Assembly: GCA_016841185.1 (NCBI GenBank)
Contig: JAENZQ010000002.1
Span: forward strand, 62,001-126,000
Length of the DNA: 64,000 nt
From: Anaerovorax odorimutans
GTDB taxonomy: Bacteria > Bacillota > Clostridia > Peptostreptococcales > JAAYPU01
Direction of reading: 5' to 3'
Part shown: positions 1 to 64,000 of the stretch, piece by piece
How the letters are laid out: each line of letters opens with the position of its first letter
How positions within the stretch are numbered: the stretch's first letter is position 1
Program-made: the position numbers and the translations under genes
Notes under the pieces: generated by a model
Told to the model about the DNA's origin: nothing
The model's input: the letters and a program-made list of their open reading frames with translations, nothing else
Database searches by the model: none

Positions 1-245
1 AAAAGGATAGATAGAAATGTGCAAAAACACAATATTAATAAAAAAGCAAAAAATATGCCAAGCCTTACATGTAAGCATTCATGAGATTAATTCAATTTTA
101 CTTAGCTTAGTTTGATTTAATAATGAATCAATTATTCCTTTCATGCAGAATTATTCTTTTGATTTTCAATAACAAGCGAACCTTCAAACTATATATTATG
201 GCTGATTCGATTGTGAATCTATCTGATTCATTATTTTATCATTCT

Positions 246-914
246 TTAATCTTCCCAATAGCTGCTTTGAACATCTCTTATCTCATTGATTTCTTCTATC
301 ACCGCATTAGTATCTGCTCTTTTAACCACTTTCAATACGAACTCGATATTCAAATATACTTCATCAGAGTTCTTTTTCTGCTTGATGGCAATATGTTTGA
401 TAATAATGCTGTGCCTCGAAAAAGCGTTTCCTATTTCGCCTATTAGTCCCGGCCTCTCCGATGCCAAAACGTGAAGCACCCTATAACGCCTGACAAAAAT
501 CAAATTTTCCACAAATCTTAAAATAATAAGGGTAAATAGAATAATAACCGTACATGCAATGCCGCCTATGTAATATCCTGCTCCAATAGCCAGACCTATA
601 GCCGCACTGGTCCATAAACTGGCGGCTGTAGTAAGGCCATGGACAATATTTCCCTGCATGATAATAGTCCCGGCCCCTAAAAAGCCGATTCCGCTGACCA
701 CTTGCGCCGCTAATCTTGCAGGATCACTATTCACAATACCCAAATCCAGAAATCCATACTTGGAAACCAACATTACTAAAGATGCACCCACAGTTACGAT
801 CATATGAGTTCTGAGCCCCGCTGGCCGATTGTTTAACTCTCTTTCAACACCTATCAGCCCGCCAATAATAGCTGAGACTAAAAGCCTTACAACAACTTCT
901 ACTTCCGTAATCAT
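246..914 (-). CDS. MgtC/SapB family membrane protein
   Basis: ORF 222 aa; 'GGLIGVERELNNRPAGLRTHMIVTVGASLVML' is typical of the MgtC/SapB N-terminal membrane domain. Confidence 0.9.
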   Translation of the reverse strand: MITEVEVVVRLLVSAIIGGLIGVERELNNRPAGLRTHMIVTVGASLVMLVSKYGFLDLGIVNSDPARLAAQVVSGIGFLGAGTIIMQGNIVHGLTTAASLWTSAAIGLAIGAGYYIGGIACTVIILFTLIILRFVENLIFVRRYRVLHVLASERPGLIGEIGNAFSRHSIIIKHIAIKQKKNSDEVYLNIEFVLKVVKRADTNAVIEEINEIRDVQSSYWED

Positions 915-926
915 TGTTTCTCTCCC

Positions 927-1643
927 CTATTTTTTATATTTGATATTATTAAAATTATTTTTAGAAATGATTCTATATTCTCTGAGTTTTTTTAAATTAT
1001 AGATCCACAACAAAATGACAAAGGGAATAAAAACGCCCATTAACCAATGTATGCCCGCCATCAGAATAAAATCAAACAAACCATGAAAAACAACCGGGAT
1101 ATATAAAGAAAGCTTGTAATACTTTCTGCCTTGTTCATCTGTCTCTGCAAATTTAGAGAGTGACAGATAGTAACCCATGGTAATACCGAAAAGCATATGG
1201 GCCGGTACAGACAGAAATCCTCTCAGTATACCCACATAAGGGTTCGCACTATATCTGAAAACCACATATATAATATTTTCTACAGTTGCAAAGCCTAAAG
1301 CTGAAAAAGCACAATATACAATACCATCTAATTTTTCATTGAAAGCTTTATTGAATAATGCAAATTTTACGACTACGAGTCTTTTGAAGAATTCTTCTGT
1401 AAACCCTGCCACAACAAAAGATGTATAAGCCGCTGCAAGCAGACCTGCAAAAATATTGAACATGGATAAAAAGTTTTCTGCCAGTGCTGTCGGTATAACA
1501 CTTAACGCACCTAAAATAAAAATTTTTACCAATAACCTAAAAGGCTCCCGATCGTATCGGTCCGTAAGATATAATACCAGCGCAAATGCTATCCCCGGAG
1601 CGATTGCAATAACAAAAAGACTATTCATAAATGCTCCTTCCAA
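927..1643 (-). CDS. PrsW-type (CPBP-like) intramembrane metalloprotease family protein
   Basis: ORF 238 aa; multi-TM, 'GFTEEFFKRLVV', 'HGLFDF' motifs. Confidence 0.8.
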   Translation of the reverse strand: MEGAFMNSLFVIAIAPGIAFALVLYLTDRYDREPFRLLVKIFILGALSVIPTALAENFLSMFNIFAGLLAAAYTSFVVAGFTEEFFKRLVVVKFALFNKAFNEKLDGIVYCAFSALGFATVENIIYVVFRYSANPYVGILRGFLSVPAHMLFGITMGYYLSLSKFAETDEQGRKYYKLSLYIPVVFHGLFDFILMAGIHWLMGVFIPFVILLWIYNLKKLREYRIISKNNFNNIKYKK

Positions 1644-1655
1644 ACAAAAATCTTT

Positions 1656-2414
1656 TCAACTAAAACTAATATGCATACCCTTTCGGGCAATCATTATTTT
1701 GTCTTTATCGAACTCATTTCCAGCCTCTTGTCGGAGTTTGTCCAAATTTCCTACATGAGGGAAATGCGTCAGTAATAGCAAACCGGAACCGGATTTAAAT
1801 GCCATCTTACCGGCTTCTCCCGCAGTTAAGTGTCCTTCATTCAATCCTTTTTGATGATTAAACAAACTACTTTCACAAATCAACAAGTCTGTACCATTTG
1901 CAAAAGTTGCTAATTCGTCGATCCATCCTGTATCTCCGGTATACACCAGCACTTTATCTTCACATTCTATTCTCATGGCGTAGCAGATTTTTTGATGTTT
2001 TGTCTTATAAAAATCAAAAAAAATACCGAATATATCTGTTTTGGTTCCATGGCAAACAGATATTGCTTCACAGGCTTTCCTATATTCAAGTGTACGAAAT
2101 ACTTCTTCTTCATTATGACCATATATTTTTAAAGGTCTTTTTCTTTTTCCGATTTTTATCATAATATCCGATGCATATTGCAATGAATATATATCACTCA
2201 TATGGTCTGCATGGTAATGGGAAATCACTACAGCATCTAAATCTTCAAATTTAATATGATTTGCCAAGCTGGAAAGAACTCCGGGTCCACAATCAAGTAA
2301 TATATTTTTCCCTTTTGCTTTCAAAAGATACCCTGAACATGCATCATCCGCTTTAGGAAATGCTCCCCAACTGCCTAAAACGATTAACTCCATATGCTCA
2401 ACTCCGTTTCGCAC
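1656..2414 (-). CDS. MBL-fold metallo-hydrolase (RNase Z / YhfI-like)
   Basis: 'SHYHADHMSDI' HxHxDH motif, 'YTGDTGW', 'LLLTHFPH'; start probably at the internal Met of 'MELIVLGSWG'. Confidence 0.85.
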   Translation of the reverse strand: MRNGVEHMELIVLGSWGAFPKADDACSGYLLKAKGKNILLDCGPGVLSSLANHIKFEDLDAVVISHYHADHMSDIYSLQYASDIMIKIGKRKRPLKIYGHNEEEVFRTLEYRKACEAISVCHGTKTDIFGIFFDFYKTKHQKICYAMRIECEDKVLVYTGDTGWIDELATFANGTDLLICESSLFNHQKGLNEGHLTAGEAGKMAFKSGSGLLLLTHFPHVGNLDKLRQEAGNEFDKDKIMIARKGMHISFS

Positions 2415-2590
2415 AATTTGATTAAAGATTAAGATTTAGGATAAAGTACAATTATTTAAATCATTACTAATAACTTCTTGATTATTATTATCCATTGTTT
2501 CTAATAATATTATTTTCCTATATTTTCTTGTAGTTGTAAACCTCTATAAACCACAAGACAAAAAAGCGAAGCAAAAGGAGAAACAGAAGT

Positions 2591-2659
2591 AAACGGAAGG
2601 GGCGGTTCTTTTTGTTTCATCAACGAAAAGGTAAACAAAAAGAACCGTCCCTTCCGTTT
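2591..2659. repeat. Inverted repeat AAACGGAAGGGRCGGTTCTTTTTGTTT, copy 1
   Basis: 27-nt arms at 2591-2617 and 2633-2659, complementary except one G.T. Confidence 0.9.
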
Positions 2660-2682
2660 CTTGAAAGAAAAACATAAGAAAC

Positions 2683-2733
2683 AAAAAAAGCCTGAACAGA
2701 CTTCTCCGGTTTCCCGTTTCAATCTGTTCAGGC
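2683..2733 (-). terminator. Rho-independent terminator downstream of the YfcC-family gene
   Basis: minus strand GCCTGAACAG...CTGTTCAGGC stem followed by TTTTTTT. Confidence 0.85.
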
Positions 2734-2767
2734 AAAACTATCCCCTCAGGTCTTCCTGAAGTCTTAT

Positions 2768-4183
2768 TTAAAATGGGCCTAACTGGATCATGTGTGCTAT
2801 GGTTACAACAATTGCCCCTAACAAATATTGAAGAAGAACAAGCGGCAGTAACCATTTTGCCCATTTATCCCACGGAATTTTAGCCAATGCCAAACCTGCC
2901 ATAAAGTATCCCGATGTGGGTGTAAATATATTGGATATTCCATCACCAAATTGATACGCCAGTACTGCAGTTTGTCTTGTAACGCCTACCAAGTCAGCCA
3001 GAGGCGCCATAATAGGCATGGATACTGCAGCCTGCCCGCTTCCGGATGGAATGATAAAATTCAATAAACATTGGAAAACATACATGCCAAAGGCAGCCAT
3101 TACTGAAGGTAACGTCGATACCGCTGTTGAAATGCTGAAGAGTATGGTATCCATGATATGTCCGTCACTCAGAACAACCAAAATTGCACGTGCAAAACCT
3201 ACAACCAATGCTCCGCCGGCAAGGGCAGACATTCCTTCAACAAGTTTTTCCGCAAAACCGTTGAACCCTAATTTCCCTACAATGCCGACTACAATTGCCA
3301 TACCTAAAAACAATGCAGATATTTCCTGAATGTACCAACCATATTTTATAACACCAAATACTAATAGTGCAATTGTTGCTACTACGACTAAAAGAACTAA
3401 TTTGTGCGCAGGCGTGAATTCACGCAATGCATTCAAATCCAAAACATCATCTCTTTTTCGGTCTTTTTCATACATAAGGCTTTTGGTAGGATCTTTTTTG
3501 ACCCGACCGGCATACCAGTATACAAAACCTATGGATAGAATAAGCATTACCGCATAAGCAAAAATTCTAAACTGCATCCCTGAGAATAATGGCAATTCTG
3601 CAATACCCTGAGCTACTCCGACAGTGAAAGGATTCATGAATGCTGCTGCAAATCCTGCACCTGCACCTATTAATACAATCCCGGCACCTGTTAGTGAATC
3701 GAAACCCAGTGCAATGGCAAGTGTAACCATAATCGGTATAAATGGAAGTGTTTCTTCAGCCATCCCAAACACGGCGCCGCCCATTGAAAAGGCAAACATG
3801 ATAACCGGTATCACGATCCGTTCCCGGCCTGCCATTTTTTTCGTAAGCTCTCCGATTCCGGCTTCAATAGCCCCTGTTCCCTGAACCACCGCAAAGGAAC
3901 CTCCGACAATAAAAATAAAGAAGATAATCGAAGCAACTTCCACCATTCCTTTGGGTATTGATTTCAAGACATCGAATATCCCCAAAGGCGTTTGATCAAT
4001 GCTGTGATAACTTGTAGCATCAACGATCATTCTTCCCCCGGGACCTTCTATTCTTGTATATTCACCTGCAGGAACAAAATAAGTTAAAATTGCACAAATA
4101 ACGACAACTGTAAGTAAAATAATATAGACATGGGGGACTTTCATTTTCTTTTTACCTTTGATTTCAGACTCAGAATTACTCAT
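2768..4183 (-). CDS. YfcC / C4-dicarboxylate anaerobic carrier (DcuC-like) family transporter
   Basis: 471 aa, multi-TM; 'VPAGEYTRIEGPGGR', 'FIIPSGSGQAAVSMPIMAPLADLVGVTRQTAVLAYQFGDGISN' typical of this family. Confidence 0.9.
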   Translation of the reverse strand: MSNSESEIKGKKKMKVPHVYIILLTVVVICAILTYFVPAGEYTRIEGPGGRMIVDATSYHSIDQTPLGIFDVLKSIPKGMVEVASIIFFIFIVGGSFAVVQGTGAIEAGIGELTKKMAGRERIVIPVIMFAFSMGGAVFGMAEETLPFIPIMVTLAIALGFDSLTGAGIVLIGAGAGFAAAFMNPFTVGVAQGIAELPLFSGMQFRIFAYAVMLILSIGFVYWYAGRVKKDPTKSLMYEKDRKRDDVLDLNALREFTPAHKLVLLVVVATIALLVFGVIKYGWYIQEISALFLGMAIVVGIVGKLGFNGFAEKLVEGMSALAGGALVVGFARAILVVLSDGHIMDTILFSISTAVSTLPSVMAAFGMYVFQCLLNFIIPSGSGQAAVSMPIMAPLADLVGVTRQTAVLAYQFGDGISNIFTPTSGYFMAGLALAKIPWDKWAKWLLPLVLLQYLLGAIVVTIAHMIQLGPF

Positions 4184-4255
4184 TTTTTACCTCCTATTCC
4201 TGTAATATGCGTAATCTGCCTTGAAAACCTTCTTCACCTCCTTATCGAATTATTA

Positions 4256-5473
4256 TTAATACCCGCAAAATTCAACTGACGTGATTGCATAGACCAGCGT
4301 GGCAGGTATAATATGCGATATTTCCAAATATTCTGATGCGGAGTGAGCGCTTTCCAAATCCCCAGGTCCATAAATGATGGTTGGAATATTTGCATAATTA
4401 CAAAGCAGTCCACCGTCACTCCACGCTGTAAATGACACTTTTTCTGGTATCATGCCCCTGACTTTATATGCCGCATCCGATACAATATCAACAATCGGAT
4501 GACTCGAATCTATTTCCATGGCTTCATGTATGTAACCTTTTTCCATTTCACTTACTTCCATGACTTTTAATTGAGCCTCAAATTCAGGGTCTTCTGTTTT
4601 TAATGCATCAATAATATCCTGAAACTCCTGAATGATATCGGAATAGCTTTCACCGGGAACCCAACGCCTGTCAATTTGAAGAATACAATCACCTGCAACC
4701 GTACTTGGCTGAGTCCCTCCCTTAATATATCCATAATTCAATGATGACGTACCGATAACCGGATGTGTATTGCTCTCAACTTTATCGACCAGCTCTTCTT
4801 CAACTTTTTGTATGAATTTCATAGCCTTAGTTATAGCATTGATGCCTTCTTTTTGTTTACCGCCATGCACGGTTTTCCCTTTAAAATAAAATTCAAACCA
4901 TTCAAGGCCGCGGTGGCCGATACAAATATCCAATTGCGACGGTTCTCCGACAATGGCAGCGTCGGCAGTAATTTTTTGCTTGATCAAAGCACGAGTGCCT
5001 TCACTTTTATTTTCTTCATCTATTACACCGGCGAAAACCACATCTCCCTTCAGTTGGATACCACATCTTTTAATAGCAGCCATAGCCGCCATCATACAAG
5101 CAAGAGCTCCTTTCATATCTACAACGCCCCGACCTATCAATATTCTCTCTTGGCGCTGAACTTTCAAAGGATCTCCCGGCATATCATAAGGAGGCACAGT
5201 GTCCAGATGCCCTGTCAGCATGAGAGTTTTTCCGCCTCCTGTTCCTTTAATCCGTGCGATGACATTACTTCTGCCATCTGCCACCGGAATAATTTCACTG
5301 TCTATGCCTTCTTTTTTAAAGAATTCATGTATGTATTCCGCAACACCTGTTTCCTGTTTCTCAATACCCGGATAACTGGGTATTGCTACCATATCACTAA
5401 TGATTCCAATAATTGAATCTAAGGATATTTCCTGCTTGATTTGCTCAACAACATGACTCATATTTTTTTCCAA
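4256..5473 (-). CDS. M20 family metallopeptidase (ArgE/DapE/CPG2 type)
   Basis: 'LTGHLDTVPPYD', 'GRGVVDMKGALACMMAA', 'GVIDEENKSEGTRALI'. Confidence 0.9.
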   Translation of the reverse strand: MEKNMSHVVEQIKQEISLDSIIGIISDMVAIPSYPGIEKQETGVAEYIHEFFKKEGIDSEIIPVADGRSNVIARIKGTGGGKTLMLTGHLDTVPPYDMPGDPLKVQRQERILIGRGVVDMKGALACMMAAMAAIKRCGIQLKGDVVFAGVIDEENKSEGTRALIKQKITADAAIVGEPSQLDICIGHRGLEWFEFYFKGKTVHGGKQKEGINAITKAMKFIQKVEEELVDKVESNTHPVIGTSSLNYGYIKGGTQPSTVAGDCILQIDRRWVPGESYSDIIQEFQDIIDALKTEDPEFEAQLKVMEVSEMEKGYIHEAMEIDSSHPIVDIVSDAAYKVRGMIPEKVSFTAWSDGGLLCNYANIPTIIYGPGDLESAHSASEYLEISHIIPATLVYAITSVEFCGY

Positions 5474-5497
5474 AACAAACCCTCCCTACAAAAGCAA

Positions 5498-5518
5498 AAT
5501 GTTCTCATTGTGAACATT
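5498..5518. promoter_or_regulatory. Dyad AATGTTC-N7-GAACATT, candidate IclR-type operator
   Basis: perfect 7-bp inverted repeat between the M20 gene and the adjacent IclR regulator. Confidence 0.6.
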
Positions 5519-5537
5519 GAGTGCATCTAATGAACAT

Positions 5538-5566
5538 ATTCTATCATAAATATTCTTTTCTTTCAA
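5538..5566 (-). promoter_or_regulatory. SigmaA-type promoter for the M20-YfcC operon
   Basis: minus strand TTGAAA-N17-TAGAAT. Confidence 0.65.
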
Positions 5567-5602
5567 GTGATAATTTATATTTTTCAGAAAATTTCAATAA
5601 AG

Positions 5603-5652
5603 CAAAAAATAAAAGCCCACAACTCTCAGAATAATGCCTGAGTAGTGTGGAC
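5603..5652 (-). terminator. Rho-independent terminator downstream of the IclR gene
   Basis: minus strand CCACACTACTCAGGCATTATTCTGAGAGTTGTGGGCTTTTATTTTTT. Confidence 0.75.
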
Positions 5653-5699
5653 CGCGTTCGTGTCCATAATTATCAATTGGTTTTGTTCCTGCATATTTA

Positions 5700-6452
5700 T
5701 TATGTCAAATACTTTGTCATTTCTTGTGCATACTCTAAAAGCACTTTCTTATGAGCTTCTATTTTTTCTTTATAATTTGTCCCCTTGACAAATGCCGTTG
5801 CAACACATGCTTTTACCTTTCCGGCAGAATTGAATACCGGCACCCCTACACCAACCACCAAATCGTTCATGGTTTCTTCATCGCTGATAACAAAACCCTG
5901 CTCTCTTATTCTTCGATACTCTTCCATAATTTCTTCCGGATCCGTCAATGTATTGGGATAAAGTTTCTCGAATTTTTGAGAATACAGTAACTCACGAACT
6001 CTTTCCTGATCGTAATAAGCCATAAGACATTTACCATAGCATCCTCTGTTCATAGGATAAAAAATACCGGGATGATAATTCATCTTTAAAAATTGGTGTA
6101 CTTCTATTTCATACAAAGATATAACTCTTTCTCCGTCTCTTACCGCGTATCCGACGGATTCCTGCGTAATTTTGGAAATATGATTCAAAATCTCTAAAAT
6201 CTTACTTTCAGAATTATAATTATTTAAGTAAACATTCCCAATATGATAAAGTGTTGGTCCGACTTTATATTTTTTAGTCGCTTCATCACGAATTACATAA
6301 CCTTTTTCCAGCAGTTCGACCAATATCCTATGAACAGTCGTTCTGTTGATTTCAGATAATTTGCTGATCTCTCCTATCTTGTATTCATATGGCTCTTTAC
6401 TTAGAATATCCAGAACCTTAATAATTTTTTGAAGACTCGTAAGCTTTTTCAT
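5700..6452 (-). CDS. IclR family transcriptional regulator
   Basis: N-terminal wHTH 'LSEINRTTVHRILVELLEKGYV'; C-terminal 'ATAFVKG' IclR effector domain. Confidence 0.92.
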   Translation of the reverse strand: MKKLTSLQKIIKVLDILSKEPYEYKIGEISKLSEINRTTVHRILVELLEKGYVIRDEATKKYKVGPTLYHIGNVYLNNYNSESKILEILNHISKITQESVGYAVRDGERVISLYEIEVHQFLKMNYHPGIFYPMNRGCYGKCLMAYYDQERVRELLYSQKFEKLYPNTLTDPEEIMEEYRRIREQGFVISDEETMNDLVVGVGVPVFNSAGKVKACVATAFVKGTNYKEKIEAHKKVLLEYAQEMTKYLT

Positions 6453-6602
6453 TCTTCCTCCTTATCTTTACCTGTCATTAAAAGAAAGACATATTCATTT
6501 CATAATCTCACTTCATTTTCCTATATTTTCTGGCAGTTGTAAACAGTAATAGAAAAAATGATTCCGGTTTTAGATGGAGGTTCAAAATTTTTATTTTTAT
6601 TT

Positions 6603-7544
6603 TTAAATATCGGAAGAATGGCCTTGAATAGCATTTATATCATAAGGCGTTCCCTGATATACAAAATTAAGCCAATTGGAAAAAAACAAACTTGCATGGC
6701 TTCGCCATCTGATAACGATTCCTTTCTCAGGGTCATCATCTCTGAAATAATTTACAGGCATATGAATATCCATGCCCTTTTTTAAATCTCTTTCATATTC
6801 CAAAAGCAGAGAATCTCTGTCATATTCAGAATGCCCTTGAACAAAAATCTGTCTTTTATTGGGTGTTGCAATAATATGAGGTCCTGCTTCTTTCGACTCC
6901 GCAAGAATCTCCAAAGTTGGTATTTCAACAATATTTTCTCTTCTAATCTGTGTATGCCTCGAATGCGGAACAAAAAATTCTTCATCAAATCCTCTTAATA
7001 ATTCAGATTTCGGATCATTGACTTTATGAGAATACACACCAAATAGTTTGACATCCAAAGGATATTTATCGATGCCATAATGGTAGTATAGTCCTGCCTG
7101 AGCCCCCCAGCAGATATGAAGTGTGCTGAATACATTCTCCTTAGAATACGCCATAAGCTCAGACAGTTCTTCCCAATAATCTACTTGCTCGAAAGGCAGA
7201 AACTCCACCGGCGCTCCCGTTATGATCATGCCATCAAATTTTTGGTTTTTTATTTCATCATAAGTTTTATAGAAACTGTTCAGGTGATCCTGCCTGGTAT
7301 TCTTCGCATCATGGGTATCCATATGAAGCAGCTGCATCTCAACTTGCAGGGGCGTATTTGCCAACATTCTGACCAGCTGTGTTTCAGTGATTTCTTTGGC
7401 AGGCATTAAATTGACAATCGCAATATTTAAAGGCCGGATATCCTGATGGATTGCCCTAAATTCATTCATAACAAAAACATTTTCTTTAGTTAAAACACTG
7501 TAAGCAGGTAAGCTTTCAGGTACAATAATCGGCATAAATCTCAC
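6603..7544 (-). CDS. metA: Homoserine O-succinyl/acetyltransferase
   Basis: '[11 protein letters not shown]', '[14 protein letters not shown]', '[19 protein letters not shown]', '[10 protein letters not shown]'. Confidence 0.95.
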
Positions 7545-7673
7545 TTCCTTGAATTAAAATATTAAATAAGAGGTTAGAAGTTGGAGGTTAATGAAGGTAG
7601 AAATACCTATCTTCAGCATGAATTTCTGTTTATCTACTCACTGTAACTTTTCGCCTCCAACAAATCATAAATC

Positions 7674-8966
7674 TTAAATGGTTTTTGCTACTGCCTTAAG
7701 CGCCTGATCGAAATCTTCAATAATATCCTGAATATTCTCAATTCCAACTGAAACTCTGACCAAATCAGGAGCAACACCGGATGCGATCTGTTCCGCTTCG
7801 GAAAGCTGTCTATGAGTGGTACTGGCCGGATGTAAAACAGAAGTTCTTGCATCTCCAAGATGAACAACCAGTGATGTCAGCTTTAAATATTTAGCTAATT
7901 TCTTTCCTGACTCAGCACCTCCTTTAATTCCAAAAGTCAAGATCCCACTGGCACCTTTAGGTAAATATTTTTGTGCTCTTTTATATTCTTTGGAATTAGA
8001 AAGCATTGGATAATTCACCCAGTTTACACTTCCATGATTCTGAAGAAACTCTGCCAGCCTTAAAGCGTTCTCGCTATGTCTTTCCATTCTGAGATGGAGT
8101 GTTTCCAAGCCCAAATTGAAAAGAAAAGCATTAAAAGGGCTCATGGCAGATCCAAAATCTCTTAATAACTGTACTCTGGCCTTAACAATATAGGCACTCT
8201 CTTTGAACTGCTCAACATATCTAATTCCGTGATAGCTTTCATCCGGTTCTACAAGTTCCGGGAACTTATCGTTATCCCAATCAAAATTACCTCCGTCAAT
8301 AATTACGCCTCCTACACTTGTTGCATGACCGTCTGTATATTTTGTAGTAGAATGTATGATAATATTGGCCCCAAGTTCAAATGGTTTGCAAAGGTATGGC
8401 GTCGCTATAGTATTATCTACAATAAACGGCACATCCAATTTTTTTGCTACCTTTGCAAACTTTTCAAAATCCAAAATGCTTAATCCTGGATTGCCTATTG
8501 TTTCTCCGAAAATTGCCTTTGTATTAGGCTTAGCGGCTTTTAATATCTCTTCATCGCTATCCTCCGGATTTACAAAAGTAACATCAATCCCAAGTTTTCT
8601 TAGGGATACATTAAATAAGTTGAAAGTTCCGCCATAAATAGTGGAAGAAGAAATAACGTGATCTCCCTCCCTGCAAATATTTAATATCGAAAGCATAGAT
8701 GCAGATTGGCCGGAAGAAACCGCTAAAGCACCTATACCGCCTTCCAACAATGCTATTTTCCCTTCAAGCTCAGAAACAGTCGGGTTACTTATCCTAGAAT
8801 ACATATGCCCATCAACGGTCAAATCAAATAGTCCGGCAACAACATCAGAGTCTTCATACTTATAAGTTGTACTTTGCACAATTGGCAAAACTCTCGGTTC
8901 TCCTGAGCCCGGTTGATAAGTCCCTTGCACACATTGTGTTTCAATTTGATATTTTTTCTTCTCCAT
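7674..8966 (-). CDS. metY: O-acetylhomoserine sulfhydrylase / aminocarboxypropyltransferase (Cys/Met metabolism PLP enzyme)
   Basis: 'IIIHSTTKYTDGHATSVGGVIIDGG' PLP lysine motif; long form typical of MetY; SAM-I riboswitch upstream. Confidence 0.9.
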   Translation of the reverse strand: MEKKKYQIETQCVQGTYQPGSGEPRVLPIVQSTTYKYEDSDVVAGLFDLTVDGHMYSRISNPTVSELEGKIALLEGGIGALAVSSGQSASMLSILNICREGDHVISSSTIYGGTFNLFNVSLRKLGIDVTFVNPEDSDEEILKAAKPNTKAIFGETIGNPGLSILDFEKFAKVAKKLDVPFIVDNTIATPYLCKPFELGANIIIHSTTKYTDGHATSVGGVIIDGGNFDWDNDKFPELVEPDESYHGIRYVEQFKESAYIVKARVQLLRDFGSAMSPFNAFLFNLGLETLHLRMERHSENALRLAEFLQNHGSVNWVNYPMLSNSKEYKRAQKYLPKGASGILTFGIKGGAESGKKLAKYLKLTSLVVHLGDARTSVLHPASTTHRQLSEAEQIASGVAPDLVRVSVGIENIQDIIEDFDQALKAVAKTI

Positions 8967-9030
8967 AATATAGCCTCCTCAAATAATTACAAATTTTTGT
9001 AGATAATAGATAAGATATCTTCTTCATTAA

Positions 9031-9055
9031 AAAAACCGCTTCGATAAGAAGCGGC
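9031..9055 (-). terminator. Terminator of the SAM riboswitch expression platform
   Basis: minus strand CCGCTTCTTATCGAAGCGGTTTTTT. Confidence 0.85.
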
Positions 9056-9073
9056 TGTTAGCTTAAATGGGCT

Positions 9074-9171
9074 GCTCTTATCTTTCAGGCTTATACCTGC
9101 TGGAATTGGCACATTGCTTAATAGCTGTTGCCGGGTTTCATAGGGCCAGTCCCTCCACCTCTCTGGATAAG
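9074..9171 (-). ncRNA. SAM-I (S-box) riboswitch aptamer
   Basis: minus strand CTTATCCAGAGAGGTGGAGGGACTGGCCCTATGAAACCCGGCAAC...GATAAGAG, with closing P1 and a downstream terminator. Confidence 0.95.
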
Positions 9172-9315
9172 AAGATTCTTCTCATATTATTTAATTACAT
9201 GAATTTTAACCTATATTCATTTTCATGTCAAGCTATTTATCACTGAAAATGAAAGTCAATTGAAAAATTACAATTGATAATTCACAGCAGATATTTATCC
9301 ATCGGCTTTATTGAA

Positions 9316-9352
9316 GAGATCGCTACGTCGATATCACTCTTCGTGATGACAT
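9316..9352 (-). repeat. ATGTCATCRCGA...GCGATCTC palindromic repeat, copy A
   Basis: minus strand ATGTCATCACGAAGAGTGATATCGACGTAGCGATCTC; related to 56521-56557 and 63153-63182. Confidence 0.7.
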
Positions 9353-9360
9353 AACTTTCA

Positions 9361-9430
9361 CTTCTGCTTTTCTAACACTTACACTACTTTCACTTCCACT
9401 TCTACTTTTTACACTTACACTCACACTTAT
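9361..9430 (-). repeat. Degenerate hexamer (NNAAGT-type) repeat tract
   Basis: minus strand ATAAGTGTGAGTGTAAGTGTAAAAAGTAGAAGTGGAAGTGAAAGTAGTGTAAGTG. Confidence 0.75.
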
Positions 9431-9436
9431 ATATAT

Positions 9437-10006
9437 TCAATATCTTTCATTGACATACTTCTCAATTATTGATTTTTGAGGTTTGTCAATAAATACATTC
9501 TCTCTTTTTAATTCTTCAAGTACTCCTGGATTGATAGAATGTAAGATCGTATTATCATAATCCTTAAGAACAATCTCAAAAAGGCGGTCTTTCAAGAAAT
9601 TGGATTTCACCTTTATATAGTAGGCATCTACATTTTGATAATCTAAAAATCTAAGCAGCTTAAGAGTATTCTCATCCTTTTTTCTATAAAGATAGATACT
9701 CTTTTTTCTGTACTCCTCTGCTGCCTCAGGATGCTTTTCAATGATCTTATCCTCTTTGGATTTCATACTACAGTATTTTGCCATGATGTTATAATACTGA
9801 TAGTTATAAATCCCTTTTTCGAAAGAATCAATCCTGCGGACAAAGGGTTTTAAATCAAGCCTTATGATAAAGGCATATTGCTCTTCAATAAATTCCTTTT
9901 TGTTTATATCTCCTTTCTTAAATAAGTAAATCAAAGCCTCTCTATTTGCAAAAAATCTATCAAAAGTCGTTTCATGAACCTTTTTAATCAAGATTAACAC
10001 CACCAT
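9437..10006 (-). CDS. Conserved hypothetical protein (possibly DUF6648-like)
   Basis: 189-aa ORF; 'RIDSFEKGIYNYQYYNIMAKYCSMKSK'; stop/start overlap with upstream gene. Confidence 0.6.
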   Translation of the reverse strand: MVVLILIKKVHETTFDRFFANREALIYLFKKGDINKKEFIEEQYAFIIRLDLKPFVRRIDSFEKGIYNYQYYNIMAKYCSMKSKEDKIIEKHPEAAEEYRKKSIYLYRKKDENTLKLLRFLDYQNVDAYYIKVKSNFLKDRLFEIVLKDYDNTILHSINPGVLEELKRENVFIDKPQKSIIEKYVNERY

Positions 10007-10740
10007 TACAAGATTATTAGAGGATTACATCGGAGATAATCACATGAAACCAAATGATATTCCACGCCATTTCTGACTCCCTGCAGCCCGGCCCTGTAAT
10101 ATTTTTCACCGTGCAGATGGGCATATATCACCTTTTCCACCTGATAAGCTTCAGTCAATTGAGTAAAATCGGATGCTTCATGCTTTTCATTTGTTGGAGG
10201 ATAATGCATCATAACTATTATTTTCTTCCATTTATCTTTGGCCGCTTGCTCAAGTGAATTTTCTAATCTCAAAACCTCTCTCTTATATATTTTATGATCA
10301 TGCTCTGTAAAATTAGCACTATTGGGACAAAGCCAACCTCTCGTACCACATATGGCATAACCTTCATATTTGTCGTATGTATTCTGCAAAAAAATCATAT
10401 CAGGATAAGCCTGATTCAATTTACTTTTGGACTGCCACCAATAATCGTGATTCCCCTTTACCAATATTTTTCGGCCGGGTAATGCATTGAGCCATTCCAA
10501 ATCCGGGTGTGCATCCTCTAATCTTAATGCCCATGAAATATCACCCGGGACAAGCACCGTATCCTGATCATTTATCTTACTCAACCAGAATTCCTTTACT
10601 CGTTCGGCATGATTTTCCCATAAATCTCCGAAAATATCCATCGGCTTTTCCTGAGCAAAGGACAGATGCAAATCTCCTATCGCATATAAAGTCAATTCAC
10701 CACCACCTGAGCCTGTAGTTACAGGCATTTTTATATCCAT
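10006..10740 (-). CDS. Metallophosphoesterase
   Basis: 'YAIGDLHLSF', 'VPGDISWAL', 'VKGNHDYWW', 'MMHYPP', 'YAHLHGE'. Confidence 0.93.
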   Translation of the reverse strand: MDIKMPVTTGSGGGELTLYAIGDLHLSFAQEKPMDIFGDLWENHAERVKEFWLSKINDQDTVLVPGDISWALRLEDAHPDLEWLNALPGRKILVKGNHDYWWQSKSKLNQAYPDMIFLQNTYDKYEGYAICGTRGWLCPNSANFTEHDHKIYKREVLRLENSLEQAAKDKWKKIIVMMHYPPTNEKHEASDFTQLTEAYQVEKVIYAHLHGEKYYRAGLQGVRNGVEYHLVSCDYLRCNPLIIL

Positions 10741-10766
10741 CGAAAAAATGATGCTTATGGAAACAA

Positions 10767-11405
10767 TTATTCAATTACAGTCATGATTTCTTCTGCATCT
10801 TTTTTCGGAGGGCTTTTTCTGTCTCCATCAGGAACACCAACCGGAACCAAAGCAACTAACATATATCCCTCTTTTATAAATCCGATAACCTTTTCAATTT
10901 CTCCCCCTGAATGATTGGGACTGGTCATCCAACATCCGCCATATCCCATATCAAAAGCAGCTAACAGCAAATTTTCAATCGCTGCTCCTATACTCTGAAT
11001 CCCCGGGTTTGCCTTAATAAGCCTTTCCAGCTTTTCCTTTTTGGCATTTACTTGCTCAAGCTCCTGATATCCTTCCGGAACGTATTCTCCAGCATAAACT
11101 GCAATAACCGCCGGTGCCTTGGTAAAAAAAGTTGCAAATCTTGAAAACTTGCTGAACTTCTCTGACTTTTCATCCGGCAAATCAGAGGAAATATCTGATA
11201 TATTTTTTTCTACAGCCTCAGCCATTTTCGAAATGATATTTCTATTTTTAACGACAACAAAGTGCCAGTTCTGGGAATTCTTACCCGATGGTGCTTTCCC
11301 TGCCGCCTCGATCATTTTTCTCAGATCCTCTGTTGGTATATCCTGTTCTTTAAATTTCCTGACACTGTACCTTTTCCGAATCAATTCTAAAAATTCCATA
11401 TACAT
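10767..11405 (-). CDS. Nitroreductase family protein
   Basis: 'LIRKRYSVRKF', 'APSGKNSQNWHFVVVKN', 'AIENLLLAAFDMGYGGCWM'. Confidence 0.93.
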   Translation of the reverse strand: MYMEFLELIRKRYSVRKFKEQDIPTEDLRKMIEAAGKAPSGKNSQNWHFVVVKNRNIISKMAEAVEKNISDISSDLPDEKSEKFSKFSRFATFFTKAPAVIAVYAGEYVPEGYQELEQVNAKKEKLERLIKANPGIQSIGAAIENLLLAAFDMGYGGCWMTSPNHSGGEIEKVIGFIKEGYMLVALVPVGVPDGDRKSPPKKDAEEIMTVIE

Positions 11406-11454
11406 TCTCCTCTCAATACAATTGGTTAAGTATAGTATAAATATAAATGCAAAA

Positions 11455-11489
11455 GGTAGAAATTATTAACCGGTTGATAATTTCTGTCC
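11455..11489. repeat. GGTAGAAA-type hairpin repeat
   Basis: GGTAGAAATTATTAACC|GGTTGATAATTTCTGTCC near-perfect hairpin. Confidence 0.75.
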
Positions 11490-11507
11490 TTCTCAAACCA
11501 CTAACCT

Positions 11508-13778
11508 CTAAAATGTTATCACATTCACATCCTCGTATTTATTTAAATATTCCACTTCCCTTTTATGGCAAGTGAAAAGAAGAATTTGGTTTGTTTTAGA
11601 GCATTCATATAAATAATCTAAAACCGCACCCATTCTTAATTGGTCATATTGCACAAAAGTATCATCTAAAATAATGGGAATACTTTTCCTTATTTTTTGA
11701 AAAATGAGTTCCGATATTCCCATTCTTACAGAAAAATAAATCTGATCCCATGTACCATTGCTCAGGTATTCAACATGATGTATATCGTTCCCTTCCTTCT
11801 CAGAAACCTTTACATCAAAATCCTTGGATATCATCATGTCCTCATATCCACTCAGCGTGATTCTTTTGAGAATCTTCGAAGCAGAAATATTTAACTTGGA
11901 TCCAAATTCCATATGAAATTTCTGAAAAGCTTGGTTTAAAGCATCTAAGGCTTCATCCACCGCTTTCATCTCTTTTTCATAGAGTGTTATTCTTTTTTGC
12001 AAAACAACAGTTTTGCTTCTGAGCAATTCCACAGCATTCTCATAAGCCGTCAGGATTTCTTCAAGAATATCTTTTTCAAGAAAACGGATTTCATTGGATA
12101 GCTCCTCTTCATCCTTTTTAATACTTTGGATTTTATCCGTATATTGGCCGGCCTTTATCTTAATCTCTTCGCTTTTTTCTATTTTCCCCTGAAGCTGTGT
12201 TTTATTCTCACACTGATACTTTTCAAGAATCAGTGATATGTAAGCATTGCTTCTGTTCAGTTGGTCCTGGTTGTTTTCATCATCGTATTCCTGAAACAGC
12301 CTTTCCTTTTCAAAAAGTATCGTATTAATTCTATCATATTGCGTTCTAATTTTCTGGTACTTTTCTCTTGCTTCCCTTATATTATTGACCTCATGGGCCC
12401 TGTAAATTTCTATCAGTCTTTTTTCTAACCGCTGTATTTCATCAAATGTTTTTTGCTTTTCCATAGAAAAATGATACAGTTGCCCTGAAAGGATTCTGCT
12501 TCTGCGATAAAAATAATAAACAGGCAGAAGAAAAATGAAAGAAACAGGAACAGGCAGGATTTGTGTCATAATCGCCCACACTAAAACAAAAATAAACATA
12601 AAAGAAAAAATAACTGCAGCCATTCGACTGGAGTTCCTTCGAAGACTAAACTCCTGATCCGCATTCCTGTTTCGATGCTGTTTTTCCAAATCCTCAATTC
12701 TTTCAATAATCCCTTCCGCTTCTTCAATGGCATATTCCATTTTTTTTAGGTCAACAGTCTTTATTCTTTCTTTATCTTCCTTTAACTGTGCAATTTCTTT
12801 ATGAATCGCTTCCGTTTTTCTTATTTTTTCCGAATATCCTTCTATTCGTATATTTTCTTCAATAATTTTTCTAAAATCCTCATTGGCCTTTACATGATCC
12901 ATGGATAAAAGCTCGGACATTTTTGAAATCGCCTCAAGCTCTTTTTCAGTTGCTTCCCTTTCAGCTGTCTTTTTTAAAAGCATATCCCGGATACTTTTCT
13001 GCTTCATCCTCTTAGCCTTTATGGACTCCGCCTCTACTTCAGGGATATCCTTAATACTCAATACTTTGTCAATTTCTTCATTCAGAGAAACGCCATCATT
13101 TGCTTCTCTTCTCTCAAGTTCTTGTTTTGCATTGATCAAAACATTTAATTTTTCATGGTTTTGGTGGTATTCCTCCTTCAGCCTGTCTAAAACCCCCGGC
13201 TTTCTCGTCGTATTAACGATCTCTTTCCTGTAATCCTCCACTACTTTTTTTGCCTGATTGTAAGATACCGATGCATCTCCACTTCCCTGAAGATTGGTCA
13301 GATATTTTTGTATTTCATCACTGCCTTCTTTTGTAATCTCGTTGGATAGCTGCCGAATCAGTGTCGTCTTTTCAAATGTGCTGTCTTCTACGCCAAAAAG
13401 ATGTTTCCCCGGTTTATCCATGTTCTCAAATACGATCTCTTCTCCGGAAACCCCGTTAAATATCTCTATTTTGTCTTTGCTTTTTCTTTCACCAAAACTC
13501 CTTTTTATATGATAAATCAACTGGTCGGATACGAGCTGAAGTTCACCGGAAGCCGTTTCTCCGCTCCATGGCATATAACGTTTTCTGTCATTATCTCTTA
13601 TATTTTTTTTCTGTGTATGGATACCATAAAGTATTGCTTTAATAAATGCTACGATAGTACTCTTTCCGGCTTCATTGCTCCCATAAACCACATTTAAACC
13701 CTTTGAAAAACATATATTGAAATTTTTAAATTTTCCAAAATGATGAATAACAGCCTTAGAAATTCTCATCAAATTCAA
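11508..13778 (-). CDS. AAA ATPase, SbcC/Rad50-like (YhaN type) with internal TM segment
   Basis: Walker A 'VVYGSNEAGKSTIVAFIKAILYG', coiled coil, hydrophobic pair 'AAVIFSFMFIFVLVWAIMTQILPVPVSFIFLLPVYYFYRR', 'PIILDDTFVQYD' Walker B. Confidence 0.88.
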   Translation of the reverse strand: MNLMRISKAVIHHFGKFKNFNICFSKGLNVVYGSNEAGKSTIVAFIKAILYGIHTQKKNIRDNDRKRYMPWSGETASGELQLVSDQLIYHIKRSFGERKSKDKIEIFNGVSGEEIVFENMDKPGKHLFGVEDSTFEKTTLIRQLSNEITKEGSDEIQKYLTNLQGSGDASVSYNQAKKVVEDYRKEIVNTTRKPGVLDRLKEEYHQNHEKLNVLINAKQELERREANDGVSLNEEIDKVLSIKDIPEVEAESIKAKRMKQKSIRDMLLKKTAEREATEKELEAISKMSELLSMDHVKANEDFRKIIEENIRIEGYSEKIRKTEAIHKEIAQLKEDKERIKTVDLKKMEYAIEEAEGIIERIEDLEKQHRNRNADQEFSLRRNSSRMAAVIFSFMFIFVLVWAIMTQILPVPVSFIFLLPVYYFYRRSRILSGQLYHFSMEKQKTFDEIQRLEKRLIEIYRAHEVNNIREAREKYQKIRTQYDRINTILFEKERLFQEYDDENNQDQLNRSNAYISLILEKYQCENKTQLQGKIEKSEEIKIKAGQYTDKIQSIKKDEEELSNEIRFLEKDILEEILTAYENAVELLRSKTVVLQKRITLYEKEMKAVDEALDALNQAFQKFHMEFGSKLNISASKILKRITLSGYEDMMISKDFDVKVSEKEGNDIHHVEYLSNGTWDQIYFSVRMGISELIFQKIRKSIPIILDDTFVQYDQLRMGAVLDYLYECSKTNQILLFTCHKREVEYLNKYEDVNVITF

Positions 13779-14892
13779 TCCTTTCCCCGTTCAATGCGCA
13801 GATTCCTATTTTCAAAGCCCGTTTCAAAAGCTGTATTTCCTCTTCCCGGCTGCTTTTTTTTATTCTGTTAACGATATTATTAATAAAAACATTTTTCAAT
13901 GTATCATCCTCCAAGATCCGATTGATATCAATGCCGAAAGTTGTCTCATTAATCACCTTTACATAATAAGTATCTTCCTCCAGCTTATTGCGGATAACAT
14001 CGGAAGAAATACCAAAATCCTCTGATATATCCCCTTTAAGAATGATTTTGTAGAAATTCTCCTTTGACCGGTCATCAAAAGTTTCTTTAATTTTGTCCGT
14101 TATCTCTTCATATGTACATACACCTGAAATATCCACTTCTTCTACTATATATTCTCTTTTACCTGTTGGACGAAATTCTATATTCGTATAGCCTTTAGAA
14201 ACGCTGCCTATCACAACTCCTTTGACGCCTCTCTCATCAAAACCTTTACCTTCAGGTGTTCCCGGATAACACCAATAGACATTTCCCACTTTATTTAATC
14301 CCGAAAAAGAGTGTACATGTCCTAAAGCCACATAATCCAGCTTACTGCTTTCAATATCTGAAAGGGTAATAGGATTATATCTGCTTTTGTCCCCGGAAGT
14401 TACAACATCGCCATGGACCATCATAATATTGATTTTATTTGCATCATCTGCCGCAAACCCCTTTAAAAAACCTTCTTCTTGGAAAGGCTCAGAAAAGCTT
14501 ATACCATAGACGCACAGATTTTTATCCGGGAAATCGATCCTGCCGATTGTCCGGTCAAATAAATGCAGATTGTCTGGCCAACCGCCCCTTTTGTAATAAT
14601 AATTTCTTAATAAACTGTCATGATTTCCTGCACAAATCAAAACCGGGATCGGTTGGATTTCTCTTATCTTTCTTACGATGTAGTCAATAGTCGTCTTTTT
14701 TACTGACTCCCTGTCAAATAGATCACCACTGATCATTATGATCTCAACATCTTCTTTTTGAGCCAGGTCAACAATCTTTCCAAAATTTTCTCTGAATTCC
14801 TCCTGACGAAGTTGAGCCAGATGATCCGGAATCCCTGACAACGGAGCATCTAAATGTAAATCGGCACAATGCAGAAACTTTACCGAATCCAT
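13756..14892 (-). CDS. DNA repair exonuclease, SbcD/Mre11-like (YhaO type)
   Basis: 'FLHCADLHLDAPL', 'ISGDLFDR', 'CAGNHDS', 'ALGHVHSF'; ATG of 'MDSVKFLHCADLHLD' preferred over the longer ORF. Confidence 0.9.
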   Translation of the reverse strand: MDSVKFLHCADLHLDAPLSGIPDHLAQLRQEEFRENFGKIVDLAQKEDVEIIMISGDLFDRESVKKTTIDYIVRKIREIQPIPVLICAGNHDSLLRNYYYKRGGWPDNLHLFDRTIGRIDFPDKNLCVYGISFSEPFQEEGFLKGFAADDANKINIMMVHGDVVTSGDKSRYNPITLSDIESSKLDYVALGHVHSFSGLNKVGNVYWCYPGTPEGKGFDERGVKGVVIGSVSKGYTNIEFRPTGKREYIVEEVDISGVCTYEEITDKIKETFDDRSKENFYKIILKGDISEDFGISSDVIRNKLEEDTYYVKVINETTFGIDINRILEDDTLKNVFINNIVNRIKKSSREEEIQLLKRALKIGICALNGERIEFDENF

Positions 14893-14896
14893 CCTA

Positions 14897-16279
14897 TCAC
14901 TCCTTCTCCAAATTGTATTTCCATATCTTTTCATATAAACTGGTACGACTGATATCCAGAATCTTTGCCGTTTCGGATTTATTGCCTCCGGTTCTTTCCA
15001 GAACCTCTAAAATCGTTTTCTTTTCAACTGCATCCAATACGTCCTTTAACTTGGAATGACTGATTTTATTAAAGTCAAAACTAAGATTTTTTATTTTTAT
15101 TGGTAAATCTTCTACCTGAATCTCTTTACCATAATCTACAAGATTTACTGTCCGCTCAAGGATATTTTCTAATTCGCGGACATTTCCCGGCCAGGAATAT
15201 CTTTCCAGGTACCTCAGGGCTTCTTTTGAAATAGATGTCACATAGTTTCCGGCTTGCTCAGATACTTTTACCAAAAGATGTTTTACCAGAGGTTCTATAT
15301 CATCTTTTCTTTCTCTCAAAGGAGGAATATTGATATTCATGACATTCAACCGATAAAACAAATCTTCTCTGAATTTCCCTTCTTCCACCAGTACCTCTAA
15401 ATCTTTATTGGTTGCCGCTATAATCCGTACATCCAAAAAAATACTCTTTATCCCGCCTACTCTCTCGATAACCTTCTCCTGTATGGCGCGCAAAAGCTTT
15501 ACCTGCATATGCAACGGCAAATCTCCTATTTCATCTAAAAATATACTTCCGCCATCTGCCAATTCAAATTTGCCGATTTTACCGCCCTTTTTTGCTCCTG
15601 TAAACGCTCCCTCTTCATATCCGAACAACTCCGATTCCAGCAAATCAGAAGGTATTGCACCGCAATTTACTTTTACAAAAGGTCCCATAGCTCTGTAGCT
15701 TGCAGAATGTATGGCATGGGCAAACAACTCCTTGCCTGTCCCGCTTTCTCCGCTGATTAATACATTTGAGCTTGTAAGCGCTGCTTTTTCTGCTATATAC
15801 TTAGTGCCTTTCAATTTATTACTGCTACCGATAATATTATCAAAATTATATTTAACATCTCTTACTTCTTTCAAAGCCTTCTTATAATAATCCAATTCGT
15901 TTTCGAATTTATGGACTTTTTGAACTAAAACATCCAGTTCCGTTACGTCCCTGAACATGATACGGCCCACAGCACCTATAATTTTTCCATTCTCAAAAAC
16001 GGGAATACGCATAGCAATAATTTTTGAACCGTTGATTTCCTGTATGTCCCCTATTTCTTCTTTTCCGGTTTCTAACACTATATGCAAACGTGTATTATCA
16101 ATAACATCAGTTACTTTCTTACCAAGCACCTCTTCCCTATTTTTCTTCAGAAAGCTTAAATAAGGTTCATTTATCCAAATAATTTTAGATTTGTTATCAA
16201 CAACGACAACTCCTTCATATACTTTATCAAGAACCTTTTTCAGCAGATTCTCAGATGCCATGGCAGACCCCATTATCAA
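14897..16279 (-). CDS. Sigma54-dependent transcriptional activator (PAS-AAA-Fis HTH)
   Basis: '[17 protein letters not shown]', '[41 protein letters not shown]' (GAFTGA), C-terminal '[17 protein letters not shown]'. Confidence 0.95.
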
Positions 16280-16414
16280 TCAACTCCTAAAGAAAATCGT
16301 ATTTTTAAGACGATTGTATAGTTTTACAAACATTATATCATAAAAAGAAGTATTGTCATTAAAAATGCATGATTAACGTCGTTTTAAATTCTTAAAATAA
16401 AATATAAAATATAA

Positions 16415-16431
16415 TTGATAATCATTATCAA
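16415..16431. promoter_or_regulatory. Fur box 1
   Basis: TTGATAATCATTATCAA, close match to GATAATGATTATC-type Fur box. Confidence 0.85.
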
Positions 16432-16448
16432 AAATGCTATAATACTAA

Positions 16449-16465
16449 TTGATAATAGTTATCAA
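16449..16465. promoter_or_regulatory. Fur box 2
   Basis: TTGATAATAGTTATCAA immediately upstream of the feoA RBS. Confidence 0.85.
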
Positions 16466-16485
16466 TTATGGAGGTATATTCTGCA

Positions 16486-16701
16486 ATGACGCTTAATAAA
16501 ATTAATAAGGGGCAGGAATTCAAAATAGAGAATATTATGGAAAAATCAATTAGAGAACAGGCTATTCGTCTGGGGCTTTTTGAAGGCAGTATTGTAAAAT
16601 GCTCACAAAAACTTCCCTGCGGTCCTATTATACTTAAAACCGGTATGCAGGAAATTGCTATCGGCAGAAGGCTTGCCAAAAAAATAATCGTTTCAATTTA
16701 A
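16486..16701 (+). CDS. feoA: FeoA domain protein
   Basis: SH3-like FeoA sequence 'IREQAIRLGLFEGSIVKCSQKLPCGPIILKTGMQEIAIGRRLAKKI'; ATG 11 nt after GGAGG preferred. Confidence 0.92.
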   Translation: MTLNKINKGQEFKIENIMEKSIREQAIRLGLFEGSIVKCSQKLPCGPIILKTGMQEIAIGRRLAKKIIVSI

Positions 16702-16714
16702 CGGAGGAAGTAAA

Positions 16715-18580
16715 ATGCACAAGCATCAAGGGACGCATCACCAGGAAAGGTGCAGAAAAGAAAAACCAAAACTTGTATTAGCCGGAAATCCTAATGTTGG
16801 CAAGTCGGTATTTTTCAACTCCTTAACAGGCATTTATGTTGATGTTTCTAATTTTCCCGGTACTACAGTAGATTTAAGTATTGGATACTATGATAAGTAT
16901 ATGGTCATAGATACACCTGGCGTTTATGGTGTATCTTCTTTTAATGATGAAGAGAGTGTTGCCAAAGATTCCATTTTAAATGCAGATATTATCCTGAATG
17001 TCGTGGATGCCGTACATTTGGAAAGAGATCTGTTTCTGACACAACAAATTATAGATATGGGAAAACCAATGGTGGTTGCCCTGAATATGATGGATGAAGT
17101 TGAAAGAACGAGAATGCAGATCGATATAGAAAAGCTATCGAATTTACTTGGTGTTCCGGTGATTGCTGCATCAGCTGTCAAAGGAATTGGTATTGAAGAA
17201 ATAAAAAAGCAACTTTTATCCGGTGGAGCTGTAGGAAACACAATCCCGGAAATACAATCCTTGATATCTGAAGCTCGTTCATACGTCAAATCTAACGGAG
17301 AAGCCTTGATGCTTCTGGAAGAAGATGAAAATATCCTGAATCAATATTGCCTCAGGAAAAAATATGGCTATCGGGAAAACTTCTATAACCTTAGAAGAAA
17401 ACATGTAAATATCATCGCCAATCAGGTGATATCCCGGTCTGTATCAAAAGGATCTGTTTTGGATGCTTTTGGAAATATGCTTTTAAGACCGGTTACAGGA
17501 ATCCCTTTGCTTATTTTACTACTCTTTATGTTATACAAGCTCATCGGAGAAGTAATTGCACAACACATTGTAGGCATCACCGAAAATATCATCATGGGTA
17601 CTTACTATTATAATTTTGTAATCCAGCTATCAAATAAGATCATAGAACCGAACACCTTTATTGGCGCACTTTTATTTGGTGAATTTGGAATATTTACTAT
17701 GGTACCCATATATATCATCGGACTTTTATTGCCTTTGGTCATCGGCTTCTATCTTTTTATGTCTGTTCTTGAAGACTCAGGCATCTTGCCCAGAATTGCA
17801 GTATTGGTCGATCGACTCCTGAATTTTATAGGTTTAAACGGACGCGCTGTCATACCTCTTATTTTAGGTTTCGGCTGTGTTACCATGGCCATTATGACCA
17901 CCCGTATTTTAGGATCAAGAAGAGAAAGAATTATTGCCACCATGCTTTTGAGCGTAGCTGTTCCCTGTTCAGCTCAATTGGGAGTTATCATCGGTATTGC
18001 TGCAACATTAAGTCCCCAACTGACCCTGATATATGTCTTTACTATATTTCTTGTTTTTGTAATACTGGGAACATTGTTAAATTTGCTCCTTCCCGGGCAA
18101 TCCTCCGAACTTATGATTGATATTCCGCCTGTACGGATCCCACAGGCAAGAAACATATTAAAAAAAACAGCTGCTAAATCCAAAATGTTTCTTTATGAAG
18201 CCGGACCGCTATTTCTTTTAGGAGGTATTCTTATAACCATTATGCAGTATACCAACATGTTGGAAGCTATCTCCAATTGGTTTTCTCCTATTACCGTTAA
18301 CTTTCTACAACTCCCACTGGAAACAACCAATACTTTTATCATGGGTATCATACGCCGGGATTTCGGAGCTGCAGGATTAAATACAATGGTTGCTCAGGGA
18401 TTACTTTCAACTTCTCAGGTAGTAGTAGCATTGATAGTCATTACTCTTTTTGTCCCCTGTATTGCTTCTATCATGGTAATTTTTAAGGAAAGAAAAATTT
18501 CCGATGCTCTTTTGATATGGATCAACAGCTTCATTATCGCCTTCGGCATCGGCGGTCTCGTATCACATATATTGATATAG
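16715..18580 (+). CDS. feoB: Ferrous iron transport protein B
   Basis: G1 'LAGNPNVGKSVFFNSLTG', 'VSNFPGTTVD', C-terminal gate domains. Confidence 0.96.
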   Translation: MHKHQGTHHQERCRKEKPKLVLAGNPNVGKSVFFNSLTGIYVDVSNFPGTTVDLSIGYYDKYMVIDTPGVYGVSSFNDEESVAKDSILNADIILNVVDAVHLERDLFLTQQIIDMGKPMVVALNMMDEVERTRMQIDIEKLSNLLGVPVIAASAVKGIGIEEIKKQLLSGGAVGNTIPEIQSLISEARSYVKSNGEALMLLEEDENILNQYCLRKKYGYRENFYNLRRKHVNIIANQVISRSVSKGSVLDAFGNMLLRPVTGIPLLILLLFMLYKLIGEVIAQHIVGITENIIMGTYYYNFVIQLSNKIIEPNTFIGALLFGEFGIFTMVPIYIIGLLLPLVIGFYLFMSVLEDSGILPRIAVLVDRLLNFIGLNGRAVIPLILGFGCVTMAIMTTRILGSRRERIIATMLLSVAVPCSAQLGVIIGIAATLSPQLTLIYVFTIFLVFVILGTLLNLLLPGQSSELMIDIPPVRIPQARNILKKTAAKSKMFLYEAGPLFLLGGILITIMQYTNMLEAISNWFSPITVNFLQLPLETTNTFIMGIIRRDFGAAGLNTMVAQGLLSTSQVVVALIVITLFVPCIASIMVIFKERKISDALLIWINSFIIAFGIGGLVSHILI

Positions 18581-18667
18581 CTTAGTATCGTTAAGTATAA
18601 GTTGTTAAATTCTCTTCCTTATCTGCTTATACTTACTCCAAATCTTTGAAAAAGTAGGTTCTATAAT

Positions 18668-18706
18668 AAATGTTGGGGTGTGGTAAAACACTTCAACATT
18701 TTTTTA
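18668..18706 (+). terminator. Terminator downstream of feoB
   Basis: AAATGTTGGGGTGTGGTAAAACACTTCAACATTTTTTT. Confidence 0.75.
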
Positions 18707-18775
18707 ATAAAAACCGGGAAAAATATATACTAAAGCTTTCTATCCATCAGCCATTAAAGCGATGGAAGTTTGAAG

Positions 18776-18818
18776 AAAAAATAATTGAGGTCAGGATTTC
18801 GAAAAATACCTGACCTCA
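18776..18818 (-). terminator. Probable terminator for the 18916-19560 gene
   Basis: minus strand TGAGGTCAGG...CCTGACCTCA followed by ATTATTTTTTC. Confidence 0.55.
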
Positions 18819-18915
18819 GCTATGGGTGAGAATACGGAAGAGAATTGTCCTTCCAATCTTAATATTGCCCTTTTTCTTTTTTATATACATAAATATTTAA
18901 AACAATTAATTTAAG

Positions 18916-19560
18916 TTAATTGAATTGCTCTTCATACAAATAGGTCTGCCGTCCTTCCTGAAGTCTAGTGATATTGTTTCCTGAAATAACATGCTTAGCT
19001 TCACTGCCATCTTTATAAGTAATGATGACTATGAAATATGGTTCATCCGATACATTCCTCTCAAAATGTACAACATATAATTTTTCGCTTTGCTCTTTTA
19101 CATCATAAACAATAGAATTTTTTACTCCTTTCCTTGTTCTCACCAACACTTTATCTATTCTTTCATCAGCAATAACACCAAATAATGTCGGCGTTATATT
19201 TTGATTTTCATTTAATAATTGTACTGATAGGAGAAACTTCTTGCCCTCATTTAAAGTAGACCGGTCAATATGACCGCCGCCGCCTGTCCATTTATAACCT
19301 ATTAATGATTTCTTCACCATGTCGACAAAATACATATCATCATTTCCATCATTTACCTTGCCTATAGAATATACCATTATCCCATCTTCATTTTTTTCTG
19401 TCGAAATAGTTTGATAGTCCGTAACATAATCCCTTAATTGTATGATTGGTTCAAAGGGATGACTTTCTTTATTCGTGCTTAAAATAATAATTGATATGAT
19501 CACTGTAACAGCTGCCATAGCTCCTAAGATATAGGCTTTTTTTCTTCTTTCCTTTTTCAT
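18916..19560 (-). CDS. Hypothetical protein with N-terminal TM anchor
   Basis: 214-aa ORF, 'KKAYILGAMAAVTVIISIIILS' TM segment. Confidence 0.6.
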   Translation of the reverse strand: MKKERRKKAYILGAMAAVTVIISIIILSTNKESHPFEPIIQLRDYVTDYQTISTEKNEDGIMVYSIGKVNDGNDDMYFVDMVKKSLIGYKWTGGGGHIDRSTLNEGKKFLLSVQLLNENQNITPTLFGVIADERIDKVLVRTRKGVKNSIVYDVKEQSEKLYVVHFERNVSDEPYFIVIITYKDGSEAKHVISGNNITRLQEGRQTYLYEEQFN

Positions 19561-19600
19561 AAATAACCCCTTATCCTTTAAAAACTGTTCAGTTGATTCA

Positions 19601-22159
19601 TCACTCTTTCAGTTTATCCATTTCATCTGTATAAAACCCTGTAACACCTATTTCTTCAAGGGATTTCTTCCTCCGAGCATCATTAACTGTATATGCATAC
19701 ACCTTCTTATCTTCCAGCACCGTCAAATCATGATAATCCGATTCTATCTTGCCTTCCGGAAGTGCAACGGCAAAAACATTATTAAGCATCACAAAATACA
19801 AAATTTCACGATTTGTATAGACGGAATTCTCCTCCACTTTAAAGATAATATTTGGATACCCCAGATACTCTGCTCTTGTAAATTCATCCATCCGATTCAT
19901 CTGAGGAATAAACTTGTTTAAATATTCCGGGTATTGTTCTTGAAGTATCTTCAGAAACTTTATACTATCAGTTTTTATTTCAGGAATAATCATAACATCC
20001 TGATGATACCTTATCCATTGTATCAAATCATCCAAAGTCATTTGGTGCCAACCGTTGATCATTTTTAAATTTTTGAATTCTTCTAATGAGAAGCGCTTTC
20101 CCTGCTGTCCAAACAATTTGGGCATAGACTCATCCCAATCCTTGACCAACACCGGATATCCGTCAGATGTCCATTCGAAACTCACCTCAATATATTTTGC
20201 ACCATTAATATAAGCTTCCTCTAAAGCCTCTTTCGAATTTGTCTGTACGTTCCCTTCCAAGATGTCCCCGCCCCTTGAGATAATAACATTTTCGCTGGAA
20301 GGACCGACCTCTGTCATCTCTTCTATTGTCTTATTTTCTAAGAAAATCTCTCGAAGCACATCATTTTGAAGTATGAAATTACCCATGTTTACTTCATTTA
20401 CTGCCCTTTTATACCCCGACTTGCACAACTCAAGGTCAACAGGCTCTCCGGTATTGATATCCCATGCTCTCCCATTTACAAACACACCGTCCCGGGGCAT
20501 TTCATAAATAATATTATCCTGAATAAAAGAACCCTTTGGCATATACGTTTGTGAGGCCACAAAACCGGTTTCCGCATTGATCAGATTCTGACCGAAATAC
20601 AGAGTATCCAGTTTATCAACTCCAAGAAGATAAGCGACAGTAGGAAGAAAATCAATCTGACCGCCGGTAGTATTAATGGTTCTGCTTATATCAAGACCGG
20701 GAATGTGTATGATTAAAGGAATATTCATCATTTCATCATAATCATAAGAGCCTCCTAAAAATCTGCCAACAGATTTATTAATGTCTTCTTCTTTGCAGTT
20801 AAGTCCGAAATGATCTCCATAAATGGCGATGACAGCATTTTCATACAATCCATTTGCTTTTAAGTCCTGAATAAACTTTCCGATTGCTACATCCGAAAAA
20901 TATGCACCATGCAGATAATTCCCGAAAAGTGTTCCTTCGTCCTCTTCTTTTAATCGTATTTTTTTATATTGATCAGGCATTTCATAAGGATGGTGACAGG
21001 ATAGGGTGATAAAAAAACCATAGAAAGGTTGAGGACTCTCTTTTAAAAAGTTCACTGACTGATTAAAAAAATCAATATCAGATAATCCGAAACCTATCGT
21101 TTCTCCTATCTCAAAATCATCTTCGTGAAAAAAGTGATCAAACCCCTGACCGGCATAAGCCTCTTTCCGATTCCAGAAATCCTTTTTATAACCATGAAAA
21201 GCCATAGTATTGTATCCTAAATCCTTGAGTATCCACGGAAGCCCGTGAAAATAATTTTCCGTATATAAGCTGTAAGTGTAGCTTCTGAAAGAAGCATATA
21301 ATGAGTTCTGACTGACAAACTCTGCATCAGAAGTATTTCCGCTTCCGAGTTGTTGATAATAATGATCAAAATACAAACTGTCATGCTTTATCAGCTCATT
21401 TAAATGAGGTGTTATTGCCTGTCCGTTATATTCTTTATTTATTACCATATCCTGTAAGGATTCTACCTGAATGACAATAAGATTCCTGCCTTTTGCAATT
21501 CCAAAAAGTTCGTCTCTTTCATTATTTTCATATCTGTCGGTATCCATGATTATCTCTGATACTCCAAAAGCTTCTGTCTCCTGATCCTGAAACAGGATAT
21601 CCTTCAAATGGTAAGTGAAAAATTCCTGATTATTAATAGAAGTCAACAGTTCACTCTGACCCCCATTTAAAGAAATAAAAGAAATCATACAAATCATAAA
21701 TACGGATAATATGGTTTTGATATTCCCAAGCCTTCTGCGATTCAATAAATGCTCCATGCTCCTCATTGTGCTTTTCGGAAAGAGAAAAACATGCATAATG
21801 ATAAAAATGGCATCTATTACTAAAAGCAAAAACAGTGGTTTAACTACTTCAAAAATGCTGTCTGTCACGTTCCCGAGGAAGCCGGCTGCTTCAATCATCG
21901 TAATAGATAAATTTCTGTTGAAATAACTGAAATAGGAAACATCCATAAACATCAACACAGATGATAAAAGATAAATTACCGATGCAATCCGTTTATTTTC
22001 AAAAAATAAAAAAAGAATTGAAATATAAATAACCGTTAAGAAATAAATAAAAACAAAATTGCTTTGTATATCCATCAGAGTATAATATAAAGCAATTTTT
22101 GAAAGCAGCAGTAAAGCCAGTATAATTAAAATACCTCTTCTATTTTTAGAAAATTGCAT
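19601..22159 (-). CDS. LTA synthase family sulfatase with C-terminal degenerate GDPD-like domain
   Basis: 5-TM N-terminus; 'NLIVIQVESLQ', 'GSGNTSDAEFVSQNSLY', 'IAIYGDHFG'; C-terminus 'GGDILEGNVQTNSKEALEEAYINGAKYIEVSFEWTSDGYPVLVKDWDE...'. Confidence 0.85.
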   Translation of the reverse strand: MQFSKNRRGILIILALLLLSKIALYYTLMDIQSNFVFIYFLTVIYISILFLFFENKRIASVIYLLSSVLMFMDVSYFSYFNRNLSITMIEAAGFLGNVTDSIFEVVKPLFLLLVIDAIFIIMHVFLFPKSTMRSMEHLLNRRRLGNIKTILSVFMICMISFISLNGGQSELLTSINNQEFFTYHLKDILFQDQETEAFGVSEIIMDTDRYENNERDELFGIAKGRNLIVIQVESLQDMVINKEYNGQAITPHLNELIKHDSLYFDHYYQQLGSGNTSDAEFVSQNSLYASFRSYTYSLYTENYFHGLPWILKDLGYNTMAFHGYKKDFWNRKEAYAGQGFDHFFHEDDFEIGETIGFGLSDIDFFNQSVNFLKESPQPFYGFFITLSCHHPYEMPDQYKKIRLKEEDEGTLFGNYLHGAYFSDVAIGKFIQDLKANGLYENAVIAIYGDHFGLNCKEEDINKSVGRFLGGSYDYDEMMNIPLIIHIPGLDISRTINTTGGQIDFLPTVAYLLGVDKLDTLYFGQNLINAETGFVASQTYMPKGSFIQDNIIYEMPRDGVFVNGRAWDINTGEPVDLELCKSGYKRAVNEVNMGNFILQNDVLREIFLENKTIEEMTEVGPSSENVIISRGGDILEGNVQTNSKEALEEAYINGAKYIEVSFEWTSDGYPVLVKDWDESMPKLFGQQGKRFSLEEFKNLKMINGWHQMTLDDLIQWIRYHQDVMIIPEIKTDSIKFLKILQEQYPEYLNKFIPQMNRMDEFTRAEYLGYPNIIFKVEENSVYTNREILYFVMLNNVFAVALPEGKIESDYHDLTVLEDKKVYAYTVNDARRKKSLEEIGVTGFYTDEMDKLKE

Positions 22160-22509
22160 AGACAGACTCCTTTTTTGCTTGTAAACTATATTCCATTATA
22201 ATATAAAAAACCCAGTTTTCAATTATAATTTATTGTTTGAAAATAAGATTTAAAAAAGCAGATTTTTTTGATCCGGGGTATTTCTCACTATATTATTATA
22301 AAATTTTTTTGTGTATATTTTATCAGTTGAATGAATAAAATCGTTTTTTAAAACTGTTTTATTCATTTTATCTTATCTTTATTCAATTATAAACATTCTT
22401 TTACAAAAATATAGATAATATCATTTTTTTCGCAACTGGACATTTTCTAATTTCTGTTATAGTATTAAATTCAAGGTTTATTATATGATATTGAAGGAGG
22501 GATTCTTTT

Positions 22510-23913
22510 ATGCAGCAGAGGGAAAACTGGGGTTCACGGCTCGGCTTTCTTTTAGCAGCAGCTGGTTCTGCAGTAGGTCTCGGAAATATATGGAGATTTC
22601 CATATTTAACAGGCGAAAACGGTGGTAGTGCATTCATAGTTATTTATTTGGTTTGCGTTTTCGTCATCGGATTGAGTATCATGATTGCCGAGTTTACTGT
22701 AGGAAGAAGAAGCAGCCTTGCAGCTGTAGGCGCATATAAAAGCTACAGCCGCAACTGGACATTTGTAGGTGTAATCGGGGTCCTCAGTGGTTTCTTGATC
22801 ATGGGATTCTACCCGGTCGTAGGTGGTTGGGCACTTGCTTATATCATCAAATCTGTTTCAGGTTTATTGACAACACCGGATGCTATCGGTGATACTTTTG
22901 TAACATTTATCTCGGGATCCGTTCAACCACTGATATGGATGCTTGTATTCTTAGCATTAAATGTGGCAATTGTCGCCAAAGGAATTGCAGGAGGAATAGA
23001 AAAAGCAAGCAAGATACTAATGCCTACTCTTCTTGTATTACTTATTTTTATAGGAATCAGAAGCGTAAGCCTTCCGGGTGCCGATGCAGGTCTTAAATTC
23101 TTATTCTCACCTGATTGGTCTCAGGTTACAGGCCAGACATTCCTCGCAGCATTGGGCCAGGCATTTTTCTCACTCAGCCTTGGTATGGGTTGTATGATCA
23201 CTTATGGCAGTTATCTGAATAAAGAAGAAAACCTTGCTAAGAATGCAACAATTGTAACCTCTCTGGATACACTTTGTGCAATTCTGGCAGGTATCGCCAT
23301 ATTTCCGGCTCTTTTCGCTTTCGGTATGACACCAGATCAGGGTCCCGGCCTTGTATTCGTAATCGTACCATCTATTTTTGCAGCAATGGGCAGTGCCGGT
23401 GTTTTCTTCTCAACTTTATTCTTTATTGCATTGGCTGTAGCTGCACTTACTTCATCCGTATCATTACTGGAGGTAGTTGTAGCGTATTTGATCGATGAAA
23501 GAGGTATGCCAAGAAAACGTGCCGTTTACTCCGCATCAGGCGTTATGGCCGTACTGTGTATCATGGCTTCTTTATCATTGGGAGTAACATCACATATCAC
23601 CTTCCTTGGTGTAGGTGCTTTTGATTTCTTTGATATACTCACCGACAAGATATTCTTAGCAGTTGGAGGAATGCTCCTTGCTATATTTGCCGGCTGGGTT
23701 TACAAGAAAGAAGATTTAAAAGATGAGCTGACAAACGGCGGAAAAGTTCAATTTGGGCTATTTGAAATATGGTATGCTTTAATCAAATACATCATCCCAA
23801 TTGCCATTGCAGTCATTGCATTCATGGGAATCAGATCAATCGCTCAAACAGGTCTGATGATATTTGGGCTCTTAGTAATAGCAGTTCTTGCAGTATTCTC
23901 TAAGAAATTATAA
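22510..23913 (+). CDS. Sodium-dependent transporter (NSS/SNF family)
   Basis: 'WGSRLGFLLAAAGSAVGLGNIWRFPYLTGENGGSAFIVIYL'. Confidence 0.95.
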   Translation: MQQRENWGSRLGFLLAAAGSAVGLGNIWRFPYLTGENGGSAFIVIYLVCVFVIGLSIMIAEFTVGRRSSLAAVGAYKSYSRNWTFVGVIGVLSGFLIMGFYPVVGGWALAYIIKSVSGLLTTPDAIGDTFVTFISGSVQPLIWMLVFLALNVAIVAKGIAGGIEKASKILMPTLLVLLIFIGIRSVSLPGADAGLKFLFSPDWSQVTGQTFLAALGQAFFSLSLGMGCMITYGSYLNKEENLAKNATIVTSLDTLCAILAGIAIFPALFAFGMTPDQGPGLVFVIVPSIFAAMGSAGVFFSTLFFIALAVAALTSSVSLLEVVVAYLIDERGMPRKRAVYSASGVMAVLCIMASLSLGVTSHITFLGVGAFDFFDILTDKIFLAVGGMLLAIFAGWVYKKEDLKDELTNGGKVQFGLFEIWYALIKYIIPIAIAVIAFMGIRSIAQTGLMIFGLLVIAVLAVFSKKL

Positions 23914-23940
23914 ATCACTATTATAGTATAGTATAAATCA

Positions 23941-23975
23941 AAAAAGCCTGCATTTTTTTCAATGCAGGCTTTTTA
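23941..23975 (+). terminator. Rho-independent terminator downstream of the NSS transporter gene
   Basis: AAAAAAGCCTGCATTTTTTTCAATGCAGGCTTTTT. Confidence 0.85.
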
Positions 23976-24098
23976 TATTAGGGCTCTATGTCAAATGTTG
24001 AGATAGAACACTTGTAAAACAAAGTCAAATGGGGCTGGCGAGAGTCAGTCTCTTAATTTAGCTACTCATAACATGTAATATTCTGTTTCTTGTCTTAC

Positions 24099-25799
24099 CT
24101 AATATTCCAATTCCCGGTACTCTTTATACGAAATCCCTTTCTTAACGATGTCTTCGAAAACGTCCCAAACAGACTCTTCTTCAAATCCTTTACGCCAACT
24201 TGCACTTCCAGCCAAATCATATTCCTCGATTAAACTAAGTTTATAAGCTATGGATCTTGAATCTTCTATCCAAACTTTATAGGTTTTATCATCTTCGAAA
24301 TATTCGATATAATACTGCTTTTCTTTATCCAGCCAATTAACACGAAGGTTTTTCTCCCTAATAATATCTCTGACCTGTTCCATAGATAAAGATTGACTGG
24401 ATACGGTTTTTCCACCATTACCGTCTGCCGTCTCTATCCAAAGCCGCGTATACAAGGGGATTCCTACCAGCAATTTCTCAGATGGGATATCTTCCAAAGA
24501 TTTTATAACGTAATTGTTTACCCAATCATAAGAAGCAACAGACCCGGAAATTGTTGAACCGGCCCAATGTTCATCATATGTCATTACTGCAATATAATCC
24601 ACCAATTGAGATAAAGCTTTTCTGTCATACTCCACAGTCCAGGATGCCGGAACCATGATATCAATACTGAGGTTTAAACCTTGTTTCTCAGTATAATACC
24701 TCATAATGGATACAAAATTAGTTAAAGCATCACGATCCTCATCTTTAACCGATTCAAAATCAATATTCAACCCATCCAGATCATAAAGGCCGGCATAGAA
24801 AAGCAGCTGTGCAACAACTTTTTTTGTAAGTTTTTCGTCATTAAGAACCGTATGAGTCAAATCTCCGTTAAAACTATTTGTTACCAATCCCCAGACTTTA
24901 TATCCTTCCCGATGAACTTGATTGAGATATCCTTTATCGGCTTTATTTCCTAAATTCCCTTCAGCATCTTTGATATAAAACCAAGTAGGTGACAAAATAT
25001 CAATTGCATCATTTTTATCATTATCAGGCACAGGTGTATTTAAATAGACATACTCCCAGACAAGATTGATTTTTTCTCTGCCATAATCCATCTTCTCTCT
25101 TTTAAAATTATAAAAATCTACTTGAGAAAGATCTATGCTGAAAATATCCACATCATTCTTTTTCAAAAAACAGGTCACACCTTCTTCTGTTTTAACTTTA
25201 TAATAATTATCCGTTTCTTTAATAATTTGGAGTATATCATTAGAACTTAGTATCAGGTCCTCTGACCTTTTATCAGTAACAGACGGCTTAACTTCAACAG
25301 ATTCCTTATTAATTCTTGCCATTGATTTCAGGCTCTCAGTTGCTTCCTCAATATAGATCCTGTTTCTATCACGACTGTAGGTGACATGAAAGAAACTCTC
25401 CAGAACATCTAAAGGAAAATATAATTCTCCTTCTATATTTCGGAGTGGAATATAGGCATTCTCCATATTTCGTTTAATAAAATCTGTCACTTCCGGATCT
25501 TCAAGGATCAGATCGGCCTTTGATATATTGATAACAATCTGTTTATTTACATCATCTACCGTTATCTTTGAACTTCTTATTTGTTTTCCTATCATACTGC
25601 ATGGCAAATAAATACCGCTATTTATAGAATAGGCACTTTCATTTCTGATTCTATCTCCTTTGAAATAAATATCTATCTCTGAATCCTTTATATCCACATC
25701 CGATAAAGCTTCTGCAAATAAAAATCCATCTACATTAACAAATACAATAATCATACTTAAAATCATTAAAATAAAAAAAGACTTTCTCCGGCTGCTCAT
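24099..25799 (-). CDS. Glycosyl hydrolase family 18 protein with N-terminal copper-amine-oxidase-like/SH3-like regions
   Basis: GH18 'YDLDGLNIDFESV' (DxxDxDxE), 'IAVMTYDEHW'; signal peptide. Confidence 0.9.
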   Translation of the reverse strand: MSSRRKSFFILMILSMIIVFVNVDGFLFAEALSDVDIKDSEIDIYFKGDRIRNESAYSINSGIYLPCSMIGKQIRSSKITVDDVNKQIVINISKADLILEDPEVTDFIKRNMENAYIPLRNIEGELYFPLDVLESFFHVTYSRDRNRIYIEEATESLKSMARINKESVEVKPSVTDKRSEDLILSSNDILQIIKETDNYYKVKTEEGVTCFLKKNDVDIFSIDLSQVDFYNFKREKMDYGREKINLVWEYVYLNTPVPDNDKNDAIDILSPTWFYIKDAEGNLGNKADKGYLNQVHREGYKVWGLVTNSFNGDLTHTVLNDEKLTKKVVAQLLFYAGLYDLDGLNIDFESVKDEDRDALTNFVSIMRYYTEKQGLNLSIDIMVPASWTVEYDRKALSQLVDYIAVMTYDEHWAGSTISGSVASYDWVNNYVIKSLEDIPSEKLLVGIPLYTRLWIETADGNGGKTVSSQSLSMEQVRDIIREKNLRVNWLDKEKQYYIEYFEDDKTYKVWIEDSRSIAYKLSLIEEYDLAGSASWRKGFEEESVWDVFEDIVKKGISYKEYRELEY

Positions 25800-25904
25800 T
25801 TTTATCCCCTTTAATAATATGTATTTTTCTTCATTATAATATATGGATTTACAACAATAAAGTTAAAATCTTGTTACATTTCGACAAGAAAAAAACAAAA
25901 GCGC

Positions 25905-25988
25905 GAAACGGAAGGGACGGTTCTTTTTGTTTACCTCTTTCGAGATTTCTTGTTGAAAGTAAACAAAAAGAACCGTCCCTTCCGTTTC
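25905..25988. repeat. Inverted repeat AAACGGAAGGGACGGTTCTTTTTGTTT, copy 2
   Basis: 30-nt perfect inverted repeat: 25905-25934 GAAACGGAAGGGACGGTTCTTTTTGTTTAC and 25959-25988. Confidence 0.95.
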
Positions 25989-25992
25989 ATCT

Positions 25993-26592
25993 TCATTCTT
26001 CATTTTTTATGGCAAGCAGTTCTTCCATCAAACTCATCAATTCTTCTTTTCCTTGTTTATTTAAAGCGGAAACCAGAATAAGAGTATCCTCTTTATTCAT
26101 ATTTAATCCCTTCCTGATAATTGACAAATTTTTCTGCCTTGAATTATTGGAAATTTTATCTGATTTGGTTGCAATGACAAACCCATCTAAATGATAAAAC
26201 TTTAACCAATCATACATCTGCATGTCCATATTGGTTGGGGGGTGCCTTGAGTCAACAAGCTGTCCAACTTTTATCAGATTTTCTCTTGTCTTTAAGTAAT
26301 TTTCTATCATTGATCCCCATTTTTCTTTTTCTGTTTTGGAAACCTTTGCATATCCATATCCGGGTAAATCTACGATCCTGAATGCATTATTCACTTCATA
26401 GAAATTAATGGTTTGTGTTTTTCCCGGGCTGGAACTGGTCCTGGCAAATCTCTTTCGATTTAGTATCAAATTAATCAAAGACGATTTACCTACATTGGAA
26501 CGCCCGGCAAAGGCAATTTCAGGAAGGGTTTTATCAGGATACTGTTGTGAGCTTACTGCGACAGCAGTAAGCTCAACTGTTTTAATAATCAT
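25993..26592 (-). CDS. engB: Ribosome biogenesis GTPase YsxC/EngB
   Basis: 'AFAGRSNVGKSSLINLILNRK', 'VDLPGYGYAKVS', 'ATKSDK'. Confidence 0.95.
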   Translation of the reverse strand: MIIKTVELTAVAVSSQQYPDKTLPEIAFAGRSNVGKSSLINLILNRKRFARTSSSPGKTQTINFYEVNNAFRIVDLPGYGYAKVSKTEKEKWGSMIENYLKTRENLIKVGQLVDSRHPPTNMDMQMYDWLKFYHLDGFVIATKSDKISNNSRQKNLSIIRKGLNMNKEDTLILVSALNKQGKEELMSLMEELLAIKNEE

Positions 26593-26594
26593 TT

Positions 26595-28928
26595 TTAATT
26601 TTTCTCCTTAACAAGGGTATGCTCTAAAACCTGATCCATTTTTTCTATCAAAACAAATTCCAGCTTCTTTTTAACATTATCAGGAATATCCTCTATATCC
26701 TTTTCATTTTCAGCAGGAAGCAATACTTTTTTTATACCAGCCCTATTGGCTGCCAGTACTTTTTCCTTGATACCGCCTACAGGCAATACTTTCCCTCTTA
26801 AAGTGATTTCTCCCGTCATTGCAACATTTTTATTTGTTGGAATTCCTGTTAAAGAGGAAATTACAGATGTACACATAGTCACCCCTGCTGAAGGACCATC
26901 TTTGGGAGTCGCGCCCTCAGGAATATGAATATGAATATCATAATCTTTATAAAAGTTGTTATCAATATTCAAATCTTTTGCTTTTGAACGGATATAACTG
27001 ATTCCGGCTTTTGCCGACTCCTGCATTACATCGCCCAATTGCCCTGTCAAAACAAGCTTGCCGGTGCCTGGCATTATAGTTGTTTCAATGTAAAGGGTAT
27101 CACCGCCAAAAATAGTCCAGGCTAACCCGGTTGTAACGCCTATTTCATTAACAGTATCAATGACGTCATATCTGTATTTTCTTTTTCCGAGATACTTGTC
27201 CAAATTCCCTGAATTGATACGAACAACGCTGACATTTTTCTCTACGATTCTTTTAGCTGCTTTTCTGCAAACATTGGCAATCTGCCTTTCCAGATTTCTC
27301 ACACCCGATTCTTTTGTATAATAATTCACAACATCTCTTATAACCTGCTCAGATAAAAATATGCTTTTCTCTTCCAATCCATGTTCTTTTTTCTGCTTTG
27401 GAACCAGATATTTCAATGCAATATTTACTTTTTCTTCTTCAGTATATCCCGATACTTCAATAACTTCCATTCTATCTAATAATGGTCTCGGAATAGTCTC
27501 TGTAGTGTTTGCCGTTGTGATAAACATTACTTTTGACAAATCAAAGGGTACCTCAAGATAATGATCGGTAAATTCTTTATTTTGCTCAGGATCCAGCACC
27601 TCTAACAAAGCAGATGCAGGATCTCCTCTGAAGTCATTCCCGATTTTATCCACTTCGTCAAAGAGAAAAACCGGATTATTGGATTCAGCATCTTTAATAG
27701 CAGAAATGATCCGACCAGGTATTGCTCCGATATAAGTACGCCTATGTCCTCTTATTTCTGCTTCATCTCTCACTCCACCCAAAGACATTCTGACAAAATT
27801 TCTGCTTAATGATCTGGCTACGGATTTCGCTATAGAAGTTTTACCTACGCCCGGAGGACCAACTAAACAGAGTATCGGGCCTTTCATGCCTTTAGATAAT
27901 TTCCTGACTGCAAGATACTCCAAGACCCTTTCTTTTACTTTTTCAAGTCCATAATGATCTTCCTCTAAAATCTTCCTTGAACGATTGATATCAATGCTGT
28001 CCTTGGTCTTTTTATTCCAAGGTAATTCCAATATCCACTCTACATAGGTTCTGATAACACCGCTTTCAGCTGAAGAAGATGGAATCTTGGCAAGCCTGTT
28101 TATTTCTTTTTCTACTTTTTCATGAATTTTCTTAGACAATTTCAGTTTCTTAAGCTTTGATAAATATTTTTCAATCTCCTCTTCGATGCCCTCATCTTGT
28201 CCAAGCTCTTCCTGAATGGCTCTCAGCTGCTCTTTGAGATAATATTCTTTCTGTACTTTATTTATCTGCGAGCGCACTTTTATATTAATATCTCTTTCTA
28301 TTTTCAGAACTTCATTTTCCCTGGTTATAAGTTTGTGTATGATTTCTAAACGATTTTTAAAATCAAAAGCTTCAAGAATTTCTTGTTTTTGATCGATACG
28401 AATATCCATATGCGATGTAATAACATCTGCCAGTCTGCCTGGTTCTTCTATGGAAGCAACAGAAGGAAAAATATCGGGAGATATTTTTGAATTTAATGTC
28501 AGATATTCTTCAAATTTATTAAGTACGGCTCTCATCAATGCTTCTATTTCCTTGGAAACATCTGACGAATCTTCTTCATATACCTCTTCAATCTCACACT
28601 TAAAAAAAGGTTCTTCAAAAATCGTATCCTTTATAACACCTCTGCTAAGGCCTTCTACCAGAACACGTATAGCATCCCCGGGCAGCTTCAGCATTTGTTT
28701 TATTTTAGCGACGGTTCCTATTTTATAAAAATCTTCTGTAGTCGGAATATCTGTTTCTGCATTGATCTGAGAAGAGAGAAAAATAAGCTGATCATTGATC
28801 ATAGCCTCTTCTAAAGCATTTATGGATTTTTCCCTTCCCACATCAAAATGCAATACCATATACGGAAAAATTGCCAACCCTCTTAAAGGAATCATGGGTA
28901 AACTGATACTTTCCTTCTTAGTACTCAT
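26595..28928 (-). CDS. lon: ATP-dependent endopeptidase Lon
   Basis: '[17 protein letters not shown]', '[22 protein letters not shown]' Ser-Lys protease domain; start at 'MSTKKES' preferred. Confidence 0.96.
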
Positions 28929-29107
28929 TATATCACTCCTTGCTATTATCCTTAGCTTGTACATTGTCTATATAATTTAAATATGTGAATCATAGTTTCC
29001 ATATATTTATTTTGATGAAAAACAGTTTTTATATACTTTTATTGTGACAAATATTATAAACAAATCAAATATATATTTCAATATTTTCCATCAGGTTAAT
29101 CAAAGAA

Positions 29108-29132
29108 AAACAGGCGGCGTTGCCGTCTGTTT
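29108..29132 (-). terminator. Hairpin/terminator at the 3' end of clpX
   Basis: minus strand AAACAGACGGCAACGCCGCCTGTTTTTCTTT. Confidence 0.65.
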
Positions 29133-30390
29133 ATGATGCCGATTCCTGATTTCGATTTCTTTTTTTCGAATCTTCTATCACAAGAGTTGGGTCTGTACTA
29201 TTAAATATGGTCTCTTTTGTAATAATACATTTTCTGATATCATTACGAGACGGTATCTCATACATAATCTCGGTCATAACTTTTTCAAGAATGCTTCTCA
29301 ATCCCCGGGCTCCTGTTTTCTTTTCGATTGCTTTTTCTGCTATAGCCTTATAGGCCTCTTCTTCTATTTCCAGTTCCACATCATCCATTTCAAACAGCTT
29401 TTTATACTGCTTTATCAATGCATTCTTGGGCTCTCTGATAATTCGAATCAACGCTTCTTTTCCCAGCTCCGACAGTGTGATAATAACCGGAAGTCTTCCT
29501 ATAAATTCCGGAATCAAGCCATACTTCAACAAATCTTCCGGTTGGACCTGAGTCAAAATTTTACTGACTTCTACAATAGATTTTTGATTATCTGAAGTAA
29601 ACCCAATAGTTTTTTCTCCAATTCTGTTTTTTATAATTTTATCGAGGCCATCAAAGGCGCCTCCGCAAATAAACAGTATATCCGTTGTATCAATTTGAAT
29701 AAACTCCTGATGAGGGTGTTTTCGGCCACCTTGCGGGGGAACACTTGCAACTGTTCCCTCCAATATTTTCAAGAGTGCCTGCTGCACACCTTCACCGCTT
29801 ACATCCCGTGTAATGGAAGGATTATCTGTCTTCCTTGCAATCTTATCGATTTCATCAATATATATGATACCCTTCTGGGCACGATCAATGTCATAATCGG
29901 CAGACTGAATCAATTTTAATAATATATTTTCAACATCTTCACCAACATAACCTGCTTCTGTCAGAGCAGTTGCATCGGCTATTGCAAAAGGGACATTCAG
30001 TATTTTTGCCAGAGTTTGAGCAAGCAAAGTTTTACCTGATCCTGTAGGTCCGATCATAACGATATTACTTTTCTGAATCTCCACATCACTTTTGCTGGTA
30101 TTGTTTATTCTTTTGTAATGATTATAAACAGCCACGGCTAAACCTTTTTTTGCTTCATCCTGTTCGATCACATATTCGTTTAATATCTGGAAAATATCTT
30201 TGGGTTTTGGAAGCTTTTCCGCATATTGATTATTGAGAGAACCTGCTTCCTCAGAAATAATTTCCTGACACAATTCAATGCATTCATCACAGATATAAAC
30301 GCTTGGCCCTGCTACCAATCGCTTGACCTGATCCTGAGATTTACCGCAAAAAGAACACTTCAACTGTTTTTTTTCATCAAATCTGGACAT
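29131..30390 (-). CDS. clpX: ClpX ATPase subunit of Clp protease
   Basis: zinc finger '[30 protein letters not shown]', '[17 protein letters not shown]'. Confidence 0.96.
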
Positions 30391-30403
30391 CAGTTCACCT
30401 CTG

Positions 30404-30991
30404 TTACTTTTTTTTAGATGCAATTACTTTATCTATTATACCATATTCAACAGCCTCTTCTGCAGTCATAAAATTGTCTCTGTCTGTATCTCTGGCTACT
30501 TTCTCAATTAACTGACCTGTTCGTTCACTTAATATGTTATTTATTTTATCTCTCATTTTCAAAATTCTTTCCGTATGAATTCGGATATCTTCTGCTTGAC
30601 CCCGCATACCACCTATAGGCTGGTGAATCATAATTTCCGAATTAGGAAGCGCATATCTCTTCCCTTTTGCACCTGCAGCCAGCAAAAAAGCACCCATACT
30701 GGCGGCCATGCCAACGCATGTCGTAGAAACATCCGGCTTAATATGCTGCATAGTGTCATAAATTGCCATTCCTGCTGTAATGGATCCTCCAGGGCTGTTG
30801 ATATATAACATAATATCTTTATCCGGGTCCTCAGATTCGAGAAACAAAAGCTGGGCAACAATAAGACTTGCCACATTATCATTTACTTCTTCCCCTAAAA
30901 AAACAACTCTGTCTTTTAGCAACCGGGAATAAATATCATACGATCTTTCTCCTCTATTAGTCTGCTCGACCACCATAGGAATAAGCGACAT
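30404..30991 (-). CDS. clpP: ClpP protease subunit
   Basis: '[32 protein letters not shown]'. Confidence 0.96.
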
Positions 30992-31014
30992 AATTCATTC
31001 CTCCTCTTAGATAA

Positions 31015-32301
31015 TTATGAAAGCTTGGCATTATCAAGTAAAAATTCTATGGTTTTAGTATATTTCAAATCTTTTTTAATGTAATCATAATTTTCTGGTT
31101 TTAGAGATTTTTTAAAGCTCTCAACATCTGTTTTATATTCATCTGCAAATTTTTTGATTTCATCCTCCATATCCTCATCTGACACCTGGATATCTTCAAG
31201 ATCTGATACAGCTTCAACTGCAAGCCGTGTTTTAACTTTTAACTCAGCATCCTTTCTCATATCCTCTTTTAATCCATTCATGTCTTTATTGATATATTTC
31301 AGATAATTTTCTATATCCAAGCCCTGATATTTTAATTGAAAGTCAAATTCTTTAATCATATCGTCGATCTGATCTTCTATCATGACTTCAGGAATATCTG
31401 TTTCTGTCTGCTCTATTAATTTTTCAAGCACTGCTTTTTTTTGCTCGTTTTCCGCTTTATCTTTTGCTGTTTTCAGCTGTTTTTCGTAAATATCCTTCTT
31501 TAATTCTTCTAATGTGTCAAACTCACTGACATCTTTAGCAAATTCATCATCCAGCTCAGGCATTTCCTTCTCCTGAACTTGATTGATATGCACTTTGAAA
31601 ACAGCTTCTTTCCCTGCAAGGTTGGGATTATAATCTTCAGGAAAAGTAACATTGACTTCAACTTCTTCTCCCGCTTTGTGTCCTATCAACTGCTCTTCAA
31701 ACCCGGGAATATAACTTCCTGATCCTATAACAAGAATCTGATTTTCTGCAGTCCCTCCTTCGAACTGCTCCTCTCCGATATAACCCTTGTAATCAATGGT
31801 AACAGAGTCACCTTCTTGTACTTCTCTTTCTACATTAATGAGGCGAGCATTTCTTTCTTGCATAAAGCTAATCTCTTTGTCAACGTCTTCATCTGTAACA
31901 TTATACTCAACTTTTTTTGCTTCTATACCTTTGTAGTCCTTAACGACGACTTCCGGCTTCACAGTAACCATTACACTGATAATGAGATTTTTGCCTTTTC
32001 CTATCTCTTCAATATCAATAGCAGGCCGGTCCACCGGTTCAAGTTTCAACTCTTCTATCGCATTGGTGTACTCTGAAGGAAATAAATTATTGATAGCATC
32101 ATCATAGAAAACACCTTCTCCATATTTCATTTCAATAATTTTTCTGGGCGCCTTCCCTTTTCTGAAACCGTCTACTATATATTTTTTCTTATTCCGCTCA
32201 TATGCTTTTTGTACAGCTTCCTCAAAATTATCTGCACCGATTTCCATTTTAAATGTCACTTCGTTCTTTTCCTTCTTAACAAATTCATAACTTGATTTCA
32301 T
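31015..32301 (-). CDS. tig: Trigger factor
   Basis: 'VDGFRKGKAPRKIIEMKYGEGVFYDDAIN', FKBP-type 'GDSVTIDYKGYIGEEQFEGGTAENQILVIGSGSYIPGFEEQLIG'. Confidence 0.96.
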   Translation of the reverse strand: MKSSYEFVKKEKNEVTFKMEIGADNFEEAVQKAYERNKKKYIVDGFRKGKAPRKIIEMKYGEGVFYDDAINNLFPSEYTNAIEELKLEPVDRPAIDIEEIGKGKNLIISVMVTVKPEVVVKDYKGIEAKKVEYNVTDEDVDKEISFMQERNARLINVEREVQEGDSVTIDYKGYIGEEQFEGGTAENQILVIGSGSYIPGFEEQLIGHKAGEEVEVNVTFPEDYNPNLAGKEAVFKVHINQVQEKEMPELDDEFAKDVSEFDTLEELKKDIYEKQLKTAKDKAENEQKKAVLEKLIEQTETDIPEVMIEDQIDDMIKEFDFQLKYQGLDIENYLKYINKDMNGLKEDMRKDAELKVKTRLAVEAVSDLEDIQVSDEDMEDEIKKFADEYKTDVESFKKSLKPENYDYIKKDLKYTKTIEFLLDNAKLS

Positions 32302-32375
32302 GATATATTTCCTCCTCAAAAGCAACTTTTATATTAATGATTTGTATACATTTGTGATTTCTATAAGACCAATTT

Positions 32376-32401
32376 AAGACCAATGGAATTCCATTGGTCT
32401 T
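32376..32401. promoter_or_regulatory. 26-bp perfect palindrome in the tig leader
   Basis: AAGACCAATGGAATTCCATTGGTCTT, with an additional AAGACCAAT half site at 32364-32372. Confidence 0.8.
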
Positions 32402-32424
32402 TATATTTTCTGCATAATATAATA

Positions 32425-32452
32425 ATTATACCATTCTACATTCAGTTGTAAA
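32425..32452 (-). promoter_or_regulatory. SigmaA-type promoter for tig-clpPX-lon
   Basis: minus strand TTTACA-N16-TATAAT. Confidence 0.6.
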
Positions 32453-32515
32453 CCCAAGAATCATATTTTCTTTTATTCTTTTAATTTTTTAATTTAAATT
32501 TTTATGAATTCCTTC

Positions 32516-32545
32516 TTGACTATCAAGAAACGTATCCGATACAAT
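32516..32545 (+). promoter_or_regulatory. SigmaA-type promoter for the sigma54 activator gene
   Basis: TTGACT-N18-TACAAT. Confidence 0.55.
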
Positions 32546-32595
32546 TATAAATAGGTTGATACAGAAATGAAGCAAAGGAGGAGATAATAGAAGTT

Positions 32596-34020
32596 ATGAA
32601 GGATGAAGGAATTATAGAAACAAACCCTGTTACAGATGAATTTATTTCAAAGACCTCTAATGAAGAATTGCTTTCAGTATTAGATTATGTTCAGGACGCC
32701 ATTATTATCGATGACGAAAACGGAAACACATTATGGGTGAATAAAGCTGCAGAAGAGCTTTATTACATAAAAAAGGAAGATATTATCGGGCATAACATTT
32801 CTGAATTGGAGAATTCAGGGATTTTTTCTCCATCTGTTGCTAAAATGGTATTAGAAAAGAAAAAGTCCGTCAGCATTCTCCACAGTAATAAAGAAGGCAA
32901 AAAACTCCTTACCACCGGTTCTCCCATTTTTGGTCAGGATCATAAAATCAAAAAAATCATCAGTACCTCACGGGACATCACGGAACTAATCCAGCTTAAA
33001 AACAGGATCGAAGATGTTCAAACTGCTTTAGATGAATTAAAATCGCAGAAGAAGGTGTTCTATGGAGATATCATTGCCAACAGCCCTACTATGTATAATG
33101 TCATTCAATTGGCAAAACGATTGGCTCAAATCGACTCAACTGTACTGATTACCGGCGAATCCGGTGTCGGAAAAGGCGTTATTGCCAAACTGCTTCATGA
33201 AACAGGGAAACGAAAAAATTATCCTTTCGTAAAAGTCAATTGCGGTGCTATTCCGGATAATCTTATCGAATCCGAGCTTTTTGGCTACGAATCCGGTGCT
33301 TTCACGGGGTCAAGAAAAGAAGGAAAAAAGGGCTTATTTGAAATGGCACAAAATGGAACCATTTTTCTGGATGAAATATCCGAGCTACCCCTTCATCTTC
33401 AGGTTAAAATACTTCAGATTATTCAAGATAAAGAGATCCAAAGAGTCGGAAGCGTAGAATCAATATCTGTAAATGTAAGAATTATTGCTGCCACCAATAA
33501 AGATTTGCATTCAATGGTCAATGAAGGGAAATTTCGGGAAGATCTTTATTATCGGTTATATGTAGTGCCCATTAATATTCCTCCTTTACGAGAAAGGCAG
33601 GAAGATATTATTCCCATGGTAAGGCATTTCCTGCAAAAATATAATAAAAAATTCAATGATAAAAAAAGAATCGATCACAATACTATTGCTATGCTTATCA
33701 AATACCACTGGCCCGGCAACGTCAGAGAATTGGAGAATATCATTGAGAGACTTATTATTACGACAAAAGGTACTATCATCCTACCCGACAACCTGCCAAC
33801 TTATATATTCGAAAATACACGAAGCACCAGCGGAGAAATAACTCTGTTTCCTATCATGAATTTGAAAAAAGCTCTTGAGGAAACAGAAAAACAAATCCTA
33901 AAAAATGCTGCTGATAAATATAAAACTACAAGGCAAATTGCAAAAGCTTTAGGGGTAAGCCAGCCTACAGTTGTAAGGAAGATGCAGAGATATAAAATAA
34001 CCGGATCAATTGATGCATAA
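32596..34020 (+). CDS. Sigma54-dependent transcriptional activator (PAS-AAA-HTH)
   Basis: PAS domain, 'ITGESGVGKGVIAKLLH', 'ELFGYESGAFTGSRKEGKKG', C-terminal HTH 'TRQIAKALGVSQPTVVRKMQRY'. Confidence 0.94.
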   Translation: MKDEGIIETNPVTDEFISKTSNEELLSVLDYVQDAIIIDDENGNTLWVNKAAEELYYIKKEDIIGHNISELENSGIFSPSVAKMVLEKKKSVSILHSNKEGKKLLTTGSPIFGQDHKIKKIISTSRDITELIQLKNRIEDVQTALDELKSQKKVFYGDIIANSPTMYNVIQLAKRLAQIDSTVLITGESGVGKGVIAKLLHETGKRKNYPFVKVNCGAIPDNLIESELFGYESGAFTGSRKEGKKGLFEMAQNGTIFLDEISELPLHLQVKILQIIQDKEIQRVGSVESISVNVRIIAATNKDLHSMVNEGKFREDLYYRLYVVPINIPPLRERQEDIIPMVRHFLQKYNKKFNDKKRIDHNTIAMLIKYHWPGNVRELENIIERLIITTKGTIILPDNLPTYIFENTRSTSGEITLFPIMNLKKALEETEKQILKNAADKYKTTRQIAKALGVSQPTVVRKMQRYKITGSIDA

Positions 34021-34119
34021 TAGTATCATTGATTACTTTTTAAATCATTCTCTGAAAGCCCACAAATTTCAAAAGTTGCAAATATCAAAAATAAAAAATC
34101 CATTTTAAAATAGTTTGGA

Positions 34120-34135
34120 GATTCACATTTGAATC
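34120..34135. promoter_or_regulatory. Candidate upstream activator sequence (dyad GATTCA-N4-TGAATC)
   Basis: perfect 6-bp inverted repeat about 65 bp upstream of the -24 element. Confidence 0.4.
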
Positions 34136-34199
34136 GTTTTATGATGTTGAATGCTATGGTTTCTTATCGAAAATGCGCTTTTATAAGTCATTGCAATAT

Positions 34200-34216
34200 T
34201 TGGTATAGTTTTTGCG
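34200..34216 (+). promoter_or_regulatory. Sigma54 -24/-12 promoter
   Basis: TTGGTATAGTTTTTGCG: GG-N10-GC spacing, matches TGGYAYR-N4-TTGC. Confidence 0.8.
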
Positions 34217-34369
34217 TAAGAAGAGCATTATAAAATTACATAGAATAAAAATCGCATTTTTTGGGTTATTTTACAAATTATTTAGGTAATATTTAGTTTA
34301 TTTTAACATTTTTTTGTTATTATAAACTAACTATATTATATAATTTCAATTAAAAGGAGGCTGTTAAAT

Positions 34370-35773
34370 ATGAATGCTGCTGAATATGTAGCAAATCTGG
34401 TTGAGAGGGCTAAAAAAGCTCAGACAATAGCTGAAGGCTTTACACAGGAGCAGGTGGACGAACTTTGTGCCGCTATTGCATACAATGGCACAAAGAAAGA
34501 TTTTGCAACTGAAACATCTAAATTATTAGTTGAAGAATCAGGGATGGGTTTAGTCGAGCATAAAGTCGGCAAAATGATGACAAAAATTAAAGGCACTTAC
34601 CGAGATATGAAGGGTAAGAAATCTGTAGGTGTAGTAGAAAGAAATGAAGCATTAGGATTGATGAAGCTGGCAAAACCTGTCGGCGTTATCGGCGCACTTA
34701 TCCCTGTAACCAACGGAGAAGCAACTCCTTTTGTCAAGGCAATCAGTGCTATCAAAGGAAGAAATGCTATTATTCTTGCACCTCACCCAAAAGCAAAGAA
34801 AACAAATATGGTTGCCACTGAAAACATCCGCGCTACTCTTAAAAAATACAATGCACCTGAAGACCTGGTAATTGCCATTGAACCTGAATATGTCAGTGTA
34901 GAATGCAGCGGTGAATTAATGAAGCAAGTGGACATGGTACTTGCAACAGGCGGTACACCAATGGTTAAAGCTGCATATAGTTCCGGAACACCAACCATCG
35001 GTGTCGGAACAGGAAATGCATCCATGATCGTGGACGGCTCAACAGATTTGGATGAAGCTGCCAACATGGTTATGCGCTCCAAGACTTTTGACCATGCAAC
35101 AAGTTGTTCTACCGAAAACAACTTGGTTATAAATGAAGAAGTCTATGATGATTTTGTAAAAGCATTAGAAAAGCAAGGCGGTTATTTGATCAAAAACGGC
35201 ACACCTGAAAAAGATAAATTGAGAGAAGCAGTATGGCCTGACGGACATACATTAAGCAGACACATTGTTGCACAACCTGTAGAAAAAATTGCGGAAATTG
35301 CAGGGCTAAAACTTCCGGCCGGAACAAAATTCATCATGGTCGAAGAAGATGGCATAGGACCCAACAACTTATTTTCAGGTGAAAAATTATCTGTTATCAC
35401 AACGCTTCACAAATACAGAGATTTCCATGATGGATTAGATAAACTTGAAAGCATTATTAACTATATGGGTCAGGGACATTCATGCGGTATTCACACAAAA
35501 CATGATTATCGTGTCCTTGAACTGGCAGAAAGAATGAAAGTCGCCCGAATCATGGTTAACCAGCCACAATGCCTGGCCAACAGCGGTGCATGGACAAATG
35601 GTATGCCGATGTCCATGACATTAGGATGCGGTACATGGGGAAACAACAGCATATCCGATAATGTTACATGGAAAGACCTTCTGAATTTCACCTGGGTTTC
35701 TTACCCAATACCTTCGACTCAGCCTACAGACGAAGAGCTTTTTCCGGCATCCGTTGTAGAATTCAATAAATAG
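34370..35773 (+). CDS. CoA-acylating aldehyde dehydrogenase family protein (sulfoacetaldehyde / semialdehyde dehydrogenase-like)
   Basis: ALDH fold; catalytic 'FDHATSCSTENNLVI'; 'GVIGALIPVTNGEATPFVKAISAIKGRNAIILAPHPKA'. Confidence 0.85.
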   Translation: MNAAEYVANLVERAKKAQTIAEGFTQEQVDELCAAIAYNGTKKDFATETSKLLVEESGMGLVEHKVGKMMTKIKGTYRDMKGKKSVGVVERNEALGLMKLAKPVGVIGALIPVTNGEATPFVKAISAIKGRNAIILAPHPKAKKTNMVATENIRATLKKYNAPEDLVIAIEPEYVSVECSGELMKQVDMVLATGGTPMVKAAYSSGTPTIGVGTGNASMIVDGSTDLDEAANMVMRSKTFDHATSCSTENNLVINEEVYDDFVKALEKQGGYLIKNGTPEKDKLREAVWPDGHTLSRHIVAQPVEKIAEIAGLKLPAGTKFIMVEEDGIGPNNLFSGEKLSVITTLHKYRDFHDGLDKLESIINYMGQGHSCGIHTKHDYRVLELAERMKVARIMVNQPQCLANSGAWTNGMPMSMTLGCGTWGNNSISDNVTWKDLLNFTWVSYPIPSTQPTDEELFPASVVEFNK

Positions 35774-35878
35774 ATCCTATTCAATCAAGTAACCATTATT
35801 CATCGGGGATATCCAACGGGATATTCCTGGTGAATCTTCCTATCATAAATGTTCATTCTAAATTGGAGGTTTAATAAT

Positions 35879-37204
35879 ATGTCTAAAATCAGAGAAATGG
35901 ATTTGAAGTATAATCTTCACTCTTGGAGTGCCCAGAAAGCACTGAAGCCTGAAGTTATCACTAAGACTGAAGGTATTTATATCTGGAACGAAGAGGGCAA
36001 AAAATTCTATGATATGTCTGCACAATTGGTTAATATGAATCTGGGGCATGGAAACAAAAAAATAATTCAAGCCATTAAAGATCAGGCTGAAAGAATCCCT
36101 TTTATCGGACCGGGTTATGCCCTTGATGTACGAGCAGAAGCAGCTAAAAAAATAGTAGAAGTTGCACCTGACAATATGGCAAAAGTATTCTTTACCAATG
36201 CAGGCGCCGAAGCAAATGAAAATGCCATCAAAATAGCCAAAATGTATACGGGTAAGTATAAAATATTTTCTACCTATCGTTCATATCACGGGGCAACTTA
36301 CGGTGCTGCAAACCTTACCGGTGAACCAAGAAGATTTCCAAGTGAACCGGGAATCCCGGGATTCATTAAGTTCGTCGGACCTTATTCTTACAGAGCACCT
36401 AAAGGCGTAACTTTCAAGAATGATGCTGAAGCTTCCGCTTACTATCTGGAGATACTTGAAGATCAGATCCTTTATGAAGGACCCCAGAATGTTGCAGCTA
36501 TTTTCCTTGAAACTGTTGTGGGAAGCAATGGTGTTCTTATTCCGCCTGAAGGATACATGGAGGGCGTAAGAGAACTCTGTGACAAGTACAACATCGTAAT
36601 GGTAGCAGACGAAGTTATGGCCGGATGGGGAAGAACAGGCAAATGGTTCGCCATTGAAAACTTTAACGTAAAACCTGATTTGATTACTTTCGCAAAAGGT
36701 GCTACTTGCGGATATGCACAAATCGGAGGTGTTATCGTAAGCGATAAAATTGCAAAACATTTTGATGAAAATGTTTTATATTGCGGTCTGACTTACAGTG
36801 CTCATCCCCTTGGATGTGCAGCCGCCATTGCAACCATTGACGCATACACCGAAGAAAATGTATTTGAAAACGTAGATAAAATGGGCAAAATCTTAGGAGA
36901 AATCCTTGAAGACATCAAATCAAAACATGTATCTGTAGGTGAAGTCAGGTATATTGGTCTTTTCAGTGCTATTGAACTGGTTAAAGACAGAGAAACAAGA
37001 GAGCCTCTGGTACCTTATGGCAGAGATCCTGAAGGCCTCATGAAAAAAATCCTTGGTATGCTAAAAGCTGAAGGATTCCTGACCTACACGCACGAAAACA
37101 TCATCATCGTAGCACCACCGCTTATCATCAACGAAGAAGAGCTCAGAGAAGCCATGAAGATCATGGATAATGTTCTTGATTCAGTAGATAATATGGTGAA
37201 ATAA
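35879..37204 (+). CDS. Class III aminotransferase, taurine:pyruvate aminotransferase-like
   Basis: 'YNLHSWSAQKALKPEVITKTEGIYIWNEEGKKFYDMSAQLVNMNLGHGN'; PLP 'TFAKGATCGYAQIGGVIV'; ATG after AATTGGAGG preferred. Confidence 0.82.
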   Translation: MSKIREMDLKYNLHSWSAQKALKPEVITKTEGIYIWNEEGKKFYDMSAQLVNMNLGHGNKKIIQAIKDQAERIPFIGPGYALDVRAEAAKKIVEVAPDNMAKVFFTNAGAEANENAIKIAKMYTGKYKIFSTYRSYHGATYGAANLTGEPRRFPSEPGIPGFIKFVGPYSYRAPKGVTFKNDAEASAYYLEILEDQILYEGPQNVAAIFLETVVGSNGVLIPPEGYMEGVRELCDKYNIVMVADEVMAGWGRTGKWFAIENFNVKPDLITFAKGATCGYAQIGGVIVSDKIAKHFDENVLYCGLTYSAHPLGCAAAIATIDAYTEENVFENVDKMGKILGEILEDIKSKHVSVGEVRYIGLFSAIELVKDRETREPLVPYGRDPEGLMKKILGMLKAEGFLTYTHENIIIVAPPLIINEEELREAMKIMDNVLDSVDNMVK

Positions 37205-37242
37205 AGAAGCATAAAAACAGAATACGAAAACACGAAATTATT

Positions 37243-37272
37243 AAAAACAGCTGCTGAAAAGCAGCTGTTTTT
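37243..37272 (+). terminator. Terminator downstream of the aminotransferase gene
   Basis: AAAAACAGCTGCTGAAAAGCAGCTGTTTTT. Confidence 0.85.
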
Positions 37273-37443
37273 GTATTGTATAAATGAATGTAAAATAGAT
37301 TGTAAAGATTATATATGGTTTTTTTACGACGAAATGTCGACAAATTGCAACAAAAATTAGAAAAATAGCGACATGAATAACAAAATAGGGGAAATATAGA
37401 AATTAGCCATTTAGAGTGAAAATATATTTATAATTTTTTTTAT

Positions 37444-37487
37444 AAAAAATAAGCTGTTCGGCAAAGAATTCTGACAGCTTATTTTTT
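37444..37487. terminator. Possible bidirectional terminator
   Basis: AAAAAATAAGCTGT...ACAGCTTATTTTTT. Confidence 0.75.
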
Positions 37488-37533
37488 AAACTTATTGAAA
37501 AATGTATCTCTTAGAATATAATAAAAAAACAAA

Positions 37534-38058
37534 TTATATTTCACCATTTATGATCATCTCTGCCACGTAACGAACAGCCGTTGCAACGACCTCAGGGCAT
37601 TTATCGTTATGCCCTCCTGCTTTTTCAAATTCCGCATATTCATCTTCTTTGCTTAGATCAAAAGATTTGCCCATAATGCGTGTTTGTATTTGATTACATA
37701 ATAGCGATCCGTATTTCTCTTCAAATTTTTCCATTACTTGTTTAGATAAGGCATAGCATTTGGGATTTCTGCCTTTATTAAAGTCTGAACGTTCTCTTCC
37801 TATCCGTTCGCCGATGATCATCACTGCTGCTGATAAAGCCCCGCAATTTCCCTTTGATGAAAGGCCCATTCCAGCAGCCAATCCATATACTGCTTTAAAA
37901 AGGTTATCATCGGGAATACTAAAAGTATCCTGAATCGCCGCAATCGTGCACTGGGGACAATTGCCATATTCTTGTTCGTATTTGTAACCAAGATCTGCTG
38001 CTTTTTCAACTAATTTTGTTTTTTCTTCTTCTTTAAGACCTTTAAAATCTACTACCAT
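37534..38058 (-). CDS. C_GCAxxG_C_C family protein
   Basis: 'YGNCPQCTIAAIQDTF' and 'GNCGALSAAVMIIG' with C-terminal Cys. Confidence 0.85.
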   Translation of the reverse strand: MVVDFKGLKEEEKTKLVEKAADLGYKYEQEYGNCPQCTIAAIQDTFSIPDDNLFKAVYGLAAGMGLSSKGNCGALSAAVMIIGERIGRERSDFNKGRNPKCYALSKQVMEKFEEKYGSLLCNQIQTRIMGKSFDLSKEDEYAEFEKAGGHNDKCPEVVATAVRYVAEMIINGEI

Positions 38059-38171
38059 GTTATCACTACCCTCATTAATTATTAGATATTTTTAAGTCTT
38101 CTTTGTTCTATTTCTTTTAATGCTTAATCGATTATTAAATACACATTTAAACGATCTGCGTTCAATAACGC

Positions 38172-38624
38172 CTAAGTCCATTTTTGAATCTCAACAATAT
38201 TCCCTTCCGGGTCTTTTGCATAAATCAACGTTAATGTGCCTACCTGAGGATAATACCTTGTAATAACTTTCCCTACAGCACTTCCACCTTCTTTAAGAAG
38301 CTCTGCATATGTTTCCTCCACATCATCTACCTCAAAAGCTATATGTGCAAACCCATATGAATTAATATTCAAAGGACCTATATCATCTGCAAAATTATAA
38401 GTAAATATTTCAATGGTTGGACCTTGACCCTCTTCATAGCCTGGCACTGCTAAATGTTCACCTTCAATATGAACGTCCTTTATTCCTGTAACATCATCTA
38501 TCCATTCCCCATACAGGTCCCGTCGGGGTGGCACCGGTTTACAGTCAAATACTTTTTGATAAAACGCCGACAGCTTTTTCCAGTCTTTTGCATTAATATT
38601 GGTATGTGTATATCTTTTTGACAA
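38172..38624 (-). CDS. VOC family (glyoxalase/bleomycin-resistance) protein
   Basis: 'HTNINAKDWKKLSAFYQKVFDCKPV', 'HIAFEVDDVEETYAELLKEGG', 'AKDPEGNIVEIQKW'. Confidence 0.92.
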   Translation of the reverse strand: MSKRYTHTNINAKDWKKLSAFYQKVFDCKPVPPRRDLYGEWIDDVTGIKDVHIEGEHLAVPGYEEGQGPTIEIFTYNFADDIGPLNINSYGFAHIAFEVDDVEETYAELLKEGGSAVGKVITRYYPQVGTLTLIYAKDPEGNIVEIQKWT

Positions 38625-38655
38625 TGAACCATCCTCCTTTCATACTCTTGTTAAG

Positions 38656-38778
38656 CTATTTGATATTTGCATGAGCCGGTAGATACAAAATAATATCTGG
38701 AAAGAATATTGTTATAGCAGTAATGAATAAAATAATAATTATAAAAGGAATAACACCGCGGTAAATATGTGCAATAGA
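38656..38778 (-). pseudogene. C-terminal remnant of a TRAP transporter large permease (DctM-like)
   Basis: minus-strand reading SIAHIYRGVIPFIIIILFITAITIFFPDIILYLPAHANIK*, preceded by an in-frame TAG; not in the ORF track. Confidence 0.7.
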
Positions 38779-38806
38779 CTATGAACCAAATTGTTTTTTC
38801 AAATAA

Positions 38807-39541
38807 TTAATCATTATGATTCTGATAACCTTCAAAATTATTATCTTTAATAACATTTGTTCCTTCAAATTGAATATTGACAGTCCCCTCTTTTTCAACA
38901 AAGCCCGTATTGTTTATTATGGTGCAGTCTTTGATAACAGCATTTGTTACATTGACCCGATTGTAAAGTCCTAAAGCTTTCCATGAATTATGATGCAGGT
39001 AACAGCCGAAGATATTAAGGATATCCGTGTCAACGGCATATACGCCATATACACCGCATCCTTCCAATTCACAGTTTTGAAGCGTGATTTTTCTACAGCT
39101 TTCAATGTCTACAACACTGCCTTTTCGCTTGGGAGTGATTTTTATATCCCTACTTTGCTGATCTGTTTTATGACATGCCTTTATATTCTTTAAGATAATA
39201 TTATCCGAATCGTTTATTATAAAAATTTGGAAATCCACTCTGCTCCCAAATATCCAAACATCCTTATCACCTGAAATTGTAATATTTTTTTTATTTTGTA
39301 TCACGATTGGTTTATCGATCATATATTTCCCCTCAGAGATAACAATGAGCGCACCATTCTTTGAATTGTTGATTTTATTTTGAATATTATCACCCTGGTT
39401 GATTTTAACAATTCCTTGTTCTTCATCTGCTGTCTTTACCAGTGATGTAGCTTCTGCCCCGCCGTTTATTCTTGACACCGCACTTATAAAAATGATTAGA
39501 ATAAATATTACAGAAACGATTTTCACCTTATTTCTAAACAT
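38807..39541 (-). CDS. Secreted right-handed beta-helix (NosD/pectate-lyase-like) protein
   Basis: signal peptide; 'NKKNITISGDKDVWIFG', 'SDNIILKNIKACH', 'CRKITLQNCELEGCGVYGVYAVDTDILNIFGCYLHHN' repeats. Confidence 0.82.
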   Translation of the reverse strand: MFRNKVKIVSVIFILIIFISAVSRINGGAEATSLVKTADEEQGIVKINQGDNIQNKINNSKNGALIVISEGKYMIDKPIVIQNKKNITISGDKDVWIFGSRVDFQIFIINDSDNIILKNIKACHKTDQQSRDIKITPKRKGSVVDIESCRKITLQNCELEGCGVYGVYAVDTDILNIFGCYLHHNSWKALGLYNRVNVTNAVIKDCTIINNTGFVEKEGTVNIQFEGTNVIKDNNFEGYQNHND

Positions 39542-39551
39542 AATCTCCCCC

Positions 39552-40457
39552 CTATTCGGCTGTCCTATAAAACAGCATCGTAAAGTAACTGGTATTACTC
39601 TCTCCATATTCTCCGGCAATTTTCGACGAGTTGGAATGATCCAGGATTTTCAACCCTAAAGCATTTTCTCTATTTGTGATTTCTAATATAGTCATAATTG
39701 TCGGAGGTGAATCGAAATAATCATTATCCATACGGCTGATAGCAACAAAGTCCCTATTTTCAATGGTCTTAATACTTATTTGGTCCATCTGTTCTGCCTT
39801 ATCAGGAGGTAAGTAATGAGAGAAATCAACGGACCCGATTACAAGATGCTTCTTATCTCCTACACTTTCAATTATTGTATTGGCAAGCGCCTTAGATTTT
39901 TCCTGGCCAAGATTGCCATGAAGAACCAAAGGCACCACCCGTACTTCCGGGAAATAATACTTTACATAAGGTATTAAAGCTGCTATGGAGTGTTCGTTTT
40001 CCAGAAGACTCATGTCTTTTCCCGCCCCAGTTCTCTCCGCTATCCGATCCACAATATCTTTTTCCGCATTCAATATCCCGAAAGGCGTCTGCCAGTTCCA
40101 ACTGCCTGTATGTATTTTTTCTCTTCCGATACGGTTATGGTTTGGTCCTATCAGGATGATGACTTCAGGAGATGCTGCCGATACTGTTTTAAAAAACTGT
40201 GCAATCATCTCATCCGCAAGTAAATGATGGGGCGTAATGCCTCCGGCTACTACCGGCAAATCAGCGCCTTCTGTCACCTCAGCTTTTTTTATTGAAGCCA
40301 TAAAGTTTTTCTCATCATAATATCGGCAAGAAATGGTAGGGACAGGTATCATGATTTTTTCTTTTATCGCAGCCTTTTTAAAACACTGCCCCGTATATAT
40401 CAAAGCGATGGTAATGACAATGAGTCCGGAAATAATCAATATCTTTTTTTTCATCAT
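39552..40457 (-). CDS. AmmeMemoRadiSam system protein B / MEMO-like protein, membrane anchored
   Basis: 'VVAGGITPHHLLADEMIAQFF', 'ILIGPNHNRIG', 'VIGSVDFSHYLP', 'FYRTAE'; N-terminal TM. Confidence 0.85.
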   Translation of the reverse strand: MMKKKILIISGLIVITIALIYTGQCFKKAAIKEKIMIPVPTISCRYYDEKNFMASIKKAEVTEGADLPVVAGGITPHHLLADEMIAQFFKTVSAASPEVIILIGPNHNRIGREKIHTGSWNWQTPFGILNAEKDIVDRIAERTGAGKDMSLLENEHSIAALIPYVKYYFPEVRVVPLVLHGNLGQEKSKALANTIIESVGDKKHLVIGSVDFSHYLPPDKAEQMDQISIKTIENRDFVAISRMDNDYFDSPPTIMTILEITNRENALGLKILDHSNSSKIAGEYGESNTSYFTMLFYRTAE

Positions 40458-43400
40458 TCTTCAGCACTCAATATGGTAATCATACTCTGTTCAGTAAAAC
40501 CATATGCACGGCTCTTTCCATGGAGTGCCACACCGCTGTCTGCAGTATACTTTCCGGGTGCTATCACCCTTGCCAAGTATCGGATAGTCTTTGACTGCTT
40601 TTCATTAGGAGAATAATGATATGCAAAGGTTACTTTCTGTCCGTTTTCACTTCCCCAATTATAATCTCCCGGTCCCCCCCTGTTAGGCCGGACATATTTT
40701 AAGCCTGAAGGCAAAACGTCCGTGACCTGGTAATACCCTTCCGGTGCACTTTGATCGAATTCAAGAATCAACTCAATATCAATGACATCTGAGTGCGTAA
40801 ACGTGTCGGTTTCTTTTCCATCTGCAAGATAACGCCTGTTTATGTCCACAAGATGCTGATCGTCGTCGGCTAATTCTTTGACAGAACCGATATAGTTCAC
40901 CGCAAGCTCAATATCACCCTTGATATTGTCAAATTGTATATTTTTAAACGCATCACCGGTCAATACCAGTCTGAATCTGTCCGATCCATTAATATCTATT
41001 TCCTCAGATTTATCACGGATATGATAAGAAAAATTGCTTTCTTTTTTAGTATCAGGTGTCTTTGAAGTAATATAAATTAACCTTTCAAGATTTGTAAGGA
41101 CCTCATCCGTACCATTATCCATCGCATACTGAAATAACCCTTCATGCCCCGGCATATCACTTTTTATACCCATAACAGCACACAAGGCAGTCATTTTAAT
41201 ATTTTCATCTCTTTCATTTCCAAAATCTAAGTATATATACGGCTTTGCAATTTTACCATATCTTTTAATAACCTCCGTGTATATCTTTGCTGCAGAAGCC
41301 TTGTCTCCTAGTTCGGCAAGAGCAATGCCGTAGTATAGTTTTTCTTCTAATCCGATATCCTGGTATTCTAAAAGGTTGTAAATATCAATCAATACCGGCT
41401 CATTCAGTGATGCCAGTCCCCAGTAACATGCGGCCAAATCTGTCAATGTAGTCTTTTCATCATCTATCTGCGTATAAAAATACGATTTTAGATCGATCTC
41501 ATCAAAATTGTCTTTGGAAGCCGAGCATACCTTTGCAGAAAGCTCCGGGCTGCTGCTGTCATAGGGGAAAAGTGCAATCCCTCCGTCATATATCTGATAA
41601 TCGCTCAAATCATCCTTATCAGGTTCTATATATGTCTCCTCAAAGTACTTGATAAGATACTCTCCGGCAATCCTACGGGACAGAACCTGGTCCACCCGAT
41701 ATCCCCAGGAATAATATAAAGCATTCAATGCCCGATAATAACGGGAGATGCCTTTATTGTAAAATACCAGTTCGGCTACGGCATTTTCTCCGGAAGTATT
41801 TACCAGACCGGATATATCCATACCTTCGGTCAAATCAAAATACTCAGTTTTGGCTGTTTCCAAAATATGCTCAACTACCTTAAAGTCCTTCTTTACTGAA
41901 TCCTTCAGTTCCCCTGATTCTGCATATACACTAATAGAATAGTTCCCGGGCACCAACGAATCCAGTATAATATTGCTATATTCCCCCGCCAAACCTTTCA
42001 CTTTGTATGTATCACTATAATCCTGCCCTTCTATCACGACTCTGTATTCTACCTGATCTCTTTGATCCAGTTCAGTACCAAAGGCCCTGAGTGAAATACC
42101 CGGTCGGTCCTGTGCAAGGTAGATATCATTGAAGATCAGATGAACAAAGAAAGGTAGCTTGGTATTGATATTTTTCCGTCCGCTTCCTGCTTGTAAATCT
42201 TTTGTTACCCCCTGATACGTAATACGCCAAGATGTCAGGTTGTCAGGCAGTGTAAATTGCAATATGCCTTTACCATGCTTATCCGTCTTAACCGATCCGA
42301 AGTATGCATTATCCTTAAAATCATATCTTTGTCCTGCTTCGTCTCCGCCTTCACCACATTCTGCAAAATCCATATTTTGTTCATTATCTTTATAAGAGTA
42401 ATACTCCGTTAATATTCCTGTACCAAAGGCAGTATTGTAAATATCACCCAGGGTATCGACATCCTGGCTTCGCATTGCGAAAAATGCCTCGTCTACAGCA
42501 CTGATGTTCACTTCGGCTTCACACGGTTTATCATTCTTATCCATTACCTCAATACCCATCTTTACCGTGTCACCCGGTTTATAATCCTCTTTGTCCGGTG
42601 TAATTTTTATATCAAGTTCCTTTTCCGTATAATCATAATTCAAACTGAGGGACCCTGCATCATGCACTTTCCGGCCGTCAAAATAGACTATTTTTACAAA
42701 GGCATTGGGAATATATTGTTTGACAAATTCAAGTGTCATCTCATTGTCACTGATGGCATCCGTCTTTTGAATCCCGCTTTTTAAAATCACATAAAGAATG
42801 CGCCCTTTTTCATCAACTTTAAACTCTTCTCCGTTTTTGAGCATAACAAGATTTGCTTTTTCCCCTGTCCTGAATCTGTATTTATTATCATGTTCTTTAA
42901 TGGAATAATCATCTAATGTCTCCATATTTTCCATCTGTGCAGCATTGAAAAAAGATTGATAAAGGAATATAGTCTCTTTCACCGGACGGTTTTTTTGATC
43001 ATTTCCCGTCACCTCTATAAAATAACTGCTATGATTGGATATTTCCGAATAAGGGAATTCATATACAGCCTGACCATTGACTGTCCGGATTTCAAATTCA
43101 TCCAATATATTTTCTACCGTATAATACTTATATTTTTTACGGGTCACTTTATTGATGAAATCATAATATTGACCTACTTCTTTTTTCTCCCACCTTCTCT
43201 CGATCAATTTCCCTTTTATCTGCATATCTGCCGCATCGCCTTTATACTTTTCCATATCGTATGCATTAAGAGCATCGTTATTCAATTGGTCAAGCTCAAT
43301 CTTATTACTCATGATCTCTGCAACAAATCCGCCTTGTTCTCTTTTTCCTTTTCCGTATATCATAATATCTCTTGGAAAAAGTTGAATAGATGCATAAGCA

Positions 43401-45445
43401 TATACCTCTTCTTCCTCTGCAGCAGCATTGTTGACCATATAGTTGATATATTTAGGCTCCCAGTGTACAGCCCCTGAATATTTTTGAGAAAACTCCGGCT
43501 TGATATTGACAATTGCACACCCATCGCTGTTGCAGTCGACATTCCCCTTCAGAGGCTGCAAATAATCATGCCATCCGTATTCCTGATAGTTCAGCTTCAA
43601 ACCTGCTACCGGGGAACCCTCAAAGAATGAAGCTTGAATATCCAGATCAAAGCTTTCTCCCAGGAAAAGCGCTCTTTTGTCCGTACTGACATCTATTTTA
43701 TAGGCAGGTTTGGTATATTTATTGACTTGTATATACCTTCGGTTGATGATTTCCTCTTCATGCTTTACGGTTATATAGTAGGAGCCCGGATTAAAATTTT
43801 CATATTCCAAGGAGCAGGTATAAGTCCCATAAGGAGATACTTCAACTTCTTTAGAGACCAGTACCCCTGATACATCTTCGCCATACCTGCCATATACATA
43901 TTTCTCCAACTGGATTGATAATTCCGTAAGCCGGACGTCGCTTCTTGGTTTTGCAACGCCCCAAATCTGTATGGTATCTGTTGGGAGGTACATACCCCTG
44001 TCCAGATATAAATAGGACCAATATTTCTCCGCAGTGTTTGCCAAATCACCTTCATACATATACAAATATGGCCTGCTGTCGATATAGGCAACAAAAGGCA
44101 GCCGATCTTGTGCTGTAAGTGTCATATAATACTGATGTGCATCATTTTTTTCACTTAATTCAAATTCTATGATTCCTTTTTCATTACCGGTACCAGATAC
44201 GATGCCTTCTCCTTTTACTTCAACGCCTGAAACAGGTTCACCGCTACTGATATCATTTACCCATGCAAGAGACTTCTCTTTACCCATCATGACATAGACG
44301 GACAAATCATTGACTTGTAAATGGGTCATATACTCCTTATCTTCATGCATTACCGAAACAAGATAATATCCTTCCTCCAGTTCAGAAGGAAATGCCATTA
44401 CAAGTCTATACCACGGACTGCCTGTTTCATGAATCTTTCCTTTAAAGGACATAACCTCCTTTAGATCAGACTTCTCAAACAAATTTTTTTCAGATTTTTT
44501 TCTTGCCCAAGCAGGCTGACTGTCATTTTTACATAAATCTTCTAAAAAAGCTTTTTCATCGTTATAACGAAACAGCCTGATACCCAATTCTTTATCTAAA
44601 TAGTACTTATCGGCATAAATATCTAATACAGGAATTTCCTCGGATGTGAAATTGTACATTCTATTGGAAAAGTTTAAATTATGATCGTCCTTTGAAGGTA
44701 CTGATTTCTCTTCAGTCTGAAATTGAAACACATAATCTTCTTTAATGGTTTCATTGCTGTTTTTTAATCCTATTCCTTTTTTAAGCTTTACGGTATATAC
44801 GGTCTCATAATCGAGTTTTTCAGGTACGAAGACAACCGTTCCTTTATGGGTCTCAAATGTGCCTTTTACTGCCGGTGTGATTTCGAAAAAATCAGTTATA
44901 CTGTCAATACCTTCATGAGTAAAAGTGATCTCTATCCCGGATTCTACCGGAACATAGGTGGCCTTATCCCTCGGTAATGTCCTCATAATGCGAAATTCTT
45001 TTCGTGTTTGGAAAGCCTTTGATGTCTGTATGCCCTGTTTTTCATCTTTGACAGCAATCTTATAAATACTGTTGTCTTTCAGCGGCTCTTCAAACTGAAG
45101 CACATATTCACTTTTTGATACCTTATTGATAGAAAATGCCTGCTCAGGTACCACACTGACAGATGACTCATGCAAAGACAGACTAATACTGTCATCAGCA
45201 AAAATCTTAAACTTGGAATTGACATCCAAGCCGGCAGCATCCTCATTTATAGCTTCGATTTTTATAATTTCCGCAGAAGCATTTACCAGCTCTTCTATTG
45301 TTTCCGGCTCCTTCCCATTTTCCGTGTTTAACCTGCCTGAATCCGCAGATTGTGAAGCAAGCAGCCAAACACCGCCAATACCTGCTAATATTACAACTCC
45401 TATAATAAAAATATACCACTTTTTAAACCATAATTTAAAATCCAA
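40454..45445 (-). CDS. Alpha-2-macroglobulin-like protein (MG domains), N-terminally anchored
   Basis: very large protein; 'YLDRGMYLPTDTIQIWGVAKPR' (MG2), 'PDKEDYKPGDTVKMGIEVMDKNDKPCEAEVNISAVDEAF', 'LPDNLTSWRITYQGVT'. Probable TTG start after GAGGTGGG; ORF extends to 45502. Confidence 0.88.
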   Translation of the reverse strand: MDFKLWFKKWYIFIIGVVILAGIGGVWLLASQSADSGRLNTENGKEPETIEELVNASAEIIKIEAINEDAAGLDVNSKFKIFADDSISLSLHESSVSVVPEQAFSINKVSKSEYVLQFEEPLKDNSIYKIAVKDEKQGIQTSKAFQTRKEFRIMRTLPRDKATYVPVESGIEITFTHEGIDSITDFFEITPAVKGTFETHKGTVVFVPEKLDYETVYTVKLKKGIGLKNSNETIKEDYVFQFQTEEKSVPSKDDHNLNFSNRMYNFTSEEIPVLDIYADKYYLDKELGIRLFRYNDEKAFLEDLCKNDSQPAWARKKSEKNLFEKSDLKEVMSFKGKIHETGSPWYRLVMAFPSELEEGYYLVSVMHEDKEYMTHLQVNDLSVYVMMGKEKSLAWVNDISSGEPVSGVEVKGEGIVSGTGNEKGIIEFELSEKNDAHQYYMTLTAQDRLPFVAYIDSRPYLYMYEGDLANTAEKYWSYLYLDRGMYLPTDTIQIWGVAKPRSDVRLTELSIQLEKYVYGRYGEDVSGVLVSKEVEVSPYGTYTCSLEYENFNPGSYYITVKHEEEIINRRYIQVNKYTKPAYKIDVSTDKRALFLGESFDLDIQASFFEGSPVAGLKLNYQEYGWHDYLQPLKGNVDCNSDGCAIVNIKPEFSQKYSGAVHWEPKYINYMVNNAAAEEEEVYAYASIQLFPRDIMIYGKGKREQGGFVAEIMSNKIELDQLNNDALNAYDMEKYKGDAADMQIKGKLIERRWEKKEVGQYYDFINKVTRKKYKYYTVENILDEFEIRTVNGQAVYEFPYSEISNHSSYFIEVTGNDQKNRPVKETIFLYQSFFNAAQMENMETLDDYSIKEHDNKYRFRTGEKANLVMLKNGEEFKVDEKGRILYVILKSGIQKTDAISDNEMTLEFVKQYIPNAFVKIVYFDGRKVHDAGSLSLNYDYTEKELDIKITPDKEDYKPGDTVKMGIEVMDKNDKPCEAEVNISAVDEAFFAMRSQDVDTLGDIYNTAFGTGILTEYYSYKDNEQNMDFAECGEGGDEAGQRYDFKDNAYFGSVKTDKHGKGILQFTLPDNLTSWRITYQGVTKDLQAGSGRKNINTKLPFFVHLIFNDIYLAQDRPGISLRAFGTELDQRDQVEYRVVIEGQDYSDTYKVKGLAGEYSNIILDSLVPGNYSISVYAESGELKDSVKKDFKVVEHILETAKTEYFDLTEGMDISGLVNTSGENAVAELVFYNKGISRYYRALNALYYSWGYRVDQVLSRRIAGEYLIKYFEETYIEPDKDDLSDYQIYDGGIALFPYDSSSPELSAKVCSASKDNFDEIDLKSYFYTQIDDEKTTLTDLAACYWGLASLNEPVLIDIYNLLEYQDIGLEEKLYYGIALAELGDKASAAKIYTEVIKRYGKIAKPYIYLDFGNERDENIKMTALCAVMGIKSDMPGHEGLFQYAMDNGTDEVLTNLERLIYITSKTPDTKKESNFSYHIRDKSEEIDINGSDRFRLVLTGDAFKNIQFDNIKGDIELAVNYIGSVKELADDDQHLVDINRRYLADGKETDTFTHSDVIDIELILEFDQSAPEGYYQVTDVLPSGLKYVRPNRGGPGDYNWGSENGQKVTFAYHYSPNEKQSKTIRYLARVIAPGKYTADSGVALHGKSRAYGFTEQSMITILSAEE

Positions 45446-45572
45446 ACATCCCACCTCTTCCTTTTGATAAACGGAGCTATTATGATATTTAAATGTAAAC
45501 AAAACAGCTTGTCATATCAAAATATTCCATTTATATTATATATGACTATAGCATAAATGCCAGCTAAAAAAA

Positions 45573-45608
45573 GGTAGAAATTCTTATCTGCGTGCAAGAA
45601 CTTCTACC
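45573..45608. repeat. GGTAGAAA-type hairpin repeat
   Basis: GGTAGAAATTCTTATCTGCGTGCAAGAACTTCTACC. Confidence 0.75.
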
Positions 45609-45742
45609 CATTATTTTTTCTATTATTTATTATCTTTTATCTGTAACCTCTCAAGATCACCGTGCTCTGCCGGCTATGACAAGATAGAGGTAATCTTAAA
45701 GACCGCAGGGGCTATCTCAATCTCTTCCTGTCATGAATAGCT

Positions 45743-47161
45743 CTAAAGTGTCCAAATTTTGTTTTTCTGGCAAATTGCCTTGCCGGGTCTGGCATCTTCA
45801 ATCAGTTCTCCGTTTCTAATAATCGGTTCTCCGTTTACGAATACCCAGTCTATCCCTTCAGGCGGTGCGTCCGGTATGCCAAGACCAGAATACTCCGCCT
45901 TATCAATAATGGTTTTTGGATTGAATACCACTATATCCGCATCAGCTCCTGTACCTATCCAGCCTTTATTGTCCAATCCAAAGAACTCAGCAGGCATCAG
46001 GGTACACTTTGTAACTGCTTCCATCATTGAGAAAGCATTCATTTCCCTTACAAATCGTCCAAACACTTTTGGGTAAGTGCCTGCATCCTGAGGATGCCCG
46101 GTTCCGGGTTCATGGGAGCCGACAGCGCCGTCAGTAGATACCATGACATAAGGCTGCTGCATGGCTTCAATGACCTCATATTCCTTCCCCACAAAAGCCG
46201 TACATAAAGTTTTAGGATCTGTTTCCAGAATTTCTTTATATAATGCTTCGTTCAATCGTTTACCGATATGTGGTCCGCTGGATACCAATACATCTTCATA
46301 GATGCAATCATATTTTTCAAGCCAGCCTTCGCAAAATACTTCTGAACCGATATAAGTAGCGAAAGCATGATAAGCACCACTGTCAACCCCAATCTTATAC
46401 CCTTCTCTATAAGCTTTCTCTATAATAGGCAGAGACTCCTTCATCATCCCCATACCATTCTGATAAGTCAAATGAGATACCAATACACGGACACCTGTAT
46501 CCTCCTGAATTTTAACTATTTCCCGAAGAGCCTTTACAGATCCCCAGCTGTCGCTTCGAGAATGCACAGGCATCACTTTATCATATTTCGCTGCAAGCCT
46601 CGCAAGGGCATGGATTTCCTCTTTCGTAGTAGCAGGTGCATATTCCAGGCCCAGTGAAATTCCAAGAGCACCTTGTTCCAGTGCCTCTTCTGCAATTCGT
46701 ACCATTTCTTGGATTTCTTTAGAAGTAGCTTCTTTAAATGGATCTTCAAGCCCCACCATAGTCCGCATATCAAAGGAATGCCCCACTAAAGTCCCATGAT
46801 TGATGGGAAACCCTTCCTGATTGATTCTTTGGACAAAATCTTTTATGGGATAAGGACCGAAACCGCAATTGCCGGTAATGGCTGTTGTTACACCCATTTT
46901 TGCATAGCACTGGCCATTGTATAAATACCCATCCACATGGCAGTGGGGGTCAATAAACCCCGGACATACGATTTTACCTGAAGCATCTGCCTTTTCTTTT
47001 CCTTTAAGGTCAGCCCTTGTAATAACGTCTACTTTTCCGTCTTTTATGGCTACATTGGCAATGGTCCTCATTTCACTTTTCGGGTCTATCACCGTACCGT
47101 TCTCAATAACGAAATCATATTCCGTATTCAGCAATACACTGATGTTTTCTTCTTTTTTCAC
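45743..47161 (-). CDS. N-acyl-D-amino-acid deacylase / D-aminoacylase family amidohydrolase
   Basis: 'VCPGFIDPHCHVDGYLY', 'GVTTAITGNCGFGPYP', 'VSTDGAVGSHEPGTGHPQDAGTYPKVFGRFVRE'; GTG start likely. Confidence 0.88.
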   Translation of the reverse strand: MKKEENISVLLNTEYDFVIENGTVIDPKSEMRTIANVAIKDGKVDVITRADLKGKEKADASGKIVCPGFIDPHCHVDGYLYNGQCYAKMGVTTAITGNCGFGPYPIKDFVQRINQEGFPINHGTLVGHSFDMRTMVGLEDPFKEATSKEIQEMVRIAEEALEQGALGISLGLEYAPATTKEEIHALARLAAKYDKVMPVHSRSDSWGSVKALREIVKIQEDTGVRVLVSHLTYQNGMGMMKESLPIIEKAYREGYKIGVDSGAYHAFATYIGSEVFCEGWLEKYDCIYEDVLVSSGPHIGKRLNEALYKEILETDPKTLCTAFVGKEYEVIEAMQQPYVMVSTDGAVGSHEPGTGHPQDAGTYPKVFGRFVREMNAFSMMEAVTKCTLMPAEFFGLDNKGWIGTGADADIVVFNPKTIIDKAEYSGLGIPDAPPEGIDWVFVNGEPIIRNGELIEDARPGKAICQKNKIWTL

Positions 47162-47194
47162 CTTCTCACCCCTTTCATTTTGGGCTACCAATAG

Positions 47195-47215
47195 CGGACA
47201 GCCGCAAGGGCTGTC
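47195..47215. other. Perfect intergenic hairpin
   Basis: GGACAGCC-GCAAG-GGCTGTCC-type stem loop between two genes of the same operon. Confidence 0.7.
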
Positions 47216-47270
47216 CCTGCAACTTTTTCCTGCCGCCTGTCACCTGAATTGTATCCTGTCTATTGTATTA

Positions 47271-48158
47271 TTACTCTTTAATAACAAGATTCAATATTTC
47301 TTCATAGGAATCCACTCGTCTGTCTCTGTGAAACTGCAGGATGTCTCTTGCTTTCTTTATCTCATCCAAATCAAGCTCTGCAATAATAGCTTCTTCCTTA
47401 TCCCTGCTTCCTTCGGTCATAACATTTCCCCACGGGTCACTGACAAAGCTTCGGCCATAGAAAGACATAAACCCGCTTCCGTCGGCAGCATCTTCTCTTC
47501 CCACTCTATTAACAGCACATACGTACATATTATTGTGGATACCATGCGCCTTTACACCGTCTACCCATGACTGCGAAGTATCTAAATCCGGATTATCCGG
47601 TTCTGAACCAATAGCTGAAGGATAGAATATAAAGTCGGCACCTTTTAATGCAAGGATCCTTGAGGCTTCCGGAAACCATTCATCCCAACAGATAAGTACT
47701 CCAAAAGTGCCATATTTTGATTTAAAGACAAGATAAGGTGAATCTCCCGGGGTAAAATAATACTTTTCAATGTATTGCGGACCTTCAGGTATATGATGTT
47801 TTCTGTAGTTGCCCAGCAAAGCACCATCGGCATCAAATACTGCAGCACTATTGTAATAAACACCATCCATGGCGTATTCATAATAACAGCTGACAATAAC
47901 AACATCCAACTCTTTTGCAAGCTCAGACATTCTTTTATTAGTTGGTCCATCAAGAGGCTCCGCCCAATCATACTTGGATACATCTATGATCTGGGGAAAG
48001 TATTGACCTTTAAATAACTCTTGCGTACAAATAATTTTTGCACCTTTGTCTGCAGCTTCCCTGATCAATTTTACTGCTTTCTCCACATTTGCTTCTCTGT
48101 CTAATCCACAGGCATGCTGCGTCATGCCGATAACAACTTTTCCTTTATTCATTTTCAA
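47271..48158 (-). CDS. Carbon-nitrogen hydrolase (N-carbamoylputrescine amidase / beta-ureidopropionase-like)
   Basis: 'CTQELFKGQYFPQ', 'YRKHHIPEG', 'GVLICWDEWFPEASRILALKGAD' (E-K-C triad). Confidence 0.9.
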   Translation of the reverse strand: MKMNKGKVVIGMTQHACGLDREANVEKAVKLIREAADKGAKIICTQELFKGQYFPQIIDVSKYDWAEPLDGPTNKRMSELAKELDVVIVSCYYEYAMDGVYYNSAAVFDADGALLGNYRKHHIPEGPQYIEKYYFTPGDSPYLVFKSKYGTFGVLICWDEWFPEASRILALKGADFIFYPSAIGSEPDNPDLDTSQSWVDGVKAHGIHNNMYVCAVNRVGREDAADGSGFMSFYGRSFVSDPWGNVMTEGSRDKEEAIIAELDLDEIKKARDILQFHRDRRVDSYEEILNLVIKE

Positions 48159-48180
48159 CCTCCTTAAATATCATCAAATA

Positions 48181-49545
48181 TTATCCTATCATCCCGAAAA
48201 TCAGGAATAAAATAATTCCAATTACAGCCGGTACTGCGATCAAAGGTGTAGAAGTTTTAGCATAATCCAAATTCTTGATTTGACTGGATGCGGCCGATAG
48301 TGTTACAGCATCTCCATAGAAGCAGGTATGGCTTCCGAAAACCGCCGCTGAAATAATAGCTGCACTTGCCAGAAATACATTGACATCCATGGATTGCGCC
48401 AAAGGAATGATGATGGGAAAAGCTATAGCTGCAATTCCCCAAAAACTCCCAGTTGCAAATGCAAGGAATCCTATGATGATGAATGTTACTACTGGAAGTA
48501 ATGAAGGACTCAAGAATGATTTAACACTGTCAATTACATAAGGCGTCAATCCCAGAGCATCATTTGCCTGTTGAAGGAAAAATGCTGCAACGATAATGCC
48601 TAACACAAGGATCATATCCTTAAAGCCTTCAATGGCATTATCACAGAATTCATTGAAATTCATAATCCTTTGAGGGAAATATAAAATACCGCATGTGACA
48701 ATACCAATGATGACCCCTTGAAGCATATCTTCAGTAACGATAGTCACAATTGCCAACACAATCATGGGAATAATAAAGTTTAAAGCATTGGGTTTTTTCT
48801 CAAGCATGGTATCTGCTGCAGAAAATTCATCTTCCTTTTCCAGCATACTGTCGGGAAAGACCTGACCGGTCTCCTCTGCTCGTTTTTCTGCAGCTTTCAT
48901 AGGGCCAAATCTGGGAAGAATCTTTAAAGCGAACAAAGGCACAACGATAACAGCTGCCCATGCATAGAACATGTAGGGAATTGTGGCAATATAGGCTGCT
49001 GTTCCGGAGCCATTTACCATAACACCGTTAGCTTCCAGCTGCCCGGCCATAAAAGCAGACCAGGTGGAAAAAGGAATCAGAACACAAACAGCCGCTCCGG
49101 TTGAATTAACAACATATGCCAGCAATTCTCTGGGTACTTTATAGCTGTCCGTTACTTTTCTCATTGCCGTCCCAACTGCCAGAGCATTCAGATAATCATC
49201 GATAAAAATAACGATTCCCAAAATCCATGTAATAATTAGAGAAATGCCTCTTTTTCTGGAGTACTTTGTCGCAATATCCGAAAAACCCAAAGCTCCTCCT
49301 GATTTTTCCAACAGTGCCACCAGGCTTCCGAATAGTCCACAAACCAGTATAATCCATACGGTAGTTCCATCCATCATAACGGCATAGACCGCATCCAGAA
49401 ACGGCAGAAAAAAACCTGCACCATGTAAAAGAACAAAACCAAAGACTGCACCAATCAGTAAAGGCTCCAGCGTCCTCTTGGTAACAAAAGCAAGAATAAC
49501 AACGGAAATAACGGGCAATAGACTTATAAGACCGTAAGTGTCCAT
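48181..49545 (-). CDS. NhaC-family Na+/H+ antiporter-like transporter
   Basis: multi-TM; 'IDDYLNALAVGTAMRKVTDSYKVPRELLAYVVNSTGAAVCVLIPFSTW'. Confidence 0.88.
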   Translation of the reverse strand: MDTYGLISLLPVISVVILAFVTKRTLEPLLIGAVFGFVLLHGAGFFLPFLDAVYAVMMDGTTVWIILVCGLFGSLVALLEKSGGALGFSDIATKYSRKRGISLIITWILGIVIFIDDYLNALAVGTAMRKVTDSYKVPRELLAYVVNSTGAAVCVLIPFSTWSAFMAGQLEANGVMVNGSGTAAYIATIPYMFYAWAAVIVVPLFALKILPRFGPMKAAEKRAEETGQVFPDSMLEKEDEFSAADTMLEKKPNALNFIIPMIVLAIVTIVTEDMLQGVIIGIVTCGILYFPQRIMNFNEFCDNAIEGFKDMILVLGIIVAAFFLQQANDALGLTPYVIDSVKSFLSPSLLPVVTFIIIGFLAFATGSFWGIAAIAFPIIIPLAQSMDVNVFLASAAIISAAVFGSHTCFYGDAVTLSAASSQIKNLDYAKTSTPLIAVPAVIGIILFLIFGMIG

Positions 49546-49618
49546 ACTAATAACCTCCTTAAAGTTTTACTTGTTTTTAAACTGTTTTAAATAAGGCCTC
49601 CTTTCATAAATAATTTGC

Positions 49619-51067
49619 TTAATCAGTTTTATATAAATCAGTTATTTTGATGTTTTTCTCATTAATTCCATTTAGCTCTTGAATCATTTTTTTAATTTCA
49701 AGAATTAAATCTTTCTCCAATTGAATGTCATCTTGAATCGGCGTTCCCTTGGATTCAATTTCATGCATCAGTTCCATCCTCTCCAATAACGCCATACTGT
49801 TTTCCAGTATTTTTTCAATTTTTTCTCCGGAATTATGAATTAGATGAGAATTGCTTCTAAACATCATAATAGAATGATTGACAGAATCCCTGAGTTTGGA
49901 CAGCTCAACGATCATCCTCCCACTGTCGGATTCTGTATTGACCAGCTGAACATCGTTTATCTCCGATGAAAAATCAAAGTGCATCATTCGTTTTATCATT
50001 TTTCCTAACCTTTCTACAGGTTTTGAAATAAATTTTCCTAATATGTAAGCTGCAATAGCAGACATCAGAATGCCGGCTAATATAATGATATCAATAATAC
50101 TTCTAACTTTATTCAATTCCTCTAAAACCTCGGTAGATTTGACTTCGATCCCTACCACATATCCGTTGTTCATATGCGCAAATCCCACAAAAGTTTTATT
50201 ATATCCCGTCCCGATTTCATCAATACCGGAGGATTCCTTTGATATCTTCTCAGCTAAGGCTTTATATAATGAATCTTTGATACCGGATAGTTTCTGATCG
50301 CCCCACTCTGTGTCATCTTTCATTTGAGGATGTACAATAAAATCCATATCTTCATCCAGTAAAAAAGCATACCCTGTTTCAAAAAGCTGAACAGATTCAA
50401 CCATGGTCATAATATCTTCAAAGATAATATCAATACCCGCAACACCTATCAGCGTGTCTTCAATAACCACCGGCTTATTATAAGAAATCATGTAATATCC
50501 GGTATAAATATCCCTGTAAGGTTTGCTCCATACACCTTTTTGCTTTTTTAAGGGTGCGTAATACCACTGCATTTTTTCATTTTCCGGGTAAAAATTCTTT
50601 TTGATTTCTAATTCTTCCCGTACGATTTTACCCGTAAGGTTCCTGTCCAAAAGCCAGGCACCATAAACGCTTTCATCTTCCAATAAATAAGGGGTGACTG
50701 AAGGGTCAATATCAAAATAAATTCCCAGAATACCTCCGGTATTTTCAGCAAATTTCCGAGTAAGAGGAACCAGCGTATCTTCTTGGTATATCTTCAAATA
50801 TTCCTGATCGTTATAAACTTTATCCAAGTTTATTGATGCAGAAATAGAAGCAATATAAGAATCCAGCACACTCTCTACATTTCCGGTGGTAATGCTGAAT
50901 TCATTGGCATAAGACTCTGCCCTTGCCTTCAGATTGTTCATTGCGCTTTTTTCTATAACATTACTTGCCTGATAAAGAGCAATGCTTCCAATTACAGCTG
51001 CCAAAGCAGCTGAACTGATCATGATGGCTACCATAATTTTACTGCTGATCTTCCATTTCAATTTCAA
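49619..51067 (-). CDS. dCache/HAMP-type membrane sensor lacking a recognisable MCP signalling or kinase domain
   Basis: N-terminal TM, Cache motif 'YTGYYMISYNKPVVIEDTLIGVAGIDIIFEDI', second TM, HAMP-like 'KFISKPVERLGKMIKRM', coiled-coil end. Confidence 0.8.
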   Translation of the reverse strand: MKLKWKISSKIMVAIMISSAALAAVIGSIALYQASNVIEKSAMNNLKARAESYANEFSITTGNVESVLDSYIASISASINLDKVYNDQEYLKIYQEDTLVPLTRKFAENTGGILGIYFDIDPSVTPYLLEDESVYGAWLLDRNLTGKIVREELEIKKNFYPENEKMQWYYAPLKKQKGVWSKPYRDIYTGYYMISYNKPVVIEDTLIGVAGIDIIFEDIMTMVESVQLFETGYAFLLDEDMDFIVHPQMKDDTEWGDQKLSGIKDSLYKALAEKISKESSGIDEIGTGYNKTFVGFAHMNNGYVVGIEVKSTEVLEELNKVRSIIDIIILAGILMSAIAAYILGKFISKPVERLGKMIKRMMHFDFSSEINDVQLVNTESDSGRMIVELSKLRDSVNHSIMMFRSNSHLIHNSGEKIEKILENSMALLERMELMHEIESKGTPIQDDIQLEKDLILEIKKMIQELNGINEKNIKITDLYKTD

Positions 51068-51113
51068 TGATATGCCTCCTATTCTTTAAGCCATTTTGAT
51101 CATAACAATTCAG

Positions 51114-51131
51114 TATTATCATTCGATAATA
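51114..51131. promoter_or_regulatory. Dyad TATTATC-N4-GATAATA in divergent intergenic region
   Basis: perfect inverted repeat between the Cache sensor and histidine kinase genes. Confidence 0.5.
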
Positions 51132-51240
51132 GAATTATCAAAATTTTATAAATATTTGATAAAAATTTTTTTATATTCTTTAATAAGCCCTGATTGATGT
51201 TATAATCTATATAAACTTCACCTGAAGGAATGATATCCCT

Positions 51241-52929
51241 ATGTTTTGGACAATGTATGCTCTGGTCATCTTAAATATTTCTGTCTATGCCTTTGCAGTC
51301 ATTTATCTGTATATTTTCAGAAAAACCCATGAAAAGTATATCGGTTATTGGGGATTGAGCTGGATGATTTACGGTATCGGGTTGGTATTGGATATTCTTA
51401 TATATAACAACATCCCCATTCCGTTTATACTCATTGGTCAGGAAATCGTCTTTTCACTCAGTATCTATTTTTTGCTTTCCGGCACTTATATCTTTATTAA
51501 TAGAAAAAAACCCGTTACCTGGTTTATTCTCCTTGTTGCCAATATCCTCTGGGGATTTTTATGTCTCTATTTTAATTTTTCTTATATCATTACGGTAACA
51601 CCTTTATCCATATACTTCAGTATTATTTCTATTTATACAGGCATTATTTTTTTACAGAATTGGGAATATGAAGGAAATGAAAAAGTTGCTACCGGCATTG
51701 CTTTTTTATTATGGGGTGTTCATAAGTCCTATTATTTTTATCTGCACCCTAATTTCTCAGTGTCCCCTACAAGTTATATAACAGAAATCATGTTGATTAT
51801 TGGCCTTAATTCATGCCTCGTTTTAACTTACCTTCAGAAAAATCGAATGCGGTTGATAAAAAATGAACAGATTTTCAGATTGCTGACTGAAAATTCTCAT
51901 GATATGATTTATTTATCTAAATATGGCCCTGAACCGTATTTTGAATATGTAAGCCCTAACTGTAAAAAAATAATGGGTTATTCACAAGAAGAATTCTATA
52001 CAAACCCATATCTTTTGGATGATATTGTCCATCCGGAGGATAAACCCTTATTTGAACTGACTCTGAACCCAAAGCTTTCACCAAAGGAATCCGTCACTTT
52101 GAGATATCGTCATAAAAATGGTCATTATTTATGGATAGATGAATATACCACACTGATATATGATAAAGAGGGAAATCCCTTTGGCATCGAAGGCATTATG
52201 CGGGATAATTCGGAATTGATATTGAACAATGAAAGAATCCGTCAGGCAGAAAAGGAACGACTGCAACTGTTGTCTACCATATCTCATGAACTCAGAACCC
52301 CCATCACCACCATCCGCGGTTATGTAGACGCCATACTGGACCAAAAAATTCCGAAAAAAGAATCTCATCAGTATCTTCAGAATATCCAAAATAAAGTCTG
52401 TATGCTGGAACTCCTGATCAACGACCTTTTTGATCTCTCTCAATATGAAAGCAATCAGATAAAATTCAAATTCTCTCAAATCCAAGTAGGGCATCTTCTT
52501 AAAAACATATATAACAAATTCGAAGAAGATGTAAAACATGTGGGGCTGTCATTTGATCTGATAATAGATGAAGCTGTATCTGAAAGAGAAGTAATTGTGG
52601 ATGTAGAAAGAATTGAACAGGTTTTCAATAATTTGATATATAATGCTATAAAGCATACTGAAAAATACGGAAACATATCCATATCCTGCCGTGAAGAAAG
52701 TAGACAGCTATCAATTATACAAGTCAAAGATAATGGAACAGGCATTTCCGATACGGATTTGCCCCATATTTTCGAAAGGTTTTACAGGGGAAACAACAAC
52801 TCGGTAGAAGGAAGCGGATTGGGACTTGCTATTACAAAGGAAATTATCCTGAAACATCAGGGTACAATAGAAGTAAGCAGTCAATTAGGTAACGGAACCA
52901 CTTTTAATATTCGTTTGCCTGTTATTTAA
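51241..52929 (+). CDS. Sensor histidine kinase (multi-TM sensor, PAS, HisKA, HATPase)
   Basis: 'LLSTISHELRTPITTIRGYVDAIL' H-box, 'VFNNLIYNAIKHT' N-box, 'VKDNGTGI', 'GSGLGLAITKEII'. Confidence 0.95.
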   Translation: MFWTMYALVILNISVYAFAVIYLYIFRKTHEKYIGYWGLSWMIYGIGLVLDILIYNNIPIPFILIGQEIVFSLSIYFLLSGTYIFINRKKPVTWFILLVANILWGFLCLYFNFSYIITVTPLSIYFSIISIYTGIIFLQNWEYEGNEKVATGIAFLLWGVHKSYYFYLHPNFSVSPTSYITEIMLIIGLNSCLVLTYLQKNRMRLIKNEQIFRLLTENSHDMIYLSKYGPEPYFEYVSPNCKKIMGYSQEEFYTNPYLLDDIVHPEDKPLFELTLNPKLSPKESVTLRYRHKNGHYLWIDEYTTLIYDKEGNPFGIEGIMRDNSELILNNERIRQAEKERLQLLSTISHELRTPITTIRGYVDAILDQKIPKKESHQYLQNIQNKVCMLELLINDLFDLSQYESNQIKFKFSQIQVGHLLKNIYNKFEEDVKHVGLSFDLIIDEAVSEREVIVDVERIEQVFNNLIYNAIKHTEKYGNISISCREESRQLSIIQVKDNGTGISDTDLPHIFERFYRGNNNSVEGSGLGLAITKEIILKHQGTIEVSSQLGNGTTFNIRLPVI

Positions 52930-52952
52930 AATTCTTAAGGAGTGAATATTTC

Positions 52953-53684
52953 ATGGCTGGAGAAAAAATTCTGATTGTTGATGATGAACCTGAAATAATA
53001 GATTTTGTTAAAATGTATCTTTTGCAGGAAAATTTTAAGATTTCCCATGCCTTTAACGGAAAAGAGGCCCTCCAGAAAGTACGATTGGAAAAGCCCGAAC
53101 TGATCGTTTTGGATATTATGCTGCCGGATATTGACGGCGTGGAACTATGCCTGAATATCAGAAAGATATCCGACTGCCCTATACTATTTATAAGTTGTAA
53201 ATCCAGTGATATCGATAAAGTTCTTGCCCTTTCGGCAGGGGGCGATGATTATTTGACAAAACCTTTTTCAACTCTTGAACTCGTTGCCAGGATAAAAGCC
53301 CACTTGAGAAGGAATCGGATGAGCGAAAACAACAGCACAGATGATGTAATCAAATACGATGAACTGGAAATTCATTTTAATACACATGAAGTTTTTGTAA
53401 ACGAAAAACAAATTTCCTTGTCTGCGAAAGAATTCGATATCCTGTCTCTTTTAATGAAAGATCCTAAAAGGATATATACCGTAGAACAGCTTTATGAAGC
53501 AGTATGGAAAGAAAATGTCCTTGAAGGAGATTCCAGAACCATTATTGTTTATATCGGAAACATAAGAAAAAAGATCGAGCCTGATCCTTCAAACCCTAAA
53601 TATATCCTCACAGTTCGCGGCGTAGGTTATAAGTTCAATCACAATCTGATTCTCGGAGGAGAAAAAGATAAAGTGAAAGTATAA
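52953..53684 (+). CDS. OmpR/PhoB-family response regulator
   Basis: 'KILIVDDEPEIIDFV', 'LIVLDIMLPDIDG', 'GDDYLTKPFS', winged-helix C-terminus. Confidence 0.95.
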   Translation: MAGEKILIVDDEPEIIDFVKMYLLQENFKISHAFNGKEALQKVRLEKPELIVLDIMLPDIDGVELCLNIRKISDCPILFISCKSSDIDKVLALSAGGDDYLTKPFSTLELVARIKAHLRRNRMSENNSTDDVIKYDELEIHFNTHEVFVNEKQISLSAKEFDILSLLMKDPKRIYTVEQLYEAVWKENVLEGDSRTIIVYIGNIRKKIEPDPSNPKYILTVRGVGYKFNHNLILGGEKDKVKV

Positions 53685-53814
53685 GTGTACGTGTAATTGT
53701 ACGTTAATAACCGCAAATATGTATGGACAGAGCTTACCCCTGTCCATATTTTACAGTCATATCTGATTTAAGAATAACATAAACCAATCTGTTTGTTATA
53801 CTACTAACAAATTC

Positions 53815-53970
53815 CTAACTCAAATATCTGGACTCCTGATTATCTATATATATAACATCGGAACTTGATTCCTCTATCTGCTCTAATTTCTTCAATATCT
53901 TTCTGATAATATCTTTGGTTCTTTTATCAACTTCTAAATATGAAGTTTTTAAATCTCTCTCTATCGTCAT
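53815..53970 (-). CDS. Small ORF (51 aa), hypothetical
   Basis: MTIERDLKTSYLEVDKRTKDIIRKILKKLEQIEESSSDVIYIDNQESRYLS*, preceded by RBS-like AGAGAGGAAAAAAAG; too short for the ORF track. Confidence 0.5.
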   Translation of the reverse strand: MTIERDLKTSYLEVDKRTKDIIRKILKKLEQIEESSSDVIYIDNQESRYLS

Positions 53971-54071
53971 CTTTTTTTCCTCTCTTATCACATATAATAT
54001 ATTCTATATAACTGGATTTTATCCTTCAATTTTTTTCTTTTTTTTTCGACAAAAGATTTGGATAAAAACTC

Positions 54072-54085
54072 CGAACATATGTTTA
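54072..54085. promoter_or_regulatory. LexA/DinR (SOS) box
   Basis: CGAACATATGTTTA, close to CGAACRNRYGTTYG. Confidence 0.8.
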
Positions 54086-54141
54086 CTTTTTTCTACCATA
54101 TGATATAATAGTGAAAGGTAAATAAAAATGGAGGTACAGCC

Positions 54142-54810
54142 ATGAAACCAGAATTATCCTATAGAGAATTAAAAATCCTTACATATATGAAAAATGAAAT
54201 TTTAAGAAAAGGATATCCTCCGACTGTTCGAGAAATGTGTGCATCCTTAGGGATTAAATCCACTTCTACTGCGCACAAAGATTTAGAAAACCTTGAAAAA
54301 AAAGGATTGATCCGAAAAGACCCATCCAAGCCAAGAGCCATAGAAGTTTTAGACTCATCTCTTTATTCAACAAATGAAGAGCAACTCTACCATCAAGATA
54401 CGATTTCCTTCAAAGAGAGAACCGATATTGTTGACATTCCGCTTGTGGGCAGGATCGCTGCAGGAGAACCGATTCTCGCAGAACAGAATATTGAAGACAC
54501 ATTTCCTGTTCCGGCAAATTTCCTTGGATATGGCAATCATTTTATGCTTACGGTAAAAGGGGACAGCATGATTGAAGCAGGTATCTTTGATGGTGACCTT
54601 ATATTAGTGGAACAGCAAAATACGGCTAACAATGGTGATATCATCGTAGCCATGATAGACGGCTATGAATTTGAAGCAACCGTCAAAACCTTTTACAAAG
54701 AAAAAGGCCACATTCGTCTCCAACCAGAAAATGCTTCCTTAGCACCTATTATTACTAAGGATGTTAAGATATTGGGGTTGGTAAAAGGCGTATTCCGAAA
54801 GCTTCAGTAA
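54142..54810 (+). CDS. lexA: LexA repressor
   Basis: 'GYPPTVREMCASLGIKSTSTAHKDLENLEKKGLI', 'LPL VGRIAAGEP'-like cleavage site 'VGRIAAGEP', 'VKGDSMIEAGI'. Confidence 0.95.
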   Translation: MKPELSYRELKILTYMKNEILRKGYPPTVREMCASLGIKSTSTAHKDLENLEKKGLIRKDPSKPRAIEVLDSSLYSTNEEQLYHQDTISFKERTDIVDIPLVGRIAAGEPILAEQNIEDTFPVPANFLGYGNHFMLTVKGDSMIEAGIFDGDLILVEQQNTANNGDIIVAMIDGYEFEATVKTFYKEKGHIRLQPENASLAPIITKDVKILGLVKGVFRKLQ

Positions 54811-54871
54811 GATCTTATAATTAGACCAAAAAAAGATTAGATTACATTGTTATTAAATGAGAGGTGAGTTT

Positions 54872-55264
54872 ATGGAAGATAAATCATTTGAATTGATGAC
54901 AAAAATGTACAATGAAATGCAATCTCAGTTTAAAGATGTTCGAAATGATATAAAAGGGATTCGAACTGAAGTGAAAGATATGCAAACCGGAATGAAAGAT
55001 ATGCAAACCGAGATGACAGATATGCGAACCGAGATGACAGATATGCGAACCGAGATGACAGATATGCGAGCAGAAATGGAAGAAGGTTTTGATAAAGTAT
55101 ATCAGGAGATGTTACGTATGGAACAAAAATATGATTCCCAAATTGATGCACTTTTCGACGGATACAAACAAAATACCGAAGCAATAACCGAACTTAGAAA
55201 AGATGTTCAGGTTTTATCTCAAAAAGTCGAAACCCATGAAGTCAAACTTAAAATTGTTCGTTAG
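54872..55264 (+). CDS. Coiled-coil hypothetical protein with heptad repeats
   Basis: DMQTEMT/DMRTEMT heptads; ATG after GAGGTGAG. Confidence 0.75.
   Translation: MEDKSFELMTKMYNEMQSQFKDVRNDIKGIRTEVKDMQTGMKDMQTEMTDMRTEMTDMRTEMTDMRAEMEEGFDKVYQEMLRMEQKYDSQIDALFDGYKQNTEAITELRKDVQVLSQKVETHEVKLKIVR
54977..55081 (+). repeat. Five in-frame 21-bp tandem repeats
   Basis: GATATGCRAACCGAGATGACA x5 with variants, each encoding DM(Q/R)TEM(T/K). Confidence 0.95.
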
Positions 55265-55299
55265 ACAACGGAATGATAAAAAATAATATACAACAGATA

Positions 55300-55345
55300 A
55301 TAGAAAGTATGAGTATAAGTGTAAGTATGTAAGTGTAAGTAAAAG
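55300..55345 (+). repeat. Degenerate hexamer (NNAAGT-type) repeat tract
   Basis: AGAAAGTATGAGTATAAGTGTAAGTATGTAAGTGTAAGTAAAAGTG. Confidence 0.75.
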
Positions 55346-55360
55346 TGAAGGAGAGATTTT

Positions 55361-55705
55361 ATGAACCCAGATAAACTATTTATTCTCTGGACAACCGATA
55401 ATAAAGATATCGCCGAAAATATGATCTTGATGTATACGTTGAAATCCAATCTGAACAATTGGTGGAAAGAATGTCATTTGGTAACATGGGGCCCCTCTAA
55501 TAAATTATTGGTTACCGATCCCGAAATTCAAGTAGTAGTAAATCAAATTCAAGAAACAGGCGTTAAACTCTTTGCATGTAAAAGATGTGCTGAAAATTAC
55601 GGCATCGTTGATAAGCTTGAAGCTTTGGGTGCCGAAGTAAAACTCATGGGAGAACCGCTTACTCAATGTCTTCAGGATCCCAGTTGGAAAATACTTTCCA
55701 TATAA
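55361..55705 (+). CDS. DsrE family protein
   Basis: 'VNQIQETGVKLFACKRCAENYGIVDKLEALGAEVKLMGEPLTQCLQ'. Confidence 0.8.
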   Translation: MNPDKLFILWTTDNKDIAENMILMYTLKSNLNNWWKECHLVTWGPSNKLLVTDPEIQVVVNQIQETGVKLFACKRCAENYGIVDKLEALGAEVKLMGEPLTQCLQDPSWKILSI

Positions 55706-55867
55706 TTTATATGATCCAATAATTAGAAAATCTCAAATATTTGATTGAATGTTGATTTTGGCTTTTTCAGAGTCAGAATCTTTTTTTTATAGAAATGCAG
55801 CTGTGGTAAAATTTCTGTCCAATACAATTATCCATTTGTATTTTTTTCTTAGGCTAACCTATGTTTA

Positions 55868-56365
55868 TTATTTCCCTTTTAAGCTGCGATCTGGAATTCT
55901 TATACCTATAGAGATTTGATAAAGTACCACACCCAAAACCGCTCCACTGATATCGATCAATATATCCGTCAGTTGACCGCTGCGGCCGGGAACAAAGAAC
56001 TGATGCAACTCATCTGTGACCGCATAAAGGACACAGATTCCCAGAGAGAATAAAATAATTCTTCTGCCGAACACCCTGCTTCTTTCCAAAGCATTCATCA
56101 ATAAGATACTCAGTACCAGATATACAAGAAAGTGTGCATACTTTCTCACCAAGTGATGAAACCCATCTACATTTTCTATAAATTGAATATCATCTCCTTC
56201 TATGGATATCACCCTGTTCACCGTTTGAATAATGATTTCTACTGTCTTACGGCTCAATATGTCTGATTCACCAGCCGGTTGAGCTGACAGATTGAAAATC
56301 ATCATCATCCAGAGGATGGCAACTGCCCAGGAAACAATAATTGCTTTTTTTCTATTATTAACCAT
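55868..56365 (-). CDS. VanZ family protein
   Basis: 'FHHLVRKYAHFLVYLVLSILL', 'YAVTDELHQFFVPGRSGQLTDILIDISGAVLG'. Confidence 0.93.
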   Translation of the reverse strand: MVNNRKKAIIVSWAVAILWMMMIFNLSAQPAGESDILSRKTVEIIIQTVNRVISIEGDDIQFIENVDGFHHLVRKYAHFLVYLVLSILLMNALERSRVFGRRIILFSLGICVLYAVTDELHQFFVPGRSGQLTDILIDISGAVLGVVLYQISIGIRIPDRSLKGK

Positions 56366-56394
56366 AAAAAATATTCCCTTTATTATTTTAGGAA

Positions 56395-56557
56395 AGATAA
56401 GAGATAAGAGATAATAAATAAGGGATAACAGTTTAGGTAGAAATTATTACCAAAGAAAATAATTTCTGTCCTTCCCTAACCTCTAACCTTAACCTCTAAC
56501 TTACTCCATACTCCGCTTCCATGTCATCGCGAGGAGCTTTAGCGACGAAACGATCTT
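56395..56557. repeat. Composite intergenic repeat, full module set (copy B)
   Basis: GATAAGAGATAAGAGATAATAAATAAGGGATAACAG / GGTAGAAATTATT hairpin / CTAACCTCTAACCTTAACCTCTAAC / ACTCCATACTCCGC / ATGTCATCGCGAGGAGC. Confidence 0.8.
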
Positions 56558-57473
56558 ATGCATCTTCACTGCCTGTTGCTACTTCATTATATGTCTTGCA
56601 TTTGATTTCTTCCTCAGTAATACTTATTAAATATTGAAGAAATTCCTCTCTCAGATCCGGCCTTCTCAGGGCATACTCCACTGTAGCTTGCAAGAAACCT
56701 TGCTTGTCTCCTACATCATATCTTCTACCTTCAAAGATATAGGCATACATGGCCTCAGTATTCGCCAACTCTTTTAAAGCATCCGTCAACTGAATCTCTC
56801 CGCCCTTCCCTGGCTTTGTATTTTTCAGTATCTCAAATATGGCAGGATTGATGATATACCTTCCTAGAATAGCTACTCTTGACGGAGCATCTTTTACAAC
56901 CGGCTTTTCTACCAAACCTTTTACTTTGTACACTCTATCTTCAATATGCTTCCCATCAACAATTCCGTATTTTGATACATCCTCTTCCGGGACTTCCTGT
57001 ACACCTAAAACAGATGTTTTATACTCATTATAGACTTCTATCATTTGTTTTAAACATGGTTTTTTCGAGTGGACGATATCGTCTCCTAAAAGGACCGCAA
57101 AAGGTTCCTTTCCTATAAAACTCTTAGCACAATAAATAGCGTGTCCCAAACCTTTTGGTTCCTTCTGCCGTATATAATGAATGTTGACCATATCCGAAAT
57201 CCTTCTGACCTCTTCCAGCAATTCTTTTTTTCCTTTGGACTCTAATTCAAGCTCCAGCTCTATGGATTTATCAAAGTGGTCTTCAATACTTTTCTTATTT
57301 CTTCCCGTTATGATCAATATTTCCTCTATCCCGGATGCTACCGCTTCCTCAATGATATACTGCAAAGTCGGCTTGTCCACGATGGGCAGCATCTCCTTTG
57401 GCTGTGCCTTTGTCGCCGGCAGGAACCGCGTCCCTAATCCTGCCGCAGGTATGATTGCTTTTTTGACTTCCAT
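56556..57473 (-). CDS. galU: UTP--glucose-1-phosphate uridylyltransferase
   Basis: '[41 protein letters not shown]', 'AVLLGDDIV'. Confidence 0.96.
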
Positions 57474-57635
57474 AATTTATCCTCCCCAAAATAGTATAAG
57501 TAGCTCTTTCAAAGCAGTGTACGTAACAGTTTATAGTTTATAAAATATAGAGTATATATTTCTATTTTCTCCATTTATAGATTATTGAAATTTTGCTTCA
57601 GCAAAATCATCCTTAATTATCAATTGTTAATTTAA

Positions 57636-58643
57636 TCAGTATCCCTCCGGGTTCTTCTCCTGCCAGTTCCATGAATCCCGACACATATCCTCCAGATCCA
57701 TTTCTGCTTTCCAGTTTAATTCTTTCAAAGCCTTTGTAGGATCAGCATAACATTTATCGATATCCCCAGGTCTTCTGTCTGTCAGGACATAAGGAATCTT
57801 CTTGCCCGTTGCTTTTTCAAAATTGTTGACCATATCCAGGACACTGTATCCTGTGCCTGTCCCAAGATTATAAGTCTCTACGCCCGTTATTTTTTTCATC
57901 TTTTCCAAAGCTTTCAAATGACCCTTTGCCAGATCCGCCACATGGATATAATCTCTCACACCGGTTCCGTCATGAGTGTCGTAATCACTGCCAAATACAT
58001 TCAAATGCTTTCTTTTCCCTACAGCCACCTGAGTTATATATGGCATCAGATTATTGGGAATACCGTTTGGATCCTCTCCGATCAAACCGCTTTCATGCGC
58101 CCCTATAGGATTAAAATACCTGAGCAGGACCACACACCAGTTCTCATTGGAAACATATAAATCCCTCAATATTTCTTCTATCATCAGCTTTGTACGGCCA
58201 TAAGGGTTTAAAGTGCCAAGGGGAAAATTCTCTGTTATGGGTACCCTTTTAGGATTACCATAAACCGTTGCAGAAGAGCTGAACATCATATTAAATACGT
58301 GATATTTTTCCATCAAATCACAAAGATTCAAAGTTCCTGTGATATTGTTCTGATAGTATTTCAGTGGAATGGCCACAGATTCTCCAACGGCCTTTAAGCC
58401 AGCAAAATGAATGACAGCCTCCAACTTCTCGGATTCAAAAACCTGCCGCAAAGCATCCGGATTCAAAAGATCCACTTCATAAAACTTAAACGCTTTACGG
58501 GTAATTTTTTTAATCCTGTTCAATACTTCAGGCTTGCTGTTGGAAAAGTTGTCCACGATGACAACATCATATCCGGCCTCCAATAATTCTACACAGGCAT
58601 GACTCCCTATGTATCCGGCTCCGCCGGTAACCAATATAGACAA
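57636..58643 (-). CDS. galE: UDP-glucose 4-epimerase
   Basis: 'SILVTGGAGYIGSHACVELLEAGY', 'YGRTK', 'RPGDIDKCYADP'; TTG start at 58643 likely. Confidence 0.96.
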   Translation of the reverse strand: MSILVTGGAGYIGSHACVELLEAGYDVVIVDNFSNSKPEVLNRIKKITRKAFKFYEVDLLNPDALRQVFESEKLEAVIHFAGLKAVGESVAIPLKYYQNNITGTLNLCDLMEKYHVFNMMFSSSATVYGNPKRVPITENFPLGTLNPYGRTKLMIEEILRDLYVSNENWCVVLLRYFNPIGAHESGLIGEDPNGIPNNLMPYITQVAVGKRKHLNVFGSDYDTHDGTGVRDYIHVADLAKGHLKALEKMKKITGVETYNLGTGTGYSVLDMVNNFEKATGKKIPYVLTDRRPGDIDKCYADPTKALKELNWKAEMDLEDMCRDSWNWQEKNPEGY

Positions 58644-59092
58644 AATATCACATCCTTCAGTTAATTTATGGTTGTGCTCATAATTCAAAATTTGATTGCC
58701 TAATTCCTATTTTCTCCTTTGTAATTATACTTCTAAATCCATTGTCTTACAATAATTGTAACACCATCTCCAATTACTCTCAATAAAATAAGAATTCCGC
58801 CAAATTAACAAACAGATTATGATTTTGGAACAAAACCACCTTCAATTATAAATCTTAGAGACCTAACACGGAATCTTTGATTCTAATGGCAGTAGAAATT
58901 TATAAATCAAAAGATCTGTGATTTCTTTGCATAAGTTCGTTTAAATATTATCTCTGTCCCTCACTTATACTTTCCCTTTGCCCCATGCAAAACATCTTGC
59001 TTTATTATCTAATCGGTATTACTATTAAATTACCAATATACATGTTATAAGAAGCGAACGGCTAATTTTTTTATAGAAAAGGAGTATGAATC

Positions 59093-59560
59093 ATGAATAT
59101 AGGTATTATTATTCACTCTCATACGGGCCATACCCTTAGCGTTGCTGAAAAGCTTCAGGATGAACTGCTCAAAACAGGGCATTCAGCAAGGATTGAGCGC
59201 GTATCGGCGATTAACGAAGATCCTTCATCGGCCAAAAATATCCAGCTTAAAACAGCACCTGACATAAAGGATTATGACAGGCTGATTATCGGTGCTCCTG
59301 TCAGAGGTTTTTCTCTTTCTTCGGTCATGGAAGAATATTTATCTCAACTGACATCTCTGAAAGATAAAAAAATTGACTGCTTTGTAACTCAGGCTTTCCC
59401 CTATCCATGGATGGGCGGAAACCGCTCCATCAATCAGATGAAAGATATCTGTGAAGCCAAAGACGGAAAAGTTTATAAAAAAGGTATTATAAACTGGTCG
59501 CATAAAAATAGAGACAAAAAAATAGCTGACTTAGTGGAAAATTTCAAAAAGTCAGAGTAA
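59093..59560 (+). CDS. Flavodoxin family protein
   Basis: 'IGIIIHSHTGHTLSVAEKLQDEL', 'DRLIIGAPVRGFSLSSVMEEYLSQL'. Confidence 0.82.
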   Translation: MNIGIIIHSHTGHTLSVAEKLQDELLKTGHSARIERVSAINEDPSSAKNIQLKTAPDIKDYDRLIIGAPVRGFSLSSVMEEYLSQLTSLKDKKIDCFVTQAFPYPWMGGNRSINQMKDICEAKDGKVYKKGIINWSHKNRDKKIADLVENFKKSE

Positions 59561-59578
59561 TGATTAATGGAGGTGAAA

Positions 59579-59979
59579 ATGAAAAAAAAACTAATTATCG
59601 GAGTCATTCTGATTATTTGTATTCTAATAGTAGCTGCAACAATTGCAAAAACAGTAGTAGAAAATAATCTCGAAGCATTATCAGAAATGGCGATTCAAAA
59701 TGTAGATCTTGCCAAAATATCAGACGGGGTCTATACAGGCAGCTACAGTGCTTTTCCTATCAGTGTTGAAGTTGAAGTCACAGTAAAAAATCATCAGATA
59801 TCCAATATTGATTTAGTCAAGCATTTTAATGGACAGGGTACTTCGGCAGAAGTTATTCCTGATCATGTTATAAAAGCTCAAACTTAGATATAGATGTGAT
59901 CTCAGGTGCCACATACAGCAGTAAAGTTATACTCAAAGCAATCGAAAACGCATTAAATAAAGGGACCTCTCCTTTGTAA
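59579..59979 (+). pseudogene. FMN-binding domain protein interrupted by a single-base frameshift near 59880
   Basis: frame 1 ends ...EVIPDHVIKAQT*; next frame continues LDIDVISGATYSSKVILKAIENALNKGTSPL*. Confidence 0.85.
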
Positions 59980-60036
59980 AGGTTAAAGGTTGGAGGTAAA
60001 TAACAATTTATTATAAATTGTTATAACTATTAAAGA

Positions 60037-61233
60037 CTACCTCTGTACCAACAGTTTTTTGATTCCTGCATCAAGGCCATCGATGGTGAGCTCAAACATA
60101 GGGAATATTTCCCGAATCTTCTGCAGAGTAAATTCACCATAGGTATACAGCCAATTGTATTCCGGAATAGGGTTGAGCCAAATGCTGTGGGGATATTTTT
60201 TCCGAATAGTTTTGAGCCATTCTATTCCGGGTATCTGGTTATAAAGGCCAACATAGTTGTTTCCGCCCTTGCTCATAAGTTCCGAAGGCGCCATAGTCCC
60301 GTCTCCTACCAGAACCAATCGATAATCGCTTCCCAGATTATTGAACACCCACTCCGTATCGACCCATCTTCCCCTCATGCAGGAAGGATCCGTGTATAGA
60401 TGCTCATAGATACAATTATGAAAATAGTACACTTTTAAATCCTTAAAATGATTGGACTTATTTACTGCCTGAAACAACCGGTTACATAGATTCATATATG
60501 GAAACATAGAACCGTCTGAATCAAAAAAGAGCAGCAACTTGACAGTGTTTTGCCTTGGACGGTCCCATACCAATTTCAGGTTCCCTGCATTGTCACAAGT
60601 CTCATTGATGGTTTCTTCCAGGTTCAATTCTGTTTTGGGTCCATCCAGACGGCTGGAAAATTGCCTGAGTTTTCGAAATGCCATTTGGAAATGTCTGATT
60701 TCCAAAGTGGCATCCTGTCTGAAATCTTTAAAGTTCCTTTCTCCGGCAATTTGCACAGCTGATTTATGTCTGGAGTTACCTCCAATCCGGATGCCGGCAG
60801 GATTGTAACCTGAGTGCCCAAAAACAGAGGTGCCCCCGGTTCCAATCCAATAATTACCGCCATGATGTTCTTCTTTTTGCTCGCACAGCCTTTTGTTCAG
60901 CATTTCCCGAAGCTCATCCAATTCATATTTCTGAAAAGCCATTTCATAAGCATGAGCTTCATCTGTCCCCCCGAGTTCCTTATCCAGCCAGCTCCATACC
61001 TGGTCCGGAATTTCCTCCGGTGTTCTGACATCTCTGAAATACTCGGCAAAAGCCTGATCAAATTTATCATAGTCCACTTCGCTTTTTACCAAGATACCTC
61101 TACATAGCTGGTAAAAATGAACCAGACTGGAAGAACAGAGTCCTTTATCCAGAGCTTCTATCAAGGAAAGCCATTCATTTATGGAAACACTGAGTCCTTT
61201 TTCTCTAAGTAAATAAAAAAATGTGATAAACAA
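60037..61233 (-). CDS. VWA-domain (CoxE-like) protein
   Basis: 'VKLLLFFDSDGSMFPYMNLCNRLFQAV' MIDAS-like, 'LVGDGTMAPSEL'. Confidence 0.85.
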   Translation of the reverse strand: MFITFFYLLREKGLSVSINEWLSLIEALDKGLCSSSLVHFYQLCRGILVKSEVDYDKFDQAFAEYFRDVRTPEEIPDQVWSWLDKELGGTDEAHAYEMAFQKYELDELREMLNKRLCEQKEEHHGGNYWIGTGGTSVFGHSGYNPAGIRIGGNSRHKSAVQIAGERNFKDFRQDATLEIRHFQMAFRKLRQFSSRLDGPKTELNLEETINETCDNAGNLKLVWDRPRQNTVKLLLFFDSDGSMFPYMNLCNRLFQAVNKSNHFKDLKVYYFHNCIYEHLYTDPSCMRGRWVDTEWVFNNLGSDYRLVLVGDGTMAPSELMSKGGNNYVGLYNQIPGIEWLKTIRKKYPHSIWLNPIPEYNWLYTYGEFTLQKIREIFPMFELTIDGLDAGIKKLLVQR

Positions 61234-62079
61234 TTAACCCCATCTCCTCATACTGAATCCTTTTTCTTTGAAATCAAAAAGAGCGTCTATATCCTGATTT
61301 TTTTTGAGAAGAACACCTACAAAAGGAATATCCTCTTTAATTTTCTCTACGGATATACCGGCAACCACCAAGGCCTGAAGCCAGTCAAGAAGTTCTGATG
61401 TGCTGGGTTTTTTCTGAATGTCCTTTAAACTCCGCACCCAGTAAAACGTCTCCATGGCTTGTTTCAACAGCTTTTCCTGGATGTCTGGATAATGTACCCT
61501 TACGATTTCTTCCATTTTTTCTTCATCCGGGAATTCAATATAATGAAAAATACATCTTCTTAAAAATGCATCAGGCAATTCCTTTTCTGCATTTGAAGTA
61601 ATAATGACCACCGGTCTTTGCCTGGCTGCAATCAACTCCTTAGTCTCCGGAATATAAAATTCCATCTTATCCAGCTCCCACAACAGATCGTTGGGAAATT
61701 CCAGATCTGCTTTATCAACCTCATCTATTAATAAGACTGTTTGCTCTTCTGACGTAAACGCTTCCCCCAGTTTACCAAGCTTGATATAATGTTTGATATC
61801 CGATACGGTACCATCACCAAACTGACTGTCATAAAGCCGCTGAACGGTATCATAAACATAAAGACCGTCCTGAGCTTTTGTAGTAGATTTTATATTCCAG
61901 ATGATTAGTTCTTTGTTAAGCGAATCGGATATTGCTTTCGCCAGCATGGTTTTTCCTGTTCCAGGTTCACCTTTTATTAATAAAGGTTTTTGCAATGCAA
62001 TAGAAATGTTTACGGCATACATCAGCTCACTTGAAACCACATATTCACTGCTTCCTTGAAATTGTTGCAAATTTTTCAT
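61234..62079 (-). CDS. MoxR-family AAA ATPase
   Basis: 'LLIKGEPGTGKTMLAKAIS', 'LLIDEVDKADLEFPNDLLWELD'. Confidence 0.92.
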   Translation of the reverse strand: MKNLQQFQGSSEYVVSSELMYAVNISIALQKPLLIKGEPGTGKTMLAKAISDSLNKELIIWNIKSTTKAQDGLYVYDTVQRLYDSQFGDGTVSDIKHYIKLGKLGEAFTSEEQTVLLIDEVDKADLEFPNDLLWELDKMEFYIPETKELIAARQRPVVIITSNAEKELPDAFLRRCIFHYIEFPDEEKMEEIVRVHYPDIQEKLLKQAMETFYWVRSLKDIQKKPSTSELLDWLQALVVAGISVEKIKEDIPFVGVLLKKNQDIDALFDFKEKGFSMRRWG

Positions 62080-62134
62080 GTTTTATTCCTCCCAATATGT
62101 TGCGTCACGTGTATTATACCCAATATATTTTATG

Positions 62135-62152
62135 AAGCAAGGATTGTGCCAA
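62135..62152 (-). promoter_or_regulatory. Sigma54 -24/-12 promoter of the moxR-VWA operon
   Basis: minus strand TTGGCACAATCCTTGCTT (consensus YTGGCACG-N4-TTGCW), GG-N10-GC. Confidence 0.82.
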
Positions 62153-62200
62153 AAAAAAAATAAGAGAAAACAGCATTCTTTCGTCTGTGTTTTTCTTATT
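62151..62200 (-). terminator. Terminator of the V-ATPase operon
   Basis: minus strand AAATAAGAAAAACACAG...CTGTTTTCTCTTATTTTTTTTTT. Confidence 0.85.
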
Positions 62201-62276
62201 TATGAACAAAATAGTTCGGGTGGGTTTACAACATTGAGTAAGTAACTCCTTCGGAGTAGTATAAGTGTAAGATAGA

Positions 62277-62489
62277 AGCAGATTATGGAGTATAGATTAA
62301 GTCAGAGGTTAGAGGCAGAAATAAGATAATTGATAAAGGATAATAGATAACAGTTATGGTCAGAAACTATGACAAAGTCATAGTTTCTGCCATTATTTAT
62401 ATTATTTATAATGATATTTTGTGAAACAAAATTGTCATTAACTATTATTTTTTATCTGTTATCTTTTATCTTTTCCTATACTTCTGGCC
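62277..62489. repeat. Composite intergenic repeat, copy 1 beside ntpD
   Basis: about 200 bp nearly identical to 63187-63434. Confidence 0.92.
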
Positions 62490-63101
62490 CTATTTTAGAT
62501 TTTTGACGCGTTTGAGACGAAAAAAATCCTCTCTTTCCTTTTCCTCAAGAATCTCTTCCATATATTTAACCTGTTCCTCGTATTTGGGAATCTGAATTTT
62601 TTCCAGAGCATTGGCTCTCTTTTGAGTTTTTTTAATTTCAATAGCCAGCTTATAAACAGAGTTCTCGATCTCTGCGATTTCATATATCAGGTATTTGACT
62701 TCCCTGAATTTTATAAAAGCAAGGTCCACTGCCGGATTAGTACGATAAAAACCATATTGAGCCTTTAGATCGGTTTCTTCATATTTCACTGTGGGAATTT
62801 CAACACCCATAACACTTCTGGTTAATATCCTGAAATCCTCACGGGTAGGTATGGATAAGGCTATTTCCCGTAATTCATGAACCCCCATACTGACATTTGC
62901 CACTTGCAAGGCTTCAAAAGCTTCCTTAAAAGTATCCGCCATTCTCTTTTGAATGTCTTTTACTCTTTCCATCAGGTCCATCATTTCTCGTATCAATACA
63001 TTCCTTTTTTTATCTAATAATTCAAATCCGCTTCTGGAAAATTCCAGAAGGCTTTTTGCCTTAATGAGGTTTGCTTTGGTAGGTGCTATATTAATATCCA
63101 A
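62490..63101 (-). CDS. ntpD: V-type ATP synthase subunit D
   Basis: 'INIAPTKANLIKAKSLLEFSRSGFELLDKKRNVLIREMM', 'RRTNALEK'-like 'KKTQKRANALEKIQIPKYEEQVKYMEEILEEKEREDFFRLKRVK'. Confidence 0.95.
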   Translation of the reverse strand: MDINIAPTKANLIKAKSLLEFSRSGFELLDKKRNVLIREMMDLMERVKDIQKRMADTFKEAFEALQVANVSMGVHELREIALSIPTREDFRILTRSVMGVEIPTVKYEETDLKAQYGFYRTNPAVDLAFIKFREVKYLIYEIAEIENSVYKLAIEIKKTQKRANALEKIQIPKYEEQVKYMEEILEEKEREDFFRLKRVKNLK

Positions 63102-63152
63102 GTCTTCCCCTCCAGTTCAAGTAAAAAGTAAAAACAGATTTCCAGGCTGTTT

Positions 63153-63434
63153 GAAATCGCCGCGCATTCGCTCGCGATGACATAAAAGCAGAGTATGGAT
63201 TATGGAGTATAAAGTATAGAATAAGTTAGGGGTTAGAGGCAGAAATAAGATAATAGATAAAGGATAATAAATAACAGTTGTGGTCAGAAACTATGACAAA
63301 GTTATAGTTTCTACCATTTTTTATATTCTTTATAATGGTATTTTGTGAAACAAAATTGTTATTAACTATTATTTTTTATCTGTTATCTTTTATCTTTCTA
63401 TCCTTCTGCCCCTCTATCCTTCTGCCCCATTTTA
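63153..63434. repeat. Composite intergenic repeat, copy 2 between ntpB and ntpD
   Basis: ATGTCATCGCGA palindrome (63153-63182) plus about 200 bp nearly identical to 62277-62489. Confidence 0.92.
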
Positions 63435-63444
63435 ATCTTAACCG

Positions 63445-64000
63445 TTATGCTTCTTCCTTGTAGTATTTGTCCAGAATTTCAGGGTCTATACGTTCTAATT
63501 CATCTTTGGGCAGGAGGCTCAATATCTCCCATGCCAGATCCAAGGTCTCCTCAATGCTTCTGTTGTCATCGAAAGATTGCCTGATAAATTTTTCTTCAAA
63601 AACACGGCCAAACTTCATATATTGATTATCCAACTCGGATAAATCATCTTCTCCTATGATCTGTGCCAGTGCCCGAATATCCTGAACTTTGGAATAAGAG
63701 GCAAATACCTGATTGGCTACATCCGGATGATCTTCTCGGGTAAAGCCTTCACCAATACCATCTTTCATCAGCCTTGATAATGAAGGCAATATGCTGATGG
63801 GGGGATAAATATTCTGCTGAAAAAGTTCTCTGCTCAGTACAATCTGTCCTTCGGTAATATATCCGGTCAAATCCGGTACCGGGTGGGTAATATCATCATT
63901 GGGCATGGTGAGAATAGGCAGAAAGGTAATGGATCCTCCTGATTGTTTCATCATGCCTGCTCTTTCATAAATGGAAGCCAGATCAGAATATAAGTAGCCC
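63445..64000 (-). CDS. ntpB: V-type ATP synthase subunit B, C-terminal part (gene runs off the window)
   Basis: '[47 protein letters not shown]'; frame stays open to 64000 ([15 protein letters not shown] upstream of MMKQ). Confidence 0.95.

Follow-up and report, generated by a model that had tools for sequence, protein, structure and literature searches.

The cyanobacterial SDR elements, reportedly described by Elhai et al. (2008, Genome Res 18:1484), are said to be very small, hairpin-forming dispersed repeats that occur together with heptameric STRR repeats in intergenic DNA. MITEs are likewise short and non-coding, with terminal inverted repeats and many copies. REPINs are dispersed, intergenic, inverted doublets of palindromic units, with singlets as likely remnants, and show compensatory changes and a clover-like fold of the single DNA strand (Bertels and Rainey 2011, PMC3116915). 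Tandem 7-mers of the TAACTGA type are intergenic and multi-copy, and are direct repeats of one heptamer without paired hairpins (MacGregor 2015, PMC4679880). The c-subunit gene in the F-ATPase operon of Clostridium cellulolyticum has a processing site with a stem-loop on either side (PMC4423207).

Here we describe a repeat element found in the V-ATPase operon of Anaerovorax odorimutans, at one end of a 64,000-nucleotide stretch of DNA referred to below as the window. As in REPINs, it consists of dispersed intergenic doublets with occasional singlets, has matched changes in its hairpins and could adopt a clover-like single-stranded fold; unlike REPINs (PMC3116915), its stems vary widely, the conserved part is a foot, GATAANAGTTNNGG, joined to long complementary heptad tails, it does not lie beside a RAYT gene and most copies are without a GTAG tag. 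With MITEs it shares shortness, the lack of coding capacity, terminal inverted repeats and a high copy number, although the intervals examined yielded neither an autonomous partner nor a transposase, and a target-site duplication was not definable. Like SDR and STRR it is a very small dispersed hairpin repeat tied to intergenic tandem heptamers; in so far as later papers describe those repeats, it differs from an SDR within one continuous heptamer array, an arrangement not found here, in that the heptads of its two sides are inverted, flank the hairpins and form the element ends, and in that its host belongs to a Clostridia family. Whereas TAACTGA repeats (PMC4679880) are direct, the element has degenerate heptads, inverted arms and two hairpins. 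It resembles the Clostridium stem-loops of selective RNA processing (PMC4423207) in being intercistronic, stable, free of a U-tract and located in an ATPase operon, but it is a dispersed repeat, and whereas the Clostridium processing sites were mapped, the element is known from sequence. In the reading preferred below, the element would be REPIN-like miniature non-coding DNA with variable-stem hairpins.

Results

A preliminary description of the window had noted near-identical repeats at 62277-62489 (copy 1) and 63187-63434 (copy 2). A repeat search of the window bore this out, giving a direct repeat of 193 nt with 92% identity between 62281-62473 and 63205-63397, at a spacing of 924 nt, and gapped BLAST extended the copy 1 match to 62277-62489. 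Both copies, read here on the plus strand, lie among minus-strand genes: copy 2 occupies the gap between ntpB (V/A-ATPase subunit B, its 3' part at 63445-63999), which is upstream of it in the operon sense, and ntpD (V/A-ATPase subunit D, 62490-63101, Pfam ATP-synt_D), and copy 1 follows 3' of the ntpD stop. The placements given earlier were correct, in that copy 1 starts at the ntpD stop (the gene ends at 62490) and copy 2 ends 10 nt before the ntpB stop codon (63445-63447), and we agree that recombination between the two copies would remove ntpD. A third copy, 90% identical, was found 4.2 kb outside the window, in the ntpI-ntpK gap of the V-ATPase operon (positions 130222-130428 of contig C22 of the same genome, G000). 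The operon on the minus strand therefore reads H, C, I, copy 3, K, F, E, A, B, copy 2, D, copy 1, followed by a MoxR-like AAA ATPase and a VWA protein; its genes were identified through Pfam (ATP-synt_D, ATP-synt_ab/VA_C, V_ATPase_I and ATP-synt_C), and those around the repeats are probably cotranscribed. As the three copies differ in many substitutions, whole-heptad indels and their outer flanks, and all lie within one 233-kb contig, they are unlikely to result from a collapse or duplication during assembly. The genomes analysed are drafts, and two contigs of G000, C22 at its right end (C22:233157-233249) and C58 at its left end, stop inside family copies, which indicates that the assembler broke at such repeats. 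The three operon copies are 90-92% identical to one another and much closer to each other than to any other family copy, which suggests local gene conversion or local spread.

Within copy 1 a left array of GATAANA-type heptads (62325-62352, plus strand, 7-nt period) ends in the foot ACAGTTATGG and is followed by hairpin 1 (62359-62391, plus strand; stem CAGAAACTATGAC / GTCATAGTTTCTG, loop AAA), by hairpin 2 (62416-62432, plus strand; ATTTTGT-GAA-ACAAAAT) and by a right heptad array (62443-62474, minus strand) that is the inverted partner of the left one. Copy 2 has the same plan, with a left array at 63249-63276 (plus strand, 7-nt period), hairpin 1 at 63286-63312 (plus strand), with a single G-T pair in place of a G-C pair of copy 1, hairpin 2 at 63340-63356 (plus strand), placed by the fold and by a covariance model of the family core (R1), and a right array at 63367-63398 (minus strand, 7-nt period). 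The same model places the core of copy 1 at 62345-62450 (86.2 bits) and that of copy 2 at 63269-63374 (77.9 bits), both on the plus strand. Elsewhere in the window a solo family unit (56396-56475, plus strand) comprises heptads, the foot GATAACAGTTTAGG and a differing hairpin stem, GAAATTATT / AATAATTTC; it is flanked by minus-strand genes, a 165-aa ORF and a UTP-glucose-1-phosphate uridylyltransferase-like gene. At 45572-45650 a hairpin, GGTAGAA...TTCTACC, followed by TTATCT heptads is probably a degraded family unit. Dispersed repeats of a different type (TTCGCTCGCGATGACA / TTCGCTGCGATGACA) occur at about 63160-63182 of the window and at about 9190-9215 of another stretch (L031); they adjoin copies 2 and 3 as well as other family members, for example in stretch L006. 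The window also contains a SAM riboswitch (9075-9173, minus strand; RF00162, 94 bits).

Across the family each unit is made up, in this order, of (GATAANA)n, AGTTNNGG and a hairpin whose loop measures 3-8 nt. The foot, GTTNNGG, is conserved, and the hairpin is near-perfect and variable in sequence between copies (stems include ACTATGAC, GATTTTGT, AGTTTTGC and AAATTTAGC, among others). Within the stretches fetched, a hairpin of at least eight Watson-Crick pairs comes directly after 28 of the 46 feet from G000 and 52 of the 68 from a related genome, Clostridia bacterium Soudan_22 (G001), against 2.6 and 3.6 respectively when the downstream sequence was shuffled and 3-4% at random places. In 39 distinct hairpins 287 of 312 stem cells are Watson-Crick pairs, compared with a mean of 120 when the 3' arms were redealt, a covariation that is partly a selection effect, as the hairpins were picked for pairing, and to which the fairer foot-anchored control is a partial answer. 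Near-misses in the stems comprise seven G-T and four A-C, and this near equality does not suggest that either strand is retained as an RNA. Singlet units occur, yet neighbouring feet within 45-160 nt of each other converge in 44 of 47 cases and span 77-127 nt, the fixed short distance between inverted palindromic units that defines REPINs; a conserved REP palindrome with a GTAG or CGTC tag was not found in the units.

The full element is therefore an inverted doublet, in which a closing heptad stem and two hairpins allow a clover-like single-strand fold. The preliminary description had called it a large structured repeat between V-ATPase genes, and indeed it folds far beyond shuffles on both strands: as RNA of the operon strand at -43.4 kcal/mol (z = -8.8) and as DNA at z of about -8.6 on either strand. 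The closing arms, AGATAANAGTT / AACTNTTATCT, are paired in 83.6% of cells and form terminal inverted repeats of the MITE kind. Compensatory change in this closing stem was rejected: of the 18 copies aligned, 15 leave the variable heptad base without a partner, and overall pairing is not above that of shuffles, so the closing stem is kept by sequence and not by pairing. No Rfam 15 family exceeded its gathering threshold in the repeats, the best sub-threshold hits being chance matches to plastid or miRNA families. Integron attC sites carry an R-box/L-box core sequence, and an attC-like site was rejected since this core is absent.

The tails are A-rich on the left flank and T-rich on the right, and they show a 7-nt period, with identities at a lag of 7 of 0.49 (G000) and 0.68-0.69 (G001) against around 0.2-0.4 at other lags that are not multiples of seven. 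Indels come as whole heptads: copy 2 has, at about 63190-63215, 14 nt or two heptads beyond copy 1, and 21 nt separate two elements on contig C30 of G000. These differences are the expected outcome of tail slippage. The two C30 elements (stretch L034, 9161-10012) have identical cores and follow tandem TusA-like paralogues (82-90 aa); the orthologous gaps in G001, of 78 and 90 nt, have no element, one of them containing heptads without a hairpin.

A search with the repeat of copies 1 and 2 gave 48 matches in its own 3.56-Mb genome and, in a sample of 40 genomes, 41 in G001, 26 in G002 and no more than five, weak and partial, in any of the others. Strong copies are confined to these three genomes, which are the three that the sample includes from their taxonomic family. 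When 198 genomes of the order were searched with covariance model R1, three matched, each of them from this taxonomic family; the search was filtered, and its per-genome counts are lower bounds. Genome-wide, the foot motif GATAANAGTTNNGG occurs 42 times in G000, 192 times in G001 and 28 times in G002 (5, 3 and 1 for the reversed control), and at control level in the other 37 sampled genomes. The repeat family thus numbers from tens to about 190 copies per genome in one small bacterial lineage, with blocks of 84-93% identity at unrelated genomic places. A wider taxonomic home was rejected, as a pattern search through some 85,000 species genomes, a set that may leave out the window's own genome, matched Soudan_22 only. 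Carriage of the element by phages or viruses was rejected, two pattern scans of viral contigs having given no match.

The ntpB-ntpD gap measures 343 nt in G000 and 338 nt in G001. In G002 it is 27 nt long and in eight other genomes of the order 7-44 nt, and none of these nine carries the element there. Similarly, the ntpI-ntpK gap is 491 nt in G000 and 310 nt in G001 against 59 nt in G002. Since the gaps of relatives are short, the long ones are derived and limited to two genera. The remaining operon gaps in G000 and G001 range from -17 to 28 nt, and the elements thus occupy the sole roomy gaps of the operon. In G001, too, each of these three gaps contains members of the family, its full element between ntpB and ntpD facing the opposite way; its ntpI-ntpK gap also contains one GTAGGG-type palindrome. 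Orthology of the G001 and G000 insertions was rejected, as their similarity is not above the family background (rank 26-42 against 50 family neighbourhoods). A shared position with unrelated sequence is compatible with insertion on separate occasions, or with a single old insertion followed by turnover.

Gene context was assessed in stretches chosen for holding elements and with genes taken from simple ORF calls, which bounds the reading of the following counts: units lie inside an ORF in 2 of 29 cases in G000 and 2 of 75 in G001; their orientation to codirectional neighbours is divided 11:10 in G000 and 23:25 in G001; convergent gaps are preferred over divergent ones (25:10 against a background of 60:64, p = 0.02); and full doublets that lie between codirectional genes share one orientation in G000 (10/10, about seven of them independent) and are split 8:5 in G001.

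Discussion

We propose, with a probability of roughly 70%, that the repeats belong to a family of short, non-coding elements interspersed in the genomes of one lineage, and that they are selfish or mobile DNA which settled in the operon. Such an element would multiply within the genome as DNA, its folded single strand being copied or inserted, and would be moved in trans by some enzyme. The hairpin arms may stay matched through copying from arm to arm or through a mobilising machinery that reads their shape, while the heptad tails would change by slippage. The gaps between ntpI and ntpK, between ntpB and ntpD and after ntpD would have been entered because they alone were free of translational coupling, and the three operon copies may then have been homogenised, or have spread locally, through recombination or gene conversion. 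A mobilising enzyme or autonomous version was not found in the intervals examined; these were two of four candidate intervals, and both held ordinary host genes (a UvrB-like ORF and a band-7-like ORF). Element-free orthologous gaps were seen, and the intergenic DNA of relatives is unalignable at the base level, so that no target-site duplication is definable. Also counting against spread as a DNA element are the elements of G001 in the same three V-ATPase gaps, as an operon role would also predict, and the uniform facing of the full doublets between codirectional genes in G000, which G001 does not share.

It had been suggested in the preliminary description that the repeats form an RNA-processing or stability element that sets subunit stoichiometry. 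In this explanation the double hairpin in the polycistronic mRNA blocks 3' exonucleases or guides cleavage, which we consider unlikely, and H-C-I, K-F-E-A-B and D are separated so that transcript levels follow the stoichiometry of the subunits, which seems equally doubtful. The stable operon-strand fold without a U-tract would suit such a function, as would the bracketing by copies 3 and 2 of K-F-E-A-B, which includes the multi-copy subunits K, A and B, the recurrence in the three gaps of G001 and the precedent of the F-ATPase operon of Clostridium cellulolyticum (PMC4423207). However, the element adjoins unrelated genes throughout the genome without orientation bias, the operon offers no roomy gaps besides the three that are occupied, G-U pairs are few and scarcely commoner than A-C, and the comparison of the locus between related genomes spoke against it, the ntpB-ntpD junctions of G002 and the eight order genomes being element-free. 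Random orientation and the near equality of G-U and A-C near-misses argue for spread at the DNA level rather than for a selected RNA. The repeat is not specific to the V-ATPase; a later side effect on mRNA processing or stoichiometry is plausible by analogy with Clostridium. A separate candidate, an intrinsic terminator of the operon, was rejected: terminator-like matches lie on the plus strand only, antisense to the operon, and the stable fold has no U-tract, so there is no intrinsic terminator in the operon sense. A combined explanation, which we would not favour at present, is that small palindromic DNA, mobile without a RAYT, is recognised by its foot and hairpin shape rather than by hairpin sequence, and may have been re-used as paired RNA insulators around genes of high stoichiometry in the V-ATPase operon; the stems would then diverge freely in matched pairs and the complementary heptad tails would grow by slippage.

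Another possibility is that there is no mobile element, and that neutral intergenic heptad satellites grow by slippage, while template switching in quasi-palindromes creates and perfects the hairpins and recombination makes the copies. The strong 7-nt periodicity with whole-heptad indels, the near-perfect arms without strand preference and the near-identical neighbours (the three ntp and the two C30 copies), suggestive of local conversion or duplication, would all fit, but the GTTNNGG foot, the convergent doublets at a fixed 77-127 nt and the 84-93% identical blocks at unrelated places are difficult to explain unless a defined unit is copied, which makes this explanation distinctly improbable. 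Membership of the REPIN/REP elements moved by a RAYT (TnpA-REP, a Y1 transposase) is in our view very unlikely. Dispersed intergenic inverted doublets of palindromic units, together with singlets, are what it would predict, and Y1 genes are present (seven in G000, six in G001 and one in G002). Nevertheless, none of 13 Y1 loci inspected in these three genomes has a unit at the gene ends, and RAYT/REP membership was rejected on this ground; many of the loci bear other end repeats instead (of the GGGACGGTTCTTTTTGACA type or a GTAGGG-type palindrome), the closest unit lies 1.3 kb from a Y1 gene (L134), most units have feet other than GTAG (e.g. GGATGA, GGTTGA) and an unconserved stem sequence, and Y1 genes are also common in element-free members of the order. 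The GGGACGG...-type repeats and inverse ...CCGTCCC-type repeats that flank Y1 genes at five loci (L123, L125, L129, L132 and L135) are probably the RAYT-associated repeats of this lineage. At two G001 loci (L133 on contig C109 and L134 on C101), shorter Y1 genes of about 166 aa are flanked by GTAGGG...-like palindromic hairpins.

Returning to the interpretation as interspersed mobile or selfish DNA, any effect on V-ATPase mRNA would be secondary, as unrelated gene neighbours, random orientation and element-free ntpB-ntpD gaps in relatives argue. If correct, this interpretation would add to the bacterial miniature elements a family of hairpin doublets in which the shape of the hairpin and not its sequence is kept, with no linked transposase. 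It would also provide a concrete test case for how a repeat copies itself, and for the question of whether RNA function or DNA templating lies behind matched changes in the arms of a hairpin. It would further show how large structured inserts, three of them in one lineage, can enter a core energy operon whose counterparts in relatives manage without them.
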